NCBI GenBank assembly: GCA_958295465.1
Contig: OY282353.1
Span: forward strand, 5,137,001-5,201,000
From: an uncultured Gammaproteobacteria bacterium
Lineage (GTDB): Bacteria > Pseudomonadota > Gammaproteobacteria > HK1
Direction of reading: 5' to 3'
Length of the DNA stretch: 64,000 nucleotides
Shown here: positions 1-64,000 of the stretch, one piece after another
Numbering within the stretch: position 1 is the first letter of the stretch
How the letters are laid out: every line of letters starts with the position of its first letter
Position numbers and translations under genes: made by a program
The notes under the pieces: model-generated
Seen by the model: the letters and a program-made list of their open reading frames with translations, nothing else
The model's database searches: none
What the model was told of the DNA's origin: nothing

Positions 1-1
1 G

Positions 2-1285
2 GACCACTTCCACGACCAGGTCCTGGCCCAGGGCCGGATCGGCGGCGAGGCGCGGGCGATGGTGGTCACGGGCGGCGTCGAGCGCGCCATCGGGTACTTC
101 CACGCCATCCGCGACTACCTGCTGGCGCGCAAGAGCCGCTGGCGGGCGATCGTCGCCTTCTCCGGCGAGCACGAGTTCGGCGGCGCGAAGGTCAGCGAGG
201 CGTCCCTGAACGGCTTTCCGTCCAGCCGGATCACCGAGAGGATTCGCGCCGACCCGTACCGCTTCCTCGTCTGCGCGGACAAGTTCCAGACCGGCTACGA
301 CGAGCCCCTGCTGCATACGATGTACGTGGACAAGACCCTCTCCGGCGTCAAGGCGGTGCAGACCCTGTCGCGTCTCAACCGGGCGCATCCGAAGAAGCAC
401 GACGTCTTCGTGCTCGACTTCCTGAACGACGCCGACACCATCCGCGACGCCTTCGCCGACTTCTATCGTGCGACGATCCTCGCCGACGAGACCGACCCCG
501 ACCGGCTCCACGACCTGCAAGCGGACCTCGACGCCGCCGAGGTCTACACGCTCGCGCAGATCGACGATTTCGTGGAACGCTATCTCGGCGACGCCGAGCG
601 CGACCGGCTCGATCCCCTCCTCGATACTTGCGTCGCGGTCTATAGCCGGGACCTGGACGAGGACGGGCAGGTGGCGTTCAAGGGCAAGGCCAAGGCATTC
701 GTGCGCACGTACGCGTTCCTGTCCTCCGTCCTCCCCTACACCAACCCCGCCTGGGAGAAGCGTTCGATCTTCTTGAACTTCCTGATCCCGAAGCTGCCGG
801 CCCCCCGCGAGGAGGACCTGTCCCGGGGCCTCCTCGACGCCATCGACATGGACAGCTACCGGGTCGAGAAGCGCGCGATGCAGCAGATCGTGCTGCCCGA
901 TGCGGACGCCGAGATCGATCCGGCGCCGACCTCCGAGGGAGGCCATCGCCCCGAGCCCGAGCTGGACCGGCTCTCGAACATCATCCGGGCCTTCAACGAC
1001 CTCTTCGGCGACGTCACCTGGGACGATGCCGACCGCGTCCGGCAGCTCATCACCGAGACCATTCCCTCCCGGGTGGCGGTGGACGCCGCCTTCCGGAACG
1101 CCCGGCAGAACTCGGACGAGGAGAACGCCCGCATCGAGCACGACCGGGCGCTGCAACGGGTCATGAGCTCCGTGATGAAGGACGATACGGAGCTGTTCAA
1201 GCAGTTCATGGACAACGAGAGCTTCAAGCGGTGGATGACCGATACGGTGTTCGCGCTTGCCTGCGAACGGGCGGGGGCGCCGTGA
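2..1285 (+). CDS. hsdR: Type I restriction enzyme R subunit (HsdR), 3' part
   Basis: This is the C-terminal part of a type I restriction motor/endonuclease subunit; the frame stays open through base 2, so the N-terminal nuclease and first helicase domain lie outside the window. Visible near the start is the end of the second helicase domain: FQTGYDEP followed by QTLSRLNRAHP, which fits superfamily 2 motifs V and VI. The remaining ~300 residues are the helical region that contacts the methylase in this family. HsdR uses ATP to translocate DNA and cut at a distance, together with HsdM and HsdS, which are not visible here. The stop overlaps the GTG of the next gene. Family assignment is firm; the state of the whole gene is unknown. 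Confidence 0.85.
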   Translation, partial: DHFHDQVLAQGRIGGEARAMVVTGGVERAIGYFHAIRDYLLARKSRWRAIVAFSGEHEFGGAKVSEASLNGFPSSRITERIRADPYRFLVCADKFQTGYDEPLLHTMYVDKTLSGVKAVQTLSRLNRAHPKKHDVFVLDFLNDADTIRDAFADFYRATILADETDPDRLHDLQADLDAAEVYTLAQIDDFVERYLGDAERDRLDPLLDTCVAVYSRDLDEDGQVAFKGKAKAFVRTYAFLSSVLPYTNPAWEKRSIFLNFLIPKLPAPREEDLSRGLLDAIDMDSYRVEKRAMQQIVLPDADAEIDPAPTSEGGHRPEPELDRLSNIIRAFNDLFGDVTWDDADRVRQLITETIPSRVAVDAAFRNARQNSDEENARIEHDRALQRVMSSVMKDDTELFKQFMDNESFKRWMTDTVFALACERAGAP

Positions 1286-3075
1286 GACGCGCCCGGTCGC
1301 TCGCGCCTCATGCGTACACGCTGGCGGCGGCCGGCGCGTTCCTGACCGCCGCCTGGCTGTGCCTCGTCAACCTCGACTACGCCGCGCTGTGGCACGACGA
1401 AGCGCCTGCCGCCGTCTTCGGAAAAGCCCTGCTGCAGCAAGGGGACATCGTCGGCTGGGACGGGCGCAACCTGGTGGGCGGCACCAACGGGCGGACGCTC
1501 AATGCGCAGTTGCGCGACGTGCTGCCGCCGCTCATGTACGTGCTCAACGCGGCCGGGTTCGCGGTCTTCGGCGTCAGCGAGGTCGGCGCGCGCATCGTCC
1601 ACGCGCTCGTTGGCATCGCCGCCCTCGGCGCCTTCTACCTGCTGCTCCGCCAGCACCTGCCGAGCCACCCGCGGCTGGTGTTCTTCATCTTCGCGCTCGC
1701 CGCCGGATCGGCGCAGTTGCTGCTGTACTTCCGCCAGTCCCGTTACTTCTCGGTGATGGTGCTCACGCTGATCCTCGCCTTCTACCTGTACGAACGCTAC
1801 TGGCGGAGCAGACACCGGGGGTATCTGGTGGCCTTCACCCTGGTGGCGGCGGCGGCGTTCTTCAACCACTACGCGGGCGGCGCGGCGACGATGCTCTCAC
1901 TGGCGGCGTGGCATCTCCTCTTTCGCGCCCGGGAGACGACCTGGCGGGAGTGGAGGCGGTTCGCTGCCGGCGGCGCGTTCGTCACCGCCGCGGGAGCGGG
2001 TTATCTCGCCTGGCTCGGGATCCTCGGCGGCGGCTTTCAGGATTTTGCCGGGCAAACGCCTGGACCGCGGGACGTCTCGGCCTTCGGCCACTTCTTCTGG
2101 AAGCTGGGGGCGTACATGCGAGAGCTGTTTACCGCCGACTGGATTTCCTGGCCGGTGTTTCTGTGGTTCGCGGGGGCGATGTTGCTCGTCCGGGCCGGCG
2201 CGCGGGTGAAGGGGAAGGCGAAGGCGCCGGCGCGACGGTCCGGGAGGCAAGCGCGACACGCGCGGCCGGCCAGACGGCAGGAACGACGCCAACCTCGGCC
2301 GCCGGGCGCATTCGCCATCGCCGGGACGCTCGGGGACGACTTTCCCCTGGCGGCAACCGGGAAGATCATCCTCATGGGCGCGCTGTTCGCCCTGTTCTCG
2401 GCCGTGCTGTCACCGCAGCCCATGTGGGTGGAACCGGTCGCCGATCTGCGCTATTACGTCGGAGCGCTGCCGTTGCTGCTGGCGATGAAGGGACTGTTCG
2501 TGGAATGGCTGTGGCGCCGGCACGCCGTCGCGGGCGCGGCGGCATTCGCCCTGCTGCTGCTGACCAGCGCGGGCGCGGCGCCCTTCAACCTCCGCAACGT
2601 GATCACCGGCCAGGACACCCTCGGGGCGCACCTCGTCCAGTTCGTCCGCGAGGTGCACCGGCCGTACCGCGACTCCATCTCCGTCGTCTCCGACTATCTG
2701 CTGCGCAATGCCGAAAGGGACGATCTGGTGTACGTCCCGGGCTTCGCCGACCGCGAGGCGCTGACGTTCTACGCCGGGCACCACGTGCGGTTCTGCTGCT
2801 TCCTGGACCGCAACACACCGCTCCCGAAGGAGAAGGTGGCGGCGTTGCAGGCCCCGCTCTACGTTGAGGAGAACACGCCCGACTGGATCGTCGGCTTCGG
2901 CGGATTGGCCCGGGGAACGCTGGAACGGTTCGCCGCTCGCTACGAGGTCGCCGCCCGGCTGGATGTCCACCCCTACCCGACACAGCGCCCGGAGCTGAAA
3001 TTCCACGCCTTCACGCCGCTCGATGCCGGCAGCAGCGGCGTGTTCGTCCTGCGGCGCCTGGACGGAGAGCCTTGA
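1282..3075 (+). CDS. GT39/ArnT-like membrane glycosyltransferase
   Basis: A polytopic membrane protein of about 597 residues with the outline of dolichyl/undecaprenyl-phosphate sugar transferases. The first hydrophobic segment is followed by an acidic loop (LWHDEAPAAVFGK), the position where GT-C enzymes carry catalytic Asp/Glu, and then by many transmembrane helices. A basic cytoplasmic loop (about residues 310-350) and a soluble C-terminal domain follow. GTG at 1282 is chosen because it overlaps the hsdR stop by four bases (GTGA); GTG at 1231 is an alternative with a longer overlap. It pairs with the next gene, another GT-C enzyme, so the two probably act on lipid-linked sugars. Donor and acceptor cannot be told from sequence. 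Confidence 0.72.
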   Translation: MRRARSLAPHAYTLAAAGAFLTAAWLCLVNLDYAALWHDEAPAAVFGKALLQQGDIVGWDGRNLVGGTNGRTLNAQLRDVLPPLMYVLNAAGFAVFGVSEVGARIVHALVGIAALGAFYLLLRQHLPSHPRLVFFIFALAAGSAQLLLYFRQSRYFSVMVLTLILAFYLYERYWRSRHRGYLVAFTLVAAAAFFNHYAGGAATMLSLAAWHLLFRARETTWREWRRFAAGGAFVTAAGAGYLAWLGILGGGFQDFAGQTPGPRDVSAFGHFFWKLGAYMRELFTADWISWPVFLWFAGAMLLVRAGARVKGKAKAPARRSGRQARHARPARRQERRQPRPPGAFAIAGTLGDDFPLAATGKIILMGALFALFSAVLSPQPMWVEPVADLRYYVGALPLLLAMKGLFVEWLWRRHAVAGAAAFALLLLTSAGAAPFNLRNVITGQDTLGAHLVQFVREVHRPYRDSISVVSDYLLRNAERDDLVYVPGFADREALTFYAGHHVRFCCFLDRNTPLPKEKVAALQAPLYVEENTPDWIVGFGGLARGTLERFAARYEVAARLDVHPYPTQRPELKFHAFTPLDAGSSGVFVLRRLDGEP

Positions 3076-3131
3076 GGAGAACGCGTCCCTGATCCGTCGA
3101 GGACGGGGATCGTCGATTCGAGGAGACACGC

Positions 3132-4856
3132 ATGGCCAGGACGAGCGGGAAAACCGGGAAGGCGCGCCGCGGGAGCAGGTCGCGACGGCATGGCCGTCCT
3201 TCGGTTGCGCTCCGGGAGCCGCGCGAGCGCGGCTGGGCGCGCCTTCGTTCGGCGCTGAACGCCGCGCCGGGGGTCCTGTTGCACCCGCAAACGCCCGATG
3301 CACCGGTCTGGAAGCTCCTGTGGCCGGTGCTCGCGGTGGCGTTCGCGGTGCGTGCGGCCATCGCCCTCTCCGGCGACTTCATGCTGCACCCCGACGAGAT
3401 CATGCAGTACCTGGAGCCGGCGCACGATGCAGTCTTCGGCAACGGCGTCGTCTACTGGGAGATCTTCTACGGTGTGCGTTCGTGGCTGGTGCCCGGTTTG
3501 GCCGCCGGGGTGATCGCGTTGCTGGACGCCGCCGGTCTCGGTCATCCGATGTGGTACGTCGGCGGGGTCGAGTTGACGTTCTGCGCGGTTTCCTTGCTGA
3601 TTCCCGCCGGAATGTACTTTTTTGCGCGGCGGCACCTGGACGAGACCGCGGCGCGGGTCGCGCTGATAGCCGGCGCGTTCTGGTACGAGCTGGTCGGCTT
3701 TGCCCACAAGCCGATGACCGAGTTCGTCGCCACGGCCCTGTTGATGGTGTTGCTGGCCCTGTGCGTACGGCCGTCGCCGAACCGGCCGGGGGTGGTCTGG
3801 CCGGTGGCTTTCTTCGCGGTGCTGGCCGCGGCGGTCCGGATACAGTATGCGCCCCTGCCGCTGGCCCTGCTCGGCCTGTTCCTGCTGCGCGTCGGAAGGG
3901 GCGCCAAGGCGCAGCTCGCGCTCGCCGCGAGCGTGTTCTTCCTCGCGGTCGGCGTATTCGACGCGGTGACGTGGGACGCCGGATTGTTCCACTCGTTCCG
4001 TTCGTATCTCGCCTTCAACCTCACCGTCGACAGAGAGGCGGCCGGCGCCGCGCGGCCGGTGCATGAATACTTCTGGTGGCTTCTGTTCACCGGCGGGGGG
4101 CTGAGTGCGCTCGGCATCGCCGCGGCCCTGCGCGACCCGCGCCGCTACGGCTTCCTGCTCCTGCTCATCGCCCTGCTCCTGTTCACCCATTCCGCGCAGG
4201 CGCACAAGGACTACCGCTACGTCTTCGCCTTCATGCCGCTCTGGCTCCTCGTCGGCGCCGGCGTCGTGGCGCAGCTCGCCGCCCGCACGGGCCGTCCGAT
4301 CCAGGTGTACGGGCTGGCCGGCGCCGTATTCGCAACGGTTTCCCTGGCCGGGATCCTCAATGCGTTGCCCTTCCAGGAGAAGGTGTACGCTTCAACCCAT
4401 GCCTGGACCATCAAGTTCATCCGCGGCCAGGATCCCGTTTTCGCCGCCTACCGCTACCTCGCCAGCGCGCCTGGCGTGGCCGGCGTGTGGCAGGTCGACC
4501 GTCTCTATCACGACACCCCCGGTTACTATCATCTGCACCGCAAGATACCGTTCTACGACTGGCGCACCGGGCAAGGCAACGATCTGCACAAGGACGCGGA
4601 AGCGCTTCGGACCTCGGTCAGCCATCTCGTGTCCCAGGACCCGAACCTCACCGTTCCCGGCTACGTGACGGAGAAGGCGTTCGGCAACGTCCGCATCCTG
4701 CGCCGCGAGGACAACCAATCTCCGGTGCGCCGGTGGCAGGGCTTCAATCCGACGATTACCGACAACATGTTCGGCACGCGGTTCGGTCACCGCATATACC
4801 CGGACGCCGCGCCTCCACCGGCCGACAACAACATTCGCTTCGTCGCACCGGAGTGA
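3132..4856 (+). CDS. GT22 (Alg9/PIG-B-like) mannosyltransferase family protein
   Basis: A 574-residue membrane protein with a basic soluble N-terminus (~60 residues) and about ten hydrophobic segments. Signature features of the Alg9-like GT22 family are visible: HPDEIMQYLEPAHD after the first helix, then YWEIFYGVRSWLVP, and later QAHKDYRYVFAFMPL, matching the family's HKE/D-x-R-F region. These enzymes add sugars from lipid-phosphate donors on the outer face of the membrane. It follows the GT39-like gene after 56 bases in the same direction, consistent with a two-gene glycan unit. The acidic residue of the HPDE motif is the likely catalytic base. The actual sugar is not predictable. Confidence 0.75.
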   Translation: MARTSGKTGKARRGSRSRRHGRPSVALREPRERGWARLRSALNAAPGVLLHPQTPDAPVWKLLWPVLAVAFAVRAAIALSGDFMLHPDEIMQYLEPAHDAVFGNGVVYWEIFYGVRSWLVPGLAAGVIALLDAAGLGHPMWYVGGVELTFCAVSLLIPAGMYFFARRHLDETAARVALIAGAFWYELVGFAHKPMTEFVATALLMVLLALCVRPSPNRPGVVWPVAFFAVLAAAVRIQYAPLPLALLGLFLLRVGRGAKAQLALAASVFFLAVGVFDAVTWDAGLFHSFRSYLAFNLTVDREAAGAARPVHEYFWWLLFTGGGLSALGIAAALRDPRRYGFLLLLIALLLFTHSAQAHKDYRYVFAFMPLWLLVGAGVVAQLAARTGRPIQVYGLAGAVFATVSLAGILNALPFQEKVYASTHAWTIKFIRGQDPVFAAYRYLASAPGVAGVWQVDRLYHDTPGYYHLHRKIPFYDWRTGQGNDLHKDAEALRTSVSHLVSQDPNLTVPGYVTEKAFGNVRILRREDNQSPVRRWQGFNPTITDNMFGTRFGHRIYPDAAPPPADNNIRFVAPE

Positions 4857-5231
4857 CGGAGGCGAGTCGATTTCCCGTCGCCGCGCCCCGGCCTGTACGA
4901 TTCGGCGCAAGGCGCGGTGTCTCCTCGATCGAGGAAGCCCCCGGCAGATTGCGCACCTGTTCGAGCGGGTCGTGGCCGGTATCGACACCGGTCTTTCTCA
5001 TGTCGATCCTCCGAGCTTGCGATATCCGAACACGAAGACATCCCCACTCATGGCCTGTCGAGCGGGCTCGATCGGACCACCGTGATACTTCGCGGATTGC
5101 CCGGATCCGTGCCGACTTGTCCTGATCCCGGCGCGGGGTTCAGGGGAAGAACCATGATGAGGCTGCGGTCGAACCGCCGGAATCGATCGTCCGATGCCGG
5201 TTGGACGACCTTGCCGGTCCGGGGTCCGCGG
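4857..5231. other. Intergenic stretch with a possible truncated gene start
   Basis: No complete gene is convincing between the convergent glycosyltransferase and ureG. On the minus strand an ATG at 5001 is preceded by a strong Shine-Dalgarno (GGAGGATCGAC) and begins MRKTGVDTGHDPLEQV, but the reading frame soon becomes a low-complexity reverse shadow of the upstream gene and stops at 4756. This may be the surviving start of a lost gene. Confidence 0.3.
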
Positions 5232-5861
5232 TCACGGCGTGCCGCCCGGACCCAGCATGCCCTGGTGCACGATGAAGTCGACGACCTGCTCCACGCCCTG
5301 TCCCGCCCTGAGATCGGTGAACACGAAGGGGCGTTCGCCGCGTTGCGCCCCGGCGTCCCGCTCCATCACCTCCAGCGAGGCGCCGACGTAAGGCGCGAGG
5401 TCGGTCTTGTTGATGATCAGGAGGTCGGATCGCGAGATCCCGGGGCCGCCCTTGCGCGGGATCTTGTCGCCCGCGCAGACGTCGATGACGTAGAGGGTCA
5501 GGTCACTCAACTCGGGGCTGAAGGTCGCGCTCAGGTTGTCGCCGCCGCTTTCGATGAAGACCACTTCCAGGCCGGGGAAGCCGGCGATCAGCTCCTCCAC
5601 CGCGGCCAGGTTCATGGAGGCGTCTTCGCGGATGGCGGTATGCGGGCAGCCGCCGGTTTCGACCCCGCGGATCCGGTCCGAGGCGAGCGCCTGGTGCCGG
5701 GTGAGGAACTCCGCGTCCTCCCGGGTATAGATGTCGTTGGTCACCACCGCGAGGTCGTAGCGCTCGCGCATCCTCCGGCAGAGATTGAGCAGCAGGGTGC
5801 TCTTCCCGGAGCCCACCGGACCGCCGATCCCCACCCGCAGCACTTCATCCGGAATGACCAC
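5232..5861 (-). CDS. ureG: Urease accessory GTPase UreG
   Basis: A 209-residue SIMIBI-class GTPase that delivers nickel to apo-urease with UreE, UreF and UreD. The P-loop [10 protein letters not shown] lies close to the N-terminus, followed by VVTNDIYT, the metal-binding [15 protein letters not shown] (Cys-Pro-His), [10 protein letters not shown] (Walker B region) and NKTDLAP (guanine specificity). The frame extends 110 codons further upstream, but that part is not UreG-like; GTG at 5861 gives the normal family length and starts [13 protein letters not shown], with AAGGA about 11 bases upstream. It is the last gene of the urease operon. A spacer of ~250 bases separates it from ureF, wider than usual for this pair. 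Confidence 0.95.
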
Positions 5862-6111
5862 GGTCGTCTCAATCCTTCGCGGCTTCGGCTCGGCGCCCGG
5901 CCTGGAAGATACCGCAATGGCGCAGTCGCCCGTTATCGGCTCCTGCCGTTGCAGCCGCCGGTTCCGCCGTATCGGATGCAGTGCGCCGAATATCCGAGGA
6001 CCTGTCCGTTCCGTCCATCTGTCGGGACACGCCGGGCTTCGAGCGTATCCGCGGCGGAAAGGTGGAGCACGTTCCTTCGCCCACGTGTTCCGCGGCGAGC
6101 ACTTCGATGGT

Positions 6112-6810
6112 TCACGAACGGTACAGGCGCGTGGCCTGCGTCTCGTGCAGGGCGCTCGCCACGGCCTGCCCGGGCGCTCCGGCCGCGACATCCGCCGGCG
6201 CGATCGAGAGGGCCGCTTCGCACGTGGGGGGAAGGGTGCCCGCGAGGTCGAAGATCATCCGCTGTCCCGCGGACTGGCCGAGGGGGACCAGCTTGATCGC
6301 CGTCACGACCATGCTCTCCAGCCGCGCGTAGGCGAAGGAGACGGCGGCGGTGCGGGCGGATACACCGAACTCCGCGCCCGCGAGTGCGAAGGCGCAGGCG
6401 TAGCCGACCCGCCGATCGGCGCGCAGCGCGGCGGCCCGCCCGACTCCGAGCCCGGCAAGGACGCGCATCAGCGCCTGCCCCTGCTGCCGGTCCGTGAGCC
6501 GGAGTTCCGCCGATTCCCGGCAAGCCAGCAGCCAGACGCCGAGCCGGAGCGCCTCGCCGGTGCGCCCGGCCGACCAGGCGGCGTGCATCCCGGCGAGCAG
6601 GGGCACGTCGAGCCCGCAGACCGAATGCGAGAGCAGGCCCGCGATCCATTCGCGCGCCGAGTCTTCGTCCCGCGGGTTCCCGGCGTGGACCGCATACTCC
6701 ATGCCTTCGGAATATGCGTAGCTGCCGACCGGCGATGCAGCGCTCGCGAGTTGCAGCACTCGCACGAGCGCCGGAGTGTCGCTCTGCAACCGGTCCTTCA
6801 CATCGCCCAT
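6112..6810 (-). CDS. ureF: Urease accessory protein UreF
   Basis: A 232-residue helical accessory protein that works in the UreDFG complex activating urease. The N-terminal [20 protein letters not shown] is the conserved UreF opening (commonly LPVGGF/Y-S-Y-S-x-G-L/M-E). Length and the Ala/Leu-rich helical body fit the family. It lies between ureE and ureG on the same strand, as in most urease operons. Spacers of about 285 bases upstream and 250 bases downstream show no convincing gene. Confidence 0.93.
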
Positions 6811-7096
6811 ATGCGGCGCCTTGCCTTCAAAGCCTTCAAACGGCGCGCGTTTCCGGGAGGCGGTCCCGGGAGCACGAGTGTTCTGGTGACAAGGCGTCCC
6901 GGGAATGCGCCCATCCTCCGAGAGCGGGTCCCACGACGCTCCACGACGGATGATTCAAACAAACTCCGACCGTCGATCGTAAACGCCGTGCTCCCGACCC
7001 GCAGGGGATCCATTCGTGACGACGTTTCGCCGACGCTTCGGTCCGGCCCGCGGCATGGGCGGTATGAATCGACGCTTCGGCACGCTCTGCCCGTAC

Positions 7097-7579
7097 TCAC
7101 CCGGGGAGTGACGCCCCGTGTTCATGGTGGTGGTGTGCGCCCGCGGCCCAGGCCCCGGATTCCGGCTCGAACCCTGCCTCCAGCGGGCGCACTTCGAGCC
7201 CGAGTCCGCGCACCATGCCGTCGAGCACGTGGTCGGAGAGGTAGCGCAGCCAGCCCTCGCCCATTTGCAGAGCGACGTGGCGGTTGCCGAGATGCCAGGC
7301 CGCGCGGGCCAGCCGGCGCGGATCATCGCTCCTCACCTCCGAAAGCCGTTCCGGCGCCGCCTCGACCCGCAGCACCTGACCGGACGGTCCCGTGAGCAGG
7401 GTCCCGCCCCGCAGGATCCGTCCGCGCTCCAAGATCAGGGCGACCTCCCGGCCGTCGTCGCACCGCGCCCGCAAGCGGCCCTTGCCGCGCTGTTCAGAGG
7501 ACAGGGTGACCGACAGATCCGGCACGGCGGACCCGCCGGTCCGCCGGTCGAAGACGGGCAGTTCCGGGCGCCGGTTCAT
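7097..7579 (-). CDS. ureE: Urease nickel metallochaperone UreE
   Basis: A 160-residue metallochaperone that supplies nickel to the activation complex. The N-terminal half is the peptide-binding domain; the second half contains the metal-binding domain (LARAAWHLGNRHVALQMGEG, with GNRH the usual metal-site region). The C-terminus carries a short histidine-rich tail (AGAHHHHEHG), common in UreE and able to bind additional nickel. Position between ureC and ureF is canonical. Confidence 0.93.
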   Translation of the reverse strand: MNRRPELPVFDRRTGGSAVPDLSVTLSSEQRGKGRLRARCDDGREVALILERGRILRGGTLLTGPSGQVLRVEAAPERLSEVRSDDPRRLARAAWHLGNRHVALQMGEGWLRYLSDHVLDGMVRGLGLEVRPLEAGFEPESGAWAAGAHHHHEHGASLPG

Positions 7580-7766
7580 GCGCCTTCGCTCATGCGCCTC
7601 GCCGGCCGGAGGGCAGGGTACGCATCCGCTTCATTCGCCTGCCGAAGCCTCCCGCCGGGGCCGGCCGGCATACGGGGGCGTCGATGATGAGAGTACGCCT
7701 CCGCACCGGCCATTCGGAGCAGGGACCGCATCAAGTCAGGGAAAGCCGGCGGCCGGCTCACGGTGC

Positions 7767-7950
7767 AGCGCCTTCCGGAAGATGAAGCATGCTCCCGTCC
7801 GACTGCTCGGCACGGGAAGCAACGCTGCACCGAAGAAAGCTCGATGGCCGGCGCATGATGCGAGCGACGACCGCCGGCGCGGAATCGCGAGCGCCTTCCG
7901 GAAGATAAAACACGCTCTCGCCCGACTGCTCAGAACAGGAAGTAGCGCTG
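7767..7950. repeat. Direct repeat: decayed copy of the ureC 3' end
   Basis: Two 61-base copies, 7767-7827 and 7890-7950, match at 51 of 61 positions. The second contains the last codons and stop of ureC (QRYFLF-stop on the minus strand); in the first the same codons read QRCFPC and the stop TGA has become CGA. A perfect palindrome, cttccggaag, lies within each. The spacer between ureC and ureE is therefore partly built from a duplicated and diverged tail of ureC. Confidence 0.8.
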
Positions 7951-9633
7951 GGCCAGGGGGAGCTCGACGGCTGGTTCGCAGTGCAGGCGCTCTCCGTCGG
8001 CGCGCACCTCGTAGGTCTGGGGATCGACCTCGATCCTGGGCTGGGCGTCGTTGAGCCGCATCTGCGCCTTGGTGACCCTGCGGGCGCCGGAGACGGGCAC
8101 GCAACGTTTGGCCAGCGCGAGCCGCCCTCCGACGTCGTCCGCGGCGGCAGCGGCGGAGAGGAACGTGACGGAGGTGCCGGCTGTCGCACCCCCGAAAGCC
8201 GCGAACATGGGGCGGTAGTGCACCGGCTGGGGCGTCGGGATCGAGGCGTTGGGGTCGCCCATGGGCGCCGCGGCGATGAGCCCGCCCTTGATCACCATCG
8301 ACGGCTTCACCCCGAAGAACGCCGGTTTCCACAGGCACAGATCCGCGAGCTTGCCGGGTTCGACGGACCCCACCTCGCGGGCGATGCCGTGGGCCAGGGC
8401 CGGGTTGATGGTGTACTTCGCGACGTAACGGCGGGCGCGGAAGTTGTCGTTGCGGGCGGAATCCTCGGGCAGCGGCCCGCGCTGCACCTTCATCTTGTGG
8501 GCGGTCTGCCAGGTCCGGCTCACGACCTCGCCCACCCGTCCCATGGCCTGGGAGTCCGAGGCGATCATCGAGAAGGCCCCGAGGTCGTGCAGGACGTCCT
8601 CCGCCGCGATGGTCTCGCGGCGGATGCGCGATTCCGCGAACGCCACGTCCTCGGGAATGGCCTTGTCCAGGTGATGGCAGACCATGAGCATGTCGAGATG
8701 TTCGTCCACCGTGTTCACGGTGTACGGACGGGTCGGATTGGTGCTCGACGGAAGGACGTTGGCCTCGCCGCAGGCGCGGATGATGTCCGGTGCGTGGCCG
8801 CCCCCGGCGCCCTCGGTGTGGTAGGTGTGGATCACCCGCCCGCCGATGGCCGCGAGGGTCCGCTCGACGAAGCCCGACTCGTTCAGCGTATCGGTATGGA
8901 TGCAGACCTGGACGTCCTCGGCATCGGCCACCTTCAGGCAGCAGTCGATGGCGGCCGGCGTAGTCCCCCAGTCCTCGTGCAGCTTGAGACCCATGGCGCC
9001 GGCGCGCACCTGCTCGTGCAGCGCGTCGGGGAGGCTGGCGTTGCCCTTGCCCAGCAGACCGAAGTTCATCGGCCAGGCATCGCACGCCTGCAACATGCGC
9101 GCGATGTTCCAGGGCCCCGGGGTGCAGGTCGTGGCCGCCGTGCCCGCCGCCGGCCCGGTGCCGCCGCCGATCATCGTGGTGACCCCCGACATCAGCGCCT
9201 CCTCCACCTGCTGCGGGCAGATGAAGTGGACGTGCGCATCGAGCGCGCCCGCGGTGAGGATCCGGCCCTCGCCGGCGATTGCCTCGGTCCCCGGACCGAT
9301 GACGAGGTCCACGCCCGGCTGGACGTCGGGGTTGCCCGCCTTGCCTATGCCTGCGATGCGGCCTTCCTTGATGCCCACGTCCGCCTTGACGATGCCCCAG
9401 TGGTCCAGGATGAGGGCGTTGGTGATGACGGTGTCCACCGCCTCGCCGGCCGCGCGCTGGCTCTGCCCCATGCCGTCCCGGACGACCTTGCCGCCCCCGA
9501 ACTTCACCTCCTCGCCGTAGTGGGTGCGGTCCTCCTCGACCTCGATGACCAGAGCGGTGTCGGCCAGCCGCACCCGGTCGCCCGTGGTGGGCCCGAACAT
9601 CTGCGCGTACGCGGCGCGGTCGATCCGTGCCAT
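7930..9633 (-). CDS. ureC: Urease alpha subunit UreC
   Basis: The 567-residue catalytic subunit, hydrolysing urea to ammonia and carbamate at a di-nickel site. Visible: HVHFICPQQ (first His pair), GLKLHEDWG (Lys carbamylated to bridge the nickels), [11 protein letters not shown] and [15 protein letters not shown] (metal His), and [20 protein letters not shown] (mobile flap Cys and catalytic His). The start [19 protein letters not shown] is the normal family start and the length is typical. It begins five bases after the ureB stop. All residues expected for an active enzyme that I can check are present. Confidence 0.97.
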
Positions 9634-9638
9634 GGTCT

Positions 9639-9986
9639 TCAGCTCCCCTCGGGCGACCGGCGGTCCAGGGCGCCCATTACCGCGCCGTTGAACCCGAACA
9701 CCGTGCGCGCGCCGGCATGGGCCACGAGCACGACCTCGCGTTCCTGCCCGGGCTCGAAGCGCACGGCCGTGCCTGCGGGCACGTCGAGCCGGAAACCGCG
9801 CGCTGCGGCGCGGTCGAAGCGCAACGCCTCGTTGGTCTCGCTGAAGTGGTAGTGGGAACCCACCTGCACCGGGCGGTCGCCGGTGTTCGCGACCTTCAGC
9901 GTCACGCGCTCGCGGCCCGCATTGAGCTCGATCTCGCCGGCCTCGACGAGCACTTCACCCGGAATCAGCGGATCGGAGGGCGGCAC
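9639..9986 (-). CDS. ureB: Urease beta subunit UreB
   Basis: A 115-residue structural subunit of urease. [19 protein letters not shown] and [19 protein letters not shown] are the conserved family segments. The frame continues upstream to 10073, but GTG at 9986 is preferred: it has a strong Shine-Dalgarno (AAGGAG, 6 bases away) and gives the usual length. It is coupled to ureC across five bases; ureA lies about 210 bases upstream, a large gap for subunits that are often adjacent or fused. Confidence 0.94.
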
Positions 9987-10196
9987 GTCGTCTCCTTGGT
10001 CGTGTGGCGGGTTCGTCGTGGTCGCTCGGTCAGGTTCAGGAGCAGGGCCGGAGGTTCGGAGTGCGGAATTCAAACCCGGACGGCCGCCTCGCTGCCGCGG
10101 AAGCGGCAGCCCCCGGTGCGCGAACCATTGTTGGCTTCGAAAAATACGCCCATGAATTCAACAAGTCGTCGGATACTACGTGTGAAGGTCCAGGAT

Positions 10197-10499
10197 TCAG
10201 ACGATGGGATTGTGGACGGTCACGAGCTTCGTCCCGTCGGGAAAGGTGGCCTCGACCTGCACCTCGGGGATCATCTCCGGCACCCCTTCCATGACGTCCT
10301 CGCGGTCAAGCAGGGTGGCGCCGTAGCTCATGAGCTCGGCGACGCCGCGGCCCTCCCGGGCGCCTTCCATGATCGCGGCGCTGATGTAGGCGACCGCCTC
10401 GGGGTAGTTGAGCCTGAGCCCGCGGGCCTTGCGCCGCTCCGCGAGCAGCGCGGCGGTGAAGAGCAGCAGCTTGTCCTTTTCCCGGGGTGAGAGGTCCAT
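10197..10499 (-). CDS. ureA: Urease gamma subunit UreA
   Basis: A 100-residue subunit, exactly the usual length. It begins [20 protein letters not shown] and contains [20 protein letters not shown], both highly conserved in UreA, and ends with the typical [13 protein letters not shown]. It forms the urease trimer with UreB and UreC. About 250 bases separate it from ureD upstream, without any visible gene. Confidence 0.97.
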
Positions 10500-10746
10500 G
10501 GTAAATCCTCAAGCCGCATCCTTCGATGCCGTTTTACACGGCCCGGAACCACGATGCGAACGGCGACCGCCAGCGCGGTCGCCCCGGCCAGCGCCGCGGA
10601 CGGGCGAGGAATGGATTTGTTCCATACGAGCCGTCCGGATCCCCGGTGCGGAGTCCAATTCGGCTCCGCTCCACCGTCCCGGATCGCAGTGAGTGGCGTC
10701 GATGATTCTCAGACGGCTTCAAAAGATGAGACGAGCCGAAGCCGCT

Positions 10747-11706
10747 TCATACCGCCCAGATCCTCGGCGTGGTTGCTTCGCGGGCCAGGAACAGCGGCCG
10801 GAGGGTGCGCCAGAGTGTCACGAGCAGGCCCCACGTCCCTTCCATGTCGTCCGAGATGACCCGGCAGGCCAGCACGCCGTCCACCAGGGTCGCCGCCCCC
10901 CGGCCCGCCTCGGAATATAGTCTTGTGCGGGCCGCGCCCGCCTCGAAACATTCCGGCGCCGTGCGGGCCGCGCCCGCCTCGGAACGTTCCAGCACCGTGC
11001 GGGCCGCGGCCAGCAGGTGCTCTCCGGCGGGGTGAAGCAGCAGGCTCGCCAGCGCGCGGCGGCGGGCAAGGCCCCACGCGGCATGCATCAGCGGGGATGC
11101 CGCGTCGAAGACGTTGCGCTCCATCATCAACGGCTCGCCGTCCTTCCACAATTCGAAGTCCTGGCGCATGGAACCCCGGTCGAAGCGCTCGCCGGCGGCG
11201 GGCCGTCCCAAGCATACCGCCTCCCACCCGAGAAAGCGGGCGGATGCCCGCAGATGGACCCGGGTGCTCGCATGGGCGCGGGCTCCCGAGAAGACCAGCG
11301 TGCGTTGCGGGAGCCATTCCAGGGTGGCGCCCGGCGCGACGTGGAGTTCCTGCTCGATCCGGGACAGGCCGCCCGCGCTGCGGTAGACCTTGGTGGCCGC
11401 CGGAGTGGTCAGCAGCGCGTGCGCCCGCTCGTGGAGGCGGCCCGCCACGCGGAGCCGGTCGCCGCCGACCACCCCACCCGGGGGATGCAGCAGGTAGACG
11501 TGGCATACCGGCCCTTCCGGGTAGAAGGGCGACTGCACCATCAGAGGACCTTCGTGAGCCCGGCTTGCCAGCACCGTGCGTCCGCCTCGGGCCTCGAACC
11601 CGAGATCGAGCCGCCCCCGCCAACCGCCTTCCGGCTCGGCGGGGGTGCGGGCGGACGATGCGGGCGGTTGGGAGGTTCCGGGCATGGCGCGCAGCTTCGA
11701 TTGCAT
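10747..11706 (-). CDS. ureD: Urease accessory protein UreD
   Basis: The scaffold of the UreDFG activation complex, first gene of the operon. The core is recognisable: LHPPGGVVGGDRL, TTPAATKVYRS and LEWLPQRTLVFSGA are conserved UreD segments. The frame is open to 12162, but the N-terminal ~150 residues of that frame are not UreD-like; ATG at 11706 or 11685 gives a family-like length (~312-319 residues), and neither has a strong Shine-Dalgarno. A Gly/Ala-rich insertion with a repeated EAGAART motif sits near residues 230-265, where the DNA has a tandem repeat. Confidence 0.88.
   Translation of the reverse strand: MQSKLRAMPGTSQPPASSARTPAEPEGGWRGRLDLGFEARGGRTVLASRAHEGPLMVQSPFYPEGPVCHVYLLHPPGGVVGGDRLRVAGRLHERAHALLTTPAATKVYRSAGGLSRIEQELHVAPGATLEWLPQRTLVFSGARAHASTRVHLRASARFLGWEAVCLGRPAAGERFDRGSMRQDFELWKDGEPLMMERNVFDAASPLMHAAWGLARRRALASLLLHPAGEHLLAAARTVLERSEAGAARTAPECFEAGAARTRLYSEAGRGAATLVDGVLACRVISDDMEGTWGLLVTLWRTLRPLFLAREATTPRIWAV
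10903..11013. repeat. 36-bp tandem repeat inside ureD
   Basis: Two full 36-base units (10927-10962 and 10963-10998) plus partial units on both sides, in frame with ureD. On the minus strand they encode repeats with EAGAART. The unit is a multiple of three, so copy number can vary without breaking the frame. Confidence 0.8.
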
Positions 11707-11995
11707 TTGTATCCGATCACCGGCATTCGCACATCCATCCGAATTCGACTTCTTGCGATCGTCGGCGACTCCCTGTTCCCTTGGGCAGAGCAATTGACCG
11801 CCCCGGCCGCGACCGTACCGGCCGTTGCCGTTTTCACCGGGAGCAAGCCGTGACCGCACGGTACCGGTGACCGATCGGCGATCGTTCCAGGACGCACGCA
11901 TCTGAACCGCCGATGAAGTCGGAGTCGGATGCGTCGTCTTCCGTCCATCTGGCCCACTGCATGATTGATCGCCTGCGTCGCGTCCTTCCATCGCG

Positions 11996-12163
11996 GTGGG
12001 GGCGCTGGCCGTCGCCGGTTTGCAGAAACGGCTGTTGTCGTCCATCGAGGCGTTCGCGAAGACCCTCGCGGTGCACCGGAGAGGCGTCCTGCGGGCGCTG
12101 GAGGAGGCTCGCGACGCCGAGGAACTCCCCGACGCGACGCTGGCCGATCTCGAAGCGATCACC
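11996..12163 (+). pseudogene. Fragment resembling a helicase C-terminal segment
   Basis: About 55 codons read VAGLQKRLLSSIEAFAKTL and AVHRRGVLRALEEA, which resembles a segment of large SNF2/DEAD-type helicase proteins (LQKRLLSSIEAF is a motif I associate with them). No helicase motifs I-VI are present, and the match ends where the 17-bp repeat shared with tRNA-Gln begins. I read it as a remnant of a gene truncated by an insertion or deletion. The assignment rests on memory of the motif and needs a database comparison. Confidence 0.35.
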
Positions 12164-12180
12164 AGTCAAAGTCCCGTGCC
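12164..12180. repeat. Candidate att-like repeat, left copy
   Basis: AGTCAAAGTCCCGTGCC here is identical to the anticodon-arm region of tRNA-Gln at 14025-14041, in the same orientation. Tyrosine recombinases often use the anticodon arm as attachment site, so this could be the distal end of an integrated element. No integrase gene is visible between the copies. Confidence 0.4.
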
Positions 12181-12429
12181 CATCACTCATAACACGTTGA
12201 GTTTGAAAACAATCTTTGGCGAGATCGCCCCTTCACCTGCCATTTCACACACCATTTTTCAGGCGACTAGACGATACGGCGAGAGACTATACGGGACACT
12301 TCGGCGGGTTGTACACTCGTTTCCGACTTCCGGGCCGGTCTCATTGAAGCGCCCTCGAAACGATGCCGGAACCGCCGAACGATGGTCCCTTTCCGGCCCG
12401 GAGCCACCGCCCAGGGAGAACGCGCGGGG

Positions 12430-12708
12430 ATGGAACGAGCCATGTTCAAGCTCAGCCAGGAAACCATCGCCATCGTCACGGTCGGCCTCGCACTGGCTAC
12501 CCTCATCGTCACCGGAGACGCCGCCAATCGGGCCGAAGCCCGCGCCGACCGGGAAACCCTCCGGGTGGAGGCTCGCGCCGACCGCACCGAGGCTCAGGCC
12601 GCGCGCGAAGCCGACCGGGAAGCCTTCGAGCAGCACATCATCCGGTTGACCCAGGGACAGAGCCGGCTGACCGGCATCGTCGAGCAGATGCGCACCGCCG
12701 GACGATAG
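12430..12708 (+). CDS. Small membrane-anchored coiled-coil protein
   Basis: A 92-residue protein: one transmembrane helix near the N-terminus (ETIAIVTVGLALATLIV) followed by a charged Ala/Arg/Glu/Asp helix with a heptad-like pattern. ATG at 12430 is preceded by AGGGAG; ATG at 12442 is an alternative. I do not know a function. The next two genes have the same architecture and charge pattern, so the three form a small cassette. Confidence 0.6.
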   Translation: MERAMFKLSQETIAIVTVGLALATLIVTGDAANRAEARADRETLRVEARADRTEAQAAREADREAFEQHIIRLTQGQSRLTGIVEQMRTAGR

Positions 12709-12732
12709 GAGCGCTACCGGAGAACCGCCGCC

Positions 12733-12906
12733 ATGTCTCCCGAGCTCATCGCCATCATCGGCGCCGCAATCGCCCTCGCCGCGGTCATCCTCCCCGGTCA
12801 ACATGCGATGCGCCGCGACATTGCCGACCTTCGCGAACGCATGGCGCGGCTGGAAGGGTTGTTCGAGGGGTTCACACGCCGCGAGTCCGCGCCGCCGCCC
12901 GCGTAG
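12733..12906 (+). CDS. 57-residue membrane/coiled-coil protein
   Basis: A short gene starting MSPELIAIIGAAIALAAVI (membrane helix), followed by a charged helix with RDIADLRERMARLEGLF and a Pro-rich end. It lies 24 bases after the preceding gene and is clearly related to it in layout (SxETIAIV versus SPELIAII). Similar short helix-plus-coil proteins often come in pairs with DUF1640 genes. Function unknown. Confidence 0.6.
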   Translation: MSPELIAIIGAAIALAAVILPGQHAMRRDIADLRERMARLEGLFEGFTRRESAPPPA

Positions 12907-12925
12907 CCGGTCCACGGGGAACGCC

Positions 12926-13243
12926 ATGACCGCCGCGACCTTCGACACCCTCAGCGCCGCCCGCGAGCTCAAAGCGGCCGGCATCGAACCCGAGCACGCC
13001 GAAGCCATCGCCGGCACGGTCCGGCAGGCCACCGCCGCCGACCGGGAAGCACTGGCGACGAAGGCGGACCTCGCCGAGCTCCGGGCAGACATGCAGGCGG
13101 ACCTTCGCGCCGCCATCGAACCGCTCGCCACGAAAGCCGAGCTTGCCGCCCTTCGCGCCGAGCTCGGGACCATCCGATGGTCAGTCGGCTTGATTGCCGC
13201 GTTCCTGTTCGCCATCGGCCTTCGAGTGTTCGGGTTGATCTGA
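12926..13243 (+). CDS. DUF1640-like coiled-coil membrane protein
   Basis: A 105-residue protein starting MTAATFDTLSAARELKAAGI, the usual opening of bacterial DUF1640-type proteins. A central coiled coil with ATKADLAELRADMQADLR and ATKAELAALRAEL repeats follows, then a C-terminal membrane helix (SVGLIAAFLFAIGLRVFGLI). The family is distantly related to mitochondrial calcium uniporter regulators, but its bacterial role is not established. It forms a cassette with the two preceding genes. Confidence 0.7.
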   Translation: MTAATFDTLSAARELKAAGIEPEHAEAIAGTVRQATAADREALATKADLAELRADMQADLRAAIEPLATKAELAALRAELGTIRWSVGLIAAFLFAIGLRVFGLI

Positions 13244-13251
13244 CCCGCGCC

Positions 13252-13305
13252 ATGACCGCGAGCACCTTCGACACCCTCACCGCCCTTCGATTCTTCCCCG
13301 CTTGA
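13252..13305 (+). pseudogene. Truncated second DUF1640 start
   Basis: Seventeen codons, MTASTFDTLTALRFFPA, repeat the opening of the gene just upstream (MTAATFDTLSAARELK) and then stop. This looks like the remains of a tandem duplicate or a recombination scar. Spacing to the preceding stop is eight bases. Confidence 0.5.
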
Positions 13306-13583
13306 CCTTCCACCGGGCCGGGCCGGCCGTTCGCGCACGCCATCCGCACGTCGAGCCGATGCCGGCCGCCGTTGCCGACGACGTCGACGGCCGCCGCGCC
13401 CTTGAAGCATGAGGAAACCGGGGGGGTAGGGGTCAATTCGCAGGCCGGTGGGGGGGCCGGCGATGCGCCGGCGCTTGGGTCTCTATCAGGTACCCTTCTC
13501 CGACAAGCTGGCTCGCGCGACTTCCAGGGCCGCGACACCCGCGCCGCCCAGGGCCGCGACGCTCTCGCACAGGGTAGATGCGC

Positions 13584-13901
13584 CTACCGGTCCCGGTCCC
13601 GATCCACGTACTCCACGTCCGCCGCCGACAGCCCAAGCGCCTCGCGCCGCTTGGCGATCTCGCGCATCAGCACCGTCGCCTCGCGATGGATCTCCGCCGG
13701 CGTCTTGCCCGCCAGGTCGTCGTCGTGCTCCGGCTTCGGCGTCTCCGTCATGCCGAGCCGCGACTTGGCGAGAAACTTCAGGAGCGCCGGGTTGCCTCCC
13801 GTCCACCGCCCCGCCTCCGCGTCCCAGGTCCCGATGGCGTGATCTTCGAGGGATTGCAGGATCTCCCCGTACAGGCTCGCCAGGGCTGGCAGGCAGGCCA
13901 C
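13584..13901 (-). CDS. Hypothetical protein, possibly phage-related
   Basis: About 105 residues, acidic, with GNPALLKFLAKSRLGMTE in the middle and a charged helical C-terminus (TVLMREIAKRREALGLSAAD). The GNPALLxFLxKxxLGM segment resembles a stretch found in some phage small-terminase-like and replication-associated proteins, a weak resemblance. The frame is open upstream of the GTG used here and no ribosome site is visible, so it may be a 5'-truncated gene. It lies between the DUF1640 cassette and tRNA-Gln. Confidence 0.4.
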   Translation of the reverse strand: MACLPALASLYGEILQSLEDHAIGTWDAEAGRWTGGNPALLKFLAKSRLGMTETPKPEHDDDLAGKTPAEIHREATVLMREIAKRREALGLSAADVEYVDRDRDR

Positions 13902-13987
13902 GGGCAGGGATTCGGGCAGGCTCGCCCGCCGCGAGGCTCTACGGGCCGCTCAGGGCGCTGTGTACGGGACTAAACGGCTGATTTCGT

Positions 13988-14062
13988 TGGCTGGGGTGCC
14001 TGGATTCGAACCAGGGAATGCGGGAGTCAAAGTCCCGTGCCTTGCCGCTTGGCTACACCCCA
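13988..14062 (-). tRNA. tRNA-Gln (TTG)
   Basis: A 75-base cloverleaf on the minus strand: acceptor TGGGGTG paired with CACCCCA, D-arm AGCCAAGCGGCAAGGC, anticodon loop with TTG, T-arm with GGTTCGAATCC, discriminator G and encoded CCA. Layout and length match bacterial tRNA-Gln. It lies downstream of ispE as in many gammaproteobacteria. Its anticodon-arm sequence is repeated at 12164. Confidence 0.95.
14025..14041. repeat. Candidate att-like repeat, right copy within tRNA-Gln
   Basis: AGTCAAAGTCCCGTGCC inside the tRNA-Gln anticodon arm, identical to 12164-12180. If these are recombination sites they would bound a ~1.86-kb element carrying the DUF1640 cassette, with tRNA-Gln kept intact at the right end. 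Confidence 0.4.
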
Positions 14063-14103
14063 AGGTCGATTCGAAGGATCGGGCTCGCCGCCCGCGCCGC
14101 CGT

Positions 14104-15024
14104 TCAATCCGCGCCGACGAACAGCGGAGATCGATTCAGCCCTCTCGCCACCAGACCGCGCCCCGGCGCCGGCACTGCGCCGGCGACCTCGACGGCCCAC
14201 TCCCGGGTGTCGAACGGCGCGAACACCGTCGCGCCGGTGCCGGTCAGCCTCGCCCGGGAATATCGCGAGAGCCAGTCGAGCGCATCGCCCACCCGCGGGT
14301 GCATCTCCCTGACCACCGGTTCGCAGTCATTATGGGTCGCATCCAGGAGACGGTCGATCGGCAACGGGGGTTCCGGCGTTTCAGGCCCGCCTCGGAACAG
14401 GCTTTTCATTCTGATTCCGGGGGTATTTCGTGTCAACGCGGGCGCGCGGAAGACATCGGCGGTGGAGACTGCGAAGGGGAGCACGATCAGCACGTACCAG
14501 GGCTGCTCCAGGGTGAGAGGAGTCAGACGCTCGCCCACCCCCTCCGCCCAGGCCGCGAGACCGCGTACGAAGACCGGCACGTCCGCTCCCAGTTTCACCG
14601 CCAATGCTGCCAGTCGATCCGCATCCATGCCGAGGCCCCATAGCCTGTCGAGCCCGACAAGGGTCGAGGCCGCATCGCTGCTCCCGCCGCCGAGTCCGCC
14701 GCCGAGCGGAATCCGCTTCTCGACACCCACGTCCACACCCTCGTCGATCCCGAATTCCTCGCGCACGAGCCGTGCGGCCCGGACGGCGAGATCGTCCGCC
14801 TCGGCCACCCCGGGAGTCGCGGTGATGCGGCGCAGCAGCGTATCGGCGCGGCGCGCAATGCGTACCCGATCCGCGAGGTCGATGAATTGGAAGACCGTCT
14901 GAAGTTCGTGGTAGCCGTCCGGGCGCCGCCCCACCACGTGCAGGAAGAGGTTGAGCTTTGCCGGTGCGGGAAGCTCGATCACGTCATGGACACATTGCCC
15001 GCGCCCTGCCCGCCGGCCGTTCAC
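14104..15024 (-). CDS. ispE: 4-diphosphocytidyl-2-C-methyl-D-erythritol kinase IspE
   Basis: A 306-residue GHMP-family kinase phosphorylating CDP-methylerythritol in the non-mevalonate isoprenoid pathway. Visible are PAPAKLNLFLHVVGRRPDGYHEL at the start region (read in pieces: PAKLNLFL, RRPDGYHELQTVF), the ATP-binding PLGGGLGGGSSDAA, and LTGTGATVFA near the end. The start codon is GTG at 15024, overlapping the lolB stop (GTGA); an internal GTG nearer the PAPAKLN motif is an alternative. It is translationally coupled to lolB. Confidence 0.95.
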   Translation of the reverse strand: MNGRRAGRGQCVHDVIELPAPAKLNLFLHVVGRRPDGYHELQTVFQFIDLADRVRIARRADTLLRRITATPGVAEADDLAVRAARLVREEFGIDEGVDVGVEKRIPLGGGLGGGSSDAASTLVGLDRLWGLGMDADRLAALAVKLGADVPVFVRGLAAWAEGVGERLTPLTLEQPWYVLIVLPFAVSTADVFRAPALTRNTPGIRMKSLFRGGPETPEPPLPIDRLLDATHNDCEPVVREMHPRVGDALDWLSRYSRARLTGTGATVFAPFDTREWAVEVAGAVPAPGRGLVARGLNRSPLFVGAD

Positions 15025-15728
15025 ACCGGATCACGCTCCACCTTCCATCGCCGGACGACGACGGTCGCTTCGACCGACTCGCTCGAAAACCGGATGCGCT
15101 CGGGGAGCGAAAGATCGTCGATGTCACCGTACCGTTCGTAGACCACCGTCCACCCCGCCTGTTCAAGATCGGCAAGGCGTCCGTGGTCGTCGAGCTCCAT
15201 CTTCCACGTGGCTCCATCGGGCGCGGGCGCCCCGACAATCCAGTAGCGCAGCCCGTGGAGCGGCACGGACCAGCCGACCTCGCGTTCGAGAAGCGCCTCC
15301 GGTGATTCGGCCCGGACGCGGCGGCTATCGGCGAACCGAGCCTCCACCCCCGCCTCCGACCCTTCGACCTCGAACAGTCCGACCCCGAGCGGGCCGGTGA
15401 ACCGCACGAGATAGGAATCACCCGTCTGGCGCCATCGCATACCCACCCGCGACACGTCGTCACCCGAACGCAAGACCAGGGTGCCCTGCATGGTCCAGGT
15501 CTGAAGGCGGGACAGTGCGAGGGCGTGGGCTTGCCATGCCGTATCGCGTTCGGTGGAAACGCGCTCGGACGGAACGCGCCCCGGGAGCATCTCGCATCCC
15601 GCGAGCAGCACCACACCGGCCGCCAGCCACGCCAGCGCCGCCCGCCTCGACCCTCGCGGGCGCCATCCGGTACGCGGAAACGGATCCCACCGCGGCGAGC
15701 GGCCGGGCTGCGCGGGGCGGGGCGTCAA
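15021..15728 (-). CDS. lolB: Outer-membrane lipoprotein insertion factor LolB
   Basis: A lipoprotein that receives lipoproteins from LolA and inserts them into the outer membrane. The lipobox LLAGC follows a hydrophobic stretch (LAWLAAGVVLLAGC). The body contains WTMQGTLVLRSGDDV and VRFTGPLGVGLFEVEG, fitting LolB's beta-barrel fold. Start is uncertain: TTG at 15728 overlaps the stop of the upstream TPR gene as TTGA; ATG at 15797 would overlap that gene by 73 bases. Either way the lipid-attachment Cys is unchanged. Its end overlaps ispE. Confidence 0.85.
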   Translation of the reverse strand: MTPRPAQPGRSPRWDPFPRTGWRPRGSRRAALAWLAAGVVLLAGCEMLPGRVPSERVSTERDTAWQAHALALSRLQTWTMQGTLVLRSGDDVSRVGMRWRQTGDSYLVRFTGPLGVGLFEVEGSEAGVEARFADSRRVRAESPEALLEREVGWSVPLHGLRYWIVGAPAPDGATWKMELDDHGRLADLEQAGWTVVYERYGDIDDLSLPERIRFSSESVEATVVVRRWKVERDPV

Positions 15729-17455
15729 AGCCCGAAGCGCTCGATCACGTCGAGCAGGCGCTCGTCGTCCGGCGCCGCCTCGAGCGCGGAGCTCCATACC
15801 GCACGGGCCTCGACCTTGTTCCCCAGCACCCAGAGCACCTCACCGAGGTGGGCCGCGATCTCGGGGTCGGGGTTGAGCGACATCGCCCGCCGGAGCTGAA
15901 CGAGCGCCTCTTCGTGCCGTCCCATGCGGTGGAGCACCCACCCCAGGGAATCGACGATGTAGTGATCGGCGGGCTTGAGCTCGACTGCGCGTTTGATGAG
16001 TTCATAGGCCTCATCATATCGATCGGTCCGATCGGCGAGGGTGTAGCCCAGGGCGTTGAGGGCATCGGCGTTGTCCGGTTCGCGCGAAAGGATGTCGCGC
16101 ATGTCGCGCTCGAGGAGGTCCAGCCGATCCATCTCCACCGCGAGCATCCCGCGCGCATAGAGGAGATTCGAGTTTCCGGGGAACTCCGCGAGCGATGCAT
16201 CGTAGACCGCCATCGCTTCGTCGAAACGCTCCGCGCGCGTGAGCAGCCCCGCCTCGGCGCTGTAGATGCGCACCGTCTCCCCGGTGTTCTCGCTTCGCAT
16301 CCCGTGCAGATGACGCCGCGCCGCTTCAAGGTCGCCACCCTCGGCAAACAGCACCGCGACCCTGATCTGGGCATTCAGTCGATGCTCGCCGCGCCGGACG
16401 CGCCGGTACGAAGCGATCGCATCGTCCGGACGTTGTTCGGACTCCGCGATCCGGGCGAGATAGTAGTGCGCCGCATCGCGCCGCAAGTCGCGGCTCGCGA
16501 GTCTCTCGAACTGCCGCTTCGCTTCATCGAGCTGGTTCGTCTGCACCAGCAGCAGCCCGAGCGCGTAGCGGGCGTCGTCGTTCCCGGGGTCCCCTGCCAC
16601 CAGGCGCTCGAATTCGGCGCGGGCCTGCTCGTAGCGTCTCGTGTCGACGAGCGTGCGCGCATAGGTCATGCGGACCATGCTCGAATCGGGGACGTGCTCC
16701 AGAAATTCCTCGAGCACGCGGAGCGCCCCTTCGACGTCGTCCGCGCGCTGGCGCACGCGCGCGCGCAAGACGGTGGTCCGGGCATCGCCGGGATCGAGCT
16801 CGTACGCACGCTCGATGGCCGCCGACGCCTCCTCGATCCGACCGGTACGGACAAGAAGCCGGGCAAGCGCCAGGTGCGCCGCCGCATCGTCCTCGTGCCC
16901 GAGGACGAGCCGTCGCATCGCGGCGGACGCCGCCTCCCCGTCCCGCTCCGAGGCAAGCAGGTCGGCGGCGCGCTGAAACCCCGCTCCGGGTGGATCGGTC
17001 TGTGCCTCCACGATCTCTTCGAGGTGTACGACCGCCCCGTCGACGTCGCCGGTCCGGATCAGCAGGGATGCAAGTGCCTGCCTGGCCTCGACGCTCGACG
17101 GCTCGGCGTCACTCCACAGGCGCGCCGCCTCCAGCGCTTTTTCTTCATCGCGCGCGAACACCGCGAGCTTCGCCGCCCGCGCCGCGACGCCCGCGTCCCG
17201 GGTCTCCCTGGCGACGTCCAGATAGTGCTTGAGCGAGAGCGGCACGTCGCCGCGATGGCCGGCGAGTTCTCCGACCAGCAACTTGTAGAGTACGCGCGCG
17301 TTCAGCCCGCGGCGGGGAGGGAGAGCGGCGCCGGTGCTGCCGGAATCGACCGCGACCGCCCCGGGCGTCGCCGGGCCGGTGGCGGTGCATCCGGTGAGGA
17401 CGACCGCGGTGATCGCGGCGGCAAGAGCGAACGTCCGGAGCCGCCGCCCGGCCAC
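15725..17455 (-). CDS. TPR-repeat lipoprotein
   Basis: A protein of about 576 residues with a lipoprotein signal (AGRRLRTFALAAAITAVVLTGC) and then tetratricopeptide repeats to the end. Repeats such as DADALNALGYTLADR-type units occur late (NADALNALGYTLADRTDRYD, ADHYIVDSLGWVLHRMGR). This composition matches the tetratricopeptide protein encoded next to lolB in many gammaproteobacteria. GTG at 17455 is chosen since AGGGAG lies nine bases upstream and it begins the signal peptide directly. It probably scaffolds protein complexes at the outer membrane; the specific partner is unknown. It is divergent from hemA. Confidence 0.85.
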   Translation of the reverse strand: MAGRRLRTFALAAAITAVVLTGCTATGPATPGAVAVDSGSTGAALPPRRGLNARVLYKLLVGELAGHRGDVPLSLKHYLDVARETRDAGVAARAAKLAVFARDEEKALEAARLWSDAEPSSVEARQALASLLIRTGDVDGAVVHLEEIVEAQTDPPGAGFQRAADLLASERDGEAASAAMRRLVLGHEDDAAAHLALARLLVRTGRIEEASAAIERAYELDPGDARTTVLRARVRQRADDVEGALRVLEEFLEHVPDSSMVRMTYARTLVDTRRYEQARAEFERLVAGDPGNDDARYALGLLLVQTNQLDEAKRQFERLASRDLRRDAAHYYLARIAESEQRPDDAIASYRRVRRGEHRLNAQIRVAVLFAEGGDLEAARRHLHGMRSENTGETVRIYSAEAGLLTRAERFDEAMAVYDASLAEFPGNSNLLYARGMLAVEMDRLDLLERDMRDILSREPDNADALNALGYTLADRTDRYDEAYELIKRAVELKPADHYIVDSLGWVLHRMGRHEEALVQLRRAMSLNPDPEIAAHLGEVLWVLGNKVEARAVWSSALEAAPDDERLLDVIERFGL

Positions 17456-17573
17456 CGTGCATGACTCCCTGCCCGCGACGCGCGGCCTTCCGGCCGCCGC
17501 GGACGGCCCTTCGACCATCCGGGCCGAATCTTGCGACGGAGCTGTGGCCATCGATTGCCCTCGGAACGGCTTG

Positions 17574-17602
17574 TTCGCACCTTCAAGCATCGCCGGTACA
17601 AT
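17574..17602 (+). promoter_or_regulatory. Candidate sigma-70 promoter for hemA
   Basis: TTCGCA and TACAAT are separated by 17 bases in the divergent hemA/TPR spacer, about 100 bases upstream of the hemA start. A TATACT lies slightly further downstream at 17614. Prediction from consensus only. Confidence 0.35.
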
Positions 17603-17704
17603 GCATTCTCCACTATACTTCATGCAGGGATTCAGGCAATCGGCGCGACCCCGTTCAAGCCGCGCCGGTTGCGGCGCTCCATTTGGTGCATCCCGCGAGC
17701 CGTC

Positions 17705-19000
17705 ATGTCGATCGTCGCCCTGGGATTGAATCACACCACGGCTCCGCTGGAGCTTCGTGAACGGGTCAGTATCGACCACGCCGGGACGCCGTCGGCGCTC
17801 AGGTCGCTGTCCGGCTTCCCCGGGGTCAGCGAAGCGGCAATCCTCTCGACCTGCAACCGCACCGATCTGTACTGCGGGATGGACGCCAGCCAGGATGCGC
17901 CCACCCGCTGGTTCGATGAGTTTCTCGGCATCGACCGCCGCGATCTCGCCGGCCACCTCTACGTGCACCGGGAGGATGCCGCGGTGCGTCACGTCATGCG
18001 GGTCGCGAGCGGACTCGATTCGATGGTACTCGGCGAGCCGCAGATCCTCGGCCAGTTCAAGCAGGCATACGGGCTGGCCCGGCGCGAGGGCTCCCTCGGG
18101 GTGGTGCTCGACAAGCTCTTCCAGCGTTCGTTCTCGGTCGCGAAGCGTGTGCGCACCGATACCGACGTCGGCGCAGGCCCGGTCTCGGTCGCATACGCTG
18201 CGGTAACCCTCGCCCACCGGATCTTCGGGGACCTCGACGCACGCACCGCGCTGCTCGTCGGCGCCGGTGACACGATCGAGCTCTGCGCGCGCCACCTCGG
18301 ATCGAGCCGCATCGGACGAATGGTGGTGGCGAACCGTACCCTCGCGCATGCCCGCCGCATTGCGACCGCGCTCGGAGCGTACGCCATCTCGCTCGACGAG
18401 ATTCCGCTGCATCTCGCCGAGGCGGACATCGTCATTTCGTCCACGAGCAGCCGCGAGCCGGTCATCTCCTTCGAGCAGACGCGAGCCGCGGTGCGCCGGC
18501 GCAGACGCCGTCCGATGTTCATGGCCGATCTTGCCGTTCCGCACGACATCGACCGCGGCGCCGGCAGCCTCCCCGACGTGTACCTGTACAACGTCGACGA
18601 CCTCGCGGACGTGATCGAGGAGGGCCGGCAGCGGCGCGTGGCGGCGGCGGGGGTGGCGGAAGGGATCGTCGACCAGCAGGTCGCGGAGTTCATGGCCTGG
18701 ATGCGCGGGCGGCGGGTGGCTTCGATCATCGTCCAGGTGCGGGAGTCGGCCGCCGCCGCCAGGGAAGAAGTGCTCGTGAAGGCGCGCCGCCGGCTGCAAG
18801 GCGGCGAGCCGGCGGACGAGGTCATCGAATACGTTGCGCGCACCCTCACCAACAAGCTGCTCCACGCGCCGAGCGCCGGCATCCGCGAAGCGGGGGCGGA
18901 CGACCGCCAGGACGTCGTCGAGGCGGCGAGAATGCTCTTCGGTGTGACCGGGGGGGACGAGGCGCCGGCTCGCGGGCCGGACCCCGAACGTTCGCAATGA
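17705..19000 (+). CDS. hemA: Glutamyl-tRNA reductase
   Basis: A 431-residue enzyme reducing glutamyl-tRNA to glutamate-1-semialdehyde, the first step of C5 tetrapyrrole synthesis. It starts [20 protein letters not shown], the conserved opening; the nucleophile is Cys50 in [27 protein letters not shown] and the NADPH-binding [16 protein letters not shown] follow. The frame is open upstream but ATG at 17705 gives the normal start. The stop overlaps prfA (ATGA), a frequent hemA-prfA arrangement. Its haem product would also serve the c-type cytochrome encoded nearby. Confidence 0.96.
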
Positions 19001-20079
19001 ACCCTTCGCTGGCAGACAGGCTCGAAGGGCTGCGCGAGCGGTTTGCCGAAGTCGGCGCATTGCTCGCCGAGCCCGAGGTCGCCTCGGACCCGTCCCGGCT
19101 CCGGGCGCTCGCCAGGGAGCATGCCGAATTGAGCCCGGTCGTCGAATGCTTCGAGAAATACGACCGGACGGTCGGCTCGATCGAGGATGCACGCGAATTC
19201 CTCGCCGGGTCGGACCCGGACCTGCGCGCCCTCGCACAGGAAGAGATCGATGCGGCGGAACGTCGGCGAGAGAGCCTGGAGGCCGAGCTGAAGGTCCTGT
19301 TGCTCCCCGCCGACCCCGCCGACGCGGGCAACGTGTACCTGGAGATACGGGCCGGCGCCGGGGGCGACGAGGCCGCGTTGTTTGCGGGCGATCTGCTCCG
19401 GATGTATCTGCGCTACGGCGAGCTCGCGGACTGGAAGTCCGAGATCGTGAGCCGCAGCCTCGGCGAGCACGGGGGATACAAGGAGGTCGTCGTCCGGATC
19501 GTGGGGCGCGGAGCGTACTCGCGGCTCAAGTTCGAGTCCGGCGGCCATCGCGTGCAGCGGGTGCCGGAGACCGAATCGCAAGGGCGCATCCATACCTCCG
19601 CGTGCACGGTGGCGGTGTTGCCGGAGATGGACGAAGTCGACGAGATCGACGTCGCCCCCTCCGATCTGAGGATCGACACGTTCCGCGCGTCAGGTGCAGG
19701 CGGGCAGCACGTGAACAAGACCGACTCCGCGGTCCGGATCACCCATCTGCCGACGAACATGGTCGTCGAGTGCCAGGACGAGCGCTCGCAGCACAAGAAC
19801 CGGGCGCGGGCCATGTCGTTGCTGAAAGCGCGCCTCCTCGCAGCGGAGCGCGAGCGCCGGAGCACGGAGCGCGCCGAGACCCGGCGGCTGCTCGTCGGCA
19901 GCGGGGACCGTTCGCAACGCATCCGCACCTACAACTATCCGCAGGGACGGGTGACGGATCACCGCATCAACCTCACCCTCTACAGGCTGGGCGACGTCAT
20001 GGCCGGCGGTCTCGGCGAAATCGTGGAGGCGCTGGCCAGCGAGGATCAGGCCGAGCAGCTCGCGGCGCTTGGTACGTGA
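18997..20079 (+). CDS. prfA: Peptide chain release factor 1
   Basis: A 360-residue class I release factor, standard length, recognising UAA and UAG. It contains [17 protein letters not shown], the catalytic GGQ in [18 protein letters not shown], and [14 protein letters not shown]. It overlaps hemA by four bases. The methyltransferase gene prmC, which often follows prfA, is not present after it. Confidence 0.97.
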
Positions 20080-20188
20080 GGCGCCTGCCCCCGACCGACC
20101 ACCATTCCCGGCCCGTAGCTGGTTGTCGGCCGCCCGCTCATCTCGATCTCACGCTCTCATGCTCAACCGGTTCTGGAAGTCGTACCAC

Positions 20189-20209
20189 GCCGGCGCCGGC
20201 GGCGCCGGC
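20189..20209. other. GC-rich hairpin after prfA
   Basis: A stem of nine base pairs (GCCGGCGCC/GGCGCCGGC) with a three-base loop in the convergent region between prfA and the cytochrome gene. There is no T-run, so it is not a classical terminator, although it could slow transcription from either side. Confidence 0.35.
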
Positions 20210-20348
20210 CATGAGCCTCTGCGGAACGGGAGCCGGGCAGGAAAGGGACGCTCCGCGAACAGGGTGTCGCGGTCATTGCGCCGCAGGAGATCGATGTTGT
20301 TCACGTAGCCGGGGCACGCGCGGTGCCGGCTCGGTCACGTGATCGACG

Positions 20349-21077
20349 TCACATCGCCGGCGAGGCGCCGCGTTCCGGCGAATGCCCGCCCGGCGCCGGC
20401 GCTGCGTCGAGGAAGCGCTGCATGGCGCCGATCTCCAGCGTCGTCAACGGATTGGACAGCCCGATGTCCGGCGTGCCTCGAACCCCCAACAGCATACGGG
20501 CGAAGAACTCCTCCGGAGACAGGTCTCTCGCCATGTCATGGAGAGACTCCGCGGGGTTCTCGCTGCCGGGAACCGGGGCATCGTGACATCCTTGGCAATG
20601 CCGCCGATAGACTTCACCGGCCTCGCGCTCGTCCCCCTCCCCCTCCCGGTCGAGAAGGAAGTACGTGACATCGAAGGGCGCTTCGCCGGCCAGCTCCGCC
20701 ACGCTCGAGAGAAAGCGGGTCCTCTCACCCGATCCGAACAGGTCCCGAAGCCGCCTGATGCGCGGGATGAAGCCGCTCCCGGCGCCGGAGCGCCTCCCCG
20801 CGGCCGCCGCGTAGCGCCGGCATATCAAGGGCAGGGTGGCCAGCGCGGCCGAAATGCGATTCCGCAACCCCCGGTACCGCGGGCCGCCGCGTTCGGCTCG
20901 ATAGAACTTCCGCGCGTCTGCCAGCATCACCAGCAGCTCGGCCGGACAGAGCAACCGATCGCGAAGCTCGAACGATGCGGCCGCGGCGTTCGGCGCCGCC
21001 GCGGCCAGGATGCAGAGCAGGACGCCTCCTGCAGCGTTATTCAATAGAGACTCGACGTTCCATCGGCAGACTCTCAT
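20349..21077 (-). CDS. Exported c-type cytochrome (single haem)
   Basis: A 242-residue protein with an N-terminal signal peptide (AAGGVLLCILAAAAPNAAAA) and a single CxxCH haem site (YRRHCQGCHDAP) at about residue 170, followed by a typical cytochrome c tail with MARDLSPEEFFARMLLGVRG and ALQRFL-like ending (IGAMQRFLDAAP). The first ~130 residues after the signal are not a known domain to me. ATG at 21077 has GGAG five bases away and overlaps the rhodanese gene by 41 bases. It is the last gene of the sulfur operon and could carry electrons released by sulfur oxidation in the periplasm. Confidence 0.75.
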   Translation of the reverse strand: MRVCRWNVESLLNNAAGGVLLCILAAAAPNAAAASFELRDRLLCPAELLVMLADARKFYRAERGGPRYRGLRNRISAALATLPLICRRYAAAAGRRSGAGSGFIPRIRRLRDLFGSGERTRFLSSVAELAGEAPFDVTYFLLDREGEGDEREAGEVYRRHCQGCHDAPVPGSENPAESLHDMARDLSPEEFFARMLLGVRGTPDIGLSNPLTTLEIGAMQRFLDAAPAPGGHSPERGASPAM

Positions 21078-21966
21078 CCGCGCTCCACTCCACCATGGAC
21101 CCGTCGTAGAGCGCAGCGTTGCCGTTGCCCATCAGCTCGCTGCTGACGAACCAGCCCAGGGAGGCCCAGTGGCCGGTGTTGCAGAAGGCGATCTGATTCG
21201 ACTCGGGGTCGACGTCGGCGAGGGCATAGAGCTGCTCCAGCTCCGCGGCGGGCCGGAAAGTGCCGCCGCCGTTGACCGTCAACCAGCTCTCCGGCAGGCT
21301 CCGGGCGGTCGGGATGGTGCCATTGCGCATCGATCGGGGATGCCGGTTGATGCCGACGTACTGGTGGTTGGGACGCATATCGACCAGGGTGATCCCGTCG
21401 TCGTCGATGGCGTTCTCGACGTCCTCCCTGGTGATCAGCATGCCGGTGCGCAGATTCGGCGCGAAGGTCCGGGGCTCCGGCTTGTTGTTGCCCTTTTCGA
21501 TCCTGTTCGTTTCGTCCGCCGCGTATGCAAGATAACCGCCGTTCAGTATCGATACGTCGTCGTGGCCGAGGACCTTGAACGTCCAGTACATGCGGGTTGC
21601 GCTTCCCATGTCGACGGCGTTCTTGCCGTGGTGGTAGATCACCACGTGGGTGTCGTTGTCGATACCGAGGGCGCCGATCAGCGTGGCGAGATCTTCCGGC
21701 TTCGACAACTGGCCCGGTACCTTGTCGACCTCGCTCCTCCAGCCACCCTTCAGGTAGTCGGTGTACACCGCGCACGGGATGTGTCCCTGCAGGTACGCGG
21801 TCCTGGAGCCTCCGTCCAGCGGGTTGCGAATATCCAGCACCCTCACGCCCTCGTCGCAGGCGTGATCCTTGATCCAGCCGACGTCGACGAGCGGCTCGGC
21901 GGCTATCGACAGTGAGCAGATGCCCATGGCCGTAACGATGGCGGCTGATTTCAGAAGACGATTCAT
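21037..21966 (-). CDS. Periplasmic two-domain sulfurtransferase (rhodanese)
   Basis: About 309 residues with a signal peptide (MNRLLKSAAIVTAMGICSLS) and two rhodanese domains. The first lacks a catalytic Cys; the second has IAFCNTGHWASLGWF, giving an active-site Cys in a CNTGHW loop rather than the usual CRxGxR. ATG at 21966 has AGGAGG upstream. Such enzymes (SseA/thiosulfate sulfurtransferase type) move sulfane sulfur from thiosulfate or mercaptopyruvate to thiol or cyanide acceptors. Position in the operon suggests the substrate is a periplasmic sulfur compound. Confidence 0.85.
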   Translation of the reverse strand: MNRLLKSAAIVTAMGICSLSIAAEPLVDVGWIKDHACDEGVRVLDIRNPLDGGSRTAYLQGHIPCAVYTDYLKGGWRSEVDKVPGQLSKPEDLATLIGALGIDNDTHVVIYHHGKNAVDMGSATRMYWTFKVLGHDDVSILNGGYLAYAADETNRIEKGNNKPEPRTFAPNLRTGMLITREDVENAIDDDGITLVDMRPNHQYVGINRHPRSMRNGTIPTARSLPESWLTVNGGGTFRPAAELEQLYALADVDPESNQIAFCNTGHWASLGWFVSSELMGNGNAALYDGSMVEWSADESLPMERRVSIE

Positions 21967-22001
21967 GCTCGTTCCCTCCTCAGGTGGTGGTTGCTTCCAC
22001 T

Positions 22002-22199
22002 TCAAAGTGTGATGCACCGATCGTTGTCCAGCACTGCTTCCAGCGCTCGATCCCAATCGGCCGTCGACATTGCCCCGATGTCGCCATCGATGACAAATTC
22101 GGTGCTTCGAAATCTTTCCGGCAGGCTCCGTATCGCCGGTGCGGTTCGATGGTCTTCGAACAGCCGGGTACGCAGCACCAGCAGGCGTATTTCAGACAT
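22002..22199 (-). CDS. 65-residue protein in DsrH/TusB position
   Basis: A small soluble protein, beginning MSEIRLLVLRTRLFEDHR and ending DRCITL with a Cys close to the C-terminus. It overlaps the preceding DsrF-like gene and follows DsrE- and DsrF-like genes, the position DsrH/TusB occupies in dsrEFH/tusDCB operons, but it is shorter than DsrH and I see no clear homology. Could be a reduced or divergent third subunit. Confidence 0.5.
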   Translation of the reverse strand: MSEIRLLVLRTRLFEDHRTAPAIRSLPERFRSTEFVIDGDIGAMSTADWDRALEAVLDNDRCITL

Positions 22200-22473
22200 T
22201 GATCACGAACTCCGCATCTTCGACGAGCTGGTAGAAATCACCATCGGAGATGCCCGGTACTTCGGGGTCTTCATACAGGGATTTCGGTGAGATTTCGGCA
22301 AGCTCGACCAGTTCGGCGAACTGCTCCATTTCGGGCACGACTTCGAGCCGTCCATGAGCGAACACCAGTGCTACGTCGTGTCCGAACACGGTGATCCCCG
22401 CCGCGACGCGCATGGCTTCCAGCGGGTCCCGGCGCGCGACGACGAGGACCGACTTCGCGGCGATTCCGTTCAC
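22192..22473 (-). CDS. DsrE/DsrF-like sulfur-relay protein (second)
   Basis: A 93-residue protein, starting with GTG at 22473 in a GTGA overlap with the preceding stop. It has a beta strand SVLVVARRDPLEAMRVAAGI, then VFGHDVALVFAHGRLEV, resembling the DsrE/F fold where a first strand is followed by a helix and a second strand. It has no cysteine, so it would be a structural partner, as TusC/DsrF is to TusD/DsrE. Moderately confident about the fold, less about the role. Confidence 0.6.
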   Translation of the reverse strand: MNGIAAKSVLVVARRDPLEAMRVAAGITVFGHDVALVFAHGRLEVVPEMEQFAELVELAEISPKSLYEDPEVPGISDGDFYQLVEDAEFVINV

Positions 22474-22760
22474 AGCGAGACCACTCGGCCCGCGGACCCC
22501 AGCATCCGGCTGTGATCGGTCTGGCTGCCAAGGGTCAGCGGGCACGAACCGCCCGGCATCGCCTGGCTCCAGGAGTGTTCGCACACCACCGCTTCAGCCG
22601 CGGATCCGGCGCAGGCGACGACGGTGGAGTCGGACAGCGCCCGTACCCCGTCACCGGTGAAGAAGATGGAGAATTCCACGTCCTTCCTCCGGCAGGCAGC
22701 GGAGAATCCGCGCAGATAATCGCCTGAGCCGCGGTGGGCGACGATGAACAGAATGGTCAT
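22470..22760 (-). CDS. DsrE-family sulfur carrier
   Basis: A 96-residue protein beginning MTILFIVAHRGSGDYLRGFS, with VEFSIFFTGDGVRAL, the core pattern of the DsrE fold (Rossmann-like strand, helix and a F-x-GDGV loop). Cysteines in VVACAGSAAEAVVCEHSW and GGSCPLT are candidates for the persulfide carrier. Start overlaps the upstream gene as ATGA and stop overlaps the next as GTGA. Together with the DsrF-like and TusA genes it forms a cytoplasmic sulfur relay. Confidence 0.72.
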   Translation of the reverse strand: MTILFIVAHRGSGDYLRGFSAACRRKDVEFSIFFTGDGVRALSDSTVVACAGSAAEAVVCEHSWSQAMPGGSCPLTLGSQTDHSRMLGSAGRVVSL

Positions 22761-23668
22761 CCGCGCCTTCCAGCCATCGCGCGAGCCATGAAGGCGATGC
22801 AGAGAATCGCGACGGCGCCCAGCCCCGCGGCCAGCCACGGAATGCGCCCGAGGCCGGCACGCGGCGCGCCGAAGCTCTCGACGGAGCGGCCGCGGAGGCC
22901 GTCGAGATGGACCCTGGCCGGAGCGGTGGGGTCTCGAAGCAGGAGACGGACGAGATGGACGACCGCTTCGCGGGTATCCCGGGCAAGCAGCAGCAAGGAA
23001 CCCTCGCCGTCGTGCCGGTACAGCAACGGGGTGTCCCGCTGCGGACCGGACAGCCAACCCGCTTCTTCGAACGATTGCGGATACTCGAGCCGCGTGACGG
23101 TTCCGGTGCCGAAGAACGAACGGACGTCGTCATCCAGTGCGATGTACTCGTCTCGCATCGGATCGGTGTAGAAACGGCTCCGCAACATGCTTCGAAGCCT
23201 CCCGGCGCCCCGTATCCGGGAGCCGGGAAGCGCCTCGGCGTCGCCCTGCCAGACCACCACGCGAGATTGACCCAGCAGAAAGAGCATTCCCGCGACAAAA
23301 TCCTTGTCGGACTCGCCGCCGCCGAACACGACGGCGGTCCGCGCAGGCTCCAGGCCGAACGCGCCGGCCAGCCAGTTGATGTCGCGAAAGCTCGCGGATG
23401 CTCCGTCGGGATGAAGAAACTGCGACGGCGCCATGCAGAGCGCGCCCTCGACGCTGCCGCCGGCGCAGGTGTCCGCTTCACGGGTATCGACGAACACCGG
23501 AGACTCCAGCGCGACAATCACGTTCGGATGGGTGGTGGCGGAGATGGCGCCCGCGGCTTGCCGGGAGAGCGTGAGCACCGCGAGCAGCAGCATCGGCAAC
23601 GGCGCTCCCGGGCGGAATCCGGACCGGCGCCGCCGGCGTCGAGGATGTTCGGCGTGTCCTGGATCCAC
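22757..23668 (-). CDS. Tail-anchored rhodanese-like protein without catalytic Cys
   Basis: About 303 residues: an Arg-rich start and hydrophobic signal (MLLLAVLTLSRQAAGA), a rhodanese-like domain (SPVFVDTREADTC, VEGALCMAPSQFL), and a C-terminal transmembrane helix (IPWLAAGLGAVAILCIAFMA). At the position of the rhodanese active-site loop the sequence reads VVFGGGESDKDF, without Cys. It should sit in the periplasm, anchored by its tail. Start is uncertain: TTG at 23698 (14-base overlap with the upstream gene), GTG at 23668, or ATG at 23593. It may bind rather than transfer sulfur. Confidence 0.6.
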   Translation of the reverse strand: MDPGHAEHPRRRRRRSGFRPGAPLPMLLLAVLTLSRQAAGAISATTHPNVIVALESPVFVDTREADTCAGGSVEGALCMAPSQFLHPDGASASFRDINWLAGAFGLEPARTAVVFGGGESDKDFVAGMLFLLGQSRVVVWQGDAEALPGSRIRGAGRLRSMLRSRFYTDPMRDEYIALDDDVRSFFGTGTVTRLEYPQSFEEAGWLSGPQRDTPLLYRHDGEGSLLLLARDTREAVVHLVRLLLRDPTAPARVHLDGLRGRSVESFGAPRAGLGRIPWLAAGLGAVAILCIAFMARAMAGRRG

Positions 23669-23684
23669 CGGGGGGCAGCCGCGT

Positions 23685-23960
23685 TCAACACCCGCCAAAG
23701 TGCTTCTTCCTCGGCGCCGCTTCGCCCGCTGCCGCCGCCGGCGGGGGATTCTCCAGGTAGTATCCGACCAGCTCGAATACGGTCAATTGCCCGTAGTCGC
23801 TACCCAGGTCGATGAGATCGAATTCCTCCATCGGCTGGGGCTTGCGAGCCGCCTCCACCTCGGCGGGCGACATGGACGTGTAGGGAAACAGGGCCGCATA
23901 AACGGCCAGCGTGCCGGCTAGCGATACGATGCAGAAGATGAATACTTGCAGGCGCGGCAT
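23685..23960 (-). CDS. Membrane-anchored protein with C-terminal Gly-Gly-Cys
   Basis: A 91-residue protein: N-terminal transmembrane anchor (MPRLQVFIFCIVSLAGTLAV), then a short soluble region (PMEEFDLIDLGSDYGQLTV), a Pro/Ala linker and a C-terminus KKHFGGC. By the positive-inside rule the C-terminus faces the periplasm. A Cys at the end of a flexible Gly arm recalls the GGCGG swinging arm of SoxY, but there is no SoxY domain, so this is only analogy. ATG overlaps the upstream stop by one base (TGATG). Function unknown. Confidence 0.65.
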   Translation of the reverse strand: MPRLQVFIFCIVSLAGTLAVYAALFPYTSMSPAEVEAARKPQPMEEFDLIDLGSDYGQLTVFELVGYYLENPPPAAAAGEAAPRKKHFGGC

Positions 23961-24046
23961 CAGGAGTCGTCCCTGGTGAAGCTGACGTACATGGCGTACA
24001 TCGCAGCGAGGAAAGCGATCAGTGCCGCGATTGTTTCAAAGTCCAT
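23960..24046 (-). CDS. 28-residue membrane peptide
   Basis: A very short gene: MDFETIAALIAFLAAMY starts an uninterrupted hydrophobic helix, ending in TRDDS. It begins one base after the upstream stop (TGACATG) and its stop overlaps the next ATG, so it is coupled on both sides. The layout resembles small subunits of membrane complexes such as CcoQ or CydX. Both junctions argue that it is translated; function is unknown. Confidence 0.6.
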   Translation of the reverse strand: MDFETIAALIAFLAAMYAMYVSFTRDDS

Positions 24047-24047
24047 G

Positions 24048-24263
24048 TCAGCCCTCGGATTTGTAATGCCCGATCAGCGTGTCCAGCTCGATCGCCTCGC
24101 CGGTGTCGGGATTGAGCACCGGCGGGGTGAAGAAAGGCGTGCCTTCCCGGGACCTTGCAAGCTCGTCCAGCGGCTGGATGAACACGTGGACCATGGAGGC
24201 GGCCGAAATCAGTCCCACCACCGCGGAAAATATCGTGAGCTGGAGCTGCTTCCGGATTTTCAT
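24048..24263 (-). CDS. 71-residue single-pass membrane protein
   Basis: One N-terminal transmembrane helix (IFSAVVGLISAASMVHVFI) and a soluble part with FFTPPVLNPDTGEAIELDTL, ending HYKSEG. The basic start (MKIRKQ) places the C-terminal part in the periplasm. It lies between tusA and the 28-residue peptide in the same operon, one of three consecutive small membrane proteins. No known family recognised. Confidence 0.65.
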   Translation of the reverse strand: MKIRKQLQLTIFSAVVGLISAASMVHVFIQPLDELARSREGTPFFTPPVLNPDTGEAIELDTLIGHYKSEG

Positions 24264-24281
24264 GGTGCTGGCCGCGGTGGA

Positions 24282-24587
24282 TCAGTTCTTCTTCAGCAGG
24301 ACCTGCCAATGGCGTGACCGGCGGAGCGTCCCGAGATGGGTACCGCCGTTCTCCTCGATGATCGGCGGGAGCGCTTCCATGGAGGTGGGGTTGTCGATCT
24401 TCACCTCGATGACGTCGCCGGAGCGGGCCTTGCCGAGGGCGTTCCGCGTGAAGATCTGAGGTCGAGGGCAGGAGTCGCCGATGCAGTCCACGACCGTCGT
24501 CGCGGTGACGGTCTCACCACCATCCAGGGTCACGGGAGCTCCCGTTGCCTGGTTCTCCGGCTCGGTTTTCCTTCCGAAAAGGCCCAT
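24282..24587 (-). CDS. TusA-like sulfur carrier protein
   Basis: A 101-residue cytoplasmic protein of the TusA/SirA fold. The carrier Cys is in DCIGDSCPRPQIFTRNALG (the CPxP motif), followed by KARSGDVIEVKIDNPTS, the family's typical strand. TusA receives sulfur from a sulfurtransferase or permease and hands it to DsrE/TusD. The adjacent YeeE/YedE permease halves are known partners: YeeD, a TusA homolog, sits beside the thiosulfate importer YeeE in other bacteria. An unusual N-terminal extension of about 30 residues precedes the domain. Confidence 0.9.
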   Translation of the reverse strand: MGLFGRKTEPENQATGAPVTLDGGETVTATTVVDCIGDSCPRPQIFTRNALGKARSGDVIEVKIDNPTSMEALPPIIEENGGTHLGTLRRSRHWQVLLKKN

Positions 24588-24684
24588 GGGGCAGTCTCCT
24601 CGGCGACAGGGAATTCACTGACGCCGTTCCCGTGTACATCACATCGCGGTCACTCGGAGCTCGAAGAGCGACTGCGAACGACGA

Positions 24685-25287
24685 TTACCCGATGCTCGCC
24701 ATTCTTCCGGCGCCGGGACGTTCCCTGCGTACTATGGATCGATAGATCGCGAACAGCACGGCGAATTGCACCAATCCGAAAACGATCGCGGGAATTCCGG
24801 TCTTCTCCTGCAACGTGGCCGCGTTCGAAAAGCCCAACTGGAGGGCTTCCAGGGCCGGTTCTCCGGACATGGCGGCGGGGGCGGGCGGCCAGTAAATGAA
24901 AGACCACACCAGCGAGAAGAGGAACATGCCCGCGAACGTGTAGATGAGCGCCCACATGGCGCCGACGTTGCCCTCGCCCGCCTTGACCCATGTCGATACC
25001 GTGCAGGCGCCGGCCAGCACCATTCCGATTCCGAACAGGAACAGCCCGATAATCTGATTGAGGCCGACGTCGAATCGCATCGGATTGCCTTCGCCGATGG
25101 TGATGAAACCGGTGAATCCGAGCGTCAATATCATCATCGCGACAAGCAGGGCCTTGGTGTTGCGGTAGGTTTTGAAAAGCATCGCGTCACGCAGCGCGGC
25201 GGTATTGCAGAATCGGGATCGTTGCACGAGAAGGCCGACCGCGGTGCCGAACACGAAGGCCAGGACACATTCTCCGACGACGCTCAT
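24685..25287 (-). CDS. YeeE/YedE-type sulfur permease, second half
   Basis: A 200-residue protein with about five transmembrane helices. It carries VGLLVQRSRFCNTAALRD and LAGACTVSTWVKAGEG, the Cys-bearing motifs that line the thiosulfate path in YeeE/TsuA. Together with the next upstream gene it reconstitutes the two pseudo-symmetric halves of one YeeE/YedE protein. Separate halves are known in other sulfur bacteria (PmpA/PmpB type). Gap between the two genes is one base. It likely imports thiosulfate or another sulfane compound. Confidence 0.85.
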   Translation of the reverse strand: MSVVGECVLAFVFGTAVGLLVQRSRFCNTAALRDAMLFKTYRNTKALLVAMMILTLGFTGFITIGEGNPMRFDVGLNQIIGLFLFGIGMVLAGACTVSTWVKAGEGNVGAMWALIYTFAGMFLFSLVWSFIYWPPAPAAMSGEPALEALQLGFSNAATLQEKTGIPAIVFGLVQFAVLFAIYRSIVRRERPGAGRMASIG

Positions 25288-25288
25288 G

Positions 25289-25780
25289 TCACACTCCCAG
25301 GATTCGTTTGTATATCAGGGATCCCACCCAGGCACCGGCGATGATTCCGCTGATGGCCAGATAACCCCCCAGGTTCAGCTCCGGTGTCAGTCCGAAGAAC
25401 GTGCTGACGTTGCAGACGAAGGCGAGCCGGATCCCGATACCCATGAGGAGCCCGCCGATGGTGATCATGATCCACTCCGAGAGCCGGCGCGGGTAGCGGA
25501 TGAAGAATTCCCCGCTCATGACCGCGCCGATGACCGCACCGAACAGCATGCCCAGGCTGATGTAGATCTTCCAGTAGCCCGCGTCCGGCTCGAACACGAG
25601 CTGCCAGAAGGGAATTCTTCGAAGGTCGTCGCCCATGAAGAATTCCGCGATGAGGCCCGTCATCATCGTTTCACCGCCGCCTACCGTCCAGGCGCCGAGC
25701 TGCAGAAACAGAAAGATGTCGAGCACGGCGATCGCGGCGAGGGCGATCACCGGGTCGAGGGTCTTGCGGAAGAACTCCAT
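25289..25780 (-). CDS. YeeE/YedE-type sulfur permease, first half
   Basis: A 163-residue protein with four or five transmembrane helices; SLGMLFGAVIGAVMSGEFFI and GIGIRLAFVCNVSTFFGL match the GxRxAxxCN motif of YeeE/YedE permeases. It is the first gene of the minus-strand sulfur operon, and its stop almost touches the start of the second half. The upstream spacer (142 bases) is shared with a divergent ribbon-helix-helix gene. Confidence 0.85.
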   Translation of the reverse strand: MEFFRKTLDPVIALAAIAVLDIFLFLQLGAWTVGGGETMMTGLIAEFFMGDDLRRIPFWQLVFEPDAGYWKIYISLGMLFGAVIGAVMSGEFFIRYPRRLSEWIMITIGGLLMGIGIRLAFVCNVSTFFGLTPELNLGGYLAISGIIAGAWVGSLIYKRILGV

Positions 25781-25857
25781 GACGACGACCTCATGGCTTC
25801 ATCGCTGCGCGCTCGAACCCCATCGCGATGATTCTGTATTAGTATGCGTGCCGCATG

Positions 25858-25888
25858 GGCGCGTGGTGGTATTTATTGCCAACGCGCC
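25858..25888. promoter_or_regulatory. Inverted repeat in the divergent sulfur-operon/RHH spacer
   Basis: GGCGCGT and ACGCGCC are arranged symmetrically around a 17-base AT-richer centre, between the start of the sulfur operon and the ribbon-helix-helix gene. It could be an operator for that regulator; no experimental basis. Confidence 0.35.
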
Positions 25889-25922
25889 ACTGACCCTCAG
25901 CCGGACCGTGCCGGGTGATCCC

Positions 25923-26231
25923 ATGTCGATCTACCTCGAACCCCCGGATGTGCTCGGACACATGTTCAATGCCTGCACGACCGAACAAATCAATGAATTC
26001 GCGCCGCAAAAGCGCGGTTTCAGGATCCATGGCCACAGCACCACCATTCGACTGGAGGCGGCCTTCTGGCACGTGCTCGATGAAATGGCACGGGATTCGC
26101 GCATGGAGATGCCGGGGCTGATCGAGATGATCCACGATCACTGTCTTGTCGCCAACGACAAGAACCTCGCTTCGTGCCTGCGCGTGATCTGTCTGAAGTA
26201 CACCGAATCCACCCTGGAACAGGATGCCTGA
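25923..26231 (+). CDS. Ribbon-helix-helix domain protein
   Basis: A 102-residue protein with RGFRIHGHSTTIRLEAAFWH and MPGLIEMIHDHC, the beta-strand and helix pattern of the RHH_4-type DNA-binding domain (PF13467-like), ending SCLRVICLKYTE. Such proteins are often transcription regulators. It is divergent from the sulfur operon, the natural candidate target, and overlaps the start of the next gene by eight bases. Confidence 0.7.
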   Translation: MSIYLEPPDVLGHMFNACTTEQINEFAPQKRGFRIHGHSTTIRLEAAFWHVLDEMARDSRMEMPGLIEMIHDHCLVANDKNLASCLRVICLKYTESTLEQDA

Positions 26232-26916
26232 CCGCGTACCGGCGCGAGGCGGCGCGACGGCGGCCTGCAACGGCGGCGAACCACGCATCGACGCGGTGCT
26301 GTTCGACTGCGACGGCGTGCTCGTCGACAGCGAGCGGGTCGCGGTCGAGTGCATCGTCGAGTTCGCGGCCCGTTTCGGCGCCGGGTTCGGGTTCGAGGAG
26401 GCGTTGCAACGGTTCACCGGCGCGCGGATGGCCGACACCGTGCGCGACATCGAGGAGCGCGGGAAGTGCAAGCTGCCGGATGACTTCGAAGACGGTCTGC
26501 GAGCACACATGGCGGCCGAATTCGAGCACCGGCTCGAACCGATCGAAGGTGCGGCGGCGCTGGTCGAGGCCCTCGATGTGCCCTACTGCGTGGTATCGAA
26601 CGGACCGCGCTCGAAGATGGAGGTCACGTTGCGGGTCACCGGCCTGCTCGATCACTTCGCCGGACGCATCGTGAGCGCCTACGAGGTGGGGGTGTGGAAG
26701 CCGGACCCCGCGCTGTTCCTGCACGCGGCGCGATTGCTCGGGGTGGCTTCCGAGCGGTGCGCGGTGGTCGAGGACAGCGACTACGGCATCGCCGCCGGCG
26801 TGGCGGCCGGTATGCAGGTCTTCGCACTGATCCCCGGCGAACCGGCGCACCCGACGCCGGATGGAGTGGTGCGGGTGGCGTCGCTCTCGGAACTGCACGA
26901 TCGACTCCCATGCTGA
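26224..26916 (+). CDS. HAD-superfamily phosphatase
   Basis: A 230-residue HAD hydrolase of the beta-phosphoglucomutase/phosphatase group. Motif I DAVLFDCDGVLVDSE has both nucleophile and acid Asp, motif II VVSNGPRSK, motif III with KPDPALFLHAA and motif IV VVEDSDYGIAAG. The substrate is not predictable; small sugar or glycolate phosphates are typical. The ATG overlaps the upstream gene, and its stop overlaps the next start by seven bases. Confidence 0.9.
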   Translation: MPDRVPARGGATAACNGGEPRIDAVLFDCDGVLVDSERVAVECIVEFAARFGAGFGFEEALQRFTGARMADTVRDIEERGKCKLPDDFEDGLRAHMAAEFEHRLEPIEGAAALVEALDVPYCVVSNGPRSKMEVTLRVTGLLDHFAGRIVSAYEVGVWKPDPALFLHAARLLGVASERCAVVEDSDYGIAAGVAAGMQVFALIPGEPAHPTPDGVVRVASLSELHDRLPC

Positions 26917-27368
26917 GCGGCGCGCAGCGCCGGTTCGTCGAATCGATGCGCGTCGCCCGGCTCGCGACGGCGGACGCGAACGGCGCTCCGCACGTGGTGC
27001 CGGTGTGCTACGCGCTGATCGGCGACAACCTCTACGTGACCATCGACGAAAAACCGAAGCGGCCGGACGTCCGCGCGATGAAGCGGCTGCGCAACATCGA
27101 GGCGAATCCCCACGTCGCCGTCGTCGTCGATCGCTACGACGAAGACTGGTCCCGGCTGGCGTGGGTGATGCTGCGGGGCCGCGCCGACGTCCTCGATGAC
27201 GGCGACGAGCACGATCGCGCCCAGGCCGGGCTGCGGGAACGTTATCCGCAATACCGCGCGATGCGGATCGAACCGCTGCCGGTCATCGCGGTGCGGATCG
27301 CCCGTGCCACCGCCTGGGGCGCCTTCGACGCACCGGTCCGTGGACCGGTCGCGAGCACCTCGCCATGA
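26910..27368 (+). CDS. PPOX-type flavin/F420-dependent oxidoreductase
   Basis: A 152-residue split beta-barrel protein. It starts MLSGAQRRFVESMRVARLAT, contains VVPVCYALIGDNLYVTIDEK and PHVAVVVDRYDEDW, and ends GAFDAP, matching the TIGR03668-type PPOX family that binds F420 in actinobacteria. The CofC gene 128 bases downstream supports F420 use. Whether the cofactor is F420 or FMN cannot be settled by sequence alone. Confidence 0.8.
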   Translation: MLSGAQRRFVESMRVARLATADANGAPHVVPVCYALIGDNLYVTIDEKPKRPDVRAMKRLRNIEANPHVAVVVDRYDEDWSRLAWVMLRGRADVLDDGDEHDRAQAGLRERYPQYRAMRIEPLPVIAVRIARATAWGAFDAPVRGPVASTSP

Positions 27369-27495
27369 GCCCCGCGCGGTGCGTGAGCCGTGCCCCGGAC
27401 GAGTGGGACCCATCGCCGCGCCCTGGACGGGTGGGAAGCGCCGCCGGCCGTCGGTTGAGCGACTGAACTACGGTTGCTGAGCTACGGTTTCGGCG

Positions 27496-28155
27496 ATGCC
27501 TGCCTGCGACGTCCATGCCGTCGTCCCGGTGAAGGATCTGGGGAATGCGAAGCAGCGCCTCGCCGCGGCCCTCGATCAGCCGGCGCGCACCGCGCTGTTC
27601 CGAGCCATGCTGGAGGACGTGCTGGAAGCGCTCTCCGGCGTCGCCGCACTGGCGCGGGTCATGCTCGTCACCCGCGACCCCGAAGCGATCGCGCTGGCGG
27701 AGCGCCACGGTGCCGAGTGCCTGATCGAGCCGGAGAACCGCGGCCACACCGCCGCGGTCGAGTTCGCGGCGAAAGCGCTCTCCGAATGCGGGGCAGGGGC
27801 GTTGCTGCAGGTTCCCGGAGACATTCCTCGCGTCACCGCCGCGGAGATCGAGGCGGTGATCGCGGCGCACGCCCCGGCCCCGGCCGTCACCATCGCCCCG
27901 TCGCGCGACCACCGCGGCTCGAACTCCGTGCTGTGCTCGCCGCCGGACGTGTTTCCGTTCCGGTTCGGCGACGACAGCTTCTATCCGCACCTCGCCGCCG
28001 CGCGCGCCATCGGGATCGAGCCGGCGGTCGTCGAACGGGCGGGGCTCGGCCTCGATATCGACACCCCGGACGATCTGGAGGCGTTTCTCGCATCGCCGTC
28101 GGACACGCGGACGTATCGCCTCCTCACCGGCCGCACGCCGCTCGGCGGGGCTTGA
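27496..28155 (+). CDS. cofC: 2-phospho-L-lactate (or PEP/3PG) guanylyltransferase CofC
   Basis: A 219-residue nucleotidyltransferase starting VHAVVPVKDLGNAKQRLA, the family N-terminus that binds GTP; VPGDIPRVTAAEIEAV and APSRDHRGSNSVL follow, with GLDIDTPDDLEAFL near the end. CofC makes the activated lactate or phosphoenolpyruvate building block for coenzyme F420. No cofD or cofE lies in the window. Its presence beside a PPOX oxidoreductase makes F420 synthesis likely in this organism. Confidence 0.88.
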   Translation: MPACDVHAVVPVKDLGNAKQRLAAALDQPARTALFRAMLEDVLEALSGVAALARVMLVTRDPEAIALAERHGAECLIEPENRGHTAAVEFAAKALSECGAGALLQVPGDIPRVTAAEIEAVIAAHAPAPAVTIAPSRDHRGSNSVLCSPPDVFPFRFGDDSFYPHLAAARAIGIEPAVVERAGLGLDIDTPDDLEAFLASPSDTRTYRLLTGRTPLGGA

Positions 28156-28294
28156 GCAAACGTGACGAGGGATTCGCCGGCCGGCGTTTGATTCCACGAG
28201 GACGACTCCCCGGGAACGGCGTGTCTGGTGCCGCAGGGTTACGGGCGGAGGGCTCCGGAGGGTCGTCGCCATGGGACGAGCATGGATCGAGCGG

Positions 28295-29287
28295 CTACTC
28301 GATTCGACCGGTCTTCAGGCCGAGCTCGGCGCCGAGGGTGCGTGCGATGCCGGCCCCGAGCCGATCCGCGATGGCGTCCACGCGCGAGGGGCGACGCGTG
28401 AAATCCACGATCTCCTCCGCCCCGATCACTTCACGCGCCACGTGGCTGCTGCTGCCAAGAGCGTCGACGAGACCGAGCTCGATACCTTGGGAGCCGGTCC
28501 AGATCAGCCCGCTGAAGATGTCGTCGCGCAGGGCGAGTCGATCCCCTCGGCCGCGCTTGACGATCCGGATGAAGTCAGCGTGGATTTCGTCGAGCAGGGA
28601 CTGGACGTGCGCCAGCTCCTCTTCGGTGGCCGGCGAGAAGGGGTCCAGGAAGCCCTTGTGCTCCCCCGCCGTGAGCAGGCGTCTCTCCACGCCGAGCTTG
28701 TCCATCGCATCGACGAAGCCGAAGCCGTCCATCAGCACCCCGATCGAGCCCACGACGCTGGACCGGCTTGCGTAGATCGCGTCCGCGGCGGCTGCGACGT
28801 AGTACCCGCCGGACGCGGCAACGTCGGCGATCACGGCGTATACGGGAGTGTCCGGGTGCAGCGCACGCAGGCGAACGATCTCGTCGCCGACGTAGCCGGC
28901 CTGGACCGGACTGCCGCCAGGGCTGTTGATACGCAGGATCACACCGGCGGTGTCGGAGTCCTCGAAGGCGGCCTGGAGCCCCGCGATGATCCAGTCCGCG
29001 CTCGCGTCCCCTTCGTCGCCGATCACGCCGCGCACATCGACGAGGGCGCTGTGCCGGCCGCCAGGATCCGATCGAGTCCACTTCGGGTCCATCCAGAGAA
29101 CGGCGAGGACCACCAGAAACGCGAGCCAGGCGAAGCGGAACACCAGGTTCCATCTGCGGGTGCGCCGCTGTTCGGCCAGCGCCATGAAGGCGAAGCGCTC
29201 GAGCAGGTCACGCTCCCACCGGGGCATATCCGGACGTGAAGCCGGATCGGAAGGGTTCGGATCGGGTGCAGGCGGCTGGTCGGTCAT
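28295..29287 (-). CDS. sppA: Signal peptide peptidase SppA (S49 family)
   Basis: A 330-residue inner-membrane serine peptidase that degrades cleaved signal peptides. One N-terminal transmembrane helix (FAWLAFLVVLAVLWM) precedes a protease domain with ILRINSPGGSPVQAGYV, AVIADVAASGGYYVAAAADA (the catalytic Ser in ASGGYY) and SVVGSIGVLMDGF. The catalytic Lys lies in the later LTAGEHKGFLDPF. This is the short single-domain form. ATG at 29287 is the natural start; the frame extends 22 codons further. Confidence 0.92.
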   Translation of the reverse strand: MTDQPPAPDPNPSDPASRPDMPRWERDLLERFAFMALAEQRRTRRWNLVFRFAWLAFLVVLAVLWMDPKWTRSDPGGRHSALVDVRGVIGDEGDASADWIIAGLQAAFEDSDTAGVILRINSPGGSPVQAGYVGDEIVRLRALHPDTPVYAVIADVAASGGYYVAAAADAIYASRSSVVGSIGVLMDGFGFVDAMDKLGVERRLLTAGEHKGFLDPFSPATEEELAHVQSLLDEIHADFIRIVKRGRGDRLALRDDIFSGLIWTGSQGIELGLVDALGSSSHVAREVIGAEEIVDFTRRPSRVDAIADRLGAGIARTLGAELGLKTGRIE

Positions 29288-30182
29288 CGGAGCAGGAATC
29301 GCGGCCACCAAGACGGGCCGAATCTTCGATATCGAGTTGAACAGGTCGGACAAGGCGAATCAAGCACCGATGGAGGCAGTCTTCAAGCAGAATTGCACCT
29401 GACGCACCGGGAAGCCGTATCCGGAGCGGACGGTTTCGTACGGTGGCGGAATCGGATAGCGTGCGCGGCGCGACAGAAGCGGGCGGCAGCGGGAGCGCAT
29501 TCCACATCGCCCGGCGCGCAGCTTGTGCGAGCGGCGCGCCTGAAGCAACCTCGTCGTCCTCCGGCCAGCAATTTCCGCCAAGCCCGAAAACGTCCCATGA
29601 ACCACAACGATCAAATGCCCAAGCGGCCGGAATGGCCGCGAAATCCCGGTCATGCAATCGAGTTCGGGGCGTTGGCGGAAATTGCTGTCCTCCGGCGCAA
29701 GCACCTTCTCGCGTTCGAAGATCGCGATGGAAATTGCACAGGTAGCCGCCGGCCCACTCCGTGGAACCCGGGGCGGCTCGGCTCGCGTTGTGCGAGGAGG
29801 GCGCCCACGGTGAAAGTCTTGCCGGTGAAGCCGATTTTGGGAGCTTCGATGAGGCCGGACGACAAGACGATGCGAGGCGCGGTCGCCCCGCGGTTTCGTG
29901 TACGCGGAACCGCCAGCCGGACGTCGGGCGAAGCGCCGCTGACTGCCGAGGAACGAGGCGTTCCATGCCGGCCGGGCAATCGTCACCTTCCATGCCGCCC
30001 CGCACGCGAAAGCCGGCTGAAAATGGGACATTTTCCATGAAACTTCTGCGGCGCAGGTTCCTGGCGCACCGGGAGAAAGGAGCTCGAGGACGCCCCCGCC
30101 GGCCGGACCGCCGCGCGCAGTCTTCGAACGGCTCGCATCGGGCACGACGCTTCCCGCAGGCATATCTCCGGGGGGAGGAAAA
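29288..30182. other. 895 bases without a convincing gene, repeat-rich
   Basis: No reading frame here looks like a protein. The region holds the 48-base dispersed repeat (29566-29613), a perfect 16-bp inverted repeat (29566-29581 with 29672-29687) and, near 30000-30070, short direct and inverted similarities. It may be the remains of a small mobile element. Confidence 0.5.
29566..29613 (-). repeat. 48-bp dispersed repeat, copy 1
   Basis: Identical over 48 bases to 50046-50093, in opposite orientation. It contains CAGCAATTTCCGCCAA, which recurs inverted at 29672-29687. Both copies lie in gene-free spacers. Confidence 0.8.
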
Positions 30183-31352
30183 ATGAAGCTGGATACGAAG
30201 CTCGTCACGCTCGGCCGGGCGCCGGTGCGCGCGCAGGGACCGGTCAACGTCCCGGTGCACCGGGCATCGACGATCCTCTCCGACCACCTCGACGGCTACC
30301 TCCACCGCTTCGACGGCGACAACCGCTACGCCAACGTCACCTACGGCGCGACGGGAACCCAGAACGCCCGAGCGCTGGCCGAGGCCGTCGCAGCCATCGA
30401 GGGCGGGCATCGCACGGTAGTGACCGGCAGCGGACTCTCCGCGGTGACGATGGCGGTCTCCGCAGTGGTCGGCGCCGGCGACCACGTGCTCGTCCCGGAC
30501 TCGGTGTACGGACCCACCCGGCGCTTCTGCGCCGTGGTCCTGGACCGCTTCGGCGTCGAGACGAGCTTCTACGATCCCGCGGCGGGGGCGGACATCGCGG
30601 CGTTGATGCGCGAGAACACGCGGCTCGTCTACACCGAGGCGCCCGGCTCGCTCACCTTCGAGATGCAGGACGTGCCCACGATCGCGCAGGCTGCCCGCGA
30701 GCGCGGCGCCCTCGTCGCGATGGACAACACCTGGGCGACCCCGATCTGTTTCCGCCCTCTGGAGCACGGCGTGGACATCTCGATCCAGGCGGGCACGAAA
30801 TACCTCGCGGGGCATTCGGATCTGGTGATCGGGATGGTCACCACCGCGACCGATGCGCTGTTCAGGACGATCGCGGATCAGGCGCATGCGTTCGGGGACA
30901 CCGCCTCCCCTGACGACTGCTTCCTCGCGTTGCGCGGCCTGCGCAGCCTCTCGGTGCGGCTCGAACGCCAGTCCGCGTCGGCGCTGAAGGTGGCGCGCTG
31001 GCTCGAATCGCGCCCGGTGGTGAAGCGGGTGCTCTATCCGGCGCTCGCGAGCGACCCCGGACACGCGCTGTGGAAGCGGGACTTCGCGGGGGCGTCGAGC
31101 CTGTTCGGGCTTGCCCTGCACGCTACGGACGAGGCGGCGATCGCCCGCATGGTGGACGGGCTCGAGCTGTTCCGCATCGGCTCGTCCTGGGGCGGGTACG
31201 AGAGCCTCGTCGCCTACAACCGCATGCCGATCCCCCGCGACGTCGTCCCGTGGACGGAGACGCCGGGCCTGCTGCGTATCCATATCGGGCTCGAAGACCC
31301 TGATGATCTCATCGCCGACCTCGAAGCGGGCCTTGCCCGGCTCGATGCGTGA
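30183..31352 (+). CDS. metC: Cystathionine beta-lyase-type PLP enzyme
   Basis: A 389-residue gamma-family PLP enzyme. The PLP lysine is in SIQAGTKYLAGHSDLVIG; YGATGTQNARALAEAV, VTGSGLSAVTMA and MDNTWATPICFRPL are characteristic. The sequence fits MetC, which cleaves cystathionine to homocysteine, pyruvate and ammonia; related cystathionine gamma-lyases are the main alternative. A strong GGGGGGAGG-like ribosome site precedes the ATG. It stands alone in its direction. Confidence 0.85.
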   Translation: MKLDTKLVTLGRAPVRAQGPVNVPVHRASTILSDHLDGYLHRFDGDNRYANVTYGATGTQNARALAEAVAAIEGGHRTVVTGSGLSAVTMAVSAVVGAGDHVLVPDSVYGPTRRFCAVVLDRFGVETSFYDPAAGADIAALMRENTRLVYTEAPGSLTFEMQDVPTIAQAARERGALVAMDNTWATPICFRPLEHGVDISIQAGTKYLAGHSDLVIGMVTTATDALFRTIADQAHAFGDTASPDDCFLALRGLRSLSVRLERQSASALKVARWLESRPVVKRVLYPALASDPGHALWKRDFAGASSLFGLALHATDEAAIARMVDGLELFRIGSSWGGYESLVAYNRMPIPRDVVPWTETPGLLRIHIGLEDPDDLIADLEAGLARLDA

Positions 31353-31648
31353 ATCGCGGGCGGTTCGGCTCCGCAGTGGCGTCGAGGTCGTCCGCGGTAA
31401 AGACCGCGGAGGGCTGCTCGATCCGGATGGCCGGCGCGGATGCGATCATGTCTTCGGTATCCTCGCTGAACGTATCGGGCGCCGAGACACGCTCGATTCG
31501 TGTGGCTCTCGGCGCTGAACAAGAAGGCGAAGCGTCGCGCGGTGGGGCAGGGCCGATCTTGCCACCCCGCATGACAACGACCCACCTCGCGGGCGAGCCG
31601 CTTCCACGGAACGGCACCGTGGCCTGGCGCCGAGTTGCGGAAGTCGGA

Positions 31649-32533
31649 TCAACCGTGAGGCGGCTCGGCGTCGCTCTTCGGCCAGTCGGGCTCGAAGCCG
31701 AGGATGATGCAGTCGGCGGGAAGCCGCGGGTTGAACAGCAGGTTGTGCCAGAACGTCGCTTCGCGCAGGGGGTTGTTCGGCGAGAGGGGCCGGACGGTGC
31801 AGTGCAGGCGGTACCGCTGGCTGAACTGCTCGAAGTCGAGCCGGCATTCCCGGTGGGCCAGCAGCGTCGCCGCGATTGCGGAATCCGGCGGGAAGCTCGC
31901 GGTGAGGGTGTCGGAGAACTCGCGCGGCGTCTGGTAGTAGCGCTCGGCGAGGAATTTCAATGCGTCCTCGCGTCGCTGGGCCGGGTCGTGGGTGCGCCGC
32001 GCCATGTGGCGAAACTCCATCGTCGCCGAGTACTCGGGCCGCCGGCAGAGCACGGTGACGATGCGGGCGATGGGGCCGGCGCCCTGGGTCGAACCCGGAG
32101 CCGGTCCTGAATCCGGGGGCACTCCCGGAACCGGATCCGATTCAGCAGCCGGAGCCGATTCCGTGGCCGGAGCCGATTCCGTGGCCGGAGCCGATCCCGT
32201 AGCCGGAGCCGATCCCGTAGCCGGAGCCGATCCCGTAGCCGGAGCCGATCCCGTAGCCGGAGCCGATCCCGTAGCCGGAGCCGATCCCGTAGCCGGAGCC
32301 GATCCCGTAGCCGATCCCGGAAGTGGAGCCGATCCCGGAACCGGAGATGCGATCGGCGCCATCCCGCCCGTGGGGCGGCCTTCGTGGCTGCGCATCGAGA
32401 TCTGGCGGATCCGGCACTGCCAGCGAAGAAAGGCGTCGCGCATCCGCTCGTTGGCGTGGTCGAGGCGCACGACGTTCGAGCCGGATTGCGTCGATCCCCC
32501 GCCGACACGCTGAGAAGTCAGGGCGTTGGACAT
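31649..32533 (-). CDS. Conserved protein with an 18-bp tandem-repeat linker
   Basis: A 294-residue protein with two conserved blocks separated by a low-complexity linker. The N-terminal block contains VVRLDHANERMRDAFLRWQC and RQISMRSHEGRPTGGM; the C-terminal block contains YYQTPREFSDTLTASFPP, CRLDFEQFSQRYRL and FWHNLLFNPRLP. The linker is made of SAPATG repeats. I recognise the pattern as a conserved hypothetical family but know no function. Its start overlaps the end of the next upstream gene by 16 bases, suggesting a two-gene unit. Confidence 0.65.
   Translation of the reverse strand: MSNALTSQRVGGGSTQSGSNVVRLDHANERMRDAFLRWQCRIRQISMRSHEGRPTGGMAPIASPVPGSAPLPGSATGSAPATGSAPATGSAPATGSAPATGSAPATGSAPATGSAPATESAPATESAPAAESDPVPGVPPDSGPAPGSTQGAGPIARIVTVLCRRPEYSATMEFRHMARRTHDPAQRREDALKFLAERYYQTPREFSDTLTASFPPDSAIAATLLAHRECRLDFEQFSQRYRLHCTVRPLSPNNPLREATFWHNLLFNPRLPADCIILGFEPDWPKSDAEPPHG
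32149..32310. repeat. Nine 18-bp tandem repeats
   Basis: Nine copies of ccggagccgatcccgtag, the first two with one or two substitutions, followed by degenerate copies to about 32340. The unit is six codons, so copy changes keep the reading frame and lengthen or shorten the protein linker. Confidence 0.92.
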
Positions 32534-32760
32534 GTTCTGCAGAGCCGGACGGTGGTTCCATCGGGCACTTGAGCACGAGCTTCTGCCAGGGCTTCATCGG
32601 GCGAATCGAAGTCTCCGAGCTCGATCCACCGGCCGTTGTCGGCGTGGGTTCCTCCAGCCAAACCTCGGCCGTCATTACAGAATGCACAGTCATGGCGATG
32701 TACTTTGGTGACGGAGTGACCGCCGTTCGCACGCCAATTCTCGTATGCGTAGTAAGGCAT
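32518..32760 (-). CDS. 80-residue Cys-rich conserved protein
   Basis: Starts MPYYAYENWRANGGHSVTKV; HRHDCAFCNDGRGLAGG and the C-terminal VRLCRTCP give two Cys pairs, which could bind a metal. The middle (NGRWIELGDFDSPDEALAEA) is typical of a small conserved family I have no function for. GAGGAAA precedes the ATG at 32760. It is followed immediately by the repeat-containing gene. Confidence 0.65.
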   Translation of the reverse strand: MPYYAYENWRANGGHSVTKVHRHDCAFCNDGRGLAGGTHADNGRWIELGDFDSPDEALAEARAQVPDGTTVRLCRTCPTP

Positions 32761-32855
32761 CGTGGTTTCCTCGTTGTGTGGCAGGTGGTTCGCCACGCTA
32801 CCGGCTCCGGGATGGGCGCGCCAGGAGTCTGCGCCGCAGAAAACGATGCGACTGG

Positions 32856-32885
32856 AGTAGGGGAGACGCATGCGTCTCCCCTACT
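32856..32885. repeat. REP-like perfect palindrome 1
   Basis: A perfect 30-base palindrome centred on GCATGC (arms AGTAGGGGAGACGCA and its complement). A second palindrome of the same family occurs at 33035-33062. Confidence 0.9.
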
Positions 32886-32925
32886 TTGGTGGACCCCCTG
32901 ACCATTGTGCAGAGGAGGTGTTCCG

Positions 32926-33084
32926 ATGGCAGAAAGACATCCCCCTTACGCGCCGGAGTACCGGCGCCCGCACTGGTCGGTCGTTGGATTGGCGCCGTAC
33001 CGCGGTGTCGCCAAACACGGAGACATCACCGGCGGTAGGGGCGACGCATGCGTCGCCCCTACAGTCGTTCCGGGCCGGGCTTGA
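32926..33084 (+). pseudogene. Truncated transposase-like start between two palindromes
   Basis: A 52-codon frame with a perfect ribosome site (AGGAGG, 7 bases upstream) starts MAERHPPYAPEYRRPHWSVV. The xPYxPEYRR pattern is the usual opening of IS3-family OrfA transposases; here it diverges after about 15 residues and then runs through the second palindrome to a stop. I read it as the surviving 5' end of an insertion sequence. Confidence 0.45.
33035..33062. repeat. REP-like perfect palindrome 2
   Basis: A perfect 28-base palindrome (arm GTAGGGGCGACGCA plus complement), the same family as 32856-32885 with one compensated base-pair change in each arm, which argues for selection or shared origin as a hairpin. 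Confidence 0.9.
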
Positions 33085-33248
33085 ACTATCTTTCTGCGGC
33101 GCAGGCTCCTAGTCAGGCTCTTACCCGTGAAGTCTTCGACGAAACGACGAAAAATTATCTGTCAACCGGCGTTTGGTTCCGGCTGTGCCGGGTCAGGAGT
33201 GTTCAGCCCTTTCAGGATGATGACTGTAAAACGAGGTCGGGTGCGCGG

Positions 33249-34106
33249 TCATGCCGCGACGCGGGGTTTCCTGCCGGCGGGCTCCGGAGCGCTGAAGCGC
33301 CGGTCGTGCTCAAGGCTCGGGATGCGCCCGCGGGCGTTCGCCACGCTCTCGACGTCCACCGTCGCGACGACGTATCCCACGCCGTCCCCGCCGTCGGCGA
33401 GCACCTCGCCCCAGGGCGAGACGATAAGGGAGTGGCCGTAGGCGGCGCCGCCGCCCGGCACCGCGCCCACCGCACACGGGGCCACGACCACCGCGCCGTT
33501 TTCGATGGCGCGGGCGCGGTTCAGCACGTGCCAGTGCGCCTCCCCCGTCACCTTGGTGAAGGCGGCCGGCACCGCGAGGATCTCCGCCCCGGCCTGCGCG
33601 AGCGAACGGTAGAGCTGGGGAAAGCGCAGGTCGTAGCAGATGGTCATGCCGAGCCGGCCCCAGGGCGTGTCCACCAGGACGGCCCGCCCGCCCGGGGCAA
33701 CGACCGCGGACTCGCGGTAGCGCTGGGTGGGGGAGAGATCCACGTCGAACAGGAAGATCTTGTCGTAGCGGGCGCGTATATCGCCCCGATCATCGAGTAC
33801 GTAGCCGCGGTTGATGAACCGGTCTCCGGGGCCGTCCACCGCGACGGAGCCGATCAGCATCCATACCCCGGCGGCGCTCGCGAAGCCGCGTAGCGCGTCG
33901 AGCACCGGATGGCGCGCTTCCGGGGCGGTCGGCGGCGCGAACAACCCTCCTTCGCTCTTGAGGCCGCCGCAGTACTCGGGGAGGCAGACCAGCTCCGCGC
34001 CGGCCGCGACCGCGTCGCCGGCCAGGCGGAGCGCTTCTTCGATGGCCTCGTCGAAGGTGGCGAGCGGCCTCGTCTGGACACAGCCGATGCGGACTTCTCG
34101 TGTCAT
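33249..34106 (-). CDS. Carbon-nitrogen hydrolase (Nit/omega-amidase-like)
   Basis: A 285-residue nitrilase-superfamily amidase. The catalytic triad is visible: Glu in VCLPEYCGGL, Lys in YDKIFLFDVD, Cys in GMTICYDLRFPQLY. The pattern is closest to Nit2/deaminated-glutathione amidase-type enzymes, which remove ammonia from omega-amides. ATG at 34106 is preceded by AGGGAGAG. It lies downstream of the glutamate synthase and glutamine-synthetase-like genes, consistent with amide nitrogen use. Confidence 0.85.
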   Translation of the reverse strand: MTREVRIGCVQTRPLATFDEAIEEALRLAGDAVAAGAELVCLPEYCGGLKSEGGLFAPPTAPEARHPVLDALRGFASAAGVWMLIGSVAVDGPGDRFINRGYVLDDRGDIRARYDKIFLFDVDLSPTQRYRESAVVAPGGRAVLVDTPWGRLGMTICYDLRFPQLYRSLAQAGAEILAVPAAFTKVTGEAHWHVLNRARAIENGAVVVAPCAVGAVPGGGAAYGHSLIVSPWGEVLADGGDGVGYVVATVDVESVANARGRIPSLEHDRRFSAPEPAGRKPRVAA

Positions 34107-34370
34107 TGCACTCTCTCCCTGCCGCGGATTCTGCCTGGACCCGGACGCTCCGGATTCTCGTGCATCTCGCGCTGGATGTCCTCGAAGACGGCGGCAGCAT
34201 CGCATGCGCCAAGCGGCAACGGTTCCATGAGCGGATGGGCTTCGTCCCTTTCCCGTCACGCCCATCCCGGATGTTCATCGCGATGTCGACGGTTCGCTCG
34301 GGACTGGCGGAGTCAACGCGTGAGTTCCGGCTTCTTGCTCACCGTCCGCAGTGTTCGAGGCACAACCGAA

Positions 34371-34781
34371 TCAGAACTTCCTGTACGCCTCGCGCAGCTC
34401 CACCATGGGATGACGCTCCGACATCTGGAACTTGACGAGCAGCTCGCGCGCGATCATGTCGCGGTCCTGCTGGTTGTCGGGGAGGTCGATGTCGTCCGGG
34501 ACCCGTACCCAGCCGTTGATGTTGCGGTCGAACACCGCGGCGTGCCCTTCCTCGTAGCCCATGTGCACGTCCTCAAGCCAGTTGAGGTCGTCCCAGCCCA
34601 TGATCTCGATGTACTTTCTGAGGAAATGGGTGAGGCGATCGTAGTCGGGGAGGAGGTTGACATCGTAGCGATAGCCGATGTGCTGGCCGATCTCCTTCTC
34701 GCGCTCGGAGTCGAGGCCATCGCTGGAAATGAACTGGTCGACGCTCCTGATCTCGGAGCCCTTGTAGCTGGTGCCTGCCAT
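34371..34781 (-). CDS. 136-residue hypothetical protein
   Basis: An acidic soluble protein starting MAGTSYKGSEIRSVDQFISS and containing HIGYRYDVNLLPDYDRLTHF, MGWDDLNWLEDVHMG and RVPDDIDLPDNQQDRD. ATG at 34781 has GGAGAG upstream; the longer frame to 34871 includes the dispersed repeat at 34818 and is unlikely. Not recognised. It lies on the same strand as the glx genes, between DUF2442 and the amidase. Confidence 0.6.
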   Translation of the reverse strand: MAGTSYKGSEIRSVDQFISSDGLDSEREKEIGQHIGYRYDVNLLPDYDRLTHFLRKYIEIMGWDDLNWLEDVHMGYEEGHAAVFDRNINGWVRVPDDIDLPDNQQDRDMIARELLVKFQMSERHPMVELREAYRKF

Positions 34782-34817
34782 GAGTCTCTCCGGTTTTCCT
34801 GCCGGTTGCATGACGAA

Positions 34818-34850
34818 AGTCCCTGGATTCCCGCTTCCGCGGGAATGACA
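34818..34850. repeat. Dispersed palindromic repeat (GGATTCCCGC type)
   Basis: The stem ATTCCCGC/GCGGGAAT with a TTCC loop lies within a sequence typical of the widely scattered repeat that, translated, gives CHSRGSGNP. It sits in the 5' spacer of the neighbouring small gene. Confidence 0.75.
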
Positions 34851-34927
34851 GCCCTTTGATTTACGTAACAATCAGGTTTCTGGTGCACCTGCGGATGGGA
34901 TATTCGATTCGCAACTTCCCCTGCTGA

Positions 34928-35161
34928 TCAGGCAAGGAGCTCCCGTAGAAACTCCGGGGCGAAGTCGGCCCCATTACGCCAGGACAGGGTATGCCCCTCC
35001 AAGGCGAACGACTGAAAAAACGCTTTATCCCTCAGCGACTCGAAAACCTCACCATGCAGCTCGGATGAAAGATCGATCTCGTCCTCCATTCCATCATTGA
35101 AAGCCAGCCACACTTTGTAGTCGCGTGTATACCTTGCCTTGGTCACGTGTACGAACATCAT
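34928..35161 (-). CDS. DUF2442 protein
   Basis: A 77-residue protein with VTKARYTRDYKVWLAFNDG, EIDLSSELHGEVFESLRD and RNGADFAPEFLRELL, the full pattern of DUF2442. These small proteins often accompany DUF4160 partners in toxin-antitoxin-like pairs; no partner is present here. It follows glxD on the same strand by 44 bases. Confidence 0.85.
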   Translation of the reverse strand: MMFVHVTKARYTRDYKVWLAFNDGMEDEIDLSSELHGEVFESLRDKAFFQSFALEGHTLSWRNGADFAPEFLRELLA

Positions 35162-35205
35162 CTACTCCAGAGGTTCAATCAGCGCCTCCCGCTTCGTCAA
35201 AGCCT

Positions 35206-36588
35206 CTACAGGTGATGGTAATCCTCGACGCCCACCGTGTAGCCGGTGCCCGCGAGCGGGACGCCGGCCATGGCCGATGCCTCCATCGTCAGCGCGGCCA
35301 GGTCCTCCGGCTCCAGGCTGTGCACGTTGGTCTTCCCGCAGGCGCGGGCCATCATCTGGGCTTCGATGGTCAGGGTGTGCAGGAAGTTGTAGACCCGCTC
35401 CGCCGCTGCGTCCGGGTCGAGCCGAGCGCGTAGCGCCGGGTCCTGGGTCGCAACGCCGACCGGGCACCGTCCGGTGTGGCAGTGGTAGCAATACCCGGCC
35501 TCGACGCCCATCTCCGTCTCGTAGTCGGACTCCGGGATGTCCTTGTTGCAGTTCAGCGCCATCAGCACCGAATGCCCGATGGCGATGGCGTCCGCCCCCA
35601 GCGCGAGCGCCTTGGCCACGTCCCCGCCGTTGCGGATGCCGCCGGCGTAGACGAGCGAGATCTCGCCCCGCTTGCCGAGATCGTCGATGGCCTTGCGGGC
35701 CTGGCGGATGGCCGCCATGCCGGGCACTCCGGTCTCCTCGGTGGCCAAGTGGGGGCCGGCGCCGGTGCCGCCCTCCATCCCGTCGATGTAGATGGAGTCG
35801 GGGTCGCACTTCACCGCCATCCGCACGTCGTCGTAGACACGCGCGGCGCCGAGCTTGAGCTGGATCGGGATCTGCCAATCGGTTGCCTCCCGGATCTCCA
35901 GGATCTTCAGCGCGAGGTCGTCGGGGCCGAGCCAGTCCGGGTGGCGGGCCGGGGAGCGCTGGTCGATGCCGGCGGGAAGGCTGCGCATCTCCGCGACCTG
36001 GTCGGTGACCTTCTGGCCCATCAGGTGCCCGCCGAGCCCCACCTTGCACCCTTGGCCGATGAAGAACTCGCACGCATCCGCGAGCATGAGGTGATGGGGG
36101 TTGAAGCCGTAGCGGGACTGGATGCACTGGTAGAACCACTTCGTCGAGTAGCGCCGTTCGTCGGGGATCATGCCGCCCTCGCCCGAGCAGGTCGCCGAGC
36201 CCGCCATCGTGGCGCCGCGGGCCAGCGCGGTCTTGGCCTCGTAGGACAGCGCGCCGAAGCTCATGCCGGTGACGTAGACCGGGATGTCGAGCGCCAGCGG
36301 GACCTTCGCACGCGGACCGATGACGGTCTTCGTGTCGCACTTCTCCCGGTAGCCCTCGATCACGAAGCGGGTGAGGGTGCCGGGCAGGAACGTGATGTCG
36401 TCCCAGTGCGGGATCTTCTTGAACATCGAGAAGCCGCGCATCCGGTAGCGCCCGAGCTCGGACTTGATGTGGATGTCGTCGATGACCTCGGGGGTGAAGA
36501 TCCCGCTTCGCCCGAGGACGCTGGTGTTGCGCCCGCGCTTCGTATCGAGTCCCGGTTCGGGCCGCGGTGCGGTTTCGCTCTTCGCCAT
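35206..36588 (-). CDS. glxD: FMN-binding glutamate synthase-type subunit GlxD
   Basis: A 460-residue protein equivalent to the synthase domain of GltB. It contains GMSFGALSYEAKTALARGA, SIYIDGMEGGTGAGP (FMN site), SLVYAGGIRNGGDVAKALALGADAIAIG read in parts (AGGIRNGGDVAKALALGAD), and the iron-sulfur cluster Cys cluster YCYHCHTGRCPVGVAT. ATG at 36588 has GGGAGA upstream; the longer frame is not homologous. With GlxB and GlxC it forms a glutamate synthase-like enzyme; close relatives act as N-methylglutamate synthase or in glutamine/methylamine metabolism. Confidence 0.9.
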   Translation of the reverse strand: MAKSETAPRPEPGLDTKRGRNTSVLGRSGIFTPEVIDDIHIKSELGRYRMRGFSMFKKIPHWDDITFLPGTLTRFVIEGYREKCDTKTVIGPRAKVPLALDIPVYVTGMSFGALSYEAKTALARGATMAGSATCSGEGGMIPDERRYSTKWFYQCIQSRYGFNPHHLMLADACEFFIGQGCKVGLGGHLMGQKVTDQVAEMRSLPAGIDQRSPARHPDWLGPDDLALKILEIREATDWQIPIQLKLGAARVYDDVRMAVKCDPDSIYIDGMEGGTGAGPHLATEETGVPGMAAIRQARKAIDDLGKRGEISLVYAGGIRNGGDVAKALALGADAIAIGHSVLMALNCNKDIPESDYETEMGVEAGYCYHCHTGRCPVGVATQDPALRARLDPDAAAERVYNFLHTLTIEAQMMARACGKTNVHSLEPEDLAALTMEASAMAGVPLAGTGYTVGVEDYHHL

Positions 36589-36719
36589 CTGTGTTTCTCC
36601 CGTATCCCCTGTCTCCGAATCCCGGAGGGGAAATGCTTTCCTTCTCAGAGACTCCAGCTTCGGGATTCGTTGACCGAAATCGCCTGATTCCAGGCATTCC
36701 GGACCCTCCGAAACCTGAG

Positions 36720-37580
36720 TCAGAGGATCAGCTTCTTCTCGGTCGGTTCGAGGTTGTCGTAGTTCCAGAGCTGCTTGCCGGCGACGATCTTGGTGAAGTG
36801 ATCGACGCCCTGAGCCGGGAGCAGCTCGTACTGCCGTAGCTTGCGGGTGAGCCAAGCCTTGTCGAGATCGGTGAGCTCGGCCGGCACCGCATCGACACCG
36901 AGGTCGCGGATCGTCCCGCCCACGTAGATCGTCCCGTCGTACATCGAATCGCCGAGGTTCTTGCCCGCGTTGCCGCACACCACCATGCGCCCGCGCTGCA
37001 TCATGAAGCCGGAGAACGCGCCGGTGTCTCCGCCCACGATGATGGTGCCGCCCTTCATGTCGATGCCGGTCCGCGACCCCACCGACCCGCGGCAGACCAG
37101 ATCGCCGCCGCGGACCGCGGCGCCGAACGTCGAGCCGGCGTTCTTCTCGATGAGCACCGTACCCGCCATCATGTTCTCGCCGCAGGACCAGCCCACGCGG
37201 CCGTTGATGCGCACGTTGGGGCCGTCGATGAGGCCCACCGCGAAGTAGCCGAGGGAGCCCTCGAAGATCAGGTTCAGCCGGTTGAGGATCCCCACGCCGA
37301 GGGAGTGCTTGCCGCGCGGGTTCCTGACCACGATGGTCCCGTAGCCCTCCTGCATGAGGGCGCGCAGCCTCGCGTTGACCTCGGTCGAGGTGAGCGCATC
37401 GGCGTCGAGCTCGGCGCGCTTGTTGTAGTCGACCTCCGGGGCCCAGGGGTAGAGGAAGCGTTCTCCCTCCTCGGGGCGGAAGAAGACCTGCTGGGTCCGG
37501 CCCGCGAGCTGCTCGGTATGCATCCCCATCGCATAGGAGCGGTCGTCGCCGGCGCTGCCGGAGGGGGTCATGCCTGCCAT
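36720..37580 (-). CDS. glxC: GXGXG-domain glutamate synthase-type subunit GlxC
   Basis: A 286-residue protein made almost entirely of the GltB C-terminal beta-helix: LGVGILNRLNLIFEGSLGYF, NGRVGWSCGENMMAGTV and repeated GG motifs (MKGGTIIVGGDTGAFSGFMM). This domain links amidotransferase and synthase active sites. ATG at 37580 is preceded by AGGAG. It sits between glxB and glxD with a 52-base spacer from glxB in which ATGCCTGCCAT occurs twice. Confidence 0.9.
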   Translation of the reverse strand: MAGMTPSGSAGDDRSYAMGMHTEQLAGRTQQVFFRPEEGERFLYPWAPEVDYNKRAELDADALTSTEVNARLRALMQEGYGTIVVRNPRGKHSLGVGILNRLNLIFEGSLGYFAVGLIDGPNVRINGRVGWSCGENMMAGTVLIEKNAGSTFGAAVRGGDLVCRGSVGSRTGIDMKGGTIIVGGDTGAFSGFMMQRGRMVVCGNAGKNLGDSMYDGTIYVGGTIRDLGVDAVPAELTDLDKAWLTRKLRQYELLPAQGVDHFTKIVAGKQLWNYDNLEPTEKKLIL

Positions 37581-37632
37581 ATCGGGTCTCCTCGTCCGAT
37601 GCGGACGAGACGCCCGCGCTCCCAGGCCGGGT

Positions 37633-38568
37633 TCATGCCTGCCATACCCTGGTCTCCTCGTCGTAGGGATCGCTGGTGTCGATCTCTTCGGGAAGGATGG
37701 CGCGGATGGCGACTTCCTCGGACGCCAGGGCGATGAGGTCGTCGCTCTCGTAGAGCACCAGCGGCTTGGCCGCCATGGTGTCCTTCGCCATGCCGAGCTG
37801 GTCGCGGGTCGCGACGAGATAGGTGAACACGCCGTCGATCTCGTGCACCGAGCGCTCCAGGGATTCATCGAGGGCCACGCCGTTCGCGAGGTTGTGCGCG
37901 GTGTACACCGCGAGCAGCTCGGAATCGCAGTCGGACATGAACCGGTGTCCCTTGCGCTCCATCTCGCGGCGCATCATCCAGTAGTTCGTGATCTGGCCGT
38001 TGTGGACGACCGCGACGTCGTTGTAGGGGAACGCCCAGTACGGATGGGCGGAGCGGATGTCGACGTCGGACTCGGTGGCCATGCGGGTATGGCCGATGCC
38101 GTGCGTGCCCCGGAACCCGCCCAGGTCGTACTGATCGCAGACGGTGGTGGCGTCGCCCAGATCCTTGACGAGCTCCAGCGCGCCGCCCAGGGAGAGGATC
38201 TCCGCGCCTTCCACGTCCTCGACGTAGCGCGCGAGGTGCTCCATGTCGCCGTCGAAGGAGACGACGTAGCGCATGGCGTACTCGGTGGACGCGGCGCGGT
38301 CCTTGACGGTGACCCCCTGCTCTGCGAGCCGGCGGTCGACTTCTTCCACGCGGGCGCGGATCCGGTCGTGGATGTCGAAGCCGGAGGCCATGTCCTCCTG
38401 CTCGGCCACCTTGAAGCGCATCACGTAGTCGCCCTCGGCCGGCGTGCCGTAGATCGCGAAGCCGGTCGAATCGGGTCCGCGGTGGCGCAGCGCCTGCAAC
38501 ATCGAGGTCATCTCGGCGCCGATGCCGCTCACGCCGCCCCGGTGAATCACTCCTGCAATTCCGCACAT
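37633..38568 (-). CDS. glxB: Class II glutamine amidotransferase subunit GlxB
   Basis: A 311-residue N-terminal nucleophile amidotransferase. It starts MCGIAGVIHRGGVSGIG with the catalytic Cys2, then ALRHRGPDSTGFAIYG and HTRMATESDVDIRSAHPYWA, which form the glutaminase site. It would release ammonia (or methylamine from an amide) to the GlxCD channel. It is the first glx gene after the glutamine-synthetase-like gene. Confidence 0.92.
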   Translation of the reverse strand: MCGIAGVIHRGGVSGIGAEMTSMLQALRHRGPDSTGFAIYGTPAEGDYVMRFKVAEQEDMASGFDIHDRIRARVEEVDRRLAEQGVTVKDRAASTEYAMRYVVSFDGDMEHLARYVEDVEGAEILSLGGALELVKDLGDATTVCDQYDLGGFRGTHGIGHTRMATESDVDIRSAHPYWAFPYNDVAVVHNGQITNYWMMRREMERKGHRFMSDCDSELLAVYTAHNLANGVALDESLERSVHEIDGVFTYLVATRDQLGMAKDTMAAKPLVLYESDDLIALASEEVAIRAILPEEIDTSDPYDEETRVWQA

Positions 38569-38646
38569 GTCCTGTCTTCCGTTCGTTCTTCCGTTGAAGG
38601 GTCGCGAGGGCCGTGGGTACGCCTCTTATGGAGGCGGCGCCTGCCG

Positions 38647-38677
38647 TGGGGACGGGTCTCCCGCAGCGGTCCCCACC
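38647..38677. other. Stem-loop between the GS-like gene and glxB
   Basis: GTGGGGAC and GTCCCCAC form an eight-base stem around a 15-base loop in the 168-base spacer. A run of four GATGCC units lies nearby at 38709-38737. The hairpin could reduce read-through or protect mRNA; no T-tract is present. Confidence 0.35.
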
Positions 38678-38736
38678 CGCTGCCGCTGCCCCGCAGGACG
38701 GCGCGGCGGCGATGCCGATGCCGATGCCGATGCCGG

Positions 38737-40215
38737 TCAGGGCAGACAGTCGAGATAGGTGTCCATGTCCCACTCGGTGGTGGTGTGGAGGAACCGCTCC
38801 CACTCGTCGCGCTTGTACTCGTCGAACAGGCGGTACATCTCGCCGGGCATCGCCGAGCGGATGACCTCGTCGTTCTTCAGCGCTTCCAGCGCAGCGCCCA
38901 GGGTCATCGGCAGCTTCCTGACCTGCTTGCCCGCCTCCATCGCCTGGTAGATGTTGCGGTCTTCCGGCGGGCCGGGGTCGATGTCCTTCCTGATGCCGTC
39001 GTCGGCCGCCTTGATGATGGCGCCGGCCATCAGGTGCGGGTTGACCATCGAGTCCACGGCCCGGTACTCGAAACGTCCCGGGGCCGAGATCCGGAGGCCG
39101 GTGGTGCGGTTCTGGTAGCCCCAGTCCGCGAACACCGGCGCCCAGAACCCCGTGTCCCACAGGCGGCGATAGGAGTTGACGGTGGAGCAGCCGATCGCGG
39201 TCAGCGCCCCGAGATGGGTGACGATGCCGCCGACGACCTGCAAGCCCACCTTGCCCGGTAGCTGCGGATCGTCGGTGTCGGGCATGAAGGTGTTCTCTCC
39301 CCCGCCGAGGTAGGTGAAGTTGTCGGCCATGCCGGGAAGCGCGCCGGGATCGTGGCCCAGCGGCTTGACCGACTCCTCCCCGCCCCGCCAGAAGCTGATG
39401 TTGTGGTGGCAGCCCGAGGCCGAGACCCCCATGAAGGGCTTGGACATGAAGCAGGCGATGAGGTTGTGCTCGCGCGCGACCTGGGCGCAGATCTGGCGGT
39501 AGGTGGTGAGGCGGTCCGCGGTGCGTAGCGGGTCGTCGAACGTGAAGTTCAGTTCGAGTTGTCCCGGCGCGTCCTCGTGGTCGCCCTGGATCATGTCGAG
39601 GCCCATCGCCCGCGAGTATTCGATGGCCCGCAGGTACACGGGCCGCAGGCTCTCGAACTGGTCGATGTGGTAGCAGTAGGGGTTCGAGAACCCGCCGTCG
39701 GGCTTGCCGTCCGGGCCGCGCTTGAGCCACATCATCTCCGGCTCGGTGCCGTGGCGCAGGTGCAGCCCGCCGTGCTCGGCCTTGAACTGCTCGTGGATGC
39801 GGCGAAGGTTGCCGCGGCAGTCCGCGGTCAGGAACGTGCCCGGCGCCTCGCGCTCCTCGCGGTTGCGGAACAGGGTGCACCACAGCCGCGCCACCCGCTT
39901 GTCCCAGGGAAGCTGGCAGAAGGTCTCCGGCTCCGGGATACCCACCAGCTCCTTGTCCTGCGGGCCGTAGCCCAGGTACTGGCCGTGGCGGTTGAGGAAG
40001 AGGTTGACCGTCGCGCCGTAGACGAGCTGGAAGCCCCTCTCGGCGATGCTCTCCCAGTGGTCTGCGGGGATCCCCTTGCCGCAGATGCGGCCGGTGATCG
40101 ACACGAACTGGAGGTACAGGTACTCGATGCCGAGCCGGTCGATCATCTCGCGGACCTGCCTGACCTGATCGGCCCGTCCGGGTGCTTCCACGAAGCCTTC
40201 GATGTCCATCGCCAT
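38737..40215 (-). CDS. Glutamine-synthetase-family ligase
   Basis: A 492-residue member of the glutamine synthetase superfamily. Visible are the ATP/metal residues in RHGTEPEMMW, QGDHEDAPGQLELNFTF, the GCHHNISFW loop, STVNSYRRLWDTGFWAP, and RISAPGRFEYRAVDSMVNPH. Its clustering with glxBCD and Amt matches loci for glutamine or gamma-glutamylmethylamide synthesis, so the amine may be ammonia or methylamine. It lacks the usual GlnT opening, and is longer. ATG at 40215 has GGGAGA upstream. The first gene of the operon, divergent from a GntR regulator. Confidence 0.85.
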   Translation of the reverse strand: MAMDIEGFVEAPGRADQVRQVREMIDRLGIEYLYLQFVSITGRICGKGIPADHWESIAERGFQLVYGATVNLFLNRHGQYLGYGPQDKELVGIPEPETFCQLPWDKRVARLWCTLFRNREEREAPGTFLTADCRGNLRRIHEQFKAEHGGLHLRHGTEPEMMWLKRGPDGKPDGGFSNPYCYHIDQFESLRPVYLRAIEYSRAMGLDMIQGDHEDAPGQLELNFTFDDPLRTADRLTTYRQICAQVAREHNLIACFMSKPFMGVSASGCHHNISFWRGGEESVKPLGHDPGALPGMADNFTYLGGGENTFMPDTDDPQLPGKVGLQVVGGIVTHLGALTAIGCSTVNSYRRLWDTGFWAPVFADWGYQNRTTGLRISAPGRFEYRAVDSMVNPHLMAGAIIKAADDGIRKDIDPGPPEDRNIYQAMEAGKQVRKLPMTLGAALEALKNDEVIRSAMPGEMYRLFDEYKRDEWERFLHTTTEWDMDTYLDCLP

Positions 40216-40285
40216 TCTTCCGATCTCCCTCGGTCTCCGGTTGTCGTTTCGCCGCTGGCCGTCGCCGGGCGACAGCGGAATCATG

Positions 40286-40350
40286 ACCAGTTCAACACCA
40301 AAACTCAACCAATATCTCGTGATTGGTATCCGCAACGCGCGATGACTGGT
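40286..40350. promoter_or_regulatory. Nested inverted repeats, candidate GntR operator
   Basis: ACCAAT (40308) and ATTGGT (40322) are separated by eight bases, and ACCAGT (40286) with ACTGGT (40345) share almost exactly the same centre. The arrangement lies between the divergent GS-like gene and the GntR gene, where FadR-type regulators bind. TGGT/ACCA half-sites are usual for this family. Confidence 0.5.
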
Positions 40351-40486
40351 ACGCTGTTCCGTACTGCGGCGCCGGATTCCTCATGCCGGCCTCATGTCGG
40401 GCGGAGGACGCTCAGGGCGCCCGTGCCGGCTTCCGCCGATGGATCCGAATCCTCGGCGGGCGGCCCCTTCGCCTTCGGGAGAGTGA

Positions 40487-41203
40487 ATGATCACCGACCT
40501 CACCGACCACCCCCTCCGGCTCCGGGATCGCCCCTACAAGATCGGGGCGGGGGACATCGCGGTCCACCTCCGACGCCGGATCACCGGAGGCGAGCTGCTC
40601 CACGGCGAGAGGCTCCCCCCCGAGCGCGCGTTCGCGGACCAGTTCGGGGTCTCGCGCGGGACGGTGCGCGACGCCCTGCGGCGGCTCGAGGAAGGCGGAT
40701 TCGTCGAGAAGCGGCCGGGGAGCGGCACCTACGTGACCTGGTCCGATGCCGAGACGACGTCGATCGCGCAGTCCACGAGCCCGCTGGAGCTGATCGACGC
40801 CCGCTACGCCCTGGAGCCCCAGATCGTGCGCCTGGCGGTGCTCAACGCCACCGAGCAGGCGCTCGTGAAGGCGGAGCGGTCGCTCGAAGCGATGCAACGC
40901 AGCGAGCACGACGCGGATTCCTTCTCCGTGAACGACGAGGCGTTCCACCTCGCCCTGGCGGAATGCACGAGGAACGCGATGCTGGTGTGGATCACGAAGC
41001 GGGTGAGCGAGGTCCGCAAGAATACCGAGTGGGCGAGGATGCGGCAGCTCACCCTGTCGGCGGAGATGATCCGCCGCTACAACGCGCAGCACCGGGAGAT
41101 CTTCGAGGCGGTGCGCCGTCGCGACGCCGAGCGGGGCGCCGCGGTGATGACGGCGCATCTGGATCTGGCGCGGAGGTCCCTCGTCAGCGCCGCGTCGTCT
41201 TGA
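40487..41203 (+). CDS. GntR-family (FadR-type) transcription regulator
   Basis: A 238-residue regulator with an N-terminal winged helix (PPERAFADQFGVSRGTVRDA, LRRLEEGGFVEKRPGSGTYV) and a C-terminal all-helical FCD ligand domain containing FHLALAECTRNAML and HREIFEAVRRRDAERGAAVM. It is divergent from the GS-like/glx operon and probably controls it. Ligand unknown; amino acids or their derivatives are common. Confidence 0.9.
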   Translation: MITDLTDHPLRLRDRPYKIGAGDIAVHLRRRITGGELLHGERLPPERAFADQFGVSRGTVRDALRRLEEGGFVEKRPGSGTYVTWSDAETTSIAQSTSPLELIDARYALEPQIVRLAVLNATEQALVKAERSLEAMQRSEHDADSFSVNDEAFHLALAECTRNAMLVWITKRVSEVRKNTEWARMRQLTLSAEMIRRYNAQHREIFEAVRRRDAERGAAVMTAHLDLARRSLVSAASS

Positions 41204-41429
41204 ATCTTGCGACCCGGCCACGCCGGGGCAGCCGGTGGAGCGGGTCACGACAGCCCATTCCCGAGAGAGTGTCACCGGGACGTCCGCGGCGAAGGGATCG
41301 AGTATCGACCTTCCCGTGACCGGCGGTTCGGCGGGATCGACCGTGGCTCCGTGGAGATCGGCGAAGGTCGCGGCCCGTTACCGGGCCGCGACCTCCCTTC
41401 ATCCACCGTCGCCGGCGGTGCGTTGGGCA

Positions 41430-41606
41430 CTACTCGCCGTTGCCGTGCCGCTCCTCCGCCTTCTTCTCCGCGCTCCAGGAAACGAGGAGGGGGACGATGC
41501 AGAGGATCACCGAGACCCAGAACCAGAGCAGGGTCCCGCCACCGCCGGCGAACGTGTAGAAGACGCCGGCGCCGTCCCACGACGTGATTGGACTGGAATC
41601 GATCAT
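41430..41606 (-). CDS. 58-residue membrane protein downstream of amt
   Basis: A short gene starting MIDSSPITSWDGAGVFYTFA with one transmembrane segment (TLLWFWVSVILCIVPLLVSW) and a charged C-terminus (AEKKAEERHGNGE). GGAGA lies eight bases before the ATG. It follows the amt stop by 26 bases in the same direction, so the two are likely co-transcribed. I know no function; a small accessory subunit of the transporter is a possible role. Confidence 0.65.
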   Translation of the reverse strand: MIDSSPITSWDGAGVFYTFAGGGGTLLWFWVSVILCIVPLLVSWSAEKKAEERHGNGE

Positions 41607-41632
41607 GTGGATTCTCCTGTTTGATCGGATGC

Positions 41633-42922
41633 TCAGAGATCGGACTGGATGCTCTCGGGGTACGCGGTGTTCGCGACCTCCGTGTCCATCCCCATTTCCT
41701 GCACCGGCTCACTGGCCCGCAGGATCCCCAGCGACTTGAAGATCATCGCCAGCACGTAGCCGGGGATGAAGCCGAGCGCGATCATCACCAGGCAACCGTA
41801 GAGCTGGCCGGTGAACGTGATGGTCGGTATGGACTCCGAGAACGGCGGATAGCCACCGCCCAGGACGCCCAGCGCGAGCACCCCGACGATCCCGCAGGTG
41901 CCGTGCACCGACACCGCGCCGACCGCGTCGTCGATGCCCCACTTCTCCACGAACTTCGCCGAAATCGGACCGATCACGCCGCCGAGGAAGGCGACCGAAA
42001 ACGTCAGCCCCGGATAGTAGAGATCCAGGCCCGAGGCCACCGAGATGATCCCGCACAGCGCGCCGGACATCATCCAGAACGGATCGCGGGTCATCGCGTA
42101 GGCGCCGATCATGCCGCCGGCAATCCCCATCAGGGTGTTGAAGCAGATGGTCGAGAGGGTGGTGGGCATCCCGTAGATGTTGGTCCACTGCGCGGTGCCC
42201 CCGTAGAACAGGCAAGCGCCGAGGAAGCCGAAGAAGCCCACCACGATCAGCATCAGGCCGACCATGGTCATCGGCAGGCTGTGGCCGCGGATGACGTTGG
42301 CGGAGCCGTCCTTGTTGAACTTCCCGACCCTCGCTCCAAGCGGGATCAGCACGCCGAGCGCGAAGAACCCGGAGATGATGTGCACCACCCCGGAAGCGCC
42401 GAAGTCGTGATAGCCCCAGCGCTTGACCATCCATCCGTCCGGATGCCAGCCCCAGGCGGCCGACAGGATCCAGACCACCGAGCCCAGCACCACCGCGAGG
42501 ACGATGAAGGCGCCCATGCGGATGCGCTCGATCACCGAGCCCGACATGATCGACGCGGTGGTGCAGGCGAACAGGGTGAACGCGCCCCAGAACACGCCGG
42601 TGGCGTTGTCCATGAGGTTGGGTCCCATGTTCTCGCCCCACGGCACGCCTCCCGCACCGGCCTCGAAGTCCGGAATGAAGCCGTTGGTCATCGAGAGATA
42701 GATCCACCAGCCGAACATCCAGAACGTCGGGATCATGAATGCGAACGCAAGGATGTTCTTCGTCCCGGACGCCAGGGTGTGCTTCACCCGGGAGGCGCCC
42801 ATCTCGTACATCATGAAGCCGGCGTGGATCAGGATCATGATGGCCGTGCACCAGTAGTAGTAGACCTCCAGATTGATTCTGGTCGTCATTGCTATGGCGG
42901 CTTCGATTTGTTCAGGTGTCAT
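41633..42922 (-). CDS. amt: Amt-family ammonium transporter
   Basis: A 429-residue channel protein with eleven transmembrane helices. It contains AGFMMYEMGASRVKHTLASG, TLFACTTASIMSGSVIERIR, the pore His in WGYHDFGASGVVHIISGFFAL, and DDAVGAVSVHGTCGIVGVLA with the second pore His. The family also carries methylammonium. Its orientation and place beside the GS-like and glx genes suggest coupled amine uptake and assimilation. No GlnK gene is present. Confidence 0.93.
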   Translation of the reverse strand: MTPEQIEAAIAMTTRINLEVYYYWCTAIMILIHAGFMMYEMGASRVKHTLASGTKNILAFAFMIPTFWMFGWWIYLSMTNGFIPDFEAGAGGVPWGENMGPNLMDNATGVFWGAFTLFACTTASIMSGSVIERIRMGAFIVLAVVLGSVVWILSAAWGWHPDGWMVKRWGYHDFGASGVVHIISGFFALGVLIPLGARVGKFNKDGSANVIRGHSLPMTMVGLMLIVVGFFGFLGACLFYGGTAQWTNIYGMPTTLSTICFNTLMGIAGGMIGAYAMTRDPFWMMSGALCGIISVASGLDLYYPGLTFSVAFLGGVIGPISAKFVEKWGIDDAVGAVSVHGTCGIVGVLALGVLGGGYPPFSESIPTITFTGQLYGCLVMIALGFIPGYVLAMIFKSLGILRASEPVQEMGMDTEVANTAYPESIQSDL

Positions 42923-43083
42923 GCTCTCCTCCCCATGGTGTCCCCGAAGATCCGATGGTTGTCATCGGCGCAATGCGGCGCCGCTGTGCCACTCCGAGCG
43001 CCGGGCGGTAATCCCCACGTTCCCCGATCGATGCGTGATCTCGTGGGAATCGGCGAGGATTGGATTGGATTTGTTCCGATCGG

Positions 43084-43743
43084 TCAAGCAGGCAGCCTCC
43101 GGCCCCGGCCATTCCCGTCAACCCGAAAAAGCCCGTCGACTCCCCACCACCGGACCCTCGGACGGCAGGGAAGGCCGCGAAACCCGAGCGCTTCGTTCGC
43201 GTTCAGGATCAGGTCGTTCAGTAGAATGAGGGGACTCGACCCGACCATCGTCATCGTGCCGCCGAGGATCGCGCAGAAACCCATCGGCATCAGCAGGCGC
43301 GAGAGCGGAATTCCGGTCCGTGTCGAGATCCGGCCCACCACGGGCAGGAACAGCGCAGCCGCCCCGATGTTCTGCATGAAGCACGAGATGACGCCGACCG
43401 TACCCGAGATGATGGGGATGATCCGTTGTTCGGTATGCCCGCCGACGCGCAGGATGTAGCCGGCGAGCTGGGTCATGATCCCGGTGCGGTCCAGCCCCGC
43501 ACCCATGATCATCACCGCGATGATCGACACCACCGCGTTGCTCGCGAAACCTTAGAAGACGTGAGCGGCGGGAACGACGCCGGTGACCCCGATCAGGACC
43601 ATGACGGTCACCGCGGCGACGTCGACCCGGACGACCTCGGATACGAACAGGTAGACCGTGAGCCCCAGGATGAGGAGCACGGCCAGCATGTCCTGCGTGA
43701 ATGTGATCGAGCCGCTCACGACCGCCGGCTCGTTCGGGAACAT
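43084..43743 (-). pseudogene. SLC13-family permease, broken by an in-frame stop
   Basis: The first 62 codons (MFPNEPAVVSGSITFTQDML, then two membrane segments) end at VVPAAHVF with TAA, and the same frame continues GFASNAVVSIIAVMIMGAGL and QRIIPIISGTVGVISCFMQN, GGTMTMVGSSPLILLNDLI. The order matches SLC13/DASS-type permeases, in which a small residue stands where the TAA is. The C-terminal half of a normal permease is also missing after about 43170. It is a pseudogene unless the TAA is recoded or an assembly error. Confidence 0.85.
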
Positions 43744-43899
43744 CCTGGCACTTCAGAGCTTTTCAAGGCTTTCGAAAGGGAACCGGCACTCCGTCGGTTT
43801 CAGTGTATCCATCGCCGCGCGAATCTTTAATCTTTTTTTGCGAAGAAATGCCATTTCTCCGGATCCTGGGCCGTTCGCGGCAGCACGCGAGGCCGTCAG

Positions 43900-44083
43900 A
43901 ACCGCCGGTGCGCCGGACGCGCCACCGCTCGGTGCGGCGGTTCGCGTAGCTGTCGAAGACGAAGTCGCGCACGGCGATTTCCACGTAGCGCCCCGGGCGC
44001 CATGCGCCTGAAAGAAGCTCGCGTTCGAGGCGCAGGACCTCGCGTTCCAGGTGGGCGAGGAAGGCGGCCACCCCGGCTTCCTG
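43900..44083 (-). pseudogene. Reverse-transcriptase remnant
   Basis: The frame reads FLAHLEREVLRLERELLSGA, WRPGRYVEIAVRD and then directly VFDSYANRRTERW. In RTs of the type found in diversity-generating retroelements and related proteins, a similar LExELxRLxRELxxGxYRPGRY segment and an FIxDSYAxRxGKGTH segment are separated by about 35 residues containing AAPFRDRVVHHAL; here that stretch is deleted. No catalytic YxDD remains. I know this family from memory, so a search is needed. Confidence 0.5.
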
Positions 44084-44176
44084 CGCTTCCCCGCGACGCA
44101 CATCGGGCGGATGTCCTACAAGGCACGGGACCTGGAGCGCATCCGACCGGCCCCGGCGCCGGGCTACGCTGGCCCC

Positions 44177-45223
44177 ATGCAGGACCCGAACTACAAGCGC
44201 CTCTTCTCCTTCCCCCGCATGGTCGAGGACCTCCTGCGCGGCTTCCTCCCCGGCCAGTGGCTCGCCGAGCTGGACTTCTCGACCCTCGACAAGCTCCCCA
44301 CCGAGTACGTCAGCGACGAATTGCTCCGCCGCCACGGGGACTGCGTGTGGCGGGTGCGCCGGCGCGGGGGGTGGCTGTACCTGCTGGTGCTGCTGGAGTT
44401 CCAGTCCACCGACGAGCCGCGGATGGCGTTGCGCATCCTGGCCTACACCAGCCTCCTGTACCAGGAGCTGGTGCGCAACGATGCGCTGGATGCGGGTGGA
44501 CGGCTGCCGGCGGTGCTGCCGATAGTGCTCTACAACGGTGAGGCGCGGTGGCGGGCGGCGGTGGAGGTGGGGGAGTTGATTGCGCCGGTGGGGCCGGAGC
44601 TGGCGCCGTACCAGCCGTCGCAGCGTTACCACGTGGTTGACGAGCGCCACGTCGGGGCAGAGGATTTGCCGGCATCGAACCTGATGGCGGCGGTGTTGGG
44701 GTTGGAGCAGAGCCGCACGCCGGGGGACGTGGTGCGGGTGGCGGGGCGGCTGGTGGAGTGGTTGCGTGACCCGCGTGACGGGGAGTTGAAGCGTGCGTTC
44801 ACCGATTGGGTGTGGAGGCTGGCCGGGCAATTCACGCCGGGGGATGCGGAGCCGGCTCCGGTGCGGACATTGGAGGGGGTGAGGATGACGCTGGAAGAGC
44901 GGTTGGCCGAGTGGCCCAAGCTGTGGTTTCGGGAAGGCCATGAGCAGGGGGTGAGGGAAGGCGTCGAGCAGGGCATCGAACAGGGCCTTGAGCACGAACG
45001 GGCGCTGTTGCGCCGCTTGGCGGCGTCCCGGTTCGGAGCGGAGACCGCCGAGCGTCTGTCGGGAGTGCTGGCCGGCATCGTGGACCCGGAAGGTCTGGCC
45101 GAGGTGGGCGAGTGGCTGGTGCGTTGCGAGACGGGGAGCGAGTTTCTCGCCCGCGTGGACCCGGCGGCGGACGGTGCGGATCGGCGTGGCGACTGCGGGA
45201 GATCGAACTCCCGCGGGAACTGA
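44177..45223 (+). CDS. Rpn/YhgA-like PD-(D/E)XK nuclease
   Basis: A 348-residue protein of the recombination-promoting nuclease/transposase-like family. It starts MQDPNYKRLFSFPRMVEDLL, and contains GGWLYLLVLLEFQSTDEPRM (the E-x-Q core of the nuclease fold) and RLPAVLPIVLYNG. Near the C-terminus is the repeated EGHEQGVREGVEQGIEQGLE helix typical of these proteins. They are mobile and often multicopy; exact role in recombination is not settled. No strong ribosome site precedes the ATG. Confidence 0.85.
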   Translation: MQDPNYKRLFSFPRMVEDLLRGFLPGQWLAELDFSTLDKLPTEYVSDELLRRHGDCVWRVRRRGGWLYLLVLLEFQSTDEPRMALRILAYTSLLYQELVRNDALDAGGRLPAVLPIVLYNGEARWRAAVEVGELIAPVGPELAPYQPSQRYHVVDERHVGAEDLPASNLMAAVLGLEQSRTPGDVVRVAGRLVEWLRDPRDGELKRAFTDWVWRLAGQFTPGDAEPAPVRTLEGVRMTLEERLAEWPKLWFREGHEQGVREGVEQGIEQGLEHERALLRRLAASRFGAETAERLSGVLAGIVDPEGLAEVGEWLVRCETGSEFLARVDPAADGADRRGDCGRSNSRGN

Positions 45224-45398
45224 CGGGACCGTTCTCCCTGCCGGTTTGCGGCGCCGGCGCATTCGTCGCCCGGATGGGAGCCGGACCGGCCTCGTTCACG
45301 TCGCCGTTCGCCGAATACGCGCGCTTTTTGGTAGCCGCCGACAGAGCGCCGCCACGCGGGCACATGACGAAGACCATGGCCCCGCAACGCAACGCCCC

Positions 45399-47828
45399 TC
45401 AGCCCCTCATGCGCTCGCCCGCCGGGTCCAGCACCGGCTCGCGGACGAGCCTCGCCGCGCGCCGTTCGCCGAGGATCTCGATCGCGAACCCCGCCGCGGG
45501 CTCCGCGCCGCCGTCAATCAGGTCCATCGGCACGAAGCCCAGTGCGATGCTCTTCCCGCTGTAGTGCGCGTATCCCCCCGAGGTGACGAAGCCGACGACG
45601 TCATCTCCCGCGAAGATCGGCTCGTCGCCCCACGGGTCCGCGTCGTGCGCGTCCACCACGAACGTGCACAGCCGGCGGCCGGGGGGCGCGTCGCGCTGGC
45701 GTAGCGCCGCATCCCGGCCGATGAAGTCGCCCTTGCGAAGATCGACGAAACGGTCGAGGCCGGTCTCCGCCGGGGTGTAGTCCGGCCGGTACTCTCGCAT
45801 CCACGCGCCGAAGGATTTCTCGAGCCGCAGCGACATCATCGCCCTCATGCCGAAGGGACGCATCCCGTACTCGGCGCCGGCCGCCGCGAGCGCCCAGTAG
45901 AGCGCGACCTGGTGCCCGGCATCGACGTAGATCTCGTAGCCGAGGTCGCCGGTGTAGCTGATGCGGCACACCAGCGCGGGCACGAGCCCCACCTCCATCT
46001 CCCGCGCATCGAGAAAGCACAGCGCCTCGTTCGAGACGTCGGACCCCGGCGCCGCCGCCGCGAGCACGTCCCGCGCCCGGGGGCCGGCGATCTGGAACCC
46101 GATGCGCTCCAGCGACACGTTCCTCACACCGACCCCGTACGGCGGCAGGTGCGCCTCGAACCAGCGCATGTGGAAGGCCTGCGCGGCGTACGACGCGGTG
46201 AGCTGGAACCGCTCTGGGGCGAGCCGCGCCATCGTGAAGTCGCCGATGAGCCGGCCCTTCGGGCTCAGCATCGGGGTGAGCGCGATGCGGTCCTCGCCAG
46301 GGACCCGGTTCGCCATCAGGCGCGAGAGCCACGCCTCCGCCTCCGGCCCCTCCACGAGGTACTTGCCGAAGTTGTGGATCTCGTTGATGCCGGCCGCCTC
46401 GCGCACCGCGCGGCATTCCCCGGCCACCGGCGCGAAGGCGTTGGAGCGGCGGAAGCTCGGCTGCTCGAAGGCGCGCTCACCCGCGGGCGCGAAGTAGTTG
46501 ACGTGCTCCAGCCCGTAGCCGGCCCCGAACACTGCGCCCTGCCCCGCCCAGAGGCCGTAGGCCGGCGTGGTCACCAGTCCGCGCGCGGCGGGCAGTTCCT
46601 CGTTCGGGTAGGAGATGGCGAAGCGGCGCTGGTAGTTCTCACGCACCTTGGCCCGGGTCCAGGGCCGGGTGCACCAGTCCCCGAAGCGGGCGACGTCCAT
46701 CGCGAAGACGTCGCGCGAGGGCTCGCCCTCGACCATCCACTCGGCCAGCGCGAGCCCCACCCCGCCCCCCTGGCTGAAGCCCGCCATCACCGCGCACGCC
46801 GCCCAGTAGTTGCGCAGTCCCGGCACCGGGCCGACCAGCGGATTGCCGTCCGGGGCGAAGGTGAAGGGACCGCTGATGATGCGCTTCACCCCGGCCGTCT
46901 TCAGGACCGGGTAGCGCTCGTACGCGACGTCGAGCTTGTCCGCCATGCGGTCGATCTTCTCGGGCAGGAGCTCGTGCCCGAAGTCCTCCGGCGTCCCGTC
47001 CACCGCCCACAGCTCGCACCCCTGCTCGTACATGCCGACCACGAGCCCGCGCCCTTCCTGGCGCAGGTAGCTCTCCCCGGCCGGGTCCATGCAGTGCGGA
47101 AGCTCGGCGTCGCGCTCGTACACCTCGGGCAGGTCGCCGGTGACCAGGTACTGGTGCTCCATCGGGTGGCACGGCAGGGACACCCCCGCCATCTCCCCGA
47201 CCTCCCGCGCCCACAGGCCCGCCGCGTTGACCACGTATTCGGCGTTCACCGTGCCCTGCACCGTCACCACGTCCCAGCGCCCGCCGGGGCGGGGGCGAAG
47301 CTCGCGCACCGGGTTGCGCAGCACGATCTCCGCGCCCTGCATCCGGGCGCCCTTCGCGTACGCCAGGGTGGTGCCGGAGGGGTCGAGGTGGCCGTCGAGG
47401 GGATCGTAGAGCGCGCCGAGCAGCCCGGCGGTGTTCGTGATGGGCGAGAGCCGTGCGATCTCCGCAGGGCCGACGATCTCGGTGTCGAGCCCCATGTAGC
47501 GATGCTTGGCGCGTTCGGCCTCGAGGAAGTCGAGGCGGTCACGGTCCGTCGCAAGCGTGAGCCCGCCGACGTGGTGCAGCCCGCAGGACTGGCCGGTGAG
47601 CTCTTCGAGCTCGCGGTAGAGGCGGATGGTGTAGCCCTGCAACGCGGCCATGTTGGTGTCGGCGTTCAGGGTGTGGAAGCCCCCCGCCGCGTGCCAGGTC
47701 GAGCCGGAGGTCAGCTCGGAGCGCTCGATGAGCATCACGTCGCGCCAGCCCAACCGGGTGAGGTGGTAGAGCACGCTGCACCCCACCACCCCGCCGCCGA
47801 TCACCGCGACCTGAACGTGGGATTTCAT
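45399..47828 (-). CDS. FAD-dependent dimethylglycine/sarcosine-type dehydrogenase
   Basis: An 809-residue two-module enzyme. Residues ~1-370 form the FAD domain with VAVIGGGVVGCSVLYHLTRLGW, SGSTWHAAGG (the His often linked covalently to FAD) and GFSQGGGVGLALAEWMV. Residues ~430-800 form a GcvT-like aminomethyltransferase module (NEIHNFGKYLVEGPEAEAWL, SYTGDLGYEIYV) that binds tetrahydrofolate and captures the formaldehyde. It oxidises N-methylated glycines or similar amines. Located between two accessory nuclease genes. Confidence 0.88.
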   Translation of the reverse strand: MKSHVQVAVIGGGVVGCSVLYHLTRLGWRDVMLIERSELTSGSTWHAAGGFHTLNADTNMAALQGYTIRLYRELEELTGQSCGLHHVGGLTLATDRDRLDFLEAERAKHRYMGLDTEIVGPAEIARLSPITNTAGLLGALYDPLDGHLDPSGTTLAYAKGARMQGAEIVLRNPVRELRPRPGGRWDVVTVQGTVNAEYVVNAAGLWAREVGEMAGVSLPCHPMEHQYLVTGDLPEVYERDAELPHCMDPAGESYLRQEGRGLVVGMYEQGCELWAVDGTPEDFGHELLPEKIDRMADKLDVAYERYPVLKTAGVKRIISGPFTFAPDGNPLVGPVPGLRNYWAACAVMAGFSQGGGVGLALAEWMVEGEPSRDVFAMDVARFGDWCTRPWTRAKVRENYQRRFAISYPNEELPAARGLVTTPAYGLWAGQGAVFGAGYGLEHVNYFAPAGERAFEQPSFRRSNAFAPVAGECRAVREAAGINEIHNFGKYLVEGPEAEAWLSRLMANRVPGEDRIALTPMLSPKGRLIGDFTMARLAPERFQLTASYAAQAFHMRWFEAHLPPYGVGVRNVSLERIGFQIAGPRARDVLAAAAPGSDVSNEALCFLDAREMEVGLVPALVCRISYTGDLGYEIYVDAGHQVALYWALAAAGAEYGMRPFGMRAMMSLRLEKSFGAWMREYRPDYTPAETGLDRFVDLRKGDFIGRDAALRQRDAPPGRRLCTFVVDAHDADPWGDEPIFAGDDVVGFVTSGGYAHYSGKSIALGFVPMDLIDGGAEPAAGFAIEILGERRAARLVREPVLDPAGERMRG

Positions 47829-48079
47829 GGTTGCTTTTCCTCCGCCCGGTCGGAGTCGATCCAGTGCAGTCTATAATGCCGCACATCGGCCCCGCGATTG
47901 CCCGCGTGGGGGACGATGCGGCGGTGCTGGAAGAGAAGCCATGCCCCCCTTCATCGCCGCGACTTCCCGAAGACCGCCTCCGGCGGCGCCGGGCAAAGGC
48001 GGCCATACTCATGGCGGCCTGCAACGAGTCCATCGGCAGATTCGGCAAGACCCCGCCGATGGAAGCGAGGAACCGAGCC

Positions 48080-49636
48080 ATGCGCTTCTTCAATACCGCC
48101 GGTCCCGTCAATCCCGAGGACCATTACTGCATTCCGCCGCTTGAGCGCTTCGACCTGGAGGAAGTACTGGCGCTCGTGCGGATGAAGAAGTACTTCGTGC
48201 TGCACGCGCCGCGCCAGACGGGCAAGACCTCCGCCCTGCTCGCGCTCTGCGACCTGCTCAACCGGCAGGGCTACGCCTGCGTGTACACCACCGTCGAGAC
48301 CGCGCGCACGGCCCGTGACGACGTGGTGGAGGCGATGCGGACGGTGCTCGCCGGATTGGGCTCGCAAGTGCGGTCAACGTTGGGCGACGAGTTTCTGGCT
48401 ACGGAGTGGTCGCGCATCCTCGCCGAGTTCGGCCCGAGCGAGGCGCTGCGCGAAGCCCTGAAGCGCTGGTCGGAGGCGTCTGCGAAGCCGCTGGTGCTGC
48501 TCATCGACGAGATCGACACCCTCCAGGGCGACCCGCTGCTCTCGACGCTGCAACAGTTGCGCGCCGGCTACCCCATGCGTCCGGAGGCGTTTCCGCAGTG
48601 CGTGGTGCTGTGCGGGCTGCGCGACGTGCGCGACTACCGCATCCGGTCCACCAGCAGCCCGTTCAACATCGTGGCGAAGTCACTGCGTCTGGGGGACTTC
48701 ACGCAGGAGGAGACGTTGACCCTCCTCGACCAGCACACCGAGGAGACGGGGCAGGCGTTCACGGACGATGCCCGCGAGGCGATATGGACCCAGACCCTGG
48801 GCCAGCCGTGGCTGGTGAACGCGCTGGCCTACGAGACCTGCTTCGAGAGCAAAGCCAAGCGGGACCGCACCCGTGCGGTGACCGCGGACGACGTCGCCGA
48901 GGCGCGTGAAGCGCTCATCGTGCGCCGGGTGACGCATCTGGACCAGTTGGCGGACAAGCTCCGGGAAGACCGCGTGCGCCGGGTGGTCGAGCCGATGCTC
49001 AGCGGCGTGGACGAGCGGCGTGCGACCAACCACGACGTCGAGTACGTGCGCGACCTCGGCCTCATTGCCCGGGACAAGCCGGTGCGCATCGCCAATCCCA
49101 TCTACGCGGAGGTGGTGCCGCGCGAGCTGGGCTGGATCCTGCAGGAGGAGCTGGACCTGAACACGACGTGGTACGTGGACGCGGACGACAGCCTGAACCT
49201 GGACAAGCTGATGGAGGCGTTCCAGGACTTCTTCCGCCGCCACTCGGAGCACTGGAAGAACCGGTTCATGTACGAGGAGGCGTGGCCGCAGATCCTGTTG
49301 CAGGCGTACCTGCACCGGGTGGTGAACGGGGGCGGGCGCATCGAGCGGGAGTACGGGTTGGGCCGGGGGCGGGTGGACCTGCTGATTGTCTGGCCGCGAG
49401 GCGATCGGATGCGGGAGTACGTGGTGGAGTGCAAGGTGGTGCGCGCCGGGGATGGGTTGGAGAGCACGGTCAGGGAGGGGGTGGAGCAGACGGCGGGGTA
49501 CATGGCCCGTTGCGCGGCGGAGGCGGGGCATCTGGTGGTCATCGACCAGCGCGAGGGGCGGAGTTGGGATGAGAAGGTGTTCCGCCGGCAACAGCGGTCA
49601 AAGGACAGCGTGCAGGTGGAAGTCTGGGGGATGTGA
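48080..49636 (+). CDS. AAA-like ATPase fused to PD-(D/E)XK nuclease
   Basis: A 518-residue protein. The N-terminal half is an AAA_35-type ATPase (Walker A APRQTGKTSALLA, Walker B KPLVLLIDEIDTLQ). The C-terminal half ends in a nuclease-like domain with GRGRVDLLIVWPRGDRMR and VVECKVV, giving the D...ExK triad. Such ATPase-nuclease proteins (AAA-ATPase_like/DUF1703 group) are common in sulfur bacteria and chlorobi and behave as mobile, possibly defence-related genes. ATG at 48080 follows a GAGG; ATG at 48059 is an alternative. Confidence 0.85.
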   Translation: MRFFNTAGPVNPEDHYCIPPLERFDLEEVLALVRMKKYFVLHAPRQTGKTSALLALCDLLNRQGYACVYTTVETARTARDDVVEAMRTVLAGLGSQVRSTLGDEFLATEWSRILAEFGPSEALREALKRWSEASAKPLVLLIDEIDTLQGDPLLSTLQQLRAGYPMRPEAFPQCVVLCGLRDVRDYRIRSTSSPFNIVAKSLRLGDFTQEETLTLLDQHTEETGQAFTDDAREAIWTQTLGQPWLVNALAYETCFESKAKRDRTRAVTADDVAEAREALIVRRVTHLDQLADKLREDRVRRVVEPMLSGVDERRATNHDVEYVRDLGLIARDKPVRIANPIYAEVVPRELGWILQEELDLNTTWYVDADDSLNLDKLMEAFQDFFRRHSEHWKNRFMYEEAWPQILLQAYLHRVVNGGGRIEREYGLGRGRVDLLIVWPRGDRMREYVVECKVVRAGDGLESTVREGVEQTAGYMARCAAEAGHLVVIDQREGRSWDEKVFRRQQRSKDSVQVEVWGM

Positions 49637-50193
49637 CGCGGCCACCCTCGACCGCTCCTTCAGGTCAACTCCGAAGCCGCAAGCCGAATGGGTCGCGTTC
49701 TTCTACGAACCCGTCCCCCCCTCATCGAGGCCCGATACGCCCTGCCGGAACCACCAGTCACTTTGAACCGGAAGCGGTCCCGTCGGCTGCGGGGAGAAGC
49801 TCGACGTGCACCGTCACCGGCTCGTCCGCCCGGAAGACCGAATCGTTGCCGGGCCGCCGCAGTTCTATCCGTGGCCCCGTATGACCTGTTCCAAGCGACA
49901 TCGTTTCGACGGTCGTTTCGGAAGGCATTTCGACGAAGGTTCCGGGGTCGATGCTCTGCGCCGCCTCGGGGTAGAGCTGGCCTGCCGGCCCCCGTACCGT
50001 CTCGGGGTAGGGTTGGCTTACCGCCGGCCCCGGCCCCTGCACCGCTGATCGTTGTGGTTCATGGGACGTTTTCGGGCTTGGCGGAAATTGCTGTCGGAAG
50101 TCCCCGGCACTACCCGCCTGCCGCGGCTGGGAGTAGTCTCCACGATCGGCACTGCCACGACCGGCGCCGATTGGGCCGAGGGAGGAGACGAGG
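49637..50193. other. Spacer upstream of coxM with gene debris
   Basis: 557 bases without a solid gene. On the minus strand 49758-50042 encodes a short sequence with PRIELRRPGNDSVFRADEPV, reminiscent of the C-terminus of exported beta-sandwich proteins, so a fragment is possible. The second copy of the 48-base dispersed repeat lies at 50046-50093. Confidence 0.4.
50046..50093 (+). repeat. 48-bp dispersed repeat, copy 2
   Basis: Identical over 48 bases to the reverse complement of 29566-29613, upstream of coxM. Confidence 0.8.
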
Positions 50194-51057
50194 ATGATTC
50201 CTGCTGCGTTTGATTATCACCGTCCGGCCGATCTCGCCGGGGCGGTACGGCTGCTCGCCGAGCACGGCGACGAGGCCCTGGTGGTCGCCGGGGGCCACAG
50301 CCTGATCCCGATGATGAAGCTGCGCATGGCGCAGCCCGGCCACCTGGTCGATCTCCGCGCGATCGAGTCCCTGCGCGGGGTGCGCGTCGAGGGCGGTACG
50401 GTCACCATCGGCGCGATGACCACCCAGGCCGAGGTAATCGCCTCCGGGCCGCTGGTCGATGCCTGCCCGATCCTGCGCGAGGCCGCGCTGCAGATCGCCG
50501 ACCCGCAGATCCGCAACCTCGGCACCGTCGGGGGCAACGCCGCCAACGGCGACCCGGGCAACGATCTGCCGGCTGTGATGCTCGCCCTCGATGCGCGCTA
50601 CACCCTGGAAGGCGCCGGCGGGCGGCGCGAGGTCGCGGCCCGCGAATACTACGAGGGCGCGTTCGCCACCGCCCGCGAGGACGGGGAGATCCTCACCGCG
50701 ATCCGCTTCGAGGCGCCGCCGGCCGGCCACGGCTGCGCCTACGAGAAGCAGAAGCGCAAGGTCGGGGACTACGCCACCGCCGCCGCGGCGGTGATCCTGG
50801 CCCGCTCGGGCGGGACCTGCACCCATGCCTCGATCGCGCTGACCAATCTCGCGGACCGGCCCCTGCTCGCGGCCGAGGCCGGCGCGGCGCTCGCCGGCAC
50901 CGCGGCCGGCGAAGCGGAGATCGCCGCCGCCTGCGCCGCGGCACAGGCCATCGCCGAGCCGGTGTCGGACGGGCGCGGGAGCGCCGCGTTCCGCACGCGG
51001 TTGACCGGCGTGATCGTGCGCCGCGCCATCGAGCGCGCCCTGGCGACCGCCGCCTGA
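50194..51057 (+). CDS. coxM: Carbon monoxide dehydrogenase FAD subunit CoxM
   Basis: A 287-residue FAD-binding subunit of the molybdenum hydroxylase family. FAD contacts are visible in VVAGGHSLIPMMKLRMAQPG and NLGTVGGNAANGDPGNDLPA; KQKRKVGDYATAAAAVIL is in the C-terminal domain. It accepts electrons from CoxS and passes them to the respiratory chain. A strong ribosome site (GGAGG... GAGG) lies before the ATG. First of coxMSL, the classical order. Confidence 0.93.
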   Translation: MIPAAFDYHRPADLAGAVRLLAEHGDEALVVAGGHSLIPMMKLRMAQPGHLVDLRAIESLRGVRVEGGTVTIGAMTTQAEVIASGPLVDACPILREAALQIADPQIRNLGTVGGNAANGDPGNDLPAVMLALDARYTLEGAGGRREVAAREYYEGAFATAREDGEILTAIRFEAPPAGHGCAYEKQKRKVGDYATAAAAVILARSGGTCTHASIALTNLADRPLLAAEAGAALAGTAAGEAEIAAACAAAQAIAEPVSDGRGSAAFRTRLTGVIVRRAIERALATAA

Positions 51058-51122
51058 ACCGATGCTCGACCACGGTTGCCGGCACTCGCACGCAATCGAA
51101 AGACAGGTAAGGAGAGACGCAC

Positions 51123-51617
51123 ATGACCCACATGCACGTCAACCTGAAGGTGAACGGGCGGGAGGTGGAGGTCCGGGCCGAGCCTCGGACCCTCCTCATC
51201 CACCTCCTGCGCGAGCACCTCGATCTGACCGGCCCGCACATCGGCTGCGATACCGGGCACTGCGGCGCCTGCACCGTGGATCTGGACGGGCGCTCGGTGA
51301 AGTCCTGCATGGTCTTCGCCGCGCAGGTCCAAGGCGCGGAGGTGACGACCATCGAGGGCATCGCCGGCGACGGCGGCGCCCCCCATCCGTTGCAGGAGGC
51401 GTTCCGCGAGCACCACGGGCTGCAATGCGGCTACTGCACGCCGGGAATGATCGTCCGCGCCTGGCGGCTGCTGGAGGAGAACCCGGACCCGGACGAGGAA
51501 GCGATCAGGTACGGAATCTCGGGGAACCTGTGCCGCTGCACCGGCTACCAGAACATCGTCAAGGCGATTCGCGCCGCCGCGGACGAAATGAACGCGGCGA
51601 GGGAGACGGAACAATGA
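51123..51617 (+). CDS. coxS: Carbon monoxide dehydrogenase iron-sulfur subunit CoxS
   Basis: A 164-residue protein with two [2Fe-2S] centres: [15 protein letters not shown] in the plant-ferredoxin-like domain and CGYCTPGMI...CRCTGYQN in the helical domain. It wires the molybdenum site of CoxL to FAD in CoxM. Spacing from coxM is 65 bases; the stop overlaps coxL (ATGA). Confidence 0.95.
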
Positions 51618-54037
51618 GCGAACAGGCTGCCGCCACCACCGAGGAGCGCATCGAGAAGCTCCAGGGTCTCGGCTGCGCGCGCAAGCGCGTCGAGGACGCC
51701 CGCTTCACCCAGGGCAAGGGCAACTACGTGGACGACATCAAGCTGCCGGGGATGGTGTTCGGCGACTTCGTCCGCTCCCCTTACGGACACGCCCGCATCG
51801 AGGGCATCGACAAGGATGCGGCGCTCGCGGTGCCCGGGGTGCTCGCGGTGCTGACCGCCGAGGATCTGAAACCCCTGAACCTGCACTACATGCCGACGCT
51901 GGCCGGGGACGTGCAGGCGGTGCTGGCCGACGAGAAGGTGCTGTTCCAGGGCCAGGAGGTGGCCTTCGTCATCGCCGAGGACCGCTACGCCGCCGCCGAC
52001 GGCGTCGAGCTGGTCGAGGTGGAGTACGAGGCGCTGCCCGCCCTCACCGACGCCAACCGGTCGATGGACGAGGATGCGCCGGTGCTGCGCGAGGACATCG
52101 CGGACAAGACCGAGGGCGCCCACGGCGCGCGCCGCCACCCCAACCACATCTTCACCTGGGAAGCCGGCGACCGGGCCGCGGCCGAGCAGGCGCTGGCGAG
52201 CGCGGAGGTGGTGGCCGAGGAGCTGGTCGTCTACCAGCGGGTGCATCCCTGTCCGCTGGAGACCTGCGGCTGCGTCGCGTCGATGGACAAGGTCAACGGC
52301 AAGCTCACCATCTGGGGCACCTTCCAGGCGCCGCACGCGGTACGCACGGTGGCCTCCCTCATCACCAACATCCCCGAGCACAACATCCGCATCGTCTCAC
52401 CCGACATCGGCGGCGGCTTCGGGAACAAGGTCGGCGTCTACCCCGGCTACATCTGCGCCGCCGTGGCCTCGATCGTGCTGGGCCGGCCGGTGAAATGGAT
52501 CGAGGACCGCATGGAGAACCTCTCCGCCACCGCGTTCGCGCGCGATTACCACATGAGCGGGAAGATCGCCGCGACCCGCGACGGCCGGATCACGGGCCTC
52601 CGATGCCACGTGCTCGCCGACCACGGCGCGTTCGACGCCTGCGCGGACCCGTCGAAGTTCCCGGCCGGTTTCTTCAACATCTGCACCGGCTCGTACGACA
52701 TCCCCAGCGCCCACGTCGAGGTGGACGGCGTCTACACCAACAAGGCCCCGGGCGGCGTCGCCTACCGCTGCTCCTTCCGGGTCACCGAGGCGTCGTACTT
52801 CATCGAGCGCATGGTCGACGTGCTCGCGCGCAAGCTCGACATGGACCCGGCCGAGCTGCGCCGGCGGAACCTCATCGCCAAGGACCGGTTCCCCTACACT
52901 TCGGCGCTCGGCTGGGAGTACGACTCGGGCGACTACCACGCCGCGCTGGACAAGGCGCTGGCCGCGGTGGACTACCCGGCCCTGCGGGCCGGGCAGAAGG
53001 CCGGCCGCGAGGCGTTCGAGCGCGGCGAGACCCGCACCCTGACGGGGATCGGGGTCGCGTTCTTCACCGAGATCGTCGGCGCCGGGCCGGTGAAGAACTG
53101 CGACATCCTCGGCCTCGGCATGTTCGACTCCTGCGAGATCCGCATCCATCCCACCGGCTCGGCCATCGCGCGCCTCGGCACCATCAGCCAGGGCCAGGGC
53201 CACGCCACCACCTTCGCGCAGATCCTCGCCTCCGAGATCGGCATCCCCGCCGATCGGATCACCGTCGAGGAGGGCGACACCGACACCGCCCCCTACGGGC
53301 TCGGCACCTACGGCTCGCGCTCGACCCCGGTGGCCGGCGCCGCCACCGCGATGGCCGGGCGGAAGATCCGGGCCAAGGCGCAGATGATCGCCGCCTACCT
53401 GCTCGAAGTGCACGAGGACGACCTCGAATGGGACGCGGACCGTTTCCAGGTCAAGGGCAACCCCGAGCGCGTGAAGACGATGGCCGAGATCGCGTTCGCC
53501 GCTTACAACCAGGCCATCCCCGGCATCGAGCCGGGCCTCGAAGCGGTGAGCTACTACGATCCGCCCAACATGACCTACCCGTTCGGGGCCTACGTCTGCG
53601 TGGTGGACGTGGACGTGGACACCGGGGTGACGGACGTGCGGCGCTTCTACGCCCTCGACGACTGCGGCACCCGCATCAACCCGATGATCATCGAAGGGCA
53701 GGTGCACGGCGGCCTCACCGAGGCGCTGGCCATCGCGATGGGCCAGGAGATCGCCTACGACGAGACGGGCAACGTGTACGGCGGGAGCCTGCTCGACTTC
53801 TTCCTGCCCACCGCGGTCGAGACCCCGACCTGGGAGACCGACTTCACCACCACCCCCTCGCCGCACCACCCGATCGGCGCGAAGGGGGTCGGCGAGAGCC
53901 CGAACGTGGGCGGCGTGTCGGCGTTCTCCAACGCGGTGAACGACGCCTTCGCGCACCTTGGCCTCACCCACGCGCAGATGCCGCACGACCACTGGCGGGT
54001 GTGGGAGACCGCGGAGCGGCTCGGGCTGCACGGATGA
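51614..54037 (+). CDS. coxL: Form I carbon monoxide dehydrogenase large subunit CoxL
   Basis: An 807-residue molybdopterin subunit oxidising CO to CO2. The active-site loop reads [10 protein letters not shown] with Cys at about residue 386, the form I signature; form II enzymes have AYxGAGR. That Cys holds copper in the Mo-S-Cu site. Further family motifs: [43 protein letters not shown] and IGAKGVGES, with the catalytic Glu. Length and sequence follow the Oligotropha-type protein closely throughout. Maturation genes coxD and coxE follow. Confidence 0.96.
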
Positions 54038-54047
54038 GCGGGGGGTG

Positions 54048-54240
54048 AACGGGGGTCCGTTCGACCGCGGCCTCGTCTCGCAGGCCATCCTGAACGGCGT
54101 GACGATTGTCACGCCCGAGGCGGCGCGCAAGGCGGTCGGCCCGGTGTCGGCCCCCGCGCTGATGCGCGCCCACCCCAGGCTCATCCGCCGCCCGGTGATC
54201 GAATTCGGCGGGCGCGCGCTGATCGGCTTCGACGAGGCGG
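54048..54240 (+). pseudogene. Fused remnants of a PIN toxin and an ArsC/Spx-like protein
   Basis: Just after coxL the frame reads PFDRGLVSQAILNGVTIVTP, the C-terminal signature of VapC-type PIN domains, then without a break KAVGPVSAPALMRAHPRLI and RRPVIEFGGRALIGFDEA, the C-terminal signature of ArsC/Spx-like reductases. Neither domain is complete and no start with a ribosome site is present. It looks like two gene ends joined by deletion. Confidence 0.55.
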
Positions 54241-54477
54241 CCCGCGCCCGCCCTCGCCGACCCGCGCGGATAGACGCTGGGCCGCGCCTCGGAGGACTCC
54301 GGACCAATGCCCCTCGCGGGGGGAGCCGGCTGCCATTCGGACAAGACGGTTCCGGGCGATGAAAACCGCGTGGTCAAGTTTCCGCGGCCGGGCTATATTC
54401 GAATCCGCGGCTGTCGGAGGCTGGCCGCGCGCTCTCAAGACCCCTGGAACAACCGCCCGATCTGGAGGGAGAGACTC

Positions 54478-55431
54478 ATGAATCGACTGAATCGACGCCG
54501 CATCCTGAAAACCGCCGCACTCGGTTCGGCCGCCGCCGCGATCCTGCCGGCGTCGGTCCGCACCGCATCCGCCGCCGGAAGCGACCGGCCGGCGTTCGTG
54601 CTGATCCACGGCTCGTGGCACGGCGCCTGGACCTGGAACGAGATGACGCCTCTGCTGGCCGAGGCGGGCCATGCCTCGATCGCCATCGACCTGCCGGGCG
54701 CGGGCACGCGCACGAGATTCCCGGAATCGTTTCTGAAACGGCCGCTGGACAAGGCGGCATTCGCCACCGAGAAATCACCGATCGCCGGCGTCACTCAAGC
54801 GGACCGCACCAACGCGGCCGTCGCCGCCGTCGAGCACGCCGCCGGGCTCGGCAACGGCAAGGTCGTATTGGTCGGCCATTCATGGGGCGGCCTGACGATC
54901 TCTCATGCCGCCGAGTCGGTACCGGACAAGGTCCTCGCCCTGGTCTATCTGACGGCCTTCATGCTGCCCAACGGCATGCCGGCCGGCGCCGCGCTCGGCG
55001 ATCCGGCCTTCAAGGACGGGCAGGTCGCGCCGCTCTTCATGGCCGACCCGGCCAAGACCGGGGCGCTTCGCATCGATCCGCGGTCGCAGGATCCCGCGTA
55101 TGTGGCCAAGGCGAAGCAAGCCTTCTACCACGATGTTTCGGACGGCCATTTCGCGGCCATCGCCAACCTGCTGCATTGCGATGAGGTCGCCTCGACCGCG
55201 GGCCAGCCAACGGCCATCACGCCGGCCAGATATGGCGGGGTCGCCCGCCACTATGTTCATATGGCCGATGACAAGGCGATCCCGGCCGCCGCGCAGGACC
55301 GCATGGTGGAGCTGGTCGATGGCTCCGGCATCGGAGGCGAAACGACAGTGCACCGGATGCCCGGCGGCCATTCGCCGTTCTTCGCCCAACCCAAGGCCCT
55401 GTCGGCCGTCTTCCACAAGATTGCGGGCTAG
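54478..55431 (+). CDS. Tat-exported alpha/beta hydrolase
   Basis: A 317-residue secreted hydrolase. The signal has a twin-arginine motif (NRRRILKTAAL) and an Ala-rich h-region. The catalytic serine is in VVLVGHSWGGLTIS; HGSWHGAWTWNEM forms the oxyanion region and the His is probably in MPGGHSPFFAQP. GGAGG precedes the ATG. The substrate is unknown; related proteins are salicylate/methyl esterases or lactonases. It interrupts the cox cluster and is flanked by similar VapC fragments, suggesting later insertion. Confidence 0.82.
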   Translation: MNRLNRRRILKTAALGSAAAAILPASVRTASAAGSDRPAFVLIHGSWHGAWTWNEMTPLLAEAGHASIAIDLPGAGTRTRFPESFLKRPLDKAAFATEKSPIAGVTQADRTNAAVAAVEHAAGLGNGKVVLVGHSWGGLTISHAAESVPDKVLALVYLTAFMLPNGMPAGAALGDPAFKDGQVAPLFMADPAKTGALRIDPRSQDPAYVAKAKQAFYHDVSDGHFAAIANLLHCDEVASTAGQPTAITPARYGGVARHYVHMADDKAIPAAAQDRMVELVDGSGIGGETTVHRMPGGHSPFFAQPKALSAVFHKIAG

Positions 55432-55510
55432 CTGGACCATAGAGGGTGAAAGGTGCGACGTCGCTCCTCTGGCTCTGCCATGCGCCGCGCACGACGCACC
55501 CCTGCCCCCG

Positions 55511-55618
55511 CATCACAGGGATCCGTTCGACCGCGACCTCGCAGGCCATCCTGAACGGCGTGACGCTCGTCACGCCCGATGCGGCGATCGCTCTCCATCC
55601 GGCGCCGATCCTCTGGTA
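55511..55618 (+). pseudogene. VapC (PIN domain) C-terminal remnant, frameshifted
   Basis: The sequence reads HHRDPFDRD in one frame and then SQAILNGVTLVTPDAA-like in another, ending in HPAPILW, the typical end of VapC toxins. The frame break is a small deletion relative to the related fragment at 54057-54126. No antitoxin gene is nearby. Confidence 0.55.
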
Positions 55619-55638
55619 GATCTCCGCCTGCCCCGGCC

Positions 55639-56529
55639 GTGAACGCGACGCACAACCCGCCCGACGAACTCGGGCCCCGGCTCGCCGAGGCCCGTTACGT
55701 CGCCGGCGAGACCCTCGTGACGGCGCTCTCGCTCGCCCTCGATCTCGGACGTCCGCTGCTGCTGGAAGGCGAGGCCGGGGTCGGCAAGACCGAGGTCGCC
55801 AAGGCCCTCGCCGCCGCGCTCGACACCCGGCTCATCCGCTTGCAGTGCTACGAGGGGCTGGACGCGACCACCGCCATCTACGAGTGGAACTACCAGCGCC
55901 AGTTGCTGGCCATCAAGGCGAGCGAGCGCGAGAACGTGAGCGCGGCGCAGGCCGAGGCGCACGTCTTCTCCGAACGCTACCTGCTGCGCCGCCCGCTGCT
56001 CGAAGCGATCGGCGAGCCGCGCCCGTGCGTGTTGCTGATCGACGAGATCGACCGCGCCGACGAGGAGTTCGAAGCCTACCTCCTCGAAGTGCTCTCGGAC
56101 TTCCAGATCACCGTGCCCGAGATCGGGACCATCACCGCCACCTCCATACCGCACGTCATCCTGACCTCCAACGGCACCCGCGAGCTGTCCGATGCGCTGC
56201 GCCGGCGCTGCCTGTACTGCTACGTGGAATTCCCGTCGATGGAGCGGGAGCTGGCGATCCTGCGCCGGCGCCTGCCCGGTATCGAGCCGGCCCTCGCCGC
56301 GCAGATCGCACGCTTCGTGCGCAGCCTGCGCGAGGAGGACCTGGAGAAGCGCCCCGGGGTGGCCGAGACCCTCGACTGGGCCGGCGCGCTCATGGGTCTC
56401 GGCATCGAAACGCTGCAGCCGGATTCGAAACGCCTGCATGCCACCCTCATCTGCCTGCTCAAGACCGAGGCGGATCTCAAGTCGGTGACCCCCGAGGTGT
56501 TCGGGCGTCTGGCCGGGCGCGCGGCGTGA
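55639..56529 (+). CDS. coxD: MoxR-type AAA ATPase CoxD
   Basis: A 296-residue AAA+ protein with Walker A LLLEGEAGVGKTEVAKALAA, Walker B CVLLIDEIDRADEEFEAYL, sensor 1 VILTSNGTRELSDAL and arginine finger in LRRRCLYCYVEF. CoxD helps insert copper and the bridging sulfur into CODH. Start is taken as GTG 55639; the frame extends upstream to 55579 into the VapC remnant. Order coxMSL...DE matches carboxydotroph clusters. Confidence 0.88.
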   Translation: MNATHNPPDELGPRLAEARYVAGETLVTALSLALDLGRPLLLEGEAGVGKTEVAKALAAALDTRLIRLQCYEGLDATTAIYEWNYQRQLLAIKASERENVSAAQAEAHVFSERYLLRRPLLEAIGEPRPCVLLIDEIDRADEEFEAYLLEVLSDFQITVPEIGTITATSIPHVILTSNGTRELSDALRRRCLYCYVEFPSMERELAILRRRLPGIEPALAAQIARFVRSLREEDLEKRPGVAETLDWAGALMGLGIETLQPDSKRLHATLICLLKTEADLKSVTPEVFGRLAGRAA

Positions 56530-56578
56530 GCGCGGGGGGCGTGAGCAGAACCACCGGCGTTCTTCTCAGGCACGCGGC

Positions 56579-57799
56579 GTGAGCGCGGGGGGCGTAAGCG
56601 CGACCGGCGCTACGACCCTCGACATGCCGCTGGCGGCGCGGGTCGCCGGGTTCGTCGCCCACCTGCGCCACAACGGGATCGAGGCCGGACCGGCGGAGAC
56701 CGATGCGGCGTTGCGCGTGCTCGCGCGCGGCGCGGCCCCGACCCTCGACGAGGCCCGGCGGCGGCTGAAGATCCTGCTCACCGGACGCCGCGGCGAATGG
56801 GAGCGATTCGACGATCTGTTCGAAGCCTACTGGCTCGCCCGAGGGCGGGTGCGCACGCGCCCGGCGTCCACCGCACGGGTCCCGGCCGGAACGCCCTCGC
56901 GGGCCACGTCGAACCTGTGGGGCGAGCGTGCCGGCGAGGCCGCCGCGGATCGATCGCTTCACCCAGGGGCTGCCGGCGCCGACACCGTCGACGGAAAGGG
57001 AGAGGCGGGCAGGAACACGCTGGCTTCGCGCGCAGCGTCAGCGCGACATGCAATCGGACGCACCGACCTGCGGCACGTGGTCGATCCGGAAGAGATGAAG
57101 CTCGCCACGGAAGTCGCCTGCCGCCTCGCACGGGCGCTGCGCTACCGGTTGTCGCGGCGCCGTCGCATCGCCCCGCGTGGCGCGCGGATCGACCTCCGGC
57201 GCACCATCCGGCGCAGCCTCGCCCACGGCGGCGAGCCCTTCACCCTGATACGCCGCCGGCGCCCTGAGCGTCCGGTGCGCATCGTGCTGCTGCTCGACGT
57301 GTCGGGTTCCATGCAGCCCTACGCGCGCTATCTGCTGCAGTTCGTGCGCGGCCTCGTCGTGGGGTGGGACCGGGCCGACGCCTACCTGTTCCATACCCGG
57401 CTCGTGCGCATCACCGACGTACTGCGTGAGAAGGATGCCCTGCTCGCGATGAGCCGTCTCGCCCTGATGGCCGAGGGATTCGGCGGCGGCACCCGGATGA
57501 GCGAGTGCCTGCACACGTTCAACGATCACTACGCCAAGCGCGCCCTCGATTCGCGCAGCGTGTTCGTGATGATCAGCGACGGCTACGACACCGGCGAGCC
57601 GGACGCCTGCGTCGAACAGATGATCCGGCTCCGGCGGCGGGCGCGGCGTGTGGTATGGCTGAACCCGATGCTCGGGTGGGCACGCTACGAGCCGCTGACC
57701 CGTACCATGCGCGCGGTGCTCGCGTACGTCGATCACTTCGCGCCGGTGCACAGCCTCGATGCGCTGGCCGCGATCGAGCCCGAGCTGGGGGCATTGTGA
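56579..57799 (+). CDS. coxE: VWA-domain protein CoxE
   Basis: A 406-residue protein with a long basic N-terminal half and a C-terminal von Willebrand factor A domain carrying the MIDAS motif VLLLDVSGSMQPYARYLLQF, EGFGGGTRMSECLHTFND and VFVMISDGYDTGEPD. CoxE acts with the ATPase CoxD in maturation of the CODH active site. The GTG start lies within a direct repeat shared with the end of coxD; ATG at 56624 is an alternative. Confidence 0.85.
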   Translation: MSAGGVSATGATTLDMPLAARVAGFVAHLRHNGIEAGPAETDAALRVLARGAAPTLDEARRRLKILLTGRRGEWERFDDLFEAYWLARGRVRTRPASTARVPAGTPSRATSNLWGERAGEAAADRSLHPGAAGADTVDGKGEAGRNTLASRAASARHAIGRTDLRHVVDPEEMKLATEVACRLARALRYRLSRRRRIAPRGARIDLRRTIRRSLAHGGEPFTLIRRRRPERPVRIVLLLDVSGSMQPYARYLLQFVRGLVVGWDRADAYLFHTRLVRITDVLREKDALLAMSRLALMAEGFGGGTRMSECLHTFNDHYAKRALDSRSVFVMISDGYDTGEPDACVEQMIRLRRRARRVVWLNPMLGWARYEPLTRTMRAVLAYVDHFAPVHSLDALAAIEPELGAL

Positions 57800-58068
57800 G
57801 CGCTTTCGGCCATGAGGCGGAAGTCGCCATCGCCTTCGCGCTGACCGTTCACGCGATGCTGTGGGTGTCGTCGACCGCCGCCGGGCCGTTCTACCTGCTC
57901 GCCCACGCCATCCGCCCGCGGCGCGTCCGGGGCGGCGTTCCGCCCGTTCCGGGCCGCGGGGGAGCTTCGGCCCTGCCGACCTTCGAGAAGCCGCCCGCGG
58001 CACCCCGAGCTTCCGCGGCGACAACGATCCGGGCGGGCGCCGCGGGGGAGGCTCGATGCAAGCGATAG
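57796..58068 (+). pseudogene. C-terminal remnant, possibly of a UPF0104-like membrane protein
   Basis: A frame beginning at GTG 57796 (overlapping the coxE stop) encodes HEAEVAIAFALTVHAMLWVS and STAAGPFYLLAH, then a Pro/Ala-rich tail. The helix resembles the last membrane segment of lysylphosphatidylglycerol-synthase-type (UPF0104) flippases. No other segment of such a protein is present, so a fragment or a small new membrane protein are both possible. Confidence 0.4.
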
Positions 58069-59773
58069 GGATGCGCGCCGCGCTCCGGCGTATCGTCCGT
58101 TTCGGCCGCGACCGCAAGGCGTGTCTGTACTACGCCGCCTGTATCTGCCTGCTTGTCGCCGCGGCGGGGCTGCGCTTCCATGACCTTTCGGAGAAGTCTC
58201 TACGGCATGACGAAGCGGCAGCGGCCAATATTTCGAGAGGCGCGCTCTCGGAAGTCATCCCCGGGACCCGTTGGGGTAACTCCTCTCCGATCCTGTACCC
58301 CCTTGTTCTGTACGCGGTACAGAAAGTCGAGAGCACGCCCTTCAGCATTCGGGTCGTGCCGGTGACGGCCAGCGTTCTGACCGTCGCCGTGATGTTGTTT
58401 TTGCTGCCGCGCCTCGGGGTCGCTCGGGGAGCCGCGTTTCTGGCGGCCCTGCTCGCCACGCTTTCCGTTGAAGCAATCCGGCACGCGCAGGATGCGCGGG
58501 AATACTCCATCGACGCGCTGCTTGCCGTGCTGATGATAGCGGGGCTGCTACGGTATCTGCGGGACGGCCGGAAGGCCCTGCTTTGCGTTTCGCTGTTCCT
58601 CGCGCCGTTGCTCCAGTACGGCTTGGTGCTGTTCGGCACCGCTGTAATGGGCGCCGCCGTCGTCGCTCTCCACGCGTCTCCGAACAGGAAAGGGGAGTGC
58701 CTACCCTGGGCCGGATTGGGGATTGAGCTGAAACGACGCTTGGACTTGGCCGCGCCCTGTGGGTTCTTCCTGGCCGGGGGTACCTTGAGCTACTTGATGA
58801 CTTTACGCCATCAATGGCAGGGAGGGCAATTCGCCTCGGATGTATATTTATCGAGGTATTACTATCAGGGAAAACTCGACGCGCACTCGATCCTCGAGGT
58901 CTTCGAGTTTTCGATTGACGGAATCTGGAATCTATTGACGTATCATTTGCCGGATGTCGTTGCGATAGCGGCGCTTGCCGCATTCGCGATCCTCCTGGTC
59001 GCAGCATTCCTCGGAAAATTACGAGGAATGCTTCATGACGGCGCCATCGCGGTTCTATTTTCGTTTTGCCTTGCAGTTTCCGCCGGTGCTGCCGTGTTGG
59101 GAATATACCCACTTGGGGGCATTCGACAAGTCATCTATCTGGGTCCGATTGTCTTCCTGGCGGTCGGTTTGGCGTTTCATTGGACCGCCGGTCGTCTATC
59201 CTCGCTCACGCGCCGGGGGTGGACGAGACCAGTCTTGCTCGTTGCGATGGCCGGTGCGACGGTGTCTGCCGGGGTGGGCGCCATGCGACAGGATAGTCCG
59301 TACCAGGAACGTGAACACATCAAATCCGTTCTCGCCGTACTGAAAGAACGAGTGCGGGAAGAGGACATGGTTTACTCAGGCTGGGCGGGAGTTCCAATCA
59401 TCCGTTTCTATCAAGGAAATGAAGAAAAACCGGCCAATTACCACTATGGAACCTCCGGCTGGTGCCGGCGCTCTCCGAATTCGTGTCTCCGTGAGATGGC
59501 CGACTTGGCCTACTGGCACGAACATCGCAACGGCAGAATCTGGTTTGTTACTTGGCGGAACCTGACGGCGCTGGAGAGTAATATGCCGGGGATTTCTGTT
59601 AAGGAGGTGGTTTCTGGCGGAAGGCCCGGTCTCTATCTGATTGAAGATACGGCAGCCTTGATAAACCGCTACGCTACTGATGCGGTGAGAGATTTGGAGG
59701 CAGTCCTGACTCGTAAGCCGTCAATCCGCTCCACCTTCGATGTCCATCTCACCGAGGACATGTTGACCTGCCA
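58056..59773 (+). pseudogene. Membrane glycosyltransferase split by an insertion sequence, 5' part
   Basis: About 570 codons of a GT39/ArnT-like protein. It starts MQAIGMRAALRRIVRFGRD and has LSEKSLRHDEAAAANISRG as the acidic first loop of GT-C enzymes, ten or so membrane helices, and a periplasmic C-terminal part with STFDVHLTED. At ~59774 an IS1380 element enters and the frame continues into IS sequence, stopping at 59867. The real C-terminus lies beyond the element (61422-61725). A good ribosome site (GGGAGG) precedes the start. A shortened protein could still be made. Confidence 0.75.
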
Positions 59774-59840
59774 GTTGCATAACATTTCCACCCAGACATG
59801 CGTTCGCTGCACAAAACACGGGGTTTTCAGACCGAAACAG

Positions 59841-59881
59841 CGTGTGGCTCAAGTTCACTGCCAGTGAGAATAAGCCACACG
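59841..59881. terminator. Subterminal stem-loop in the IS
   Basis: CGTGTGGCT pairs with AGCCACACG, with an inner TTCACTG/CAGTGA stem. It lies between the left end and the transposase start, where insertion sequences often carry structures that block read-through from outside. Confidence 0.5.
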
Positions 59882-60017
59882 CGATATTCCTGAATCTTGT
59901 GCAAAGTCGTACGGAGTCATTTGTGAAACGAATGTAATAGAGAGAAACGTGGTCTCCGAAGCTGGTACAATAGTCGTTGCCAACAACAACGTACCAAGCG
60001 AAACGGAGACCACGAAG

Positions 60018-61394
60018 ATGAAGCATAGCCGAGCCGACGTTCGAGGTAAAGCCAAGCTGGGTCTCGACATCCGATTCGAAGAGCAGAGCCTGACATCGTA
60101 TTCGGGACTCATCGTCTTTCAACACCTCTTCTCTCTCATCGGCATCAAAGAACGGTTGTGGCGATGTTTCCGCCACCTGAAGGCCAATCCGATTTACGGC
60201 CATCATATGATCATGATGCTGCTGGTCGTGCATCTGATCATCGGACACCGGCGGCTGCGAGACGTGGACTACTACCGTGATGACGAGATGGTCAAACGGG
60301 TTCTCGGTCTGAAGCGATTGCCGGACGTATCCACGCTCAGCCGGTCGCTCGCCAGTGCAGATGAACAAAGTGTCGCCAAAGTGCGAAGTGAATCGAGACA
60401 TCTGGTCATGGAGCGTCTGGTAGACGAGGGATTTTCGAGAGTGACGCTCGATTACGACGGGTCGGTGTTGAGCACCGGGCGGCATGCCGAAGGAACCGCA
60501 GTGGGTTTCAACAAGAAAAAGAAGGGCGCGCGCAGCTACTACCCCCTCTTTTGCACCGTCGCCCAGACCGACCAGATCCTCGACGTTCACCATCGTCCTG
60601 GAAACGTACACGACTCCAACGGGGCCGACACCTTCATCGGCCACTGTATCAGCCACGTGCGCTCGTGCCTTCCCCGTGCAAAGGTAGAGACTCGCATCGA
60701 CAGCGCATTTTTCAACGAAACCATCGCTGAACGACTGCATTCGTCGGGGGTCGAATTCACCATCTCGGTTCCTTTCGAGCGCTTTGCCGCCCTCAAGGAA
60801 CTGGTCGAAGGCAGAAAACGATGGCGACGCATGGCGGTCGGGCTCGATTACTTCGAGACCCGCTGGAAGCCGAAGTCGTGGAACGCCCGCTATCGCTTCA
60901 TCTTCATCAGAAAGCAGGTCAGATGCCAACACAAGCTGCCGATCCAACTCGACCTGTTCCAGCCCACCGAATACGGGTACGAATTCAAGGTCATCGTCAC
61001 CAACAAACGAATGACCCCACGCAAGGTCGTCGCCTTCCACGAAGGCCGCGGTTCGCAGGAGGGTATCTTCGCCGAACTCAAGACGCATTGCCAGATGGAT
61101 TACATACCGGTCAAGACCCGAGTCGGCAACCAACTGTACATGTTCGCCGGCATTGTTGCTCACAACCTCACTCGCGAGCTGCAGATCCAACTCGACCCTC
61201 GCGCCCGTGGCACCACCGCAAAGCGCGCCGCGCTGTGGTGCTTCCGGGAGGTTGGAACCCTTCGCCGTACCCTCATCCAACGCGCCGGGCGCATGATTCG
61301 CCCCGCCGGCAAATTGGTCCTCTCCATGAACAGCAACGAAAGGCTCGAAAGAGAGCTCCGGCAGGCTCTCGCAACACTGAACGCCGTCGCCTGA
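60018..61394 (+). CDS. IS1380-family transposase
   Basis: A 458-residue DDE transposase starting MKHSRADVRGKAKLGLDIRF. Likely catalytic residues are Asp in RVTLDYDGSVLST, Asp in ETRIDSAFFNET and Glu in RGSQEGIFAELKTHCQMDYI, followed by GNQLYMFAGIVAHNLTRELQ, all typical of the family. It is intact, so the element may still be mobile. Confidence 0.93.
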   Translation: MKHSRADVRGKAKLGLDIRFEEQSLTSYSGLIVFQHLFSLIGIKERLWRCFRHLKANPIYGHHMIMMLLVVHLIIGHRRLRDVDYYRDDEMVKRVLGLKRLPDVSTLSRSLASADEQSVAKVRSESRHLVMERLVDEGFSRVTLDYDGSVLSTGRHAEGTAVGFNKKKKGARSYYPLFCTVAQTDQILDVHHRPGNVHDSNGADTFIGHCISHVRSCLPRAKVETRIDSAFFNETIAERLHSSGVEFTISVPFERFAALKELVEGRKRWRRMAVGLDYFETRWKPKSWNARYRFIFIRKQVRCQHKLPIQLDLFQPTEYGYEFKVIVTNKRMTPRKVVAFHEGRGSQEGIFAELKTHCQMDYIPVKTRVGNQLYMFAGIVAHNLTRELQIQLDPRARGTTAKRAALWCFREVGTLRRTLIQRAGRMIRPAGKLVLSMNSNERLERELRQALATLNAVA

Positions 61395-61421
61395 CGTCTA
61401 TTTGTCGCACGTTTATGCAAC

Positions 61422-61725
61422 AATCGGGTTGATCTATGTCAAGGAGCCGTGCGGCGCGGAGGACGTGCAGGAAAGCTTCTTCCTGCACGTCACTCCGGTT
61501 GACGTGAACGACCTGCCCGAACATCGCAAGCAGTACGGTTTCGACAACCTCGACTTCCGCTTCAACGACCGTGGTGGCCGTTGGTTTCGGTCAGCCGAGC
61601 AGTGCGTCGCTCTGCGAGAACTTCCCGATTACGACTTCACTGCCATCCGCACCGGCCAGTTCCTCGGCAACGAAGACGGCTCCTACACACACCTCTGGGT
61701 AGGGGAAATTCGCTTCGATGAGTAG
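61422..61725 (+). pseudogene. Glycosyltransferase 3' fragment beyond the IS
   Basis: The frame reads IGLIYVKEPCGAEDVQESFF, LHVTPVDVNDLPEHRKQYGF and CVALRELPDYDFTAIRTGQF, a C-terminal domain I associate with large membrane glycosyltransferases (LIYVKEPC...FFLHVxPxD). It matches what should follow STFDVHLTED at the left side of the IS, so it is the displaced end of the same gene. An alternative reading is a separate small protein with TTG start at 61402. Confidence 0.65.
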
Positions 61726-61943
61726 CCGGACGACGGCCAGCGCCTCCGGCCTCACCGCTCAGGCGGCGACGGAGAGGGAATCGGCACAGGTCCCCGTGGC
61801 GACCTGCTGCAGGGTCAGAATAGCCCGTAGCGCTCGCCGTCCGCCCCATGTAGGCTCACGGCCCGAATGGTGCTATTTGAACACGGATGGCGGCGGGCTG
61901 GTAGGCACCGCGCCTTGTCCGGGGGCGCCGGGAGGGGTTCACC

Positions 61944-62024
61944 ATGGCCTGGTTCATCGTCCGCTTCGGCCGTGACCGCAAAGTGCGTCCGTATCGCGCC
62001 TCCCCGGTGGTTTCTGCAACATGA
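61944..62024 (+). pseudogene. Echo of a glycosyltransferase N-terminus
   Basis: A 26-codon frame MAWFIVRFGRDRKVRPYRAS repeats the IVRFGRDRK of the start of the split glycosyltransferase at 58056, with three mismatches over about 27 bases. It overlaps the next ATG by four bases. It may be a leftover of duplication, or it may act as a short upstream reading frame. Confidence 0.4.
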
Positions 62025-64000
62025 TTTTCAAGAAGGCCAAATCTTCGTTCCGTCCGTCGTTACCGCTGCTGCTACTCCTGCTGGCGCTGTCAACGGTGTT
62101 CCTGTTCGGCAACGACCGGGGACACTTCTACCGTCCCGGGCTCCACGACTGGGTATCGGGGAACCACTTGTCGGTAGCCGAGAATTTATCTCCCGAACAC
62201 AACTTCCTGTTGTTCTATCATCAAACTTTGTATAAAGACGGCGTCCCCTCTTACAAACCGTACAATCGTTTTCCGCTTGGCGGCTATGCGCTGATCAAAC
62301 TGGCCATACTGCCTTTCGGGGACGGCCTGGCGGCAAAAATCCATACCGCCCGCATGGTGTTTCTGCTCTTTTTTGCCGGCAGCGCGGCGCTGGCCTACCT
62401 ATCCCTCTGCCGGCTTACCGCCAACCGCTGGATTGCCTTGACTGCCACTCTGCTGGCGTTCTCGTCGTACTATTTGCTGTATTACAACGACATGATAGCT
62501 ACCGAAAATGGCCTCTCCCTTTTCGGCGTGCTGCTGACCTTCCACGGCATGGTTCTTTTTGCCCAGGAGGGCCGCTTCCGGCAGTTGCTCGTCAAGGCGT
62601 GCGCGGCGCTGCTGTTGGGCTGGCACGTCTATGCGCTGCTGCTGCCCTTTATCGTTCTTGGCCTGCTCCGCGAGCTGAACCGGGCGCGCCGGCTATCTGC
62701 CCCTCAGCGTTTGGCAGGTCGAATCCAGCGCTGCGTCGCCGCGCTGCTGTTCAGCCGCTACCTGACGCTGGGCGCCATCACCCTGGCTTGCGGCCTGGCG
62801 GTGCTATCCTTCAACCTGGGCAACGAATACCGGGCGCTTGACGGTGAGGTTCCGCTGACGGAACTGCCTACGGTGAATTCCATGACGAAGCGTCTTGGAG
62901 CAAATGACCGGTTCAATGAACACTACGCCGAGGCTCTGGATTGGGGGAACTTCCTGGAGGCGCAGTTCTACCGCATCGCCAGAGCTACGCTGCCGTTCTC
63001 TATCAGTCCTCTCGGCAACAACACCGACATCTATGAGGACAAGGACTACCTCAGTGTGATTATCGGTGCGTTGGCGTCCAGCGTCGTCGTCCTGGGGCTG
63101 CTGGTTGCCCGCCACAAAATGCTGCTGGCAACCCTGGTGAGCTCCGGCTTCTGCTGGGCATTGCCGATGCGCCATAACACCTTCATACATGATTATGAGG
63201 CCGTTTTTTATATCGGCGTTCCGTTGGCCCTCTTCTCAATGGGGCTGTCGTGCCTGTCCCGGTTGTTCGGCGGCCGTCTTCTTGTCGGTCTCTCCGCGGC
63301 CGCGCTGCTGGTCTTCGTTCTCTCCAGCTTCCAGATGGGGCGCGTCGGTCACGACCAGCAGAGGTCCGAATTTCAGGAAGCGGTCGTTGCCGATTTTGAG
63401 CGTATCAGGACAATCGCAGAGGCGGGACAGAGTGTTTTTGTCGATGTACCCAACCGTTGGTTTGCCGGAGGGACTCAGGTGGTGAATTATTATTTTCCGA
63501 GGAATTATTATCTTGCGGGAAGAGTGATCGGACGTTCGTGGCCTGGTAGGAACCTATTTGAATTTTTGATCTCACACCATAGAATCAACATCCCTGCTCT
63601 GCTGACGCCTGAAAACCAACAGTTTTTTCTCTACCGCCACAGCGACGATTCCGGGCTGACAGGGTTGATAGAGGAGGTGCGCAGCAGCTATTCGAGCTCG
63701 ATGGAGAAGATGATCAGGAAATCCGAACTTGTAATCCGTCGCGATGGCTATTTTGATGTGTATCGTAACGGGAACAGGCTGATTTACATCGGGAGCCAAG
63801 GCGAGGATAGAGCCGCCAGATTCAGGCAGGACGTTCCGATAGTGGGTAAGCCGTTCCGCGTCGGGTTGTCCCCTGTCGTGCGTCGCGCAGGCTTCACAGA
63901 CCTGAGCCGCTGGCAGTGGGAGCGTGGCAACGATGCCGAAGGCTGGACCAATGTCTCCGGCTCCGCCCCCCCCCCCCCGAGCCCGACCTCCGTGTACACG
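62021..64000 (+). CDS. Large membrane glycosyltransferase-like protein, 5' part
   Basis: The frame is open from ATG 62021 to the end of the window (660 codons). It begins MIFKKAKSSFRPSLPLLLLL, followed by GNDRGHFYRPGLHDWVSGNH, about ten membrane helices (LGAITLACGLAVLSFNLGNE, SVVVLGLLVARHKMLLATLV), and a soluble part with GYFDVYRNGNRLIYIGSQGE, parallel to FDVHLTED and LIYVKEPC of the split gene upstream. Near the edge an Ig-like domain seems to start (RWQWERGNDAEGWTNVSGS). A run of 13 C (63966-63978) lies there. Codon use is more AT-rich than in neighbours. Confidence 0.65.
   Translation, partial: MIFKKAKSSFRPSLPLLLLLLALSTVFLFGNDRGHFYRPGLHDWVSGNHLSVAENLSPEHNFLLFYHQTLYKDGVPSYKPYNRFPLGGYALIKLAILPFGDGLAAKIHTARMVFLLFFAGSAALAYLSLCRLTANRWIALTATLLAFSSYYLLYYNDMIATENGLSLFGVLLTFHGMVLFAQEGRFRQLLVKACAALLLGWHVYALLLPFIVLGLLRELNRARRLSAPQRLAGRIQRCVAALLFSRYLTLGAITLACGLAVLSFNLGNEYRALDGEVPLTELPTVNSMTKRLGANDRFNEHYAEALDWGNFLEAQFYRIARATLPFSISPLGNNTDIYEDKDYLSVIIGALASSVVVLGLLVARHKMLLATLVSSGFCWALPMRHNTFIHDYEAVFYIGVPLALFSMGLSCLSRLFGGRLLVGLSAAALLVFVLSSFQMGRVGHDQQRSEFQEAVVADFERIRTIAEAGQSVFVDVPNRWFAGGTQVVNYYFPRNYYLAGRVIGRSWPGRNLFEFLISHHRINIPALLTPENQQFFLYRHSDDSGLTGLIEEVRSSYSSSMEKMIRKSELVIRRDGYFDVYRNGNRLIYIGSQGEDRAARFRQDVPIVGKPFRVGLSPVVRRAGFTDLSRWQWERGNDAEGWTNVSGSAPPPPSPTSVYT

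Follow-up and report, generated by a model that had tools for sequence, protein, structure and literature searches.

A tRNA-Gln(TTG) segment recurs within the window

The window, a stretch of 64,000 nucleotides from the genome of an uncultured gammaproteobacterium, contains a tRNA-Gln gene of which 17 bases recur a short distance away, which raises the question of whether the DNA between the two copies is the remnant of an integrative element. The 17-bp direct repeat AGTCAAAGTCCCGTGCC is present in two exact copies (12164-12180 and 14025-14041), both in the + orientation and 1861 bases apart, in agreement with the sequence-only reading, which had placed one copy in tRNA-Gln. The proximal copy (14025-14041, +) comprises bases 22-38 of the 75 bases of tRNA-Gln(TTG), the integration target, which ARAGORN locates on the minus strand at 13988-14062. 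The distal copy (12164-12180, +) stops one base past the anticodon loop, and the tRNA 3' half is missing from it. In tRNA numbering, the repeat spans the D stem's 3' strand, the anticodon stem's 5' strand and all of the anticodon loop, with one further base. It had been described as the anticodon arm, which is correct for the 5' strand of the anticodon stem and the loop, but the repeat is slightly wider than the arm on one side, where it adds the D-stem strand, and shorter than the arm on the other.

Search of the 5.68-Mb genome that holds the window (G000) returned no third copy of the 17-mer at up to 2 mismatches. The expected chance recurrence of any 17-mer of tRNA-Gln(TTG), counted in both orientations, is 1.9e-5 per 2 kb under a third-order Markov model of the window. 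Chance copies elsewhere, which had been named as a point that would weaken the case, were thus not encountered in the own genome. When the window was shuffled with its dinucleotides preserved and searched at up to 3 mismatches, a mean of 0.20 matches was obtained and 1 of 100 shuffles contained two or more, against the 2 exact matches observed; this control is looser and less sharp than the Markov expectation.

Sister elements carry integrases and related cargo

Comparison of the region with its own genome by BLAST revealed at least 55 matching pieces, the window included (40 of 251 initial candidates were scored), with C1:1139672-1141951 and C1:1084779-1085389 as two of the best other places. 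The first of these forms the distal portion of an element at tRNA-Gln(CTG) that looks complete (sister 1, C1:1128667-1142125). Sister 1 measures approximately 13.4 kb between its repeats, and its tRNA lies at positions 4668-4741 of locus L051. Directly after this tRNA, an open frame of 442 aa encodes a tyrosine integrase with Arm-DNA-bind_3, Phage_int_M and Phage_integrase domains, followed by an M78 peptidase-like gene, a Toprim/DUF7146 gene, a DUF3631 gene, a phage-PAPS-reductase-like gene, a 174-aa gene, the cargo patch and attR, a block of 66 bases that is identical to attL and includes the displaced tRNA 3' half. Sister 2, at tRNA-Met (C1:1084600-1095646, approximately 11.0 kb), contains an integrase, Toprim, DUF3631, the patch and a tRNA 3' half, and its integrase (404 aa, open frame) is 87% identical to that of sister 1. 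Sister 3, at tRNA-Gln(CTG) in the relative G002 (approximately 7.0 kb), has the order integrase, M78 pieces, 174-aa gene and patch. All three sisters carry related cargo next to the far att site.

P4-type integrase elements and phage satellites serve as a comparison family. The sister elements resemble them in having an Arm-DNA-bind_3 integrase by a tRNA, a primase-type Toprim gene and a size of 7-13 kb. A PHROG scan of nine sister 1 proteins gave integrase, metallo-protease, primase and PAPS-reductase matches; unlike in phage satellites, no capsid, packaging, structural or helper-interference gene was found among the scanned proteins of the sisters. Of transfer-type matches they gave a single one, that of the Toprim protein to a TraI model, with 87 bits against a cut-off of 930.

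A deletion joint lies 28 bases from the tRNA

Homology between the window and sister 1 ends at 13959, and homology to the tRNA-side flank of G002 starts at 13960; the 28 bases between this joint and the tRNA (13960-13987) are common to the occupied site of G002. Relative to sister 1, the window lacks L051 4742-15672, approximately 10.9 kb with the integrase included, and no integrase was found in the 1.86-kb interval with the two sister integrases as queries against the window. Transfer genes were likewise not found in the four cargo ORFs scanned. By this comparison, the window appears to hold an internally deleted element of which the distal end, the DUF1640 cargo and the proximal 28 bases are left.

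We therefore read the interval as the wreck of a tyrosine-integrase element that was once inserted at tRNA-Gln(TTG) and has since lost its integrase, with a probability of roughly 0.86. As a genomic fossil, the 1.9-kb stretch is of an ordinary kind apart from one unusual end. The att-type ends of an integrase-less element that the sequence-only reading had proposed find support in the sisters with integrases, in the broken integrase that G002 has at this tRNA and in a homologous distal end at the corresponding tRNA of G003. From these comparisons we infer the following order of events. With its integrase, an element of a family resident in the genus would have entered tRNA-Gln(TTG) at the anticodon loop, and the gene would have stayed whole because the element supplied a tRNA 3' half of its own. 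An internal deletion would then have taken out the whole tRNA side, including the integrase, the DUF3631 gene and the Toprim/primase-like gene, and joined 13959 to 13960; a second deletion would have cut the hypothetical gene, and a third would have merged two DUF1640 genes. At the distal end, drmD sequence may have come to replace the displaced tRNA 3' half through another event, whether a deletion or an integrase crossover at a chance site.

The cargo patch is a mosaic

The cargo patch (12312-13959, +) matches the distal part of sister 1 at 79-93% in pieces, and the small coiled-coil genes, the truncated duplicate (13252-13305) and the hypothetical gene (13584-13901) previously noted between the repeats are all present. 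The first small gene (12382-12708, +) encodes 108 aa with, by the look of the sequence, one hydrophobic stretch and a coiled-coil-like tail. Its product has weak matches only, to Phage_holin_2_4 (E 0.0045, below the cut-off) and to an Rz-like spanin (E 0.02), and such holin- and spanin-family matches of the cargo mean little. The second (12733-12906, +) encodes 57 aa, of which 55 are as in the G002 tRNA-Gln(CTG) element. The third (12926-13243, +) encodes a CCDC90-like (DUF1640) protein of 105 aa, whose match to PF07798 (E 2.8e-7, 31 bits) just misses the cut-off of 33.5. It is followed by a truncated DUF1640 duplicate of 17 aa (13252-13305, +), in which the start of one gene is fused to the last codons of another and which coincides with repeat D1 and an alignment break. 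On the minus strand, the truncated hypothetical gene (13584-13901) is what remains of the sister's 174-aa gene after loss of the first 80 codons, namely residues 81-174; neither version has a Pfam or PHROG match. A packaging role for the 174-aa gene, suspected from its look, was dropped, as no match was obtained in the phage collection, Pfam or PHROGs.

The genes of the patch are closest to different sister loci, making the cargo a mosaic. By identity, the 108-aa protein is closest to a G002 locus beside tRNA-Thr (85%), while sister 1 reaches 75% over a longer stretch, and the DUF1640 gene (12926-13243) is identical to the G002 copy beside tRNA-Thr at 313 of 315 nucleotides. The conserved chromosomal side, from ispE onward, is 83-91% identical between the own genome and G002, and the far closer match of the DUF1640 gene suggests that the cargo was probably exchanged recently.

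Pieces of the patch segment 12312-13305 are scattered across the genome, and the gene starts repeat (D1); these repeated starts could let cassettes recombine. Matches to PF07798 at E <= 0.001 number 9 in G000 (the window's own copy excluded), 12 in G002, 11 in G003, 9 in G004, 6 in G006 and 1 in G005, and there are none in G001, G009, G010, G011 and G014 or in 14 control genomes. At the G002 tRNA-Thr(CGT) locus (G002:C1:3680194-3681491; L101 10195-11492), the DUF1640 patch starts 147 bases behind an intact tRNA, in the orientation opposite to that at the other tRNAs. PAPS-like and DUF3631-like pieces and a Toprim gene lie beyond the patch; no sister integrase was found in this stretch.

The distal arm belongs to a tRNA-Gln(TTG) class

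Between the distal repeat copy and the cargo lies a distal attachment arm (12181-12311), assigned to a tRNA-Gln(TTG) class by its alignment to a remnant at the same tRNA in G003. Local alignment of 12181-12330 with this remnant covers approximately 12224-12324 and scores 57.6, a value reached by none of 300 dinucleotide shuffles (maximum 37.2). Against the arms of sisters 1-3, the window arm showed no likeness, the scores being reached by 99, 37 and 52 of 300 shuffles. The likeness to the G003 remnant indicates that the left end of the interval represents the distal end from an element line which used tRNA-Gln(TTG), and the lack of likeness to the sisters suggests that arm and cargo probably come from separate lines: elsewhere, this cargo accompanies the other class of arm. 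No intact element carrying this distal arm was seen.

These results bear on two other explanations. That the 17-bp match arose by chance, and that the patch consists of unrelated duplicated genes which happen to adjoin a tRNA, we find hardly credible: it would fit the scatter of cargo pieces across the genome, the single shuffle in 100 with two matches at up to 3 mismatches, and the nature of the distal copy, an internal tRNA fragment of the kind discarded by Islander, but it is opposed by the Markov expectation for an exact 17-mer, by three sister copies of the patch that end at the 3' halves of their own tRNAs and by the homology between the arm and the remnant at tRNA-Gln(TTG) of G003. Highly improbable as well is the arrival of the remnant by homologous recombination between cargo patches, with a ready-made distal end and no integrase event at this site. 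The mosaic cargo, with genes closest to different sister loci, agrees with such an exchange, which nevertheless leaves unexplained why the distal copy holds bases 22-38 of exactly the neighbouring tRNA and not of tRNA-Gln(CTG) or tRNA-Met.

The distal end is joined to a drmD fragment

Outside the distal repeat lies an internal fragment of a drmD-like gene (DISARM helicase; 11999-12151, +), recognized by its matches to long drmD-type ORFs. Six other matches were found in the 17 genomes searched, all of them long open frames (1122-1471 aa) with 55-60% identity, and the two homologues from the own genome that were scanned have DrmD of PADLOC and NCBIfam as their best models. Two long DISARM DrmD-type helicase genes lie elsewhere in the own genome (G000:C1:1868046 and 5405612). 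A helicase fragment had been said to end exactly at the repeat; a DrmD-like fragment of approximately 50 codons, the only piece of a DISARM system identified there, does adjoin it, with urease genes beyond, but detectable homology ends at approximately 12121-12151 depending on the homologue, some 12-42 bases short of the repeat, so the earlier statement is right only to that precision. As to whether the repeat is native to drmD genes, detectable homology stops in most relatives within a variable linker ahead of it, and one homologue aligned weakly through the repeat to 12184.

In the window, the tRNA match stops one base past the anticodon loop, with drmD-like sequence behind it, whereas a tRNA 3' half is retained at all four of the other distal ends compared. 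The displaced half amounts to 66 of 66 bases at the G000 tRNA-Gln(CTG) distal end and 53 of 55 at that of G002, to 42 bases at the tRNA-Met distal end, where some six loop bases are missing on the 5' side, and to 43 degenerate bases (81%) of tRNA-Gln(TTG) in G003, 4.5 kb from the tRNA and next to the sequence that resembles the distal arm of the window. Strand exchange by such integrases is expected at the point where the match stops (PMC8371274, PMC4383910). The proposal that the two copies represent attL and attR thus stands for attL, which is whole, while the distal copy, without a tRNA 3' half, is not a complete attR. The missing half could be explained by a deletion or, alternatively, by an integrase crossover at a chance site.

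Excision would disrupt the sole tRNA-Gln(TTG)

Among the 44 typed tRNAs above the Rfam cut-off in the own genome, there is one tRNA-Gln(TTG) and one tRNA-Gln(CTG). The CTG anticodon cannot read CAA. The 3' half of tRNA-Gln(TTG) would be element-borne (attL), and excision across the window repeats would therefore cost an essential tRNA its 3' half. As this tRNA is the sole one reading CAA, the relic is probably locked in place. A tRNA-SeC was also called by ARAGORN (G000:C1:188268-188358), with an Rfam tRNA score of 22.9, below the cut-off.

The same observation weighs on the possibility that the interval is a non-autonomous mini-element which still moves, with both ends kept and the integrase supplied by the sisters. 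Retention of both repeat copies and of the distal arm would suit such an element, as would the two long-open-frame integrase genes in the genome and the near identity of the DUF1640 gene to that of G002 against a far more divergent flank, which implies that at least the cargo moved recently. We nonetheless regard it as very unlikely, given that its excision would take away half of the only tRNA-Gln(TTG), that the repeat pair is present once in the genome, and that its distal arm differs from those of the sisters, whose integrases may for that reason not bind it. A more elaborate form of the integrase-loss reading would hold that possession of the 3' half of the sole tRNA-Gln(TTG) is what has kept the element in place, that a chance-site crossover rewired its distal site within drmD and made excision lethal, and that it has become a permanent dock exchanging DUF1640 cassettes between elements and species; we treat this as speculative and rather improbable.

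The tRNA-Gln(TTG) site in relatives

In three genomes of the family outside the genus (G006, G011 and G014), prs lies within approximately 115 bases of tRNA-Gln(TTG), the G011 prs protein being named by NCBIfam, and tRNA-Gln(TTG) followed by prs is taken as the ancestral state. Four of the five genus genomes have prs elsewhere, with no tRNA remnant in front, and prs was not found in G003. The empty tRNA-Gln site that had been sought in relatives is thus represented by clean examples outside the genus, but by none within it.

G002 carries a broken integrase gene at its tRNA-Gln(TTG), beginning approximately 130 bases from the tRNA end; it is spread over two frames, which share 57 and 65% identity with the sister 1 integrase. 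The locus also holds a split Toprim gene and a DUF3631 gene that is cut; the large reading frame next to the cut resembles a transposase gene. Searches of 20 kb around tRNA-Gln(TTG) in G001, G003 and G004 gave no sister integrase. At up to 1 mismatch, the 17-mer occurs in 8 of 54 relatives, once in each, and in seven of the eight it is the tRNA itself; for the eighth, that of G010, the retrieved stretch yielded no tRNA. The prediction of larger elements ending in the same 17 bases accordingly failed in the 54 relatives, none of which contains a second copy of the 17-mer. The same genes without this repeat had been listed as an argument against an integrative element; related genes do occur so, but harmlessly, as three sister copies sit between the repeats of their own tRNAs.

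Comparison of the left flank with G002 revealed a match to only ureD of the five urease genes, inverted and with 45% protein identity, so the left flank is uninformative on the earlier state of the site. The ispE side of tRNA-Gln(TTG) aligns in all four genus relatives, and the left side of the window (from 9000) has no nucleotide match in them other than ureD and one short piece in G002; tRNA-Gln(TTG) therefore looks like a breakpoint of gene order in the genus. A plasmid search with the region returned 114 records, none covering 80% of it, and the best 8 of the 114 match the tRNA part only.

Relation to known integrative elements

The interval resembles the tRNA genomic islands of Islander in that a tRNA gene and a same-orientation fragment flank DNA and in the anticodon-centred crossover subsite; tyrosine integrases, a further likeness, are carried by the sister elements and not by the interval (PMC4383910). 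The tRNA gene is accompanied by a fragment of the same tRNA in the same orientation on the 3' side, which is the Islander signature. Islander further uses an end fragment, an integrase and a length of 2 to 200 kb, whereas the window fragment is internal (bases 22-38 of 75) and the interval measures 1.86 kb and has no integrase.

A CIME is a cis-mobilizable element without integration and transfer genes that has kept attL and attR (PMC5704250). The window interval is similar in having lost its integrase, and integration and transfer genes more generally, and in carrying cargo between two att-like repeats. It differs from a CIME in its incomplete attR, which has one core half and the loop and lacks the other half, and in having no known conjugative parent, the TraI match of the sister Toprim protein being far below the cut-off. 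Among the titles and abstract openings surveyed in the literature, none concerned this element family.

The locus illustrates that a short direct repeat by a tRNA can mark a decayed island which published filters, with their demand for an integrase, an end fragment and a length of at least 2 kb, would drop, and that such cases can be resolved by comparing sister elements within one genome. The findings also indicate that a little-known gammaproteobacterial genus has a family of small elements that target tRNAs and carry DUF1640 cargo, with near-identical copies of this cargo in different genomes. Relatives of the sister 1 integrase were observed at 26 loci of named genomes, 2 of them in G002 and 14 in Gemmatimonadetes, Gemmatimonadota or Palauibacter records, at approximately 43-47% identity; several of the genomes among these loci (L110-L135) are presumably sponge or coral symbiont bins.

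Follow-up and report, generated by a model that had tools for sequence, protein, structure and literature searches.

The closest described counterparts of the permease treated here are PmpAB, from Serratia and its relatives, and TsuA-TsuB (YeeE-YeeD). TsuAB serves thiosulfate assimilation. Both systems have a TusA-like partner and were described without periplasmic and DsrEFH parts. In cable bacteria and sulfur disproportionators, the YTD cluster (YeeE-TusA-DsrE-Chp1-Chp2, with DsrEFH type II) contains syntenic genes for a YeeE-family permease, TusA, a DsrE with one conserved cysteine, and divergent DsrF- and DsrH-like proteins (PMC13293266, PMC13047784, PMC12998232). Transfer of sulfur from TusA via DsrEFH type II to DsrC was demonstrated in vitro (PMC13293266). 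SoxT1A of Hyphomicrobium denitrificans is a YeeE-like sulfur importer for cytoplasmic oxidation; a rhodanese, a single-pass protein of 56 aa and a Cys protein of the periplasm are encoded nearby (PMC11582611). SoxT1A has been called the sole importer demonstrated by experiment among dissimilatory sulfur oxidisers (PMC11582611); for the Dsr route, the carrier and the transporter are still proposals (PMC3397948, PMC13293266).

ORF inspection of the 64-kb stretch of DNA analysed here (the window) showed twelve abutting genes on the minus strand at 20349-25780, each located where the preliminary description had placed it (Table 1). They encode the two halves of a YeeE permease of the PmpA/PmpB type, TusA, three small proteins that each cross the membrane once (71, 28 and 91 aa), the rhodanese-fold protein rhdTA, DsrE-, DsrF- and DsrH-position proteins, a secreted rhodanese and a cytochrome c. 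Pfam matches above the cut-off were obtained for both Sulf_transp halves (cut-off 27 bits), TusA (28.6 bits) and the secreted rhodanese (22.2 bits). Family searches with the DsrF-like, the DsrH-position and the small membrane proteins gave no match, and PDB sequence searches with smp1, smp3 and the DsrE-, DsrF- and DsrH-position proteins were empty. Promoter and terminator scans gave results near chance level.

Table 1. Genes of the operon and the divergent neighbouring gene in the window.
Feature	Position	Strand	Evidence
permA: C-terminal half of split YeeE/YedE permease (PmpA type), 163 aa	25289..25780	-	Pfam PF04143 72.4 bits, profile 171-310
permB: N-terminal half of permease (PmpB type), 200 aa	24685..25287	-	Pfam PF04143 83.4 bits, profile 1-150
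TusA-like sulfur carrier, 101 aa, CPRP motif	24282..24587	-	Pfam PF01206 47.5 bits
smp1: single-pass membrane protein of 71 aa; N-in with periplasmic tail (predicted)	24048..24263	-	no family match; homologues in 78 loci
tiny: single-pass membrane protein of 28 aa; N-out/C-in (predicted)	23960..24046	-	homologues and codon changes
smp3: membrane-anchored protein of 91 aa with a flexible arm, predicted to be periplasmic, that ends in -GGC	23685..23960	-	C-terminal Cys conservation; no family match
rhdTA: tandem rhodanese-fold domains lacking the catalytic Cys, between a signal peptide and a C-terminal membrane helix	22757..23698	-	PDB sulfurtransferase matches, both domains; topology by charge
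DsrE-like, 96 aa, Cys60	22470..22760	-	Pfam DsrE E 0.0047, below cut-off
DsrF-like, 93 aa, GTG start, no conserved cysteine	22192..22473	-	motif EAMRVAAG.T.FGH
DsrH-position protein, 65 aa, no conserved cysteine	22002..22199	-	position, conservation
Secreted two-domain rhodanese, active-type Cys262 (CNTGHWAS)	21037..21966	-	Pfam Rhodanese 83.7 bits
c-type cytochrome: class I haem domain behind a signal/anchor and a helical domain of unknown kind	20349..21077	-	CxxCH
Divergent ribbon-helix-helix (RHH_4) protein, probable regulator	25923..26231	+	Pfam PF13467 80.8 bits; homologue at 29 other loci

No description of the twelve-gene set was found in the literature covered, which comprised open-licence papers. 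The preliminary description had held that no known system has this set, and for the periplasmic and membrane half this stands, as no described counterpart was found; the YTD clusters (YeeE-TusA-DsrEFH type II) come close to the remainder (PMC13293266). In contrast to YTD, the permease is split in two, smp1, the 28-aa protein, smp3 and rhdTA are encoded between TusA and DsrE, and genes for a rhodanese and a cytochrome follow behind. The hosts differ as well, being Proteobacteria whose canonical dsr cluster, DsrEFH type I included, is retained, whereas type II occurs mostly with reductive dsrAB. The SoxT1A module differs by its full-length transporter, by serving sHdr and not Dsr, and by a DsbA-like protein in place of smp3; as described, it has neither a DsrEFH set nor a cytochrome. 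On the best reading, the periplasmic loading half is absent from the known YeeE-TusA and YTD (DsrEFH type II) systems. Several parts, among them the small membrane protein with the invariant C-terminal Cys, matched nothing described, as far as we found.

The twelve-gene order is conserved far beyond chance, because all twelve genes recur in identical order in 54 of 87 non-redundant related loci; most of the remaining loci are broken at contig ends or have one to three genes missing or moved. These 87 loci come mostly from Alpha-, Beta- and Gammaproteobacteria, plus SAR324, ruling out an operon unique to one assembly. Neither of the outcomes that the preliminary description had named as refuting it was observed, since the gene order is widespread and homologues of the small membrane proteins occur at other loci. 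Dozens of sulfur oxidisers share the order; cultured carriers include Sedimenticola, Thiobacillus-type bacteria, Sulfuriferula, Magnetovibrio, Maritimibacter and Thiorhodococcus. A search of plasmids with an Alphaproteobacterial DsrF-like protein gave no match. In a sample of genomes of the class, the 71-aa (smp1) and 91-aa (smp3) proteins pick out the identical 11 of 369 genomes.

In this class sample dsrA was found in 10 of the 11 operon genomes and in 108 of the 358 others (Fisher p 7e-5). The one operon genome lacking dsrA (G277) has a cluster encoding GcvH-like, DsrE and HdrB/HdrC-like proteins and lipoate ligase, which is typical of sHdr. As a point against the explanation favoured below, 108 of the 118 dsrA-carrying genomes have no operon, so that rDsr can generally do without it. 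In a set of 48 operon genomes, dsrA scored over the cut-off in 43, and two more have it in part or split across contigs. Across carriers, oxidation by rDsr or sHdr is the best reading of the target pathway.

Membership of the permease in the YeeE/YedE family (Sulf_transp, PF04143; PmpAB subgroup) is indicated by the profile, of which permA and permB cover complementary halves. Residues 240-326 of TsuA align with permA, placing permA Cys123 on TsuA Cys293, and Cys27 and Cys95 of permB fall on TsuA Cys22 and Cys91. All three functional TsuA cysteines (C22, C91, C293) therefore have an equivalent, the cysteines of the split halves corresponding one to one with those of PmpAB and TsuA, and all are invariant in the loci (Cys123 in 74/74 sequences, Cys27 and Cys95 in 75/75). 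The TusA-like protein belongs to the TusA family and keeps Cys40 of its CPxP motif in 77/77 sequences. Together with an invariant Cys60 in the DsrE-like protein and the near restriction of the operon to cytoplasmic sulfur oxidisers in the class sample, these residues lend sequence-based support to the earlier proposal that the split permease takes sulfur up and passes it on to TusA and DsrE.

Both halves align with the structures of TsuA-TsuB, all three cysteines coincide and the TusA gene comes next, as would also be expected if intact thiosulfate entered via PmpAB and were split by TusA as in TsuA-TsuB, the other genes being accessory. We regard this as unlikely. SoxB is present in 39 and SoxY in 40 of the 48 operon genomes (about 80%), so that the periplasm can handle thiosulfate; SoxT1A acts without thiosulfate import (PMC11582611), and cable-bacterial TusA and DsrEFH type II showed no reaction with thiosulfate (PMC13293266). 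The thiosulfate cargo suggested in the preliminary description thus gains no particular support, and a cargo of sulfane sulfur or polysulfide is no less likely, because of the frequency of SoxB and SoxY and the failure of SoxT1A to carry thiosulfate.

The RHH_4 gene belongs to the operon neighbourhood, lying divergently adjacent in the window and at the other loci listed in Table 1, and histidine kinase and response-regulator genes are found upstream in three loci (L022, L024, L033). Full-length YeeE paralogues occur in most carriers tested. With bulk import taking place elsewhere, a small sulfur flux through PmpAB to TusA might inform the divergent regulator, as proposed for SoxT1B/SoxR. This sensing role appears more doubtful still than thiosulfate import: twelve genes with rhodaneses, a cytochrome and a DsrEFH set are heavy for a sensor, the tie to cytoplasmic oxidation is strong, and a search of the Thiorhodococcus genome found no YeeE-family protein besides the permA and permB halves.

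The DsrE-like protein has Cys60 in 80/80 sequences and Cys73 in 73/80. The best canonical profile matches of the DsrE- and DsrF-like proteins are DsrE and DsrF, respectively, but both are weak. The model of the DsrH-position protein (pLDDT 87) has a beta-alpha-beta-alpha-beta arrangement, and a fold search with it returned no PDB relative. Canonical DsrEFH type I was rejected as an identity for the three proteins, hhalign probabilities being 0.2-14% and a canonical set being encoded elsewhere in the genome. They do not substitute for an absent canonical set either, since canonical DsrE (type I) was found in 44 of 48 operon genomes; this co-occurrence counts against the explanation we favour, import and relay of sulfur for cytoplasmic oxidation. 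The synteny of DsrEFH type II and YTD (yeeE, tusA, dsrE and two small partners) is present, although tusA and dsrE are here set apart by four genes, and Cys60 corresponds to the single conserved active Cys of type II DsrE. YTD-like arrangements at four loci (L095, L102, L105, L108) scored 97-127 bits with the operon's DsrE and DsrF models; for the published DsrEFH type II models, membership is set at >80 bits.

The 28-aa ORF is, judged from its sequence, a real gene. A permissive search, helped by position, gave 78 homologous sequences including that of the window, and comparison with L018 showed 8 synonymous and 3 non-synonymous differences among 11 changed codons. These homologues, the synonymous codon bias and in-frame fusions with smp1 in L027 and L040 rule out noise; the fusions also fit an N-in/C-out plus N-out/C-in topology. 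The C-terminal Cys of smp3 was found in 79/79 sequences, and nearly all have a flexible arm of 15-21 residues past the last PP. Its periplasmic location is predicted from a weak charge bias (36 vs 17 sequences). In L028, smp1 and smp3 share an identical C-terminal tail, ASAKAISAPTGC. A relationship of smp3 to SoxY, which has a GGCGG end, was rejected, as a genome search with TIGR04488 gave two SoxY matches, neither of them at smp3.

Of the rhodanese-fold proteins, the secreted one belongs to the Rhodanese family (PF00581) and has Cys262 in 71/71 sequences. The other, rhdTA, has no Cys at the canonical site and has invariant Cys78 and Cys88 instead (numbered from the TTG at 23698; the true start may be the ATG at 23593). 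It had been described as tail-anchored; the C-terminal membrane helix is there, but a signal peptide is present as well, so that its domains should be periplasmic. The Pfam domain of the cytochrome scores slightly under the cut-off, yet CxxCH is present. Its structure model (pLDDT 88.4) has PDB relatives for the haem domain only, and a fold search with the N-terminal domain gave none. Oxidation of periplasmic sulfide or persulfide on membrane-bound thiols, with electrons passing to the cytochrome and the permease as a minor exit path, would suit the signal peptides on the cytochrome and both rhodanese-fold proteins and the terminal Cys of every smp3, but is the least probable reading, as TusA and DsrEFH are cytoplasmic carriers and L028 retains permease, TusA and DsrEF while its cytochrome is lost or not recognised.

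We consider it probable that the operon encodes an inner-membrane sulfur import and relay module that feeds cytoplasmic sulfane sulfur oxidation, by reverse Dsr in the window's genome. A periplasmic sulfane donor (a Sox product, persulfide or polysulfide) would deliver sulfur to Cys262 of the secreted rhodanese, from where it would be loaded on the C-terminal Cys of smp3. As a membrane-tethered flexible arm, comparable to the GGCGG arm of SoxY, smp3 would present the sulfur to PmpAB, and the line of cysteines in the permease (C27, C95, C123) would pass it to TusA Cys40. From there it would move to DsrE Cys60 of a complex resembling DsrEFH type II and finally to DsrC. The permease may be braced by smp1 and the 28-aa protein, rhdTA may dock or position partners, and the cytochrome may take electrons upon oxidative sulfur attachment.

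SoxYZ with SoxXA works alike: in the periplasm, sulfur is carried on the Cys of a C-terminal arm rich in glycine, and a cytochrome acts as partner. In contrast to SoxY, smp3 is membrane-anchored, has Cys as its last residue and is not homologous, and the operon cytochrome differs from SoxXA in its N-terminal domain. We tentatively propose, as a possibility well short of probable, that smp3 serves as a persulfide arm tethered to the membrane on its periplasmic side and does the work of SoxY without being homologous to it. The arm would be loaded oxidatively, the operon cytochrome taking the electrons, and would dock on the split YeeE channel, which smp1 and the 28-aa protein would brace. If this is true, there would be a complete protein-bound sulfur path from the periplasm to DsrC without free small-molecule carriers.

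The operon names protein families without assigned function. For the passage of sulfur across the inner membrane in bacteria that complete its oxidation in the cytoplasm, the operon provides a defined candidate in cultured organisms, and one that can be tested by point mutations, above all of the terminal cysteine of smp3.

The twelve touching or overlapping genes are transcribed in the order listed in the table. The permease halves, the TusA-like carrier and the rhodanese match families in Pfam and NCBIfam, the cytochrome and the DsrE-like protein match more weakly, and no family in these collections is matched by the small proteins, the DsrF-like protein or the DsrH-position protein.

Operon genes in transcription order, and further features of the window genome (L113 and L117, loci; C1, own-genome coordinates)
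Feature	Position	Strand	Length	Remark
Operon	20349-25780	minus		twelve genes
permA		minus	163 aa	C-terminal half of YeeE/YedE permease
permB		minus	200 aa	N-terminal half of YeeE/YedE permease
TusA-like carrier		minus	101 aa	
smp1		minus	71 aa	one hydrophobic helix
tiny		minus	28 aa	one hydrophobic helix
smp3		minus	91 aa	one hydrophobic helix
rhdTA		minus		between smp3 and DsrE-like
DsrE-like		minus	96 aa	
DsrF-like		minus	93 aa	
DsrH-position protein		minus	65 aa	
Secreted rhodanese		minus	309 aa	
c-type cytochrome		minus	242 aa	last in operon
RHH_4 gene	25923-26231	+		divergent to operon
Swapped-half YeeE ORF	C1:2393150-2394277 (L117 about 5088-6296)			one ORF, both halves, C-half first
SoxY-like	L117:7727-8245			also matches desulfoferrodoxin
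SoxB-like	L117:8185-9963			5'-nucleotidase type, below SoxB cut-off, after SoxY-like gene
Pentapeptide-repeat ORF	L113:13404-14924 (C1, about 3751403-3752923)			also has an FRG domain; between dsrE and dsrF within the canonical dsr operon

The preliminary description had proposed the small membrane proteins as queries for the same order elsewhere. The smp1 query led to 10 further genomes among 369 of the class and two congeners, and since this query and the smp3 profile independently selected the same 11 of the 369 genomes, both proteins are tied to the operon. A DsrF-like profile detected 80 named loci in 84,980 species genomes. After removal of duplicates (n = 87), 54 loci contained all twelve genes in exactly the order of the window, showing that this order is not unique to the assembly; in three more the set was complete but the rhodanese, or other genes at the ends, had moved, and the remainder were mostly truncated at contig ends or lacked one to three genes. 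Carriers include Sedimenticola, Thiobacillus, Sulfuriferula, Thiorhodococcus, Magnetovibrio, Maritimibacter, Rhodobium, Thioglobus, Rhodocyclaceae and SAR324. Thiobacillus and Rhodocyclales loci lie apart in a midpoint-rooted FastTree of five concatenated proteins (support values not considered), which hints at horizontal transfer. In one MAG labelled Rhizobium (L036) the operon closely resembles that of the Thiobacillus MAGs L034 and L035; this MAG is probably a mislabelled or mixed bin. Four gammaproteobacterial MAGs (L095, L102, L105, L108) have a separate YTD-like arrangement, in which YeeE is full-length and accompanied by TusA while the DsrE/DsrF-like genes lie some kilobases off.

In the collected sequences, cysteines are invariant in permA (Cys123, 74/74), permB (Cys27 and Cys95, 75/75), TusA (Cys40, 77/77), rhdTA (Cys78 and Cys88, 79/79), the DsrE-like protein (Cys60, 80/80) and the secreted rhodanese (Cys262, 71/71); none is conserved in the DsrF-like or DsrH-position proteins. 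C22, C91 and C293 of TsuA align with the permease-half cysteines. All 79 smp3 sequences end in cysteine, 59 of them in FGGC and the others in close variants, and the Ala-, Pro- and Gly-rich arm past the last Pro-Pro spans 15-21 residues in nearly all.

Signal-peptide-like N-termini are predicted on rhdTA, the cytochrome and the rhodanese; rhdTA is further predicted to have a C-terminal helix whose end is positively charged. In L027 and L040 smp1 and tiny are fused in frame, possibly by one event, since both loci belong to one clade. A predicted N-in/C-out smp1 with an N-out/C-in tiny fits this fusion, and charge bias modestly favours N-in/C-out for smp3 (36 sequences versus 17), topology counts being weakened by the many smp1 and some smp3 N-termini cut back to the nearest Met. 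At L028, smp1 and smp3 share the ending ASAKAISAPTGC and flank a hydrophobic 26-aa ORF; rhdTA and the cytochrome are not recognisable at this locus, and the rhodanese bears its own C-terminal helix. Modelled with AlphaFold2 (pLDDT 88), the cytochrome combines a class I haem domain with a helical N-domain for which no PDB relative was found. The DsrH-position protein was modelled as beta-alpha-beta-alpha-beta; this fold had no PDB match, which leaves position as the sole ground for calling the protein DsrH.

RHH_4 homologues occur at 29 other loci, and a histidine kinase and response regulator take this place upstream in L022, L024 and L033, which we take to be two alternative means of control.

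Outside the window, the same genome carries a canonical dsrABEFHC cluster. In the class sample, dsrA was present in 10/11 operon genomes versus 108/358 others (p = 7e-5, not phylogeny-corrected). Among 48 operon genomes, a non-random sample because 37 came via one profile search, dsrA exceeded the curated cut-off in 43 (two more were partial or split), and SoxB was found in 39, SoxY in 40 and DsrE type I in 44. The class-sample operon genome without dsrA (G277) has a lipoate-ligase, GcvH-like, DsrE, HdrB-like and HdrC-like cluster which, judged by family content and no dedicated model, is as expected of the sHdr pathway. SoxY is present in the window genome, but for SoxB only a SoxB-like protein below the cut-off was found there; the swapped-half YeeE ORF adjoins SoxY-like and SoxB-like genes.

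Taken singly, the ideas of import and relay are already known; no description of the fixed twelve-gene set with its membrane and periplasmic half was found in the open-licence papers searched. Based on the operon and on literature about TsuA-TsuB, SoxT1A (PMC11582611) and DsrEFH type II (PMC13293266), its likeliest function is sulfane-sulfur import and relay into the reverse Dsr pathway, with sHdr taking its part in genomes that lack Dsr. The rhodanese, smp3 arm, rhdTA and, presumably, the cytochrome would collect and load sulfur in the periplasm; in the cytoplasm it may pass from TusA to DsrE and on to DsrC, entering reverse Dsr, and in carriers without Dsr the imported sulfur would enter sHdr.

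Follow-up and report, generated by a model that had tools for sequence, protein, structure and literature searches.

A conserved C-terminal Gly-Cys on a small membrane-anchored protein encoded with a split YeeE permease: a candidate sulfur-carrying arm

The window we analyzed, a stretch of 64,000 nucleotides from an uncultured gammaproteobacterium (contig OY282353.1), contains a compact operon on the minus strand that spans positions 25780 to 20349 (Table 1). Its two permease genes match opposite halves of PF04143 above the cut-off (1-150 and 171-310 of 310), and the TusA gene matches PF01206 above the cut-off with 47.5 bits. The assignment of three further proteins to DsrE, DsrF and DsrH is weak as judged by sequence: the first matches the Pfam DsrE family at E 0.005, which is below the cut-off, and the other two have no Pfam match. 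Rhd2 carries the motif CNTGHWAS, which includes C262 and which we take to be the rhodanese active-site loop. The cytochrome c encoded last matches no curated family above that family's cut-off.

Table 1. Genes of the minus-strand operon in the window, with the cysteines conserved among their orthologues.
Feature	Coordinates	Strand	Cysteines and remarks
YeeE/YedE C-terminal half (YeeEa, PmpA-like permease subunit)	25289..25780	minus	C123 (16/16)
YeeE/YedE N-terminal half (YeeEb, PmpB-like permease subunit)	24685..25287	minus	C27 and C95 (16/16 each); C7 (14/16)
TusA-family sulfurtransferase	24282..24587	minus	invariant C40 (17/17); C35 (15/17)
TM1, membrane-anchored, 71 aa	24048..24263	minus	probable arm paralogue, without Cys here; no conserved Cys column in orthologues
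28-aa single-helix membrane protein	23960..24046	minus	
GGC arm protein, 91 aa	23685..23960	minus	membrane anchor at the N-terminus, small domain, tail rich in Pro/Ala that ends in Cys91
RhdTM, membrane-tethered tandem rhodanese	22757..23593	minus	pair C43/C53, counted from its Met, in domain 1 (17/17); C-terminal membrane helix; start codon inferred
DsrE-like protein	22470..22760	minus	C72, query numbering (18/18); C85 (16/18)
DsrF-like position, conserved	22192..22479	minus	no conserved Cys column in orthologues; start approximate
DsrH-like position, short protein	22002..22199	minus	
Rhd2, SseA-like rhodanese	21037..21966	minus	C37, C65 and C262 (14/14 each), the last in loop CNTGHWAS (14/14); N-terminal hydrophobic leader
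Single-haem cytochrome c	20349..21077	minus	CxxCH, both Cys conserved (16/16)

The protein under study, which we call the arm protein, is read from an ATG at 23960 down to 23685 and ends in KKHFGGC followed by the stop codon; its ATG shares bases with the stop codon of the 28-aa gene before it (TGATG). The original prediction had given the interval without a strand and had described an N-terminal membrane anchor and an HFGGC end. The interval holds a genuine gene on the minus strand, and the reading frame and its hydrophobicity bear out both features. A single hydrophobic helix covers residues 6-24, at a mean Kyte-Doolittle value of 2.37; its N-terminal side has a net charge of +1 and its C-terminal side one of -3. 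In all 14 arm proteins compared, one strong hydrophobic segment lies close to the N-terminus. The flank before this segment has a net positive charge in 13 of them, and the flank after it is neutral or negative, likewise in 13. Because the N-flank is positive and the C-flank negative, the positive-inside rule suggests an N-in/C-out orientation, which would place the Cys in the periplasm. The AlphaFold2 model, calculated from 11 sequences (mean pLDDT 71, pTM 0.29), has helices at 3-28, 32-38 and 61-70 and a hairpin at 49-51/58-60, with the folded part reaching to about residue 70. The tail from 71 to 91, some 20 residues up to the Cys, has low pLDDT and is predicted to be flexible and disordered. 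The family does not resemble known proteins in the collections that we searched: none of 14 members matched Pfam or NCBIfam at E<=0.01, the best Foldseek match of the model in the PDB had an E-value of 3.4 (none at E<=0.001), and the best match of the profile in the PDB, at E 0.29, is not credible.

We searched for homologues in 17 genomes of the family, 369 of the class and 299 of the phylum, in two other families (2 and 5 genomes), and in one scan of species genomes. The arm protein was found in 20 genomes, which represent about 15 lineages once near-duplicates are merged (the genome of the window and G005; G100 and G223; loci L038-L040). The carriers are sulfur-oxidizing bacteria and include Thiobacillus, Sulfuriferula and Thiotrichales. 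The phylum search added G633, the family of five genomes contributed G667, and L038-L041 and L044 come from the scan of species genomes; no arm protein was found in G666, which belongs to the same genus as G667, or in two other members of that family, and a tblastn search of plasmid records with the arm protein gave no match. The contig of L038 is labelled as a Rhizobium sp. MAG, and its operon is nearly identical to the Thiobacillus operon (L039, L040); the contig is probably misnamed or misbinned. Several weaker matches were rejected as homologues: G355 (E 0.009), G578 and G644 (E about 5e-4), and 14 matches with E-values of 0.02-0.1 in the 369 class genomes. The 17 loci concerned (about 2-3 kb each) contain no operon protein at E<=1e-3 and for this reason are excluded from every count.

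All 20 homologues end in Gly-Cys followed by the stop codon. The exact GGC that had been proposed as invariant is present in 18, with AGC in L044 and TGC in G281, so that the invariance holds for Gly-Cys and not for the full triplet. In an alignment of 14 diverse sequences the columns of G90 and C91 have zero entropy, and the linker that precedes them is the least conserved stretch of the protein, averaging 2.39 bits over columns 74-86 versus 1.69 over all columns. Within the tip, invariance is limited to Gly-Cys; the residue preceding FGGC varies and is often His, Gln or Arg. C91 is the sole conserved Cys of the protein (17/17); C10 in the membrane helix is found in 10 of 17. A terminal Cys is absent from all 45 long, non-overlapping ORFs examined in the window. 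A chance terminus or a misread reading frame can be ruled out, because Gly-Cys is kept in all 20 genomes and the operon is conserved.

The distribution of the arm protein coincides with that of the permease. When the permease N-terminal half is sought at a threshold fixed in advance (E<=1e-40) and a limit of E<=1.5e-6 is applied to the arm family, the two proteins occur in an identical set of 11 of the 369 class genomes, and the remaining 358 contain neither at these thresholds. An operon of this kind whose arm protein has lost its terminal Cys, which the original prediction had named as its refutation, was sought and not found: all 11 permease-positive genomes retain the residue. The arm gene accompanies the permease/TusA operon at every locus that could be read. 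The terminal Gly-Cys is almost certainly functional and part of this sulfur operon.

The gene order is constant over the 18 loci scanned wherever their length suffices, with few exceptions. An Rhd2 orthologue within the operon is absent from L046, L048 and L050 (G281), although in L046 a relative with 30% identity lies upstream on the opposite strand; L050 has no cytochrome c match, and a DsrH match is confined to the close relatives L042 and L043. L037, L051 and L053 are incomplete because the contig or locus ends. The 28-aa protein was missed by tblastn and found by reading frames in L038-L040, L044, L047, L050 and L053. Considering the conserved cysteines of the operon (Table 1), the arm Cys and C262 of Rhd2 are the obvious candidates for free periplasmic thiols beside the cysteines of the permease, insofar as sequence can tell.

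Metabolic markers were counted in 19 operon genomes, with G667 left out. Of these, 17 have dsrA above the cut-off of its family, while G223 carries a fragment of it and G277 lacks it; DsrC-family proteins are found in 18, and SoxY in 15, the genomes without it being G071, G222, G661 and G665. From these counts we conclude that the operon goes with Dsr, yet can occur without Dsr (G277) or without SoxY (four genomes). G277 (L047) has the operon and SoxY and neither dsrA nor a DsrC-family protein; since both are absent, its operon may serve another cytoplasmic sulfur oxidation route. The idea that the arm protein compensates for a lost SoxY is unsupported, given that most operon genomes have SoxY.

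The rhodanese gene that adjoins the arm gene encodes a protein that is a tandem rhodanese by profile and by predicted fold: its profile matches sulfurtransferases in the PDB at E 1e-10, and its model (pLDDT 79) aligns with 3utn (Tum1) with a Z score of 15.2 and an rmsd of 3.8 over 212 aligned residues (VIA-align). However, a catalytic Cys is lacking in all 17 orthologues examined, and the loop has no conserved Cys column. The second-domain loop reads, for example, VVYGHDPFES, VVYANDPFES or VAYGAGPYES, and where it is recognisable, Gly or Ala takes the position at which the aligned ergothioneine-synthase rhodanese EanB has its loop Cys; in the lineage of the window the second domain is degraded further. 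The original prediction had proposed the rhodanese as a partner of the arm. Of the two rhodaneses of the operon, the adjoining RhdTM lacks the catalytic Cys, so that Rhd2 is the likely donor. The divergent genome G281 has a different tethered rhodanese with the loop YCQTGVRAS and without the Cys pair of domain 1, which looks active from its loop. New findings are the absence of the catalytic Cys from the RhdTM orthologues and, in G281, an active-looking counterpart together with two arms that have one DsrC-like PTGC tail in common.

The second of these arms belongs to TM1. The profiles of TM1 and the arm protein align with an E-value of 4e-7 and a probability of 93% (hhalign), which supports that the two are paralogues. 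It is no proof, since each is a small protein with a membrane anchor and one of the TM1 sequences, that of G281, carries the copied tail. In G281 (L050, near 9687-9977 and 10106-10534) TM1 and arm share the 12-residue tail ASAKAISAPTGC. The stretches encoding it are identical at 38 of 39 bases, whereas the 30 bases preceding them match at only 10. Because the tails are near-identical while the upstream flank has diverged, the tip was probably copied recently between TM1 and arm, as a module. Both G281 arms end in PTGC, like the DsrC of operon genomes, whose tail reads LPKPTGCV or LPKPTGCI in the loci where it could be read out, 17 of 18; the likeness is short and may reflect convergence. In G222 (L048, near 10084-10360) the long tail of TM1 ends in KNGGH, that is, in Gly-Gly-His, and the arm of the same operon ends in KIGGC. 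In G171 (L049, near 10068-10400) the C-terminus of TM1 is fused to the 28-aa helix protein, whose helix carries a Lys near its end. The fusion would give a protein of two helices joined by a loop on the periplasmic side, an arrangement that would follow if the TM1 chain crosses into the periplasm and the added helix leads it back.

The operon resembles clusters that have been described for other bacteria. The yeeE-tusA-dsrE-chp1-chp2 (YTD) cluster is known from disproportionating and cable bacteria; in the available text of the sources, its chp genes are described as DsrEFH type II, and one subtype belongs partly to Pseudomonadota (PMC13047784, PMC8780430, PMC13293266). The YTD cluster and our operon both have a YeeE-family permease, TusA, a DsrE-like protein with a conserved Cys and divergent small proteins. 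However, compared with the YTD clusters as presented there, the permease is split in two in our operon, which adds three small membrane proteins, a tethered rhodanese without catalytic Cys, an active rhodanese and a cytochrome c (PMC13047784, PMC13293266, PMC8780430). We conclude that the operon extends the published yeeE-tusA-dsrEFH cluster. For cable bacteria, in vitro transfer from persulfidated TusA to Cys67 of DsrE and on to DsrC has been reported (PMC13293266). The split permease has a counterpart in PmpAB, two short proteins that match the N- and C-terminal halves of YeeE and have conserved Cys; PmpAB is described without an arm protein in the accessible part of the source, and the N-half studied here keeps two fully conserved Cys (PMC11582611). 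According to the same text, the YeeE-like SoxT1A imports sulfane sulfur, and it is by unknown means that sulfur carried on SoxYZ gets across the membrane (PMC11582611). Beside SoxT1A lies Hden_0678, likewise a tiny protein (56 aa, one helix) next to a YeeE-like importer; it is without Cys and, judged by its description there, is closer in kind to TM1 or the 28-aa protein (PMC11582611). The accessible text of the literature that we searched holds no description of the arm protein.

Two established sulfur carriers invite comparison. Like SoxY of SoxYZ, the arm protein appears in a setting of periplasmic sulfur metabolism and has a lone Cys after two Gly on a flexible C-terminal arm. However, SoxY is a soluble partner of SoxZ in which Gly-Gly follows the Cys, whereas the arm protein is membrane-anchored and its Cys comes last: all 20 sequences stop at the Cys, and the GGCGG motif is absent. 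The SoxY domain (TIGR04488) was not matched at E<=0.01 by any of 14 members in NCBIfam, which agrees with the original prediction on this point. With DsrC/TusE the arm shares a flexible C-terminal tail with a Cys at its tip, by analogy only. DsrC is cytoplasmic and has its own fold, a second Cys upstream and one residue beyond the terminal Cys, whereas the arm has a membrane helix and a single conserved Cys, and the 14 members have no NCBIfam match to the DsrC domain (TIGR03342) at E<=0.01.

We give roughly even chances to the reading that the arm protein is a membrane-tethered, sulfur-carrying arm that feeds the permease and is analogous, not homologous, to SoxY or DsrC. In this scheme, whose periplasmic orientation, persulfide chemistry, partners and direction of sulfur flow we infer, the protein would belong, as a dedicated subunit, to a machinery that imports sulfane sulfur. 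Anchored in the cytoplasmic membrane by its helix, it would sit next to the split, PmpAB-like YeeE permease, and Cys91 on the flexible periplasmic arm would be loaded with a single sulfur in persulfide form, with C262 of Rhd2 as the most likely donor. The loaded arm would swing the sulfur to the mouth of the permease, from where it would travel along C27, C95 and C123 to C40 of TusA inside the cell. The DsrE-like protein would then relay it to DsrC and reverse Dsr. The independent SoxY-like analogue put forward originally is sustained in that the Gly-Cys is invariant and linked to the permease, the SoxY domain is lacking and the tail is predicted to be disordered; its role as a carrier is what the even chances refer to. 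Other points in favor are the at least one conserved Cys at each proposed relay step, the conserved operon order, the resemblance of the G281 arm tail to that of DsrC, the presence of dsrA and DsrC in nearly all operon genomes, and, in the available text of the sources, published SoxT import and TusA to DsrE to DsrC transfer (PMC11582611, PMC13293266). However, with SoxY encoded in most operon genomes another periplasmic carrier is usually available, and in G277 the operon exists without the proposed end of the relay. Desulfobacterota YTD clusters are described without an arm, as far as the accessible text goes, so that sulfur may pass from YeeE through TusA to DsrE with no such protein. Sequence support for the DsrE/F/H assignment is weak, and the topology is deduced from just two features, the charge bias and the TM1/28-aa fusion in G171.

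Redox, structural or metal-related roles of Cys91 share most of the remaining probability. As a redox element, Cys91 could pair reversibly with the thiol of a partner in a mixed disulfide and so release sulfur or pass electrons to the cytochrome c, by analogy with the action of DsbA or SoxS proposed for SoxYZ. The conserved single-haem cytochrome c that closes the operon fits this role, as does the proposal, in the available text, of SoxS and DsbA as partners for SoxT permeases (PMC11582611), but the arm has one conserved Cys and no CxxC, most loci encode an active rhodanese within the same operon, and we consider a redox function rather unlikely. Alternatively, Cys91 might be structural and cross-link the arm to RhdTM, which has the C43/C53 pair, assembling a complex. 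The arm and RhdTM genes are adjacent in the loci read, and the pair is present throughout; however, its spacing fits an internal disulfide, two proteins of G281 retain the arm Cys alongside a different, active-looking tethered rhodanese that has no such pair, and a flexible tip is an unusual place for a structural bond, which leaves the cross-link an unlikely explanation. A tip that binds metal or haem as a ligand, or that becomes covalently modified (for example in haem handling for the cytochrome c, or with metal-sulfur species), strikes us as very improbable: His, Gln or Arg often precede FGGC and a cytochrome c is encoded nearby, but that position varies, and with only Gly-Cys invariant there is no conserved second ligand. 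A further possibility is a split active site, in which the arm Cys would dock in the vacant pocket of RhdTM, act in catalysis in trans and then swing the persulfide to the permease. RhdTM has kept the rhodanese fold and lost the catalytic Cys, as such a division of labor would have it; the coexistence in G281 of arm tips with an active-looking tethered rhodanese speaks against it, and we regard it as quite unlikely.

If the split active site were nevertheless true, the arm would act as a mobile residue of an active site and couple an enzyme in the periplasm to a chain of cysteines through the membrane, a kind of carrier for which we met no described counterpart. More generally, the operon provides a candidate parts list for the route by which sulfane sulfur passes from periplasmic carriers into the cell and on to TusA and Dsr. 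Among these parts is the arm protein, which has 91 aa, a membrane anchor, no annotation and a single conserved Cys; we propose it as a hand-over arm, and its gene provides a further genomic marker for yeeE-tusA-dsrEFH clusters in Pseudomonadota.
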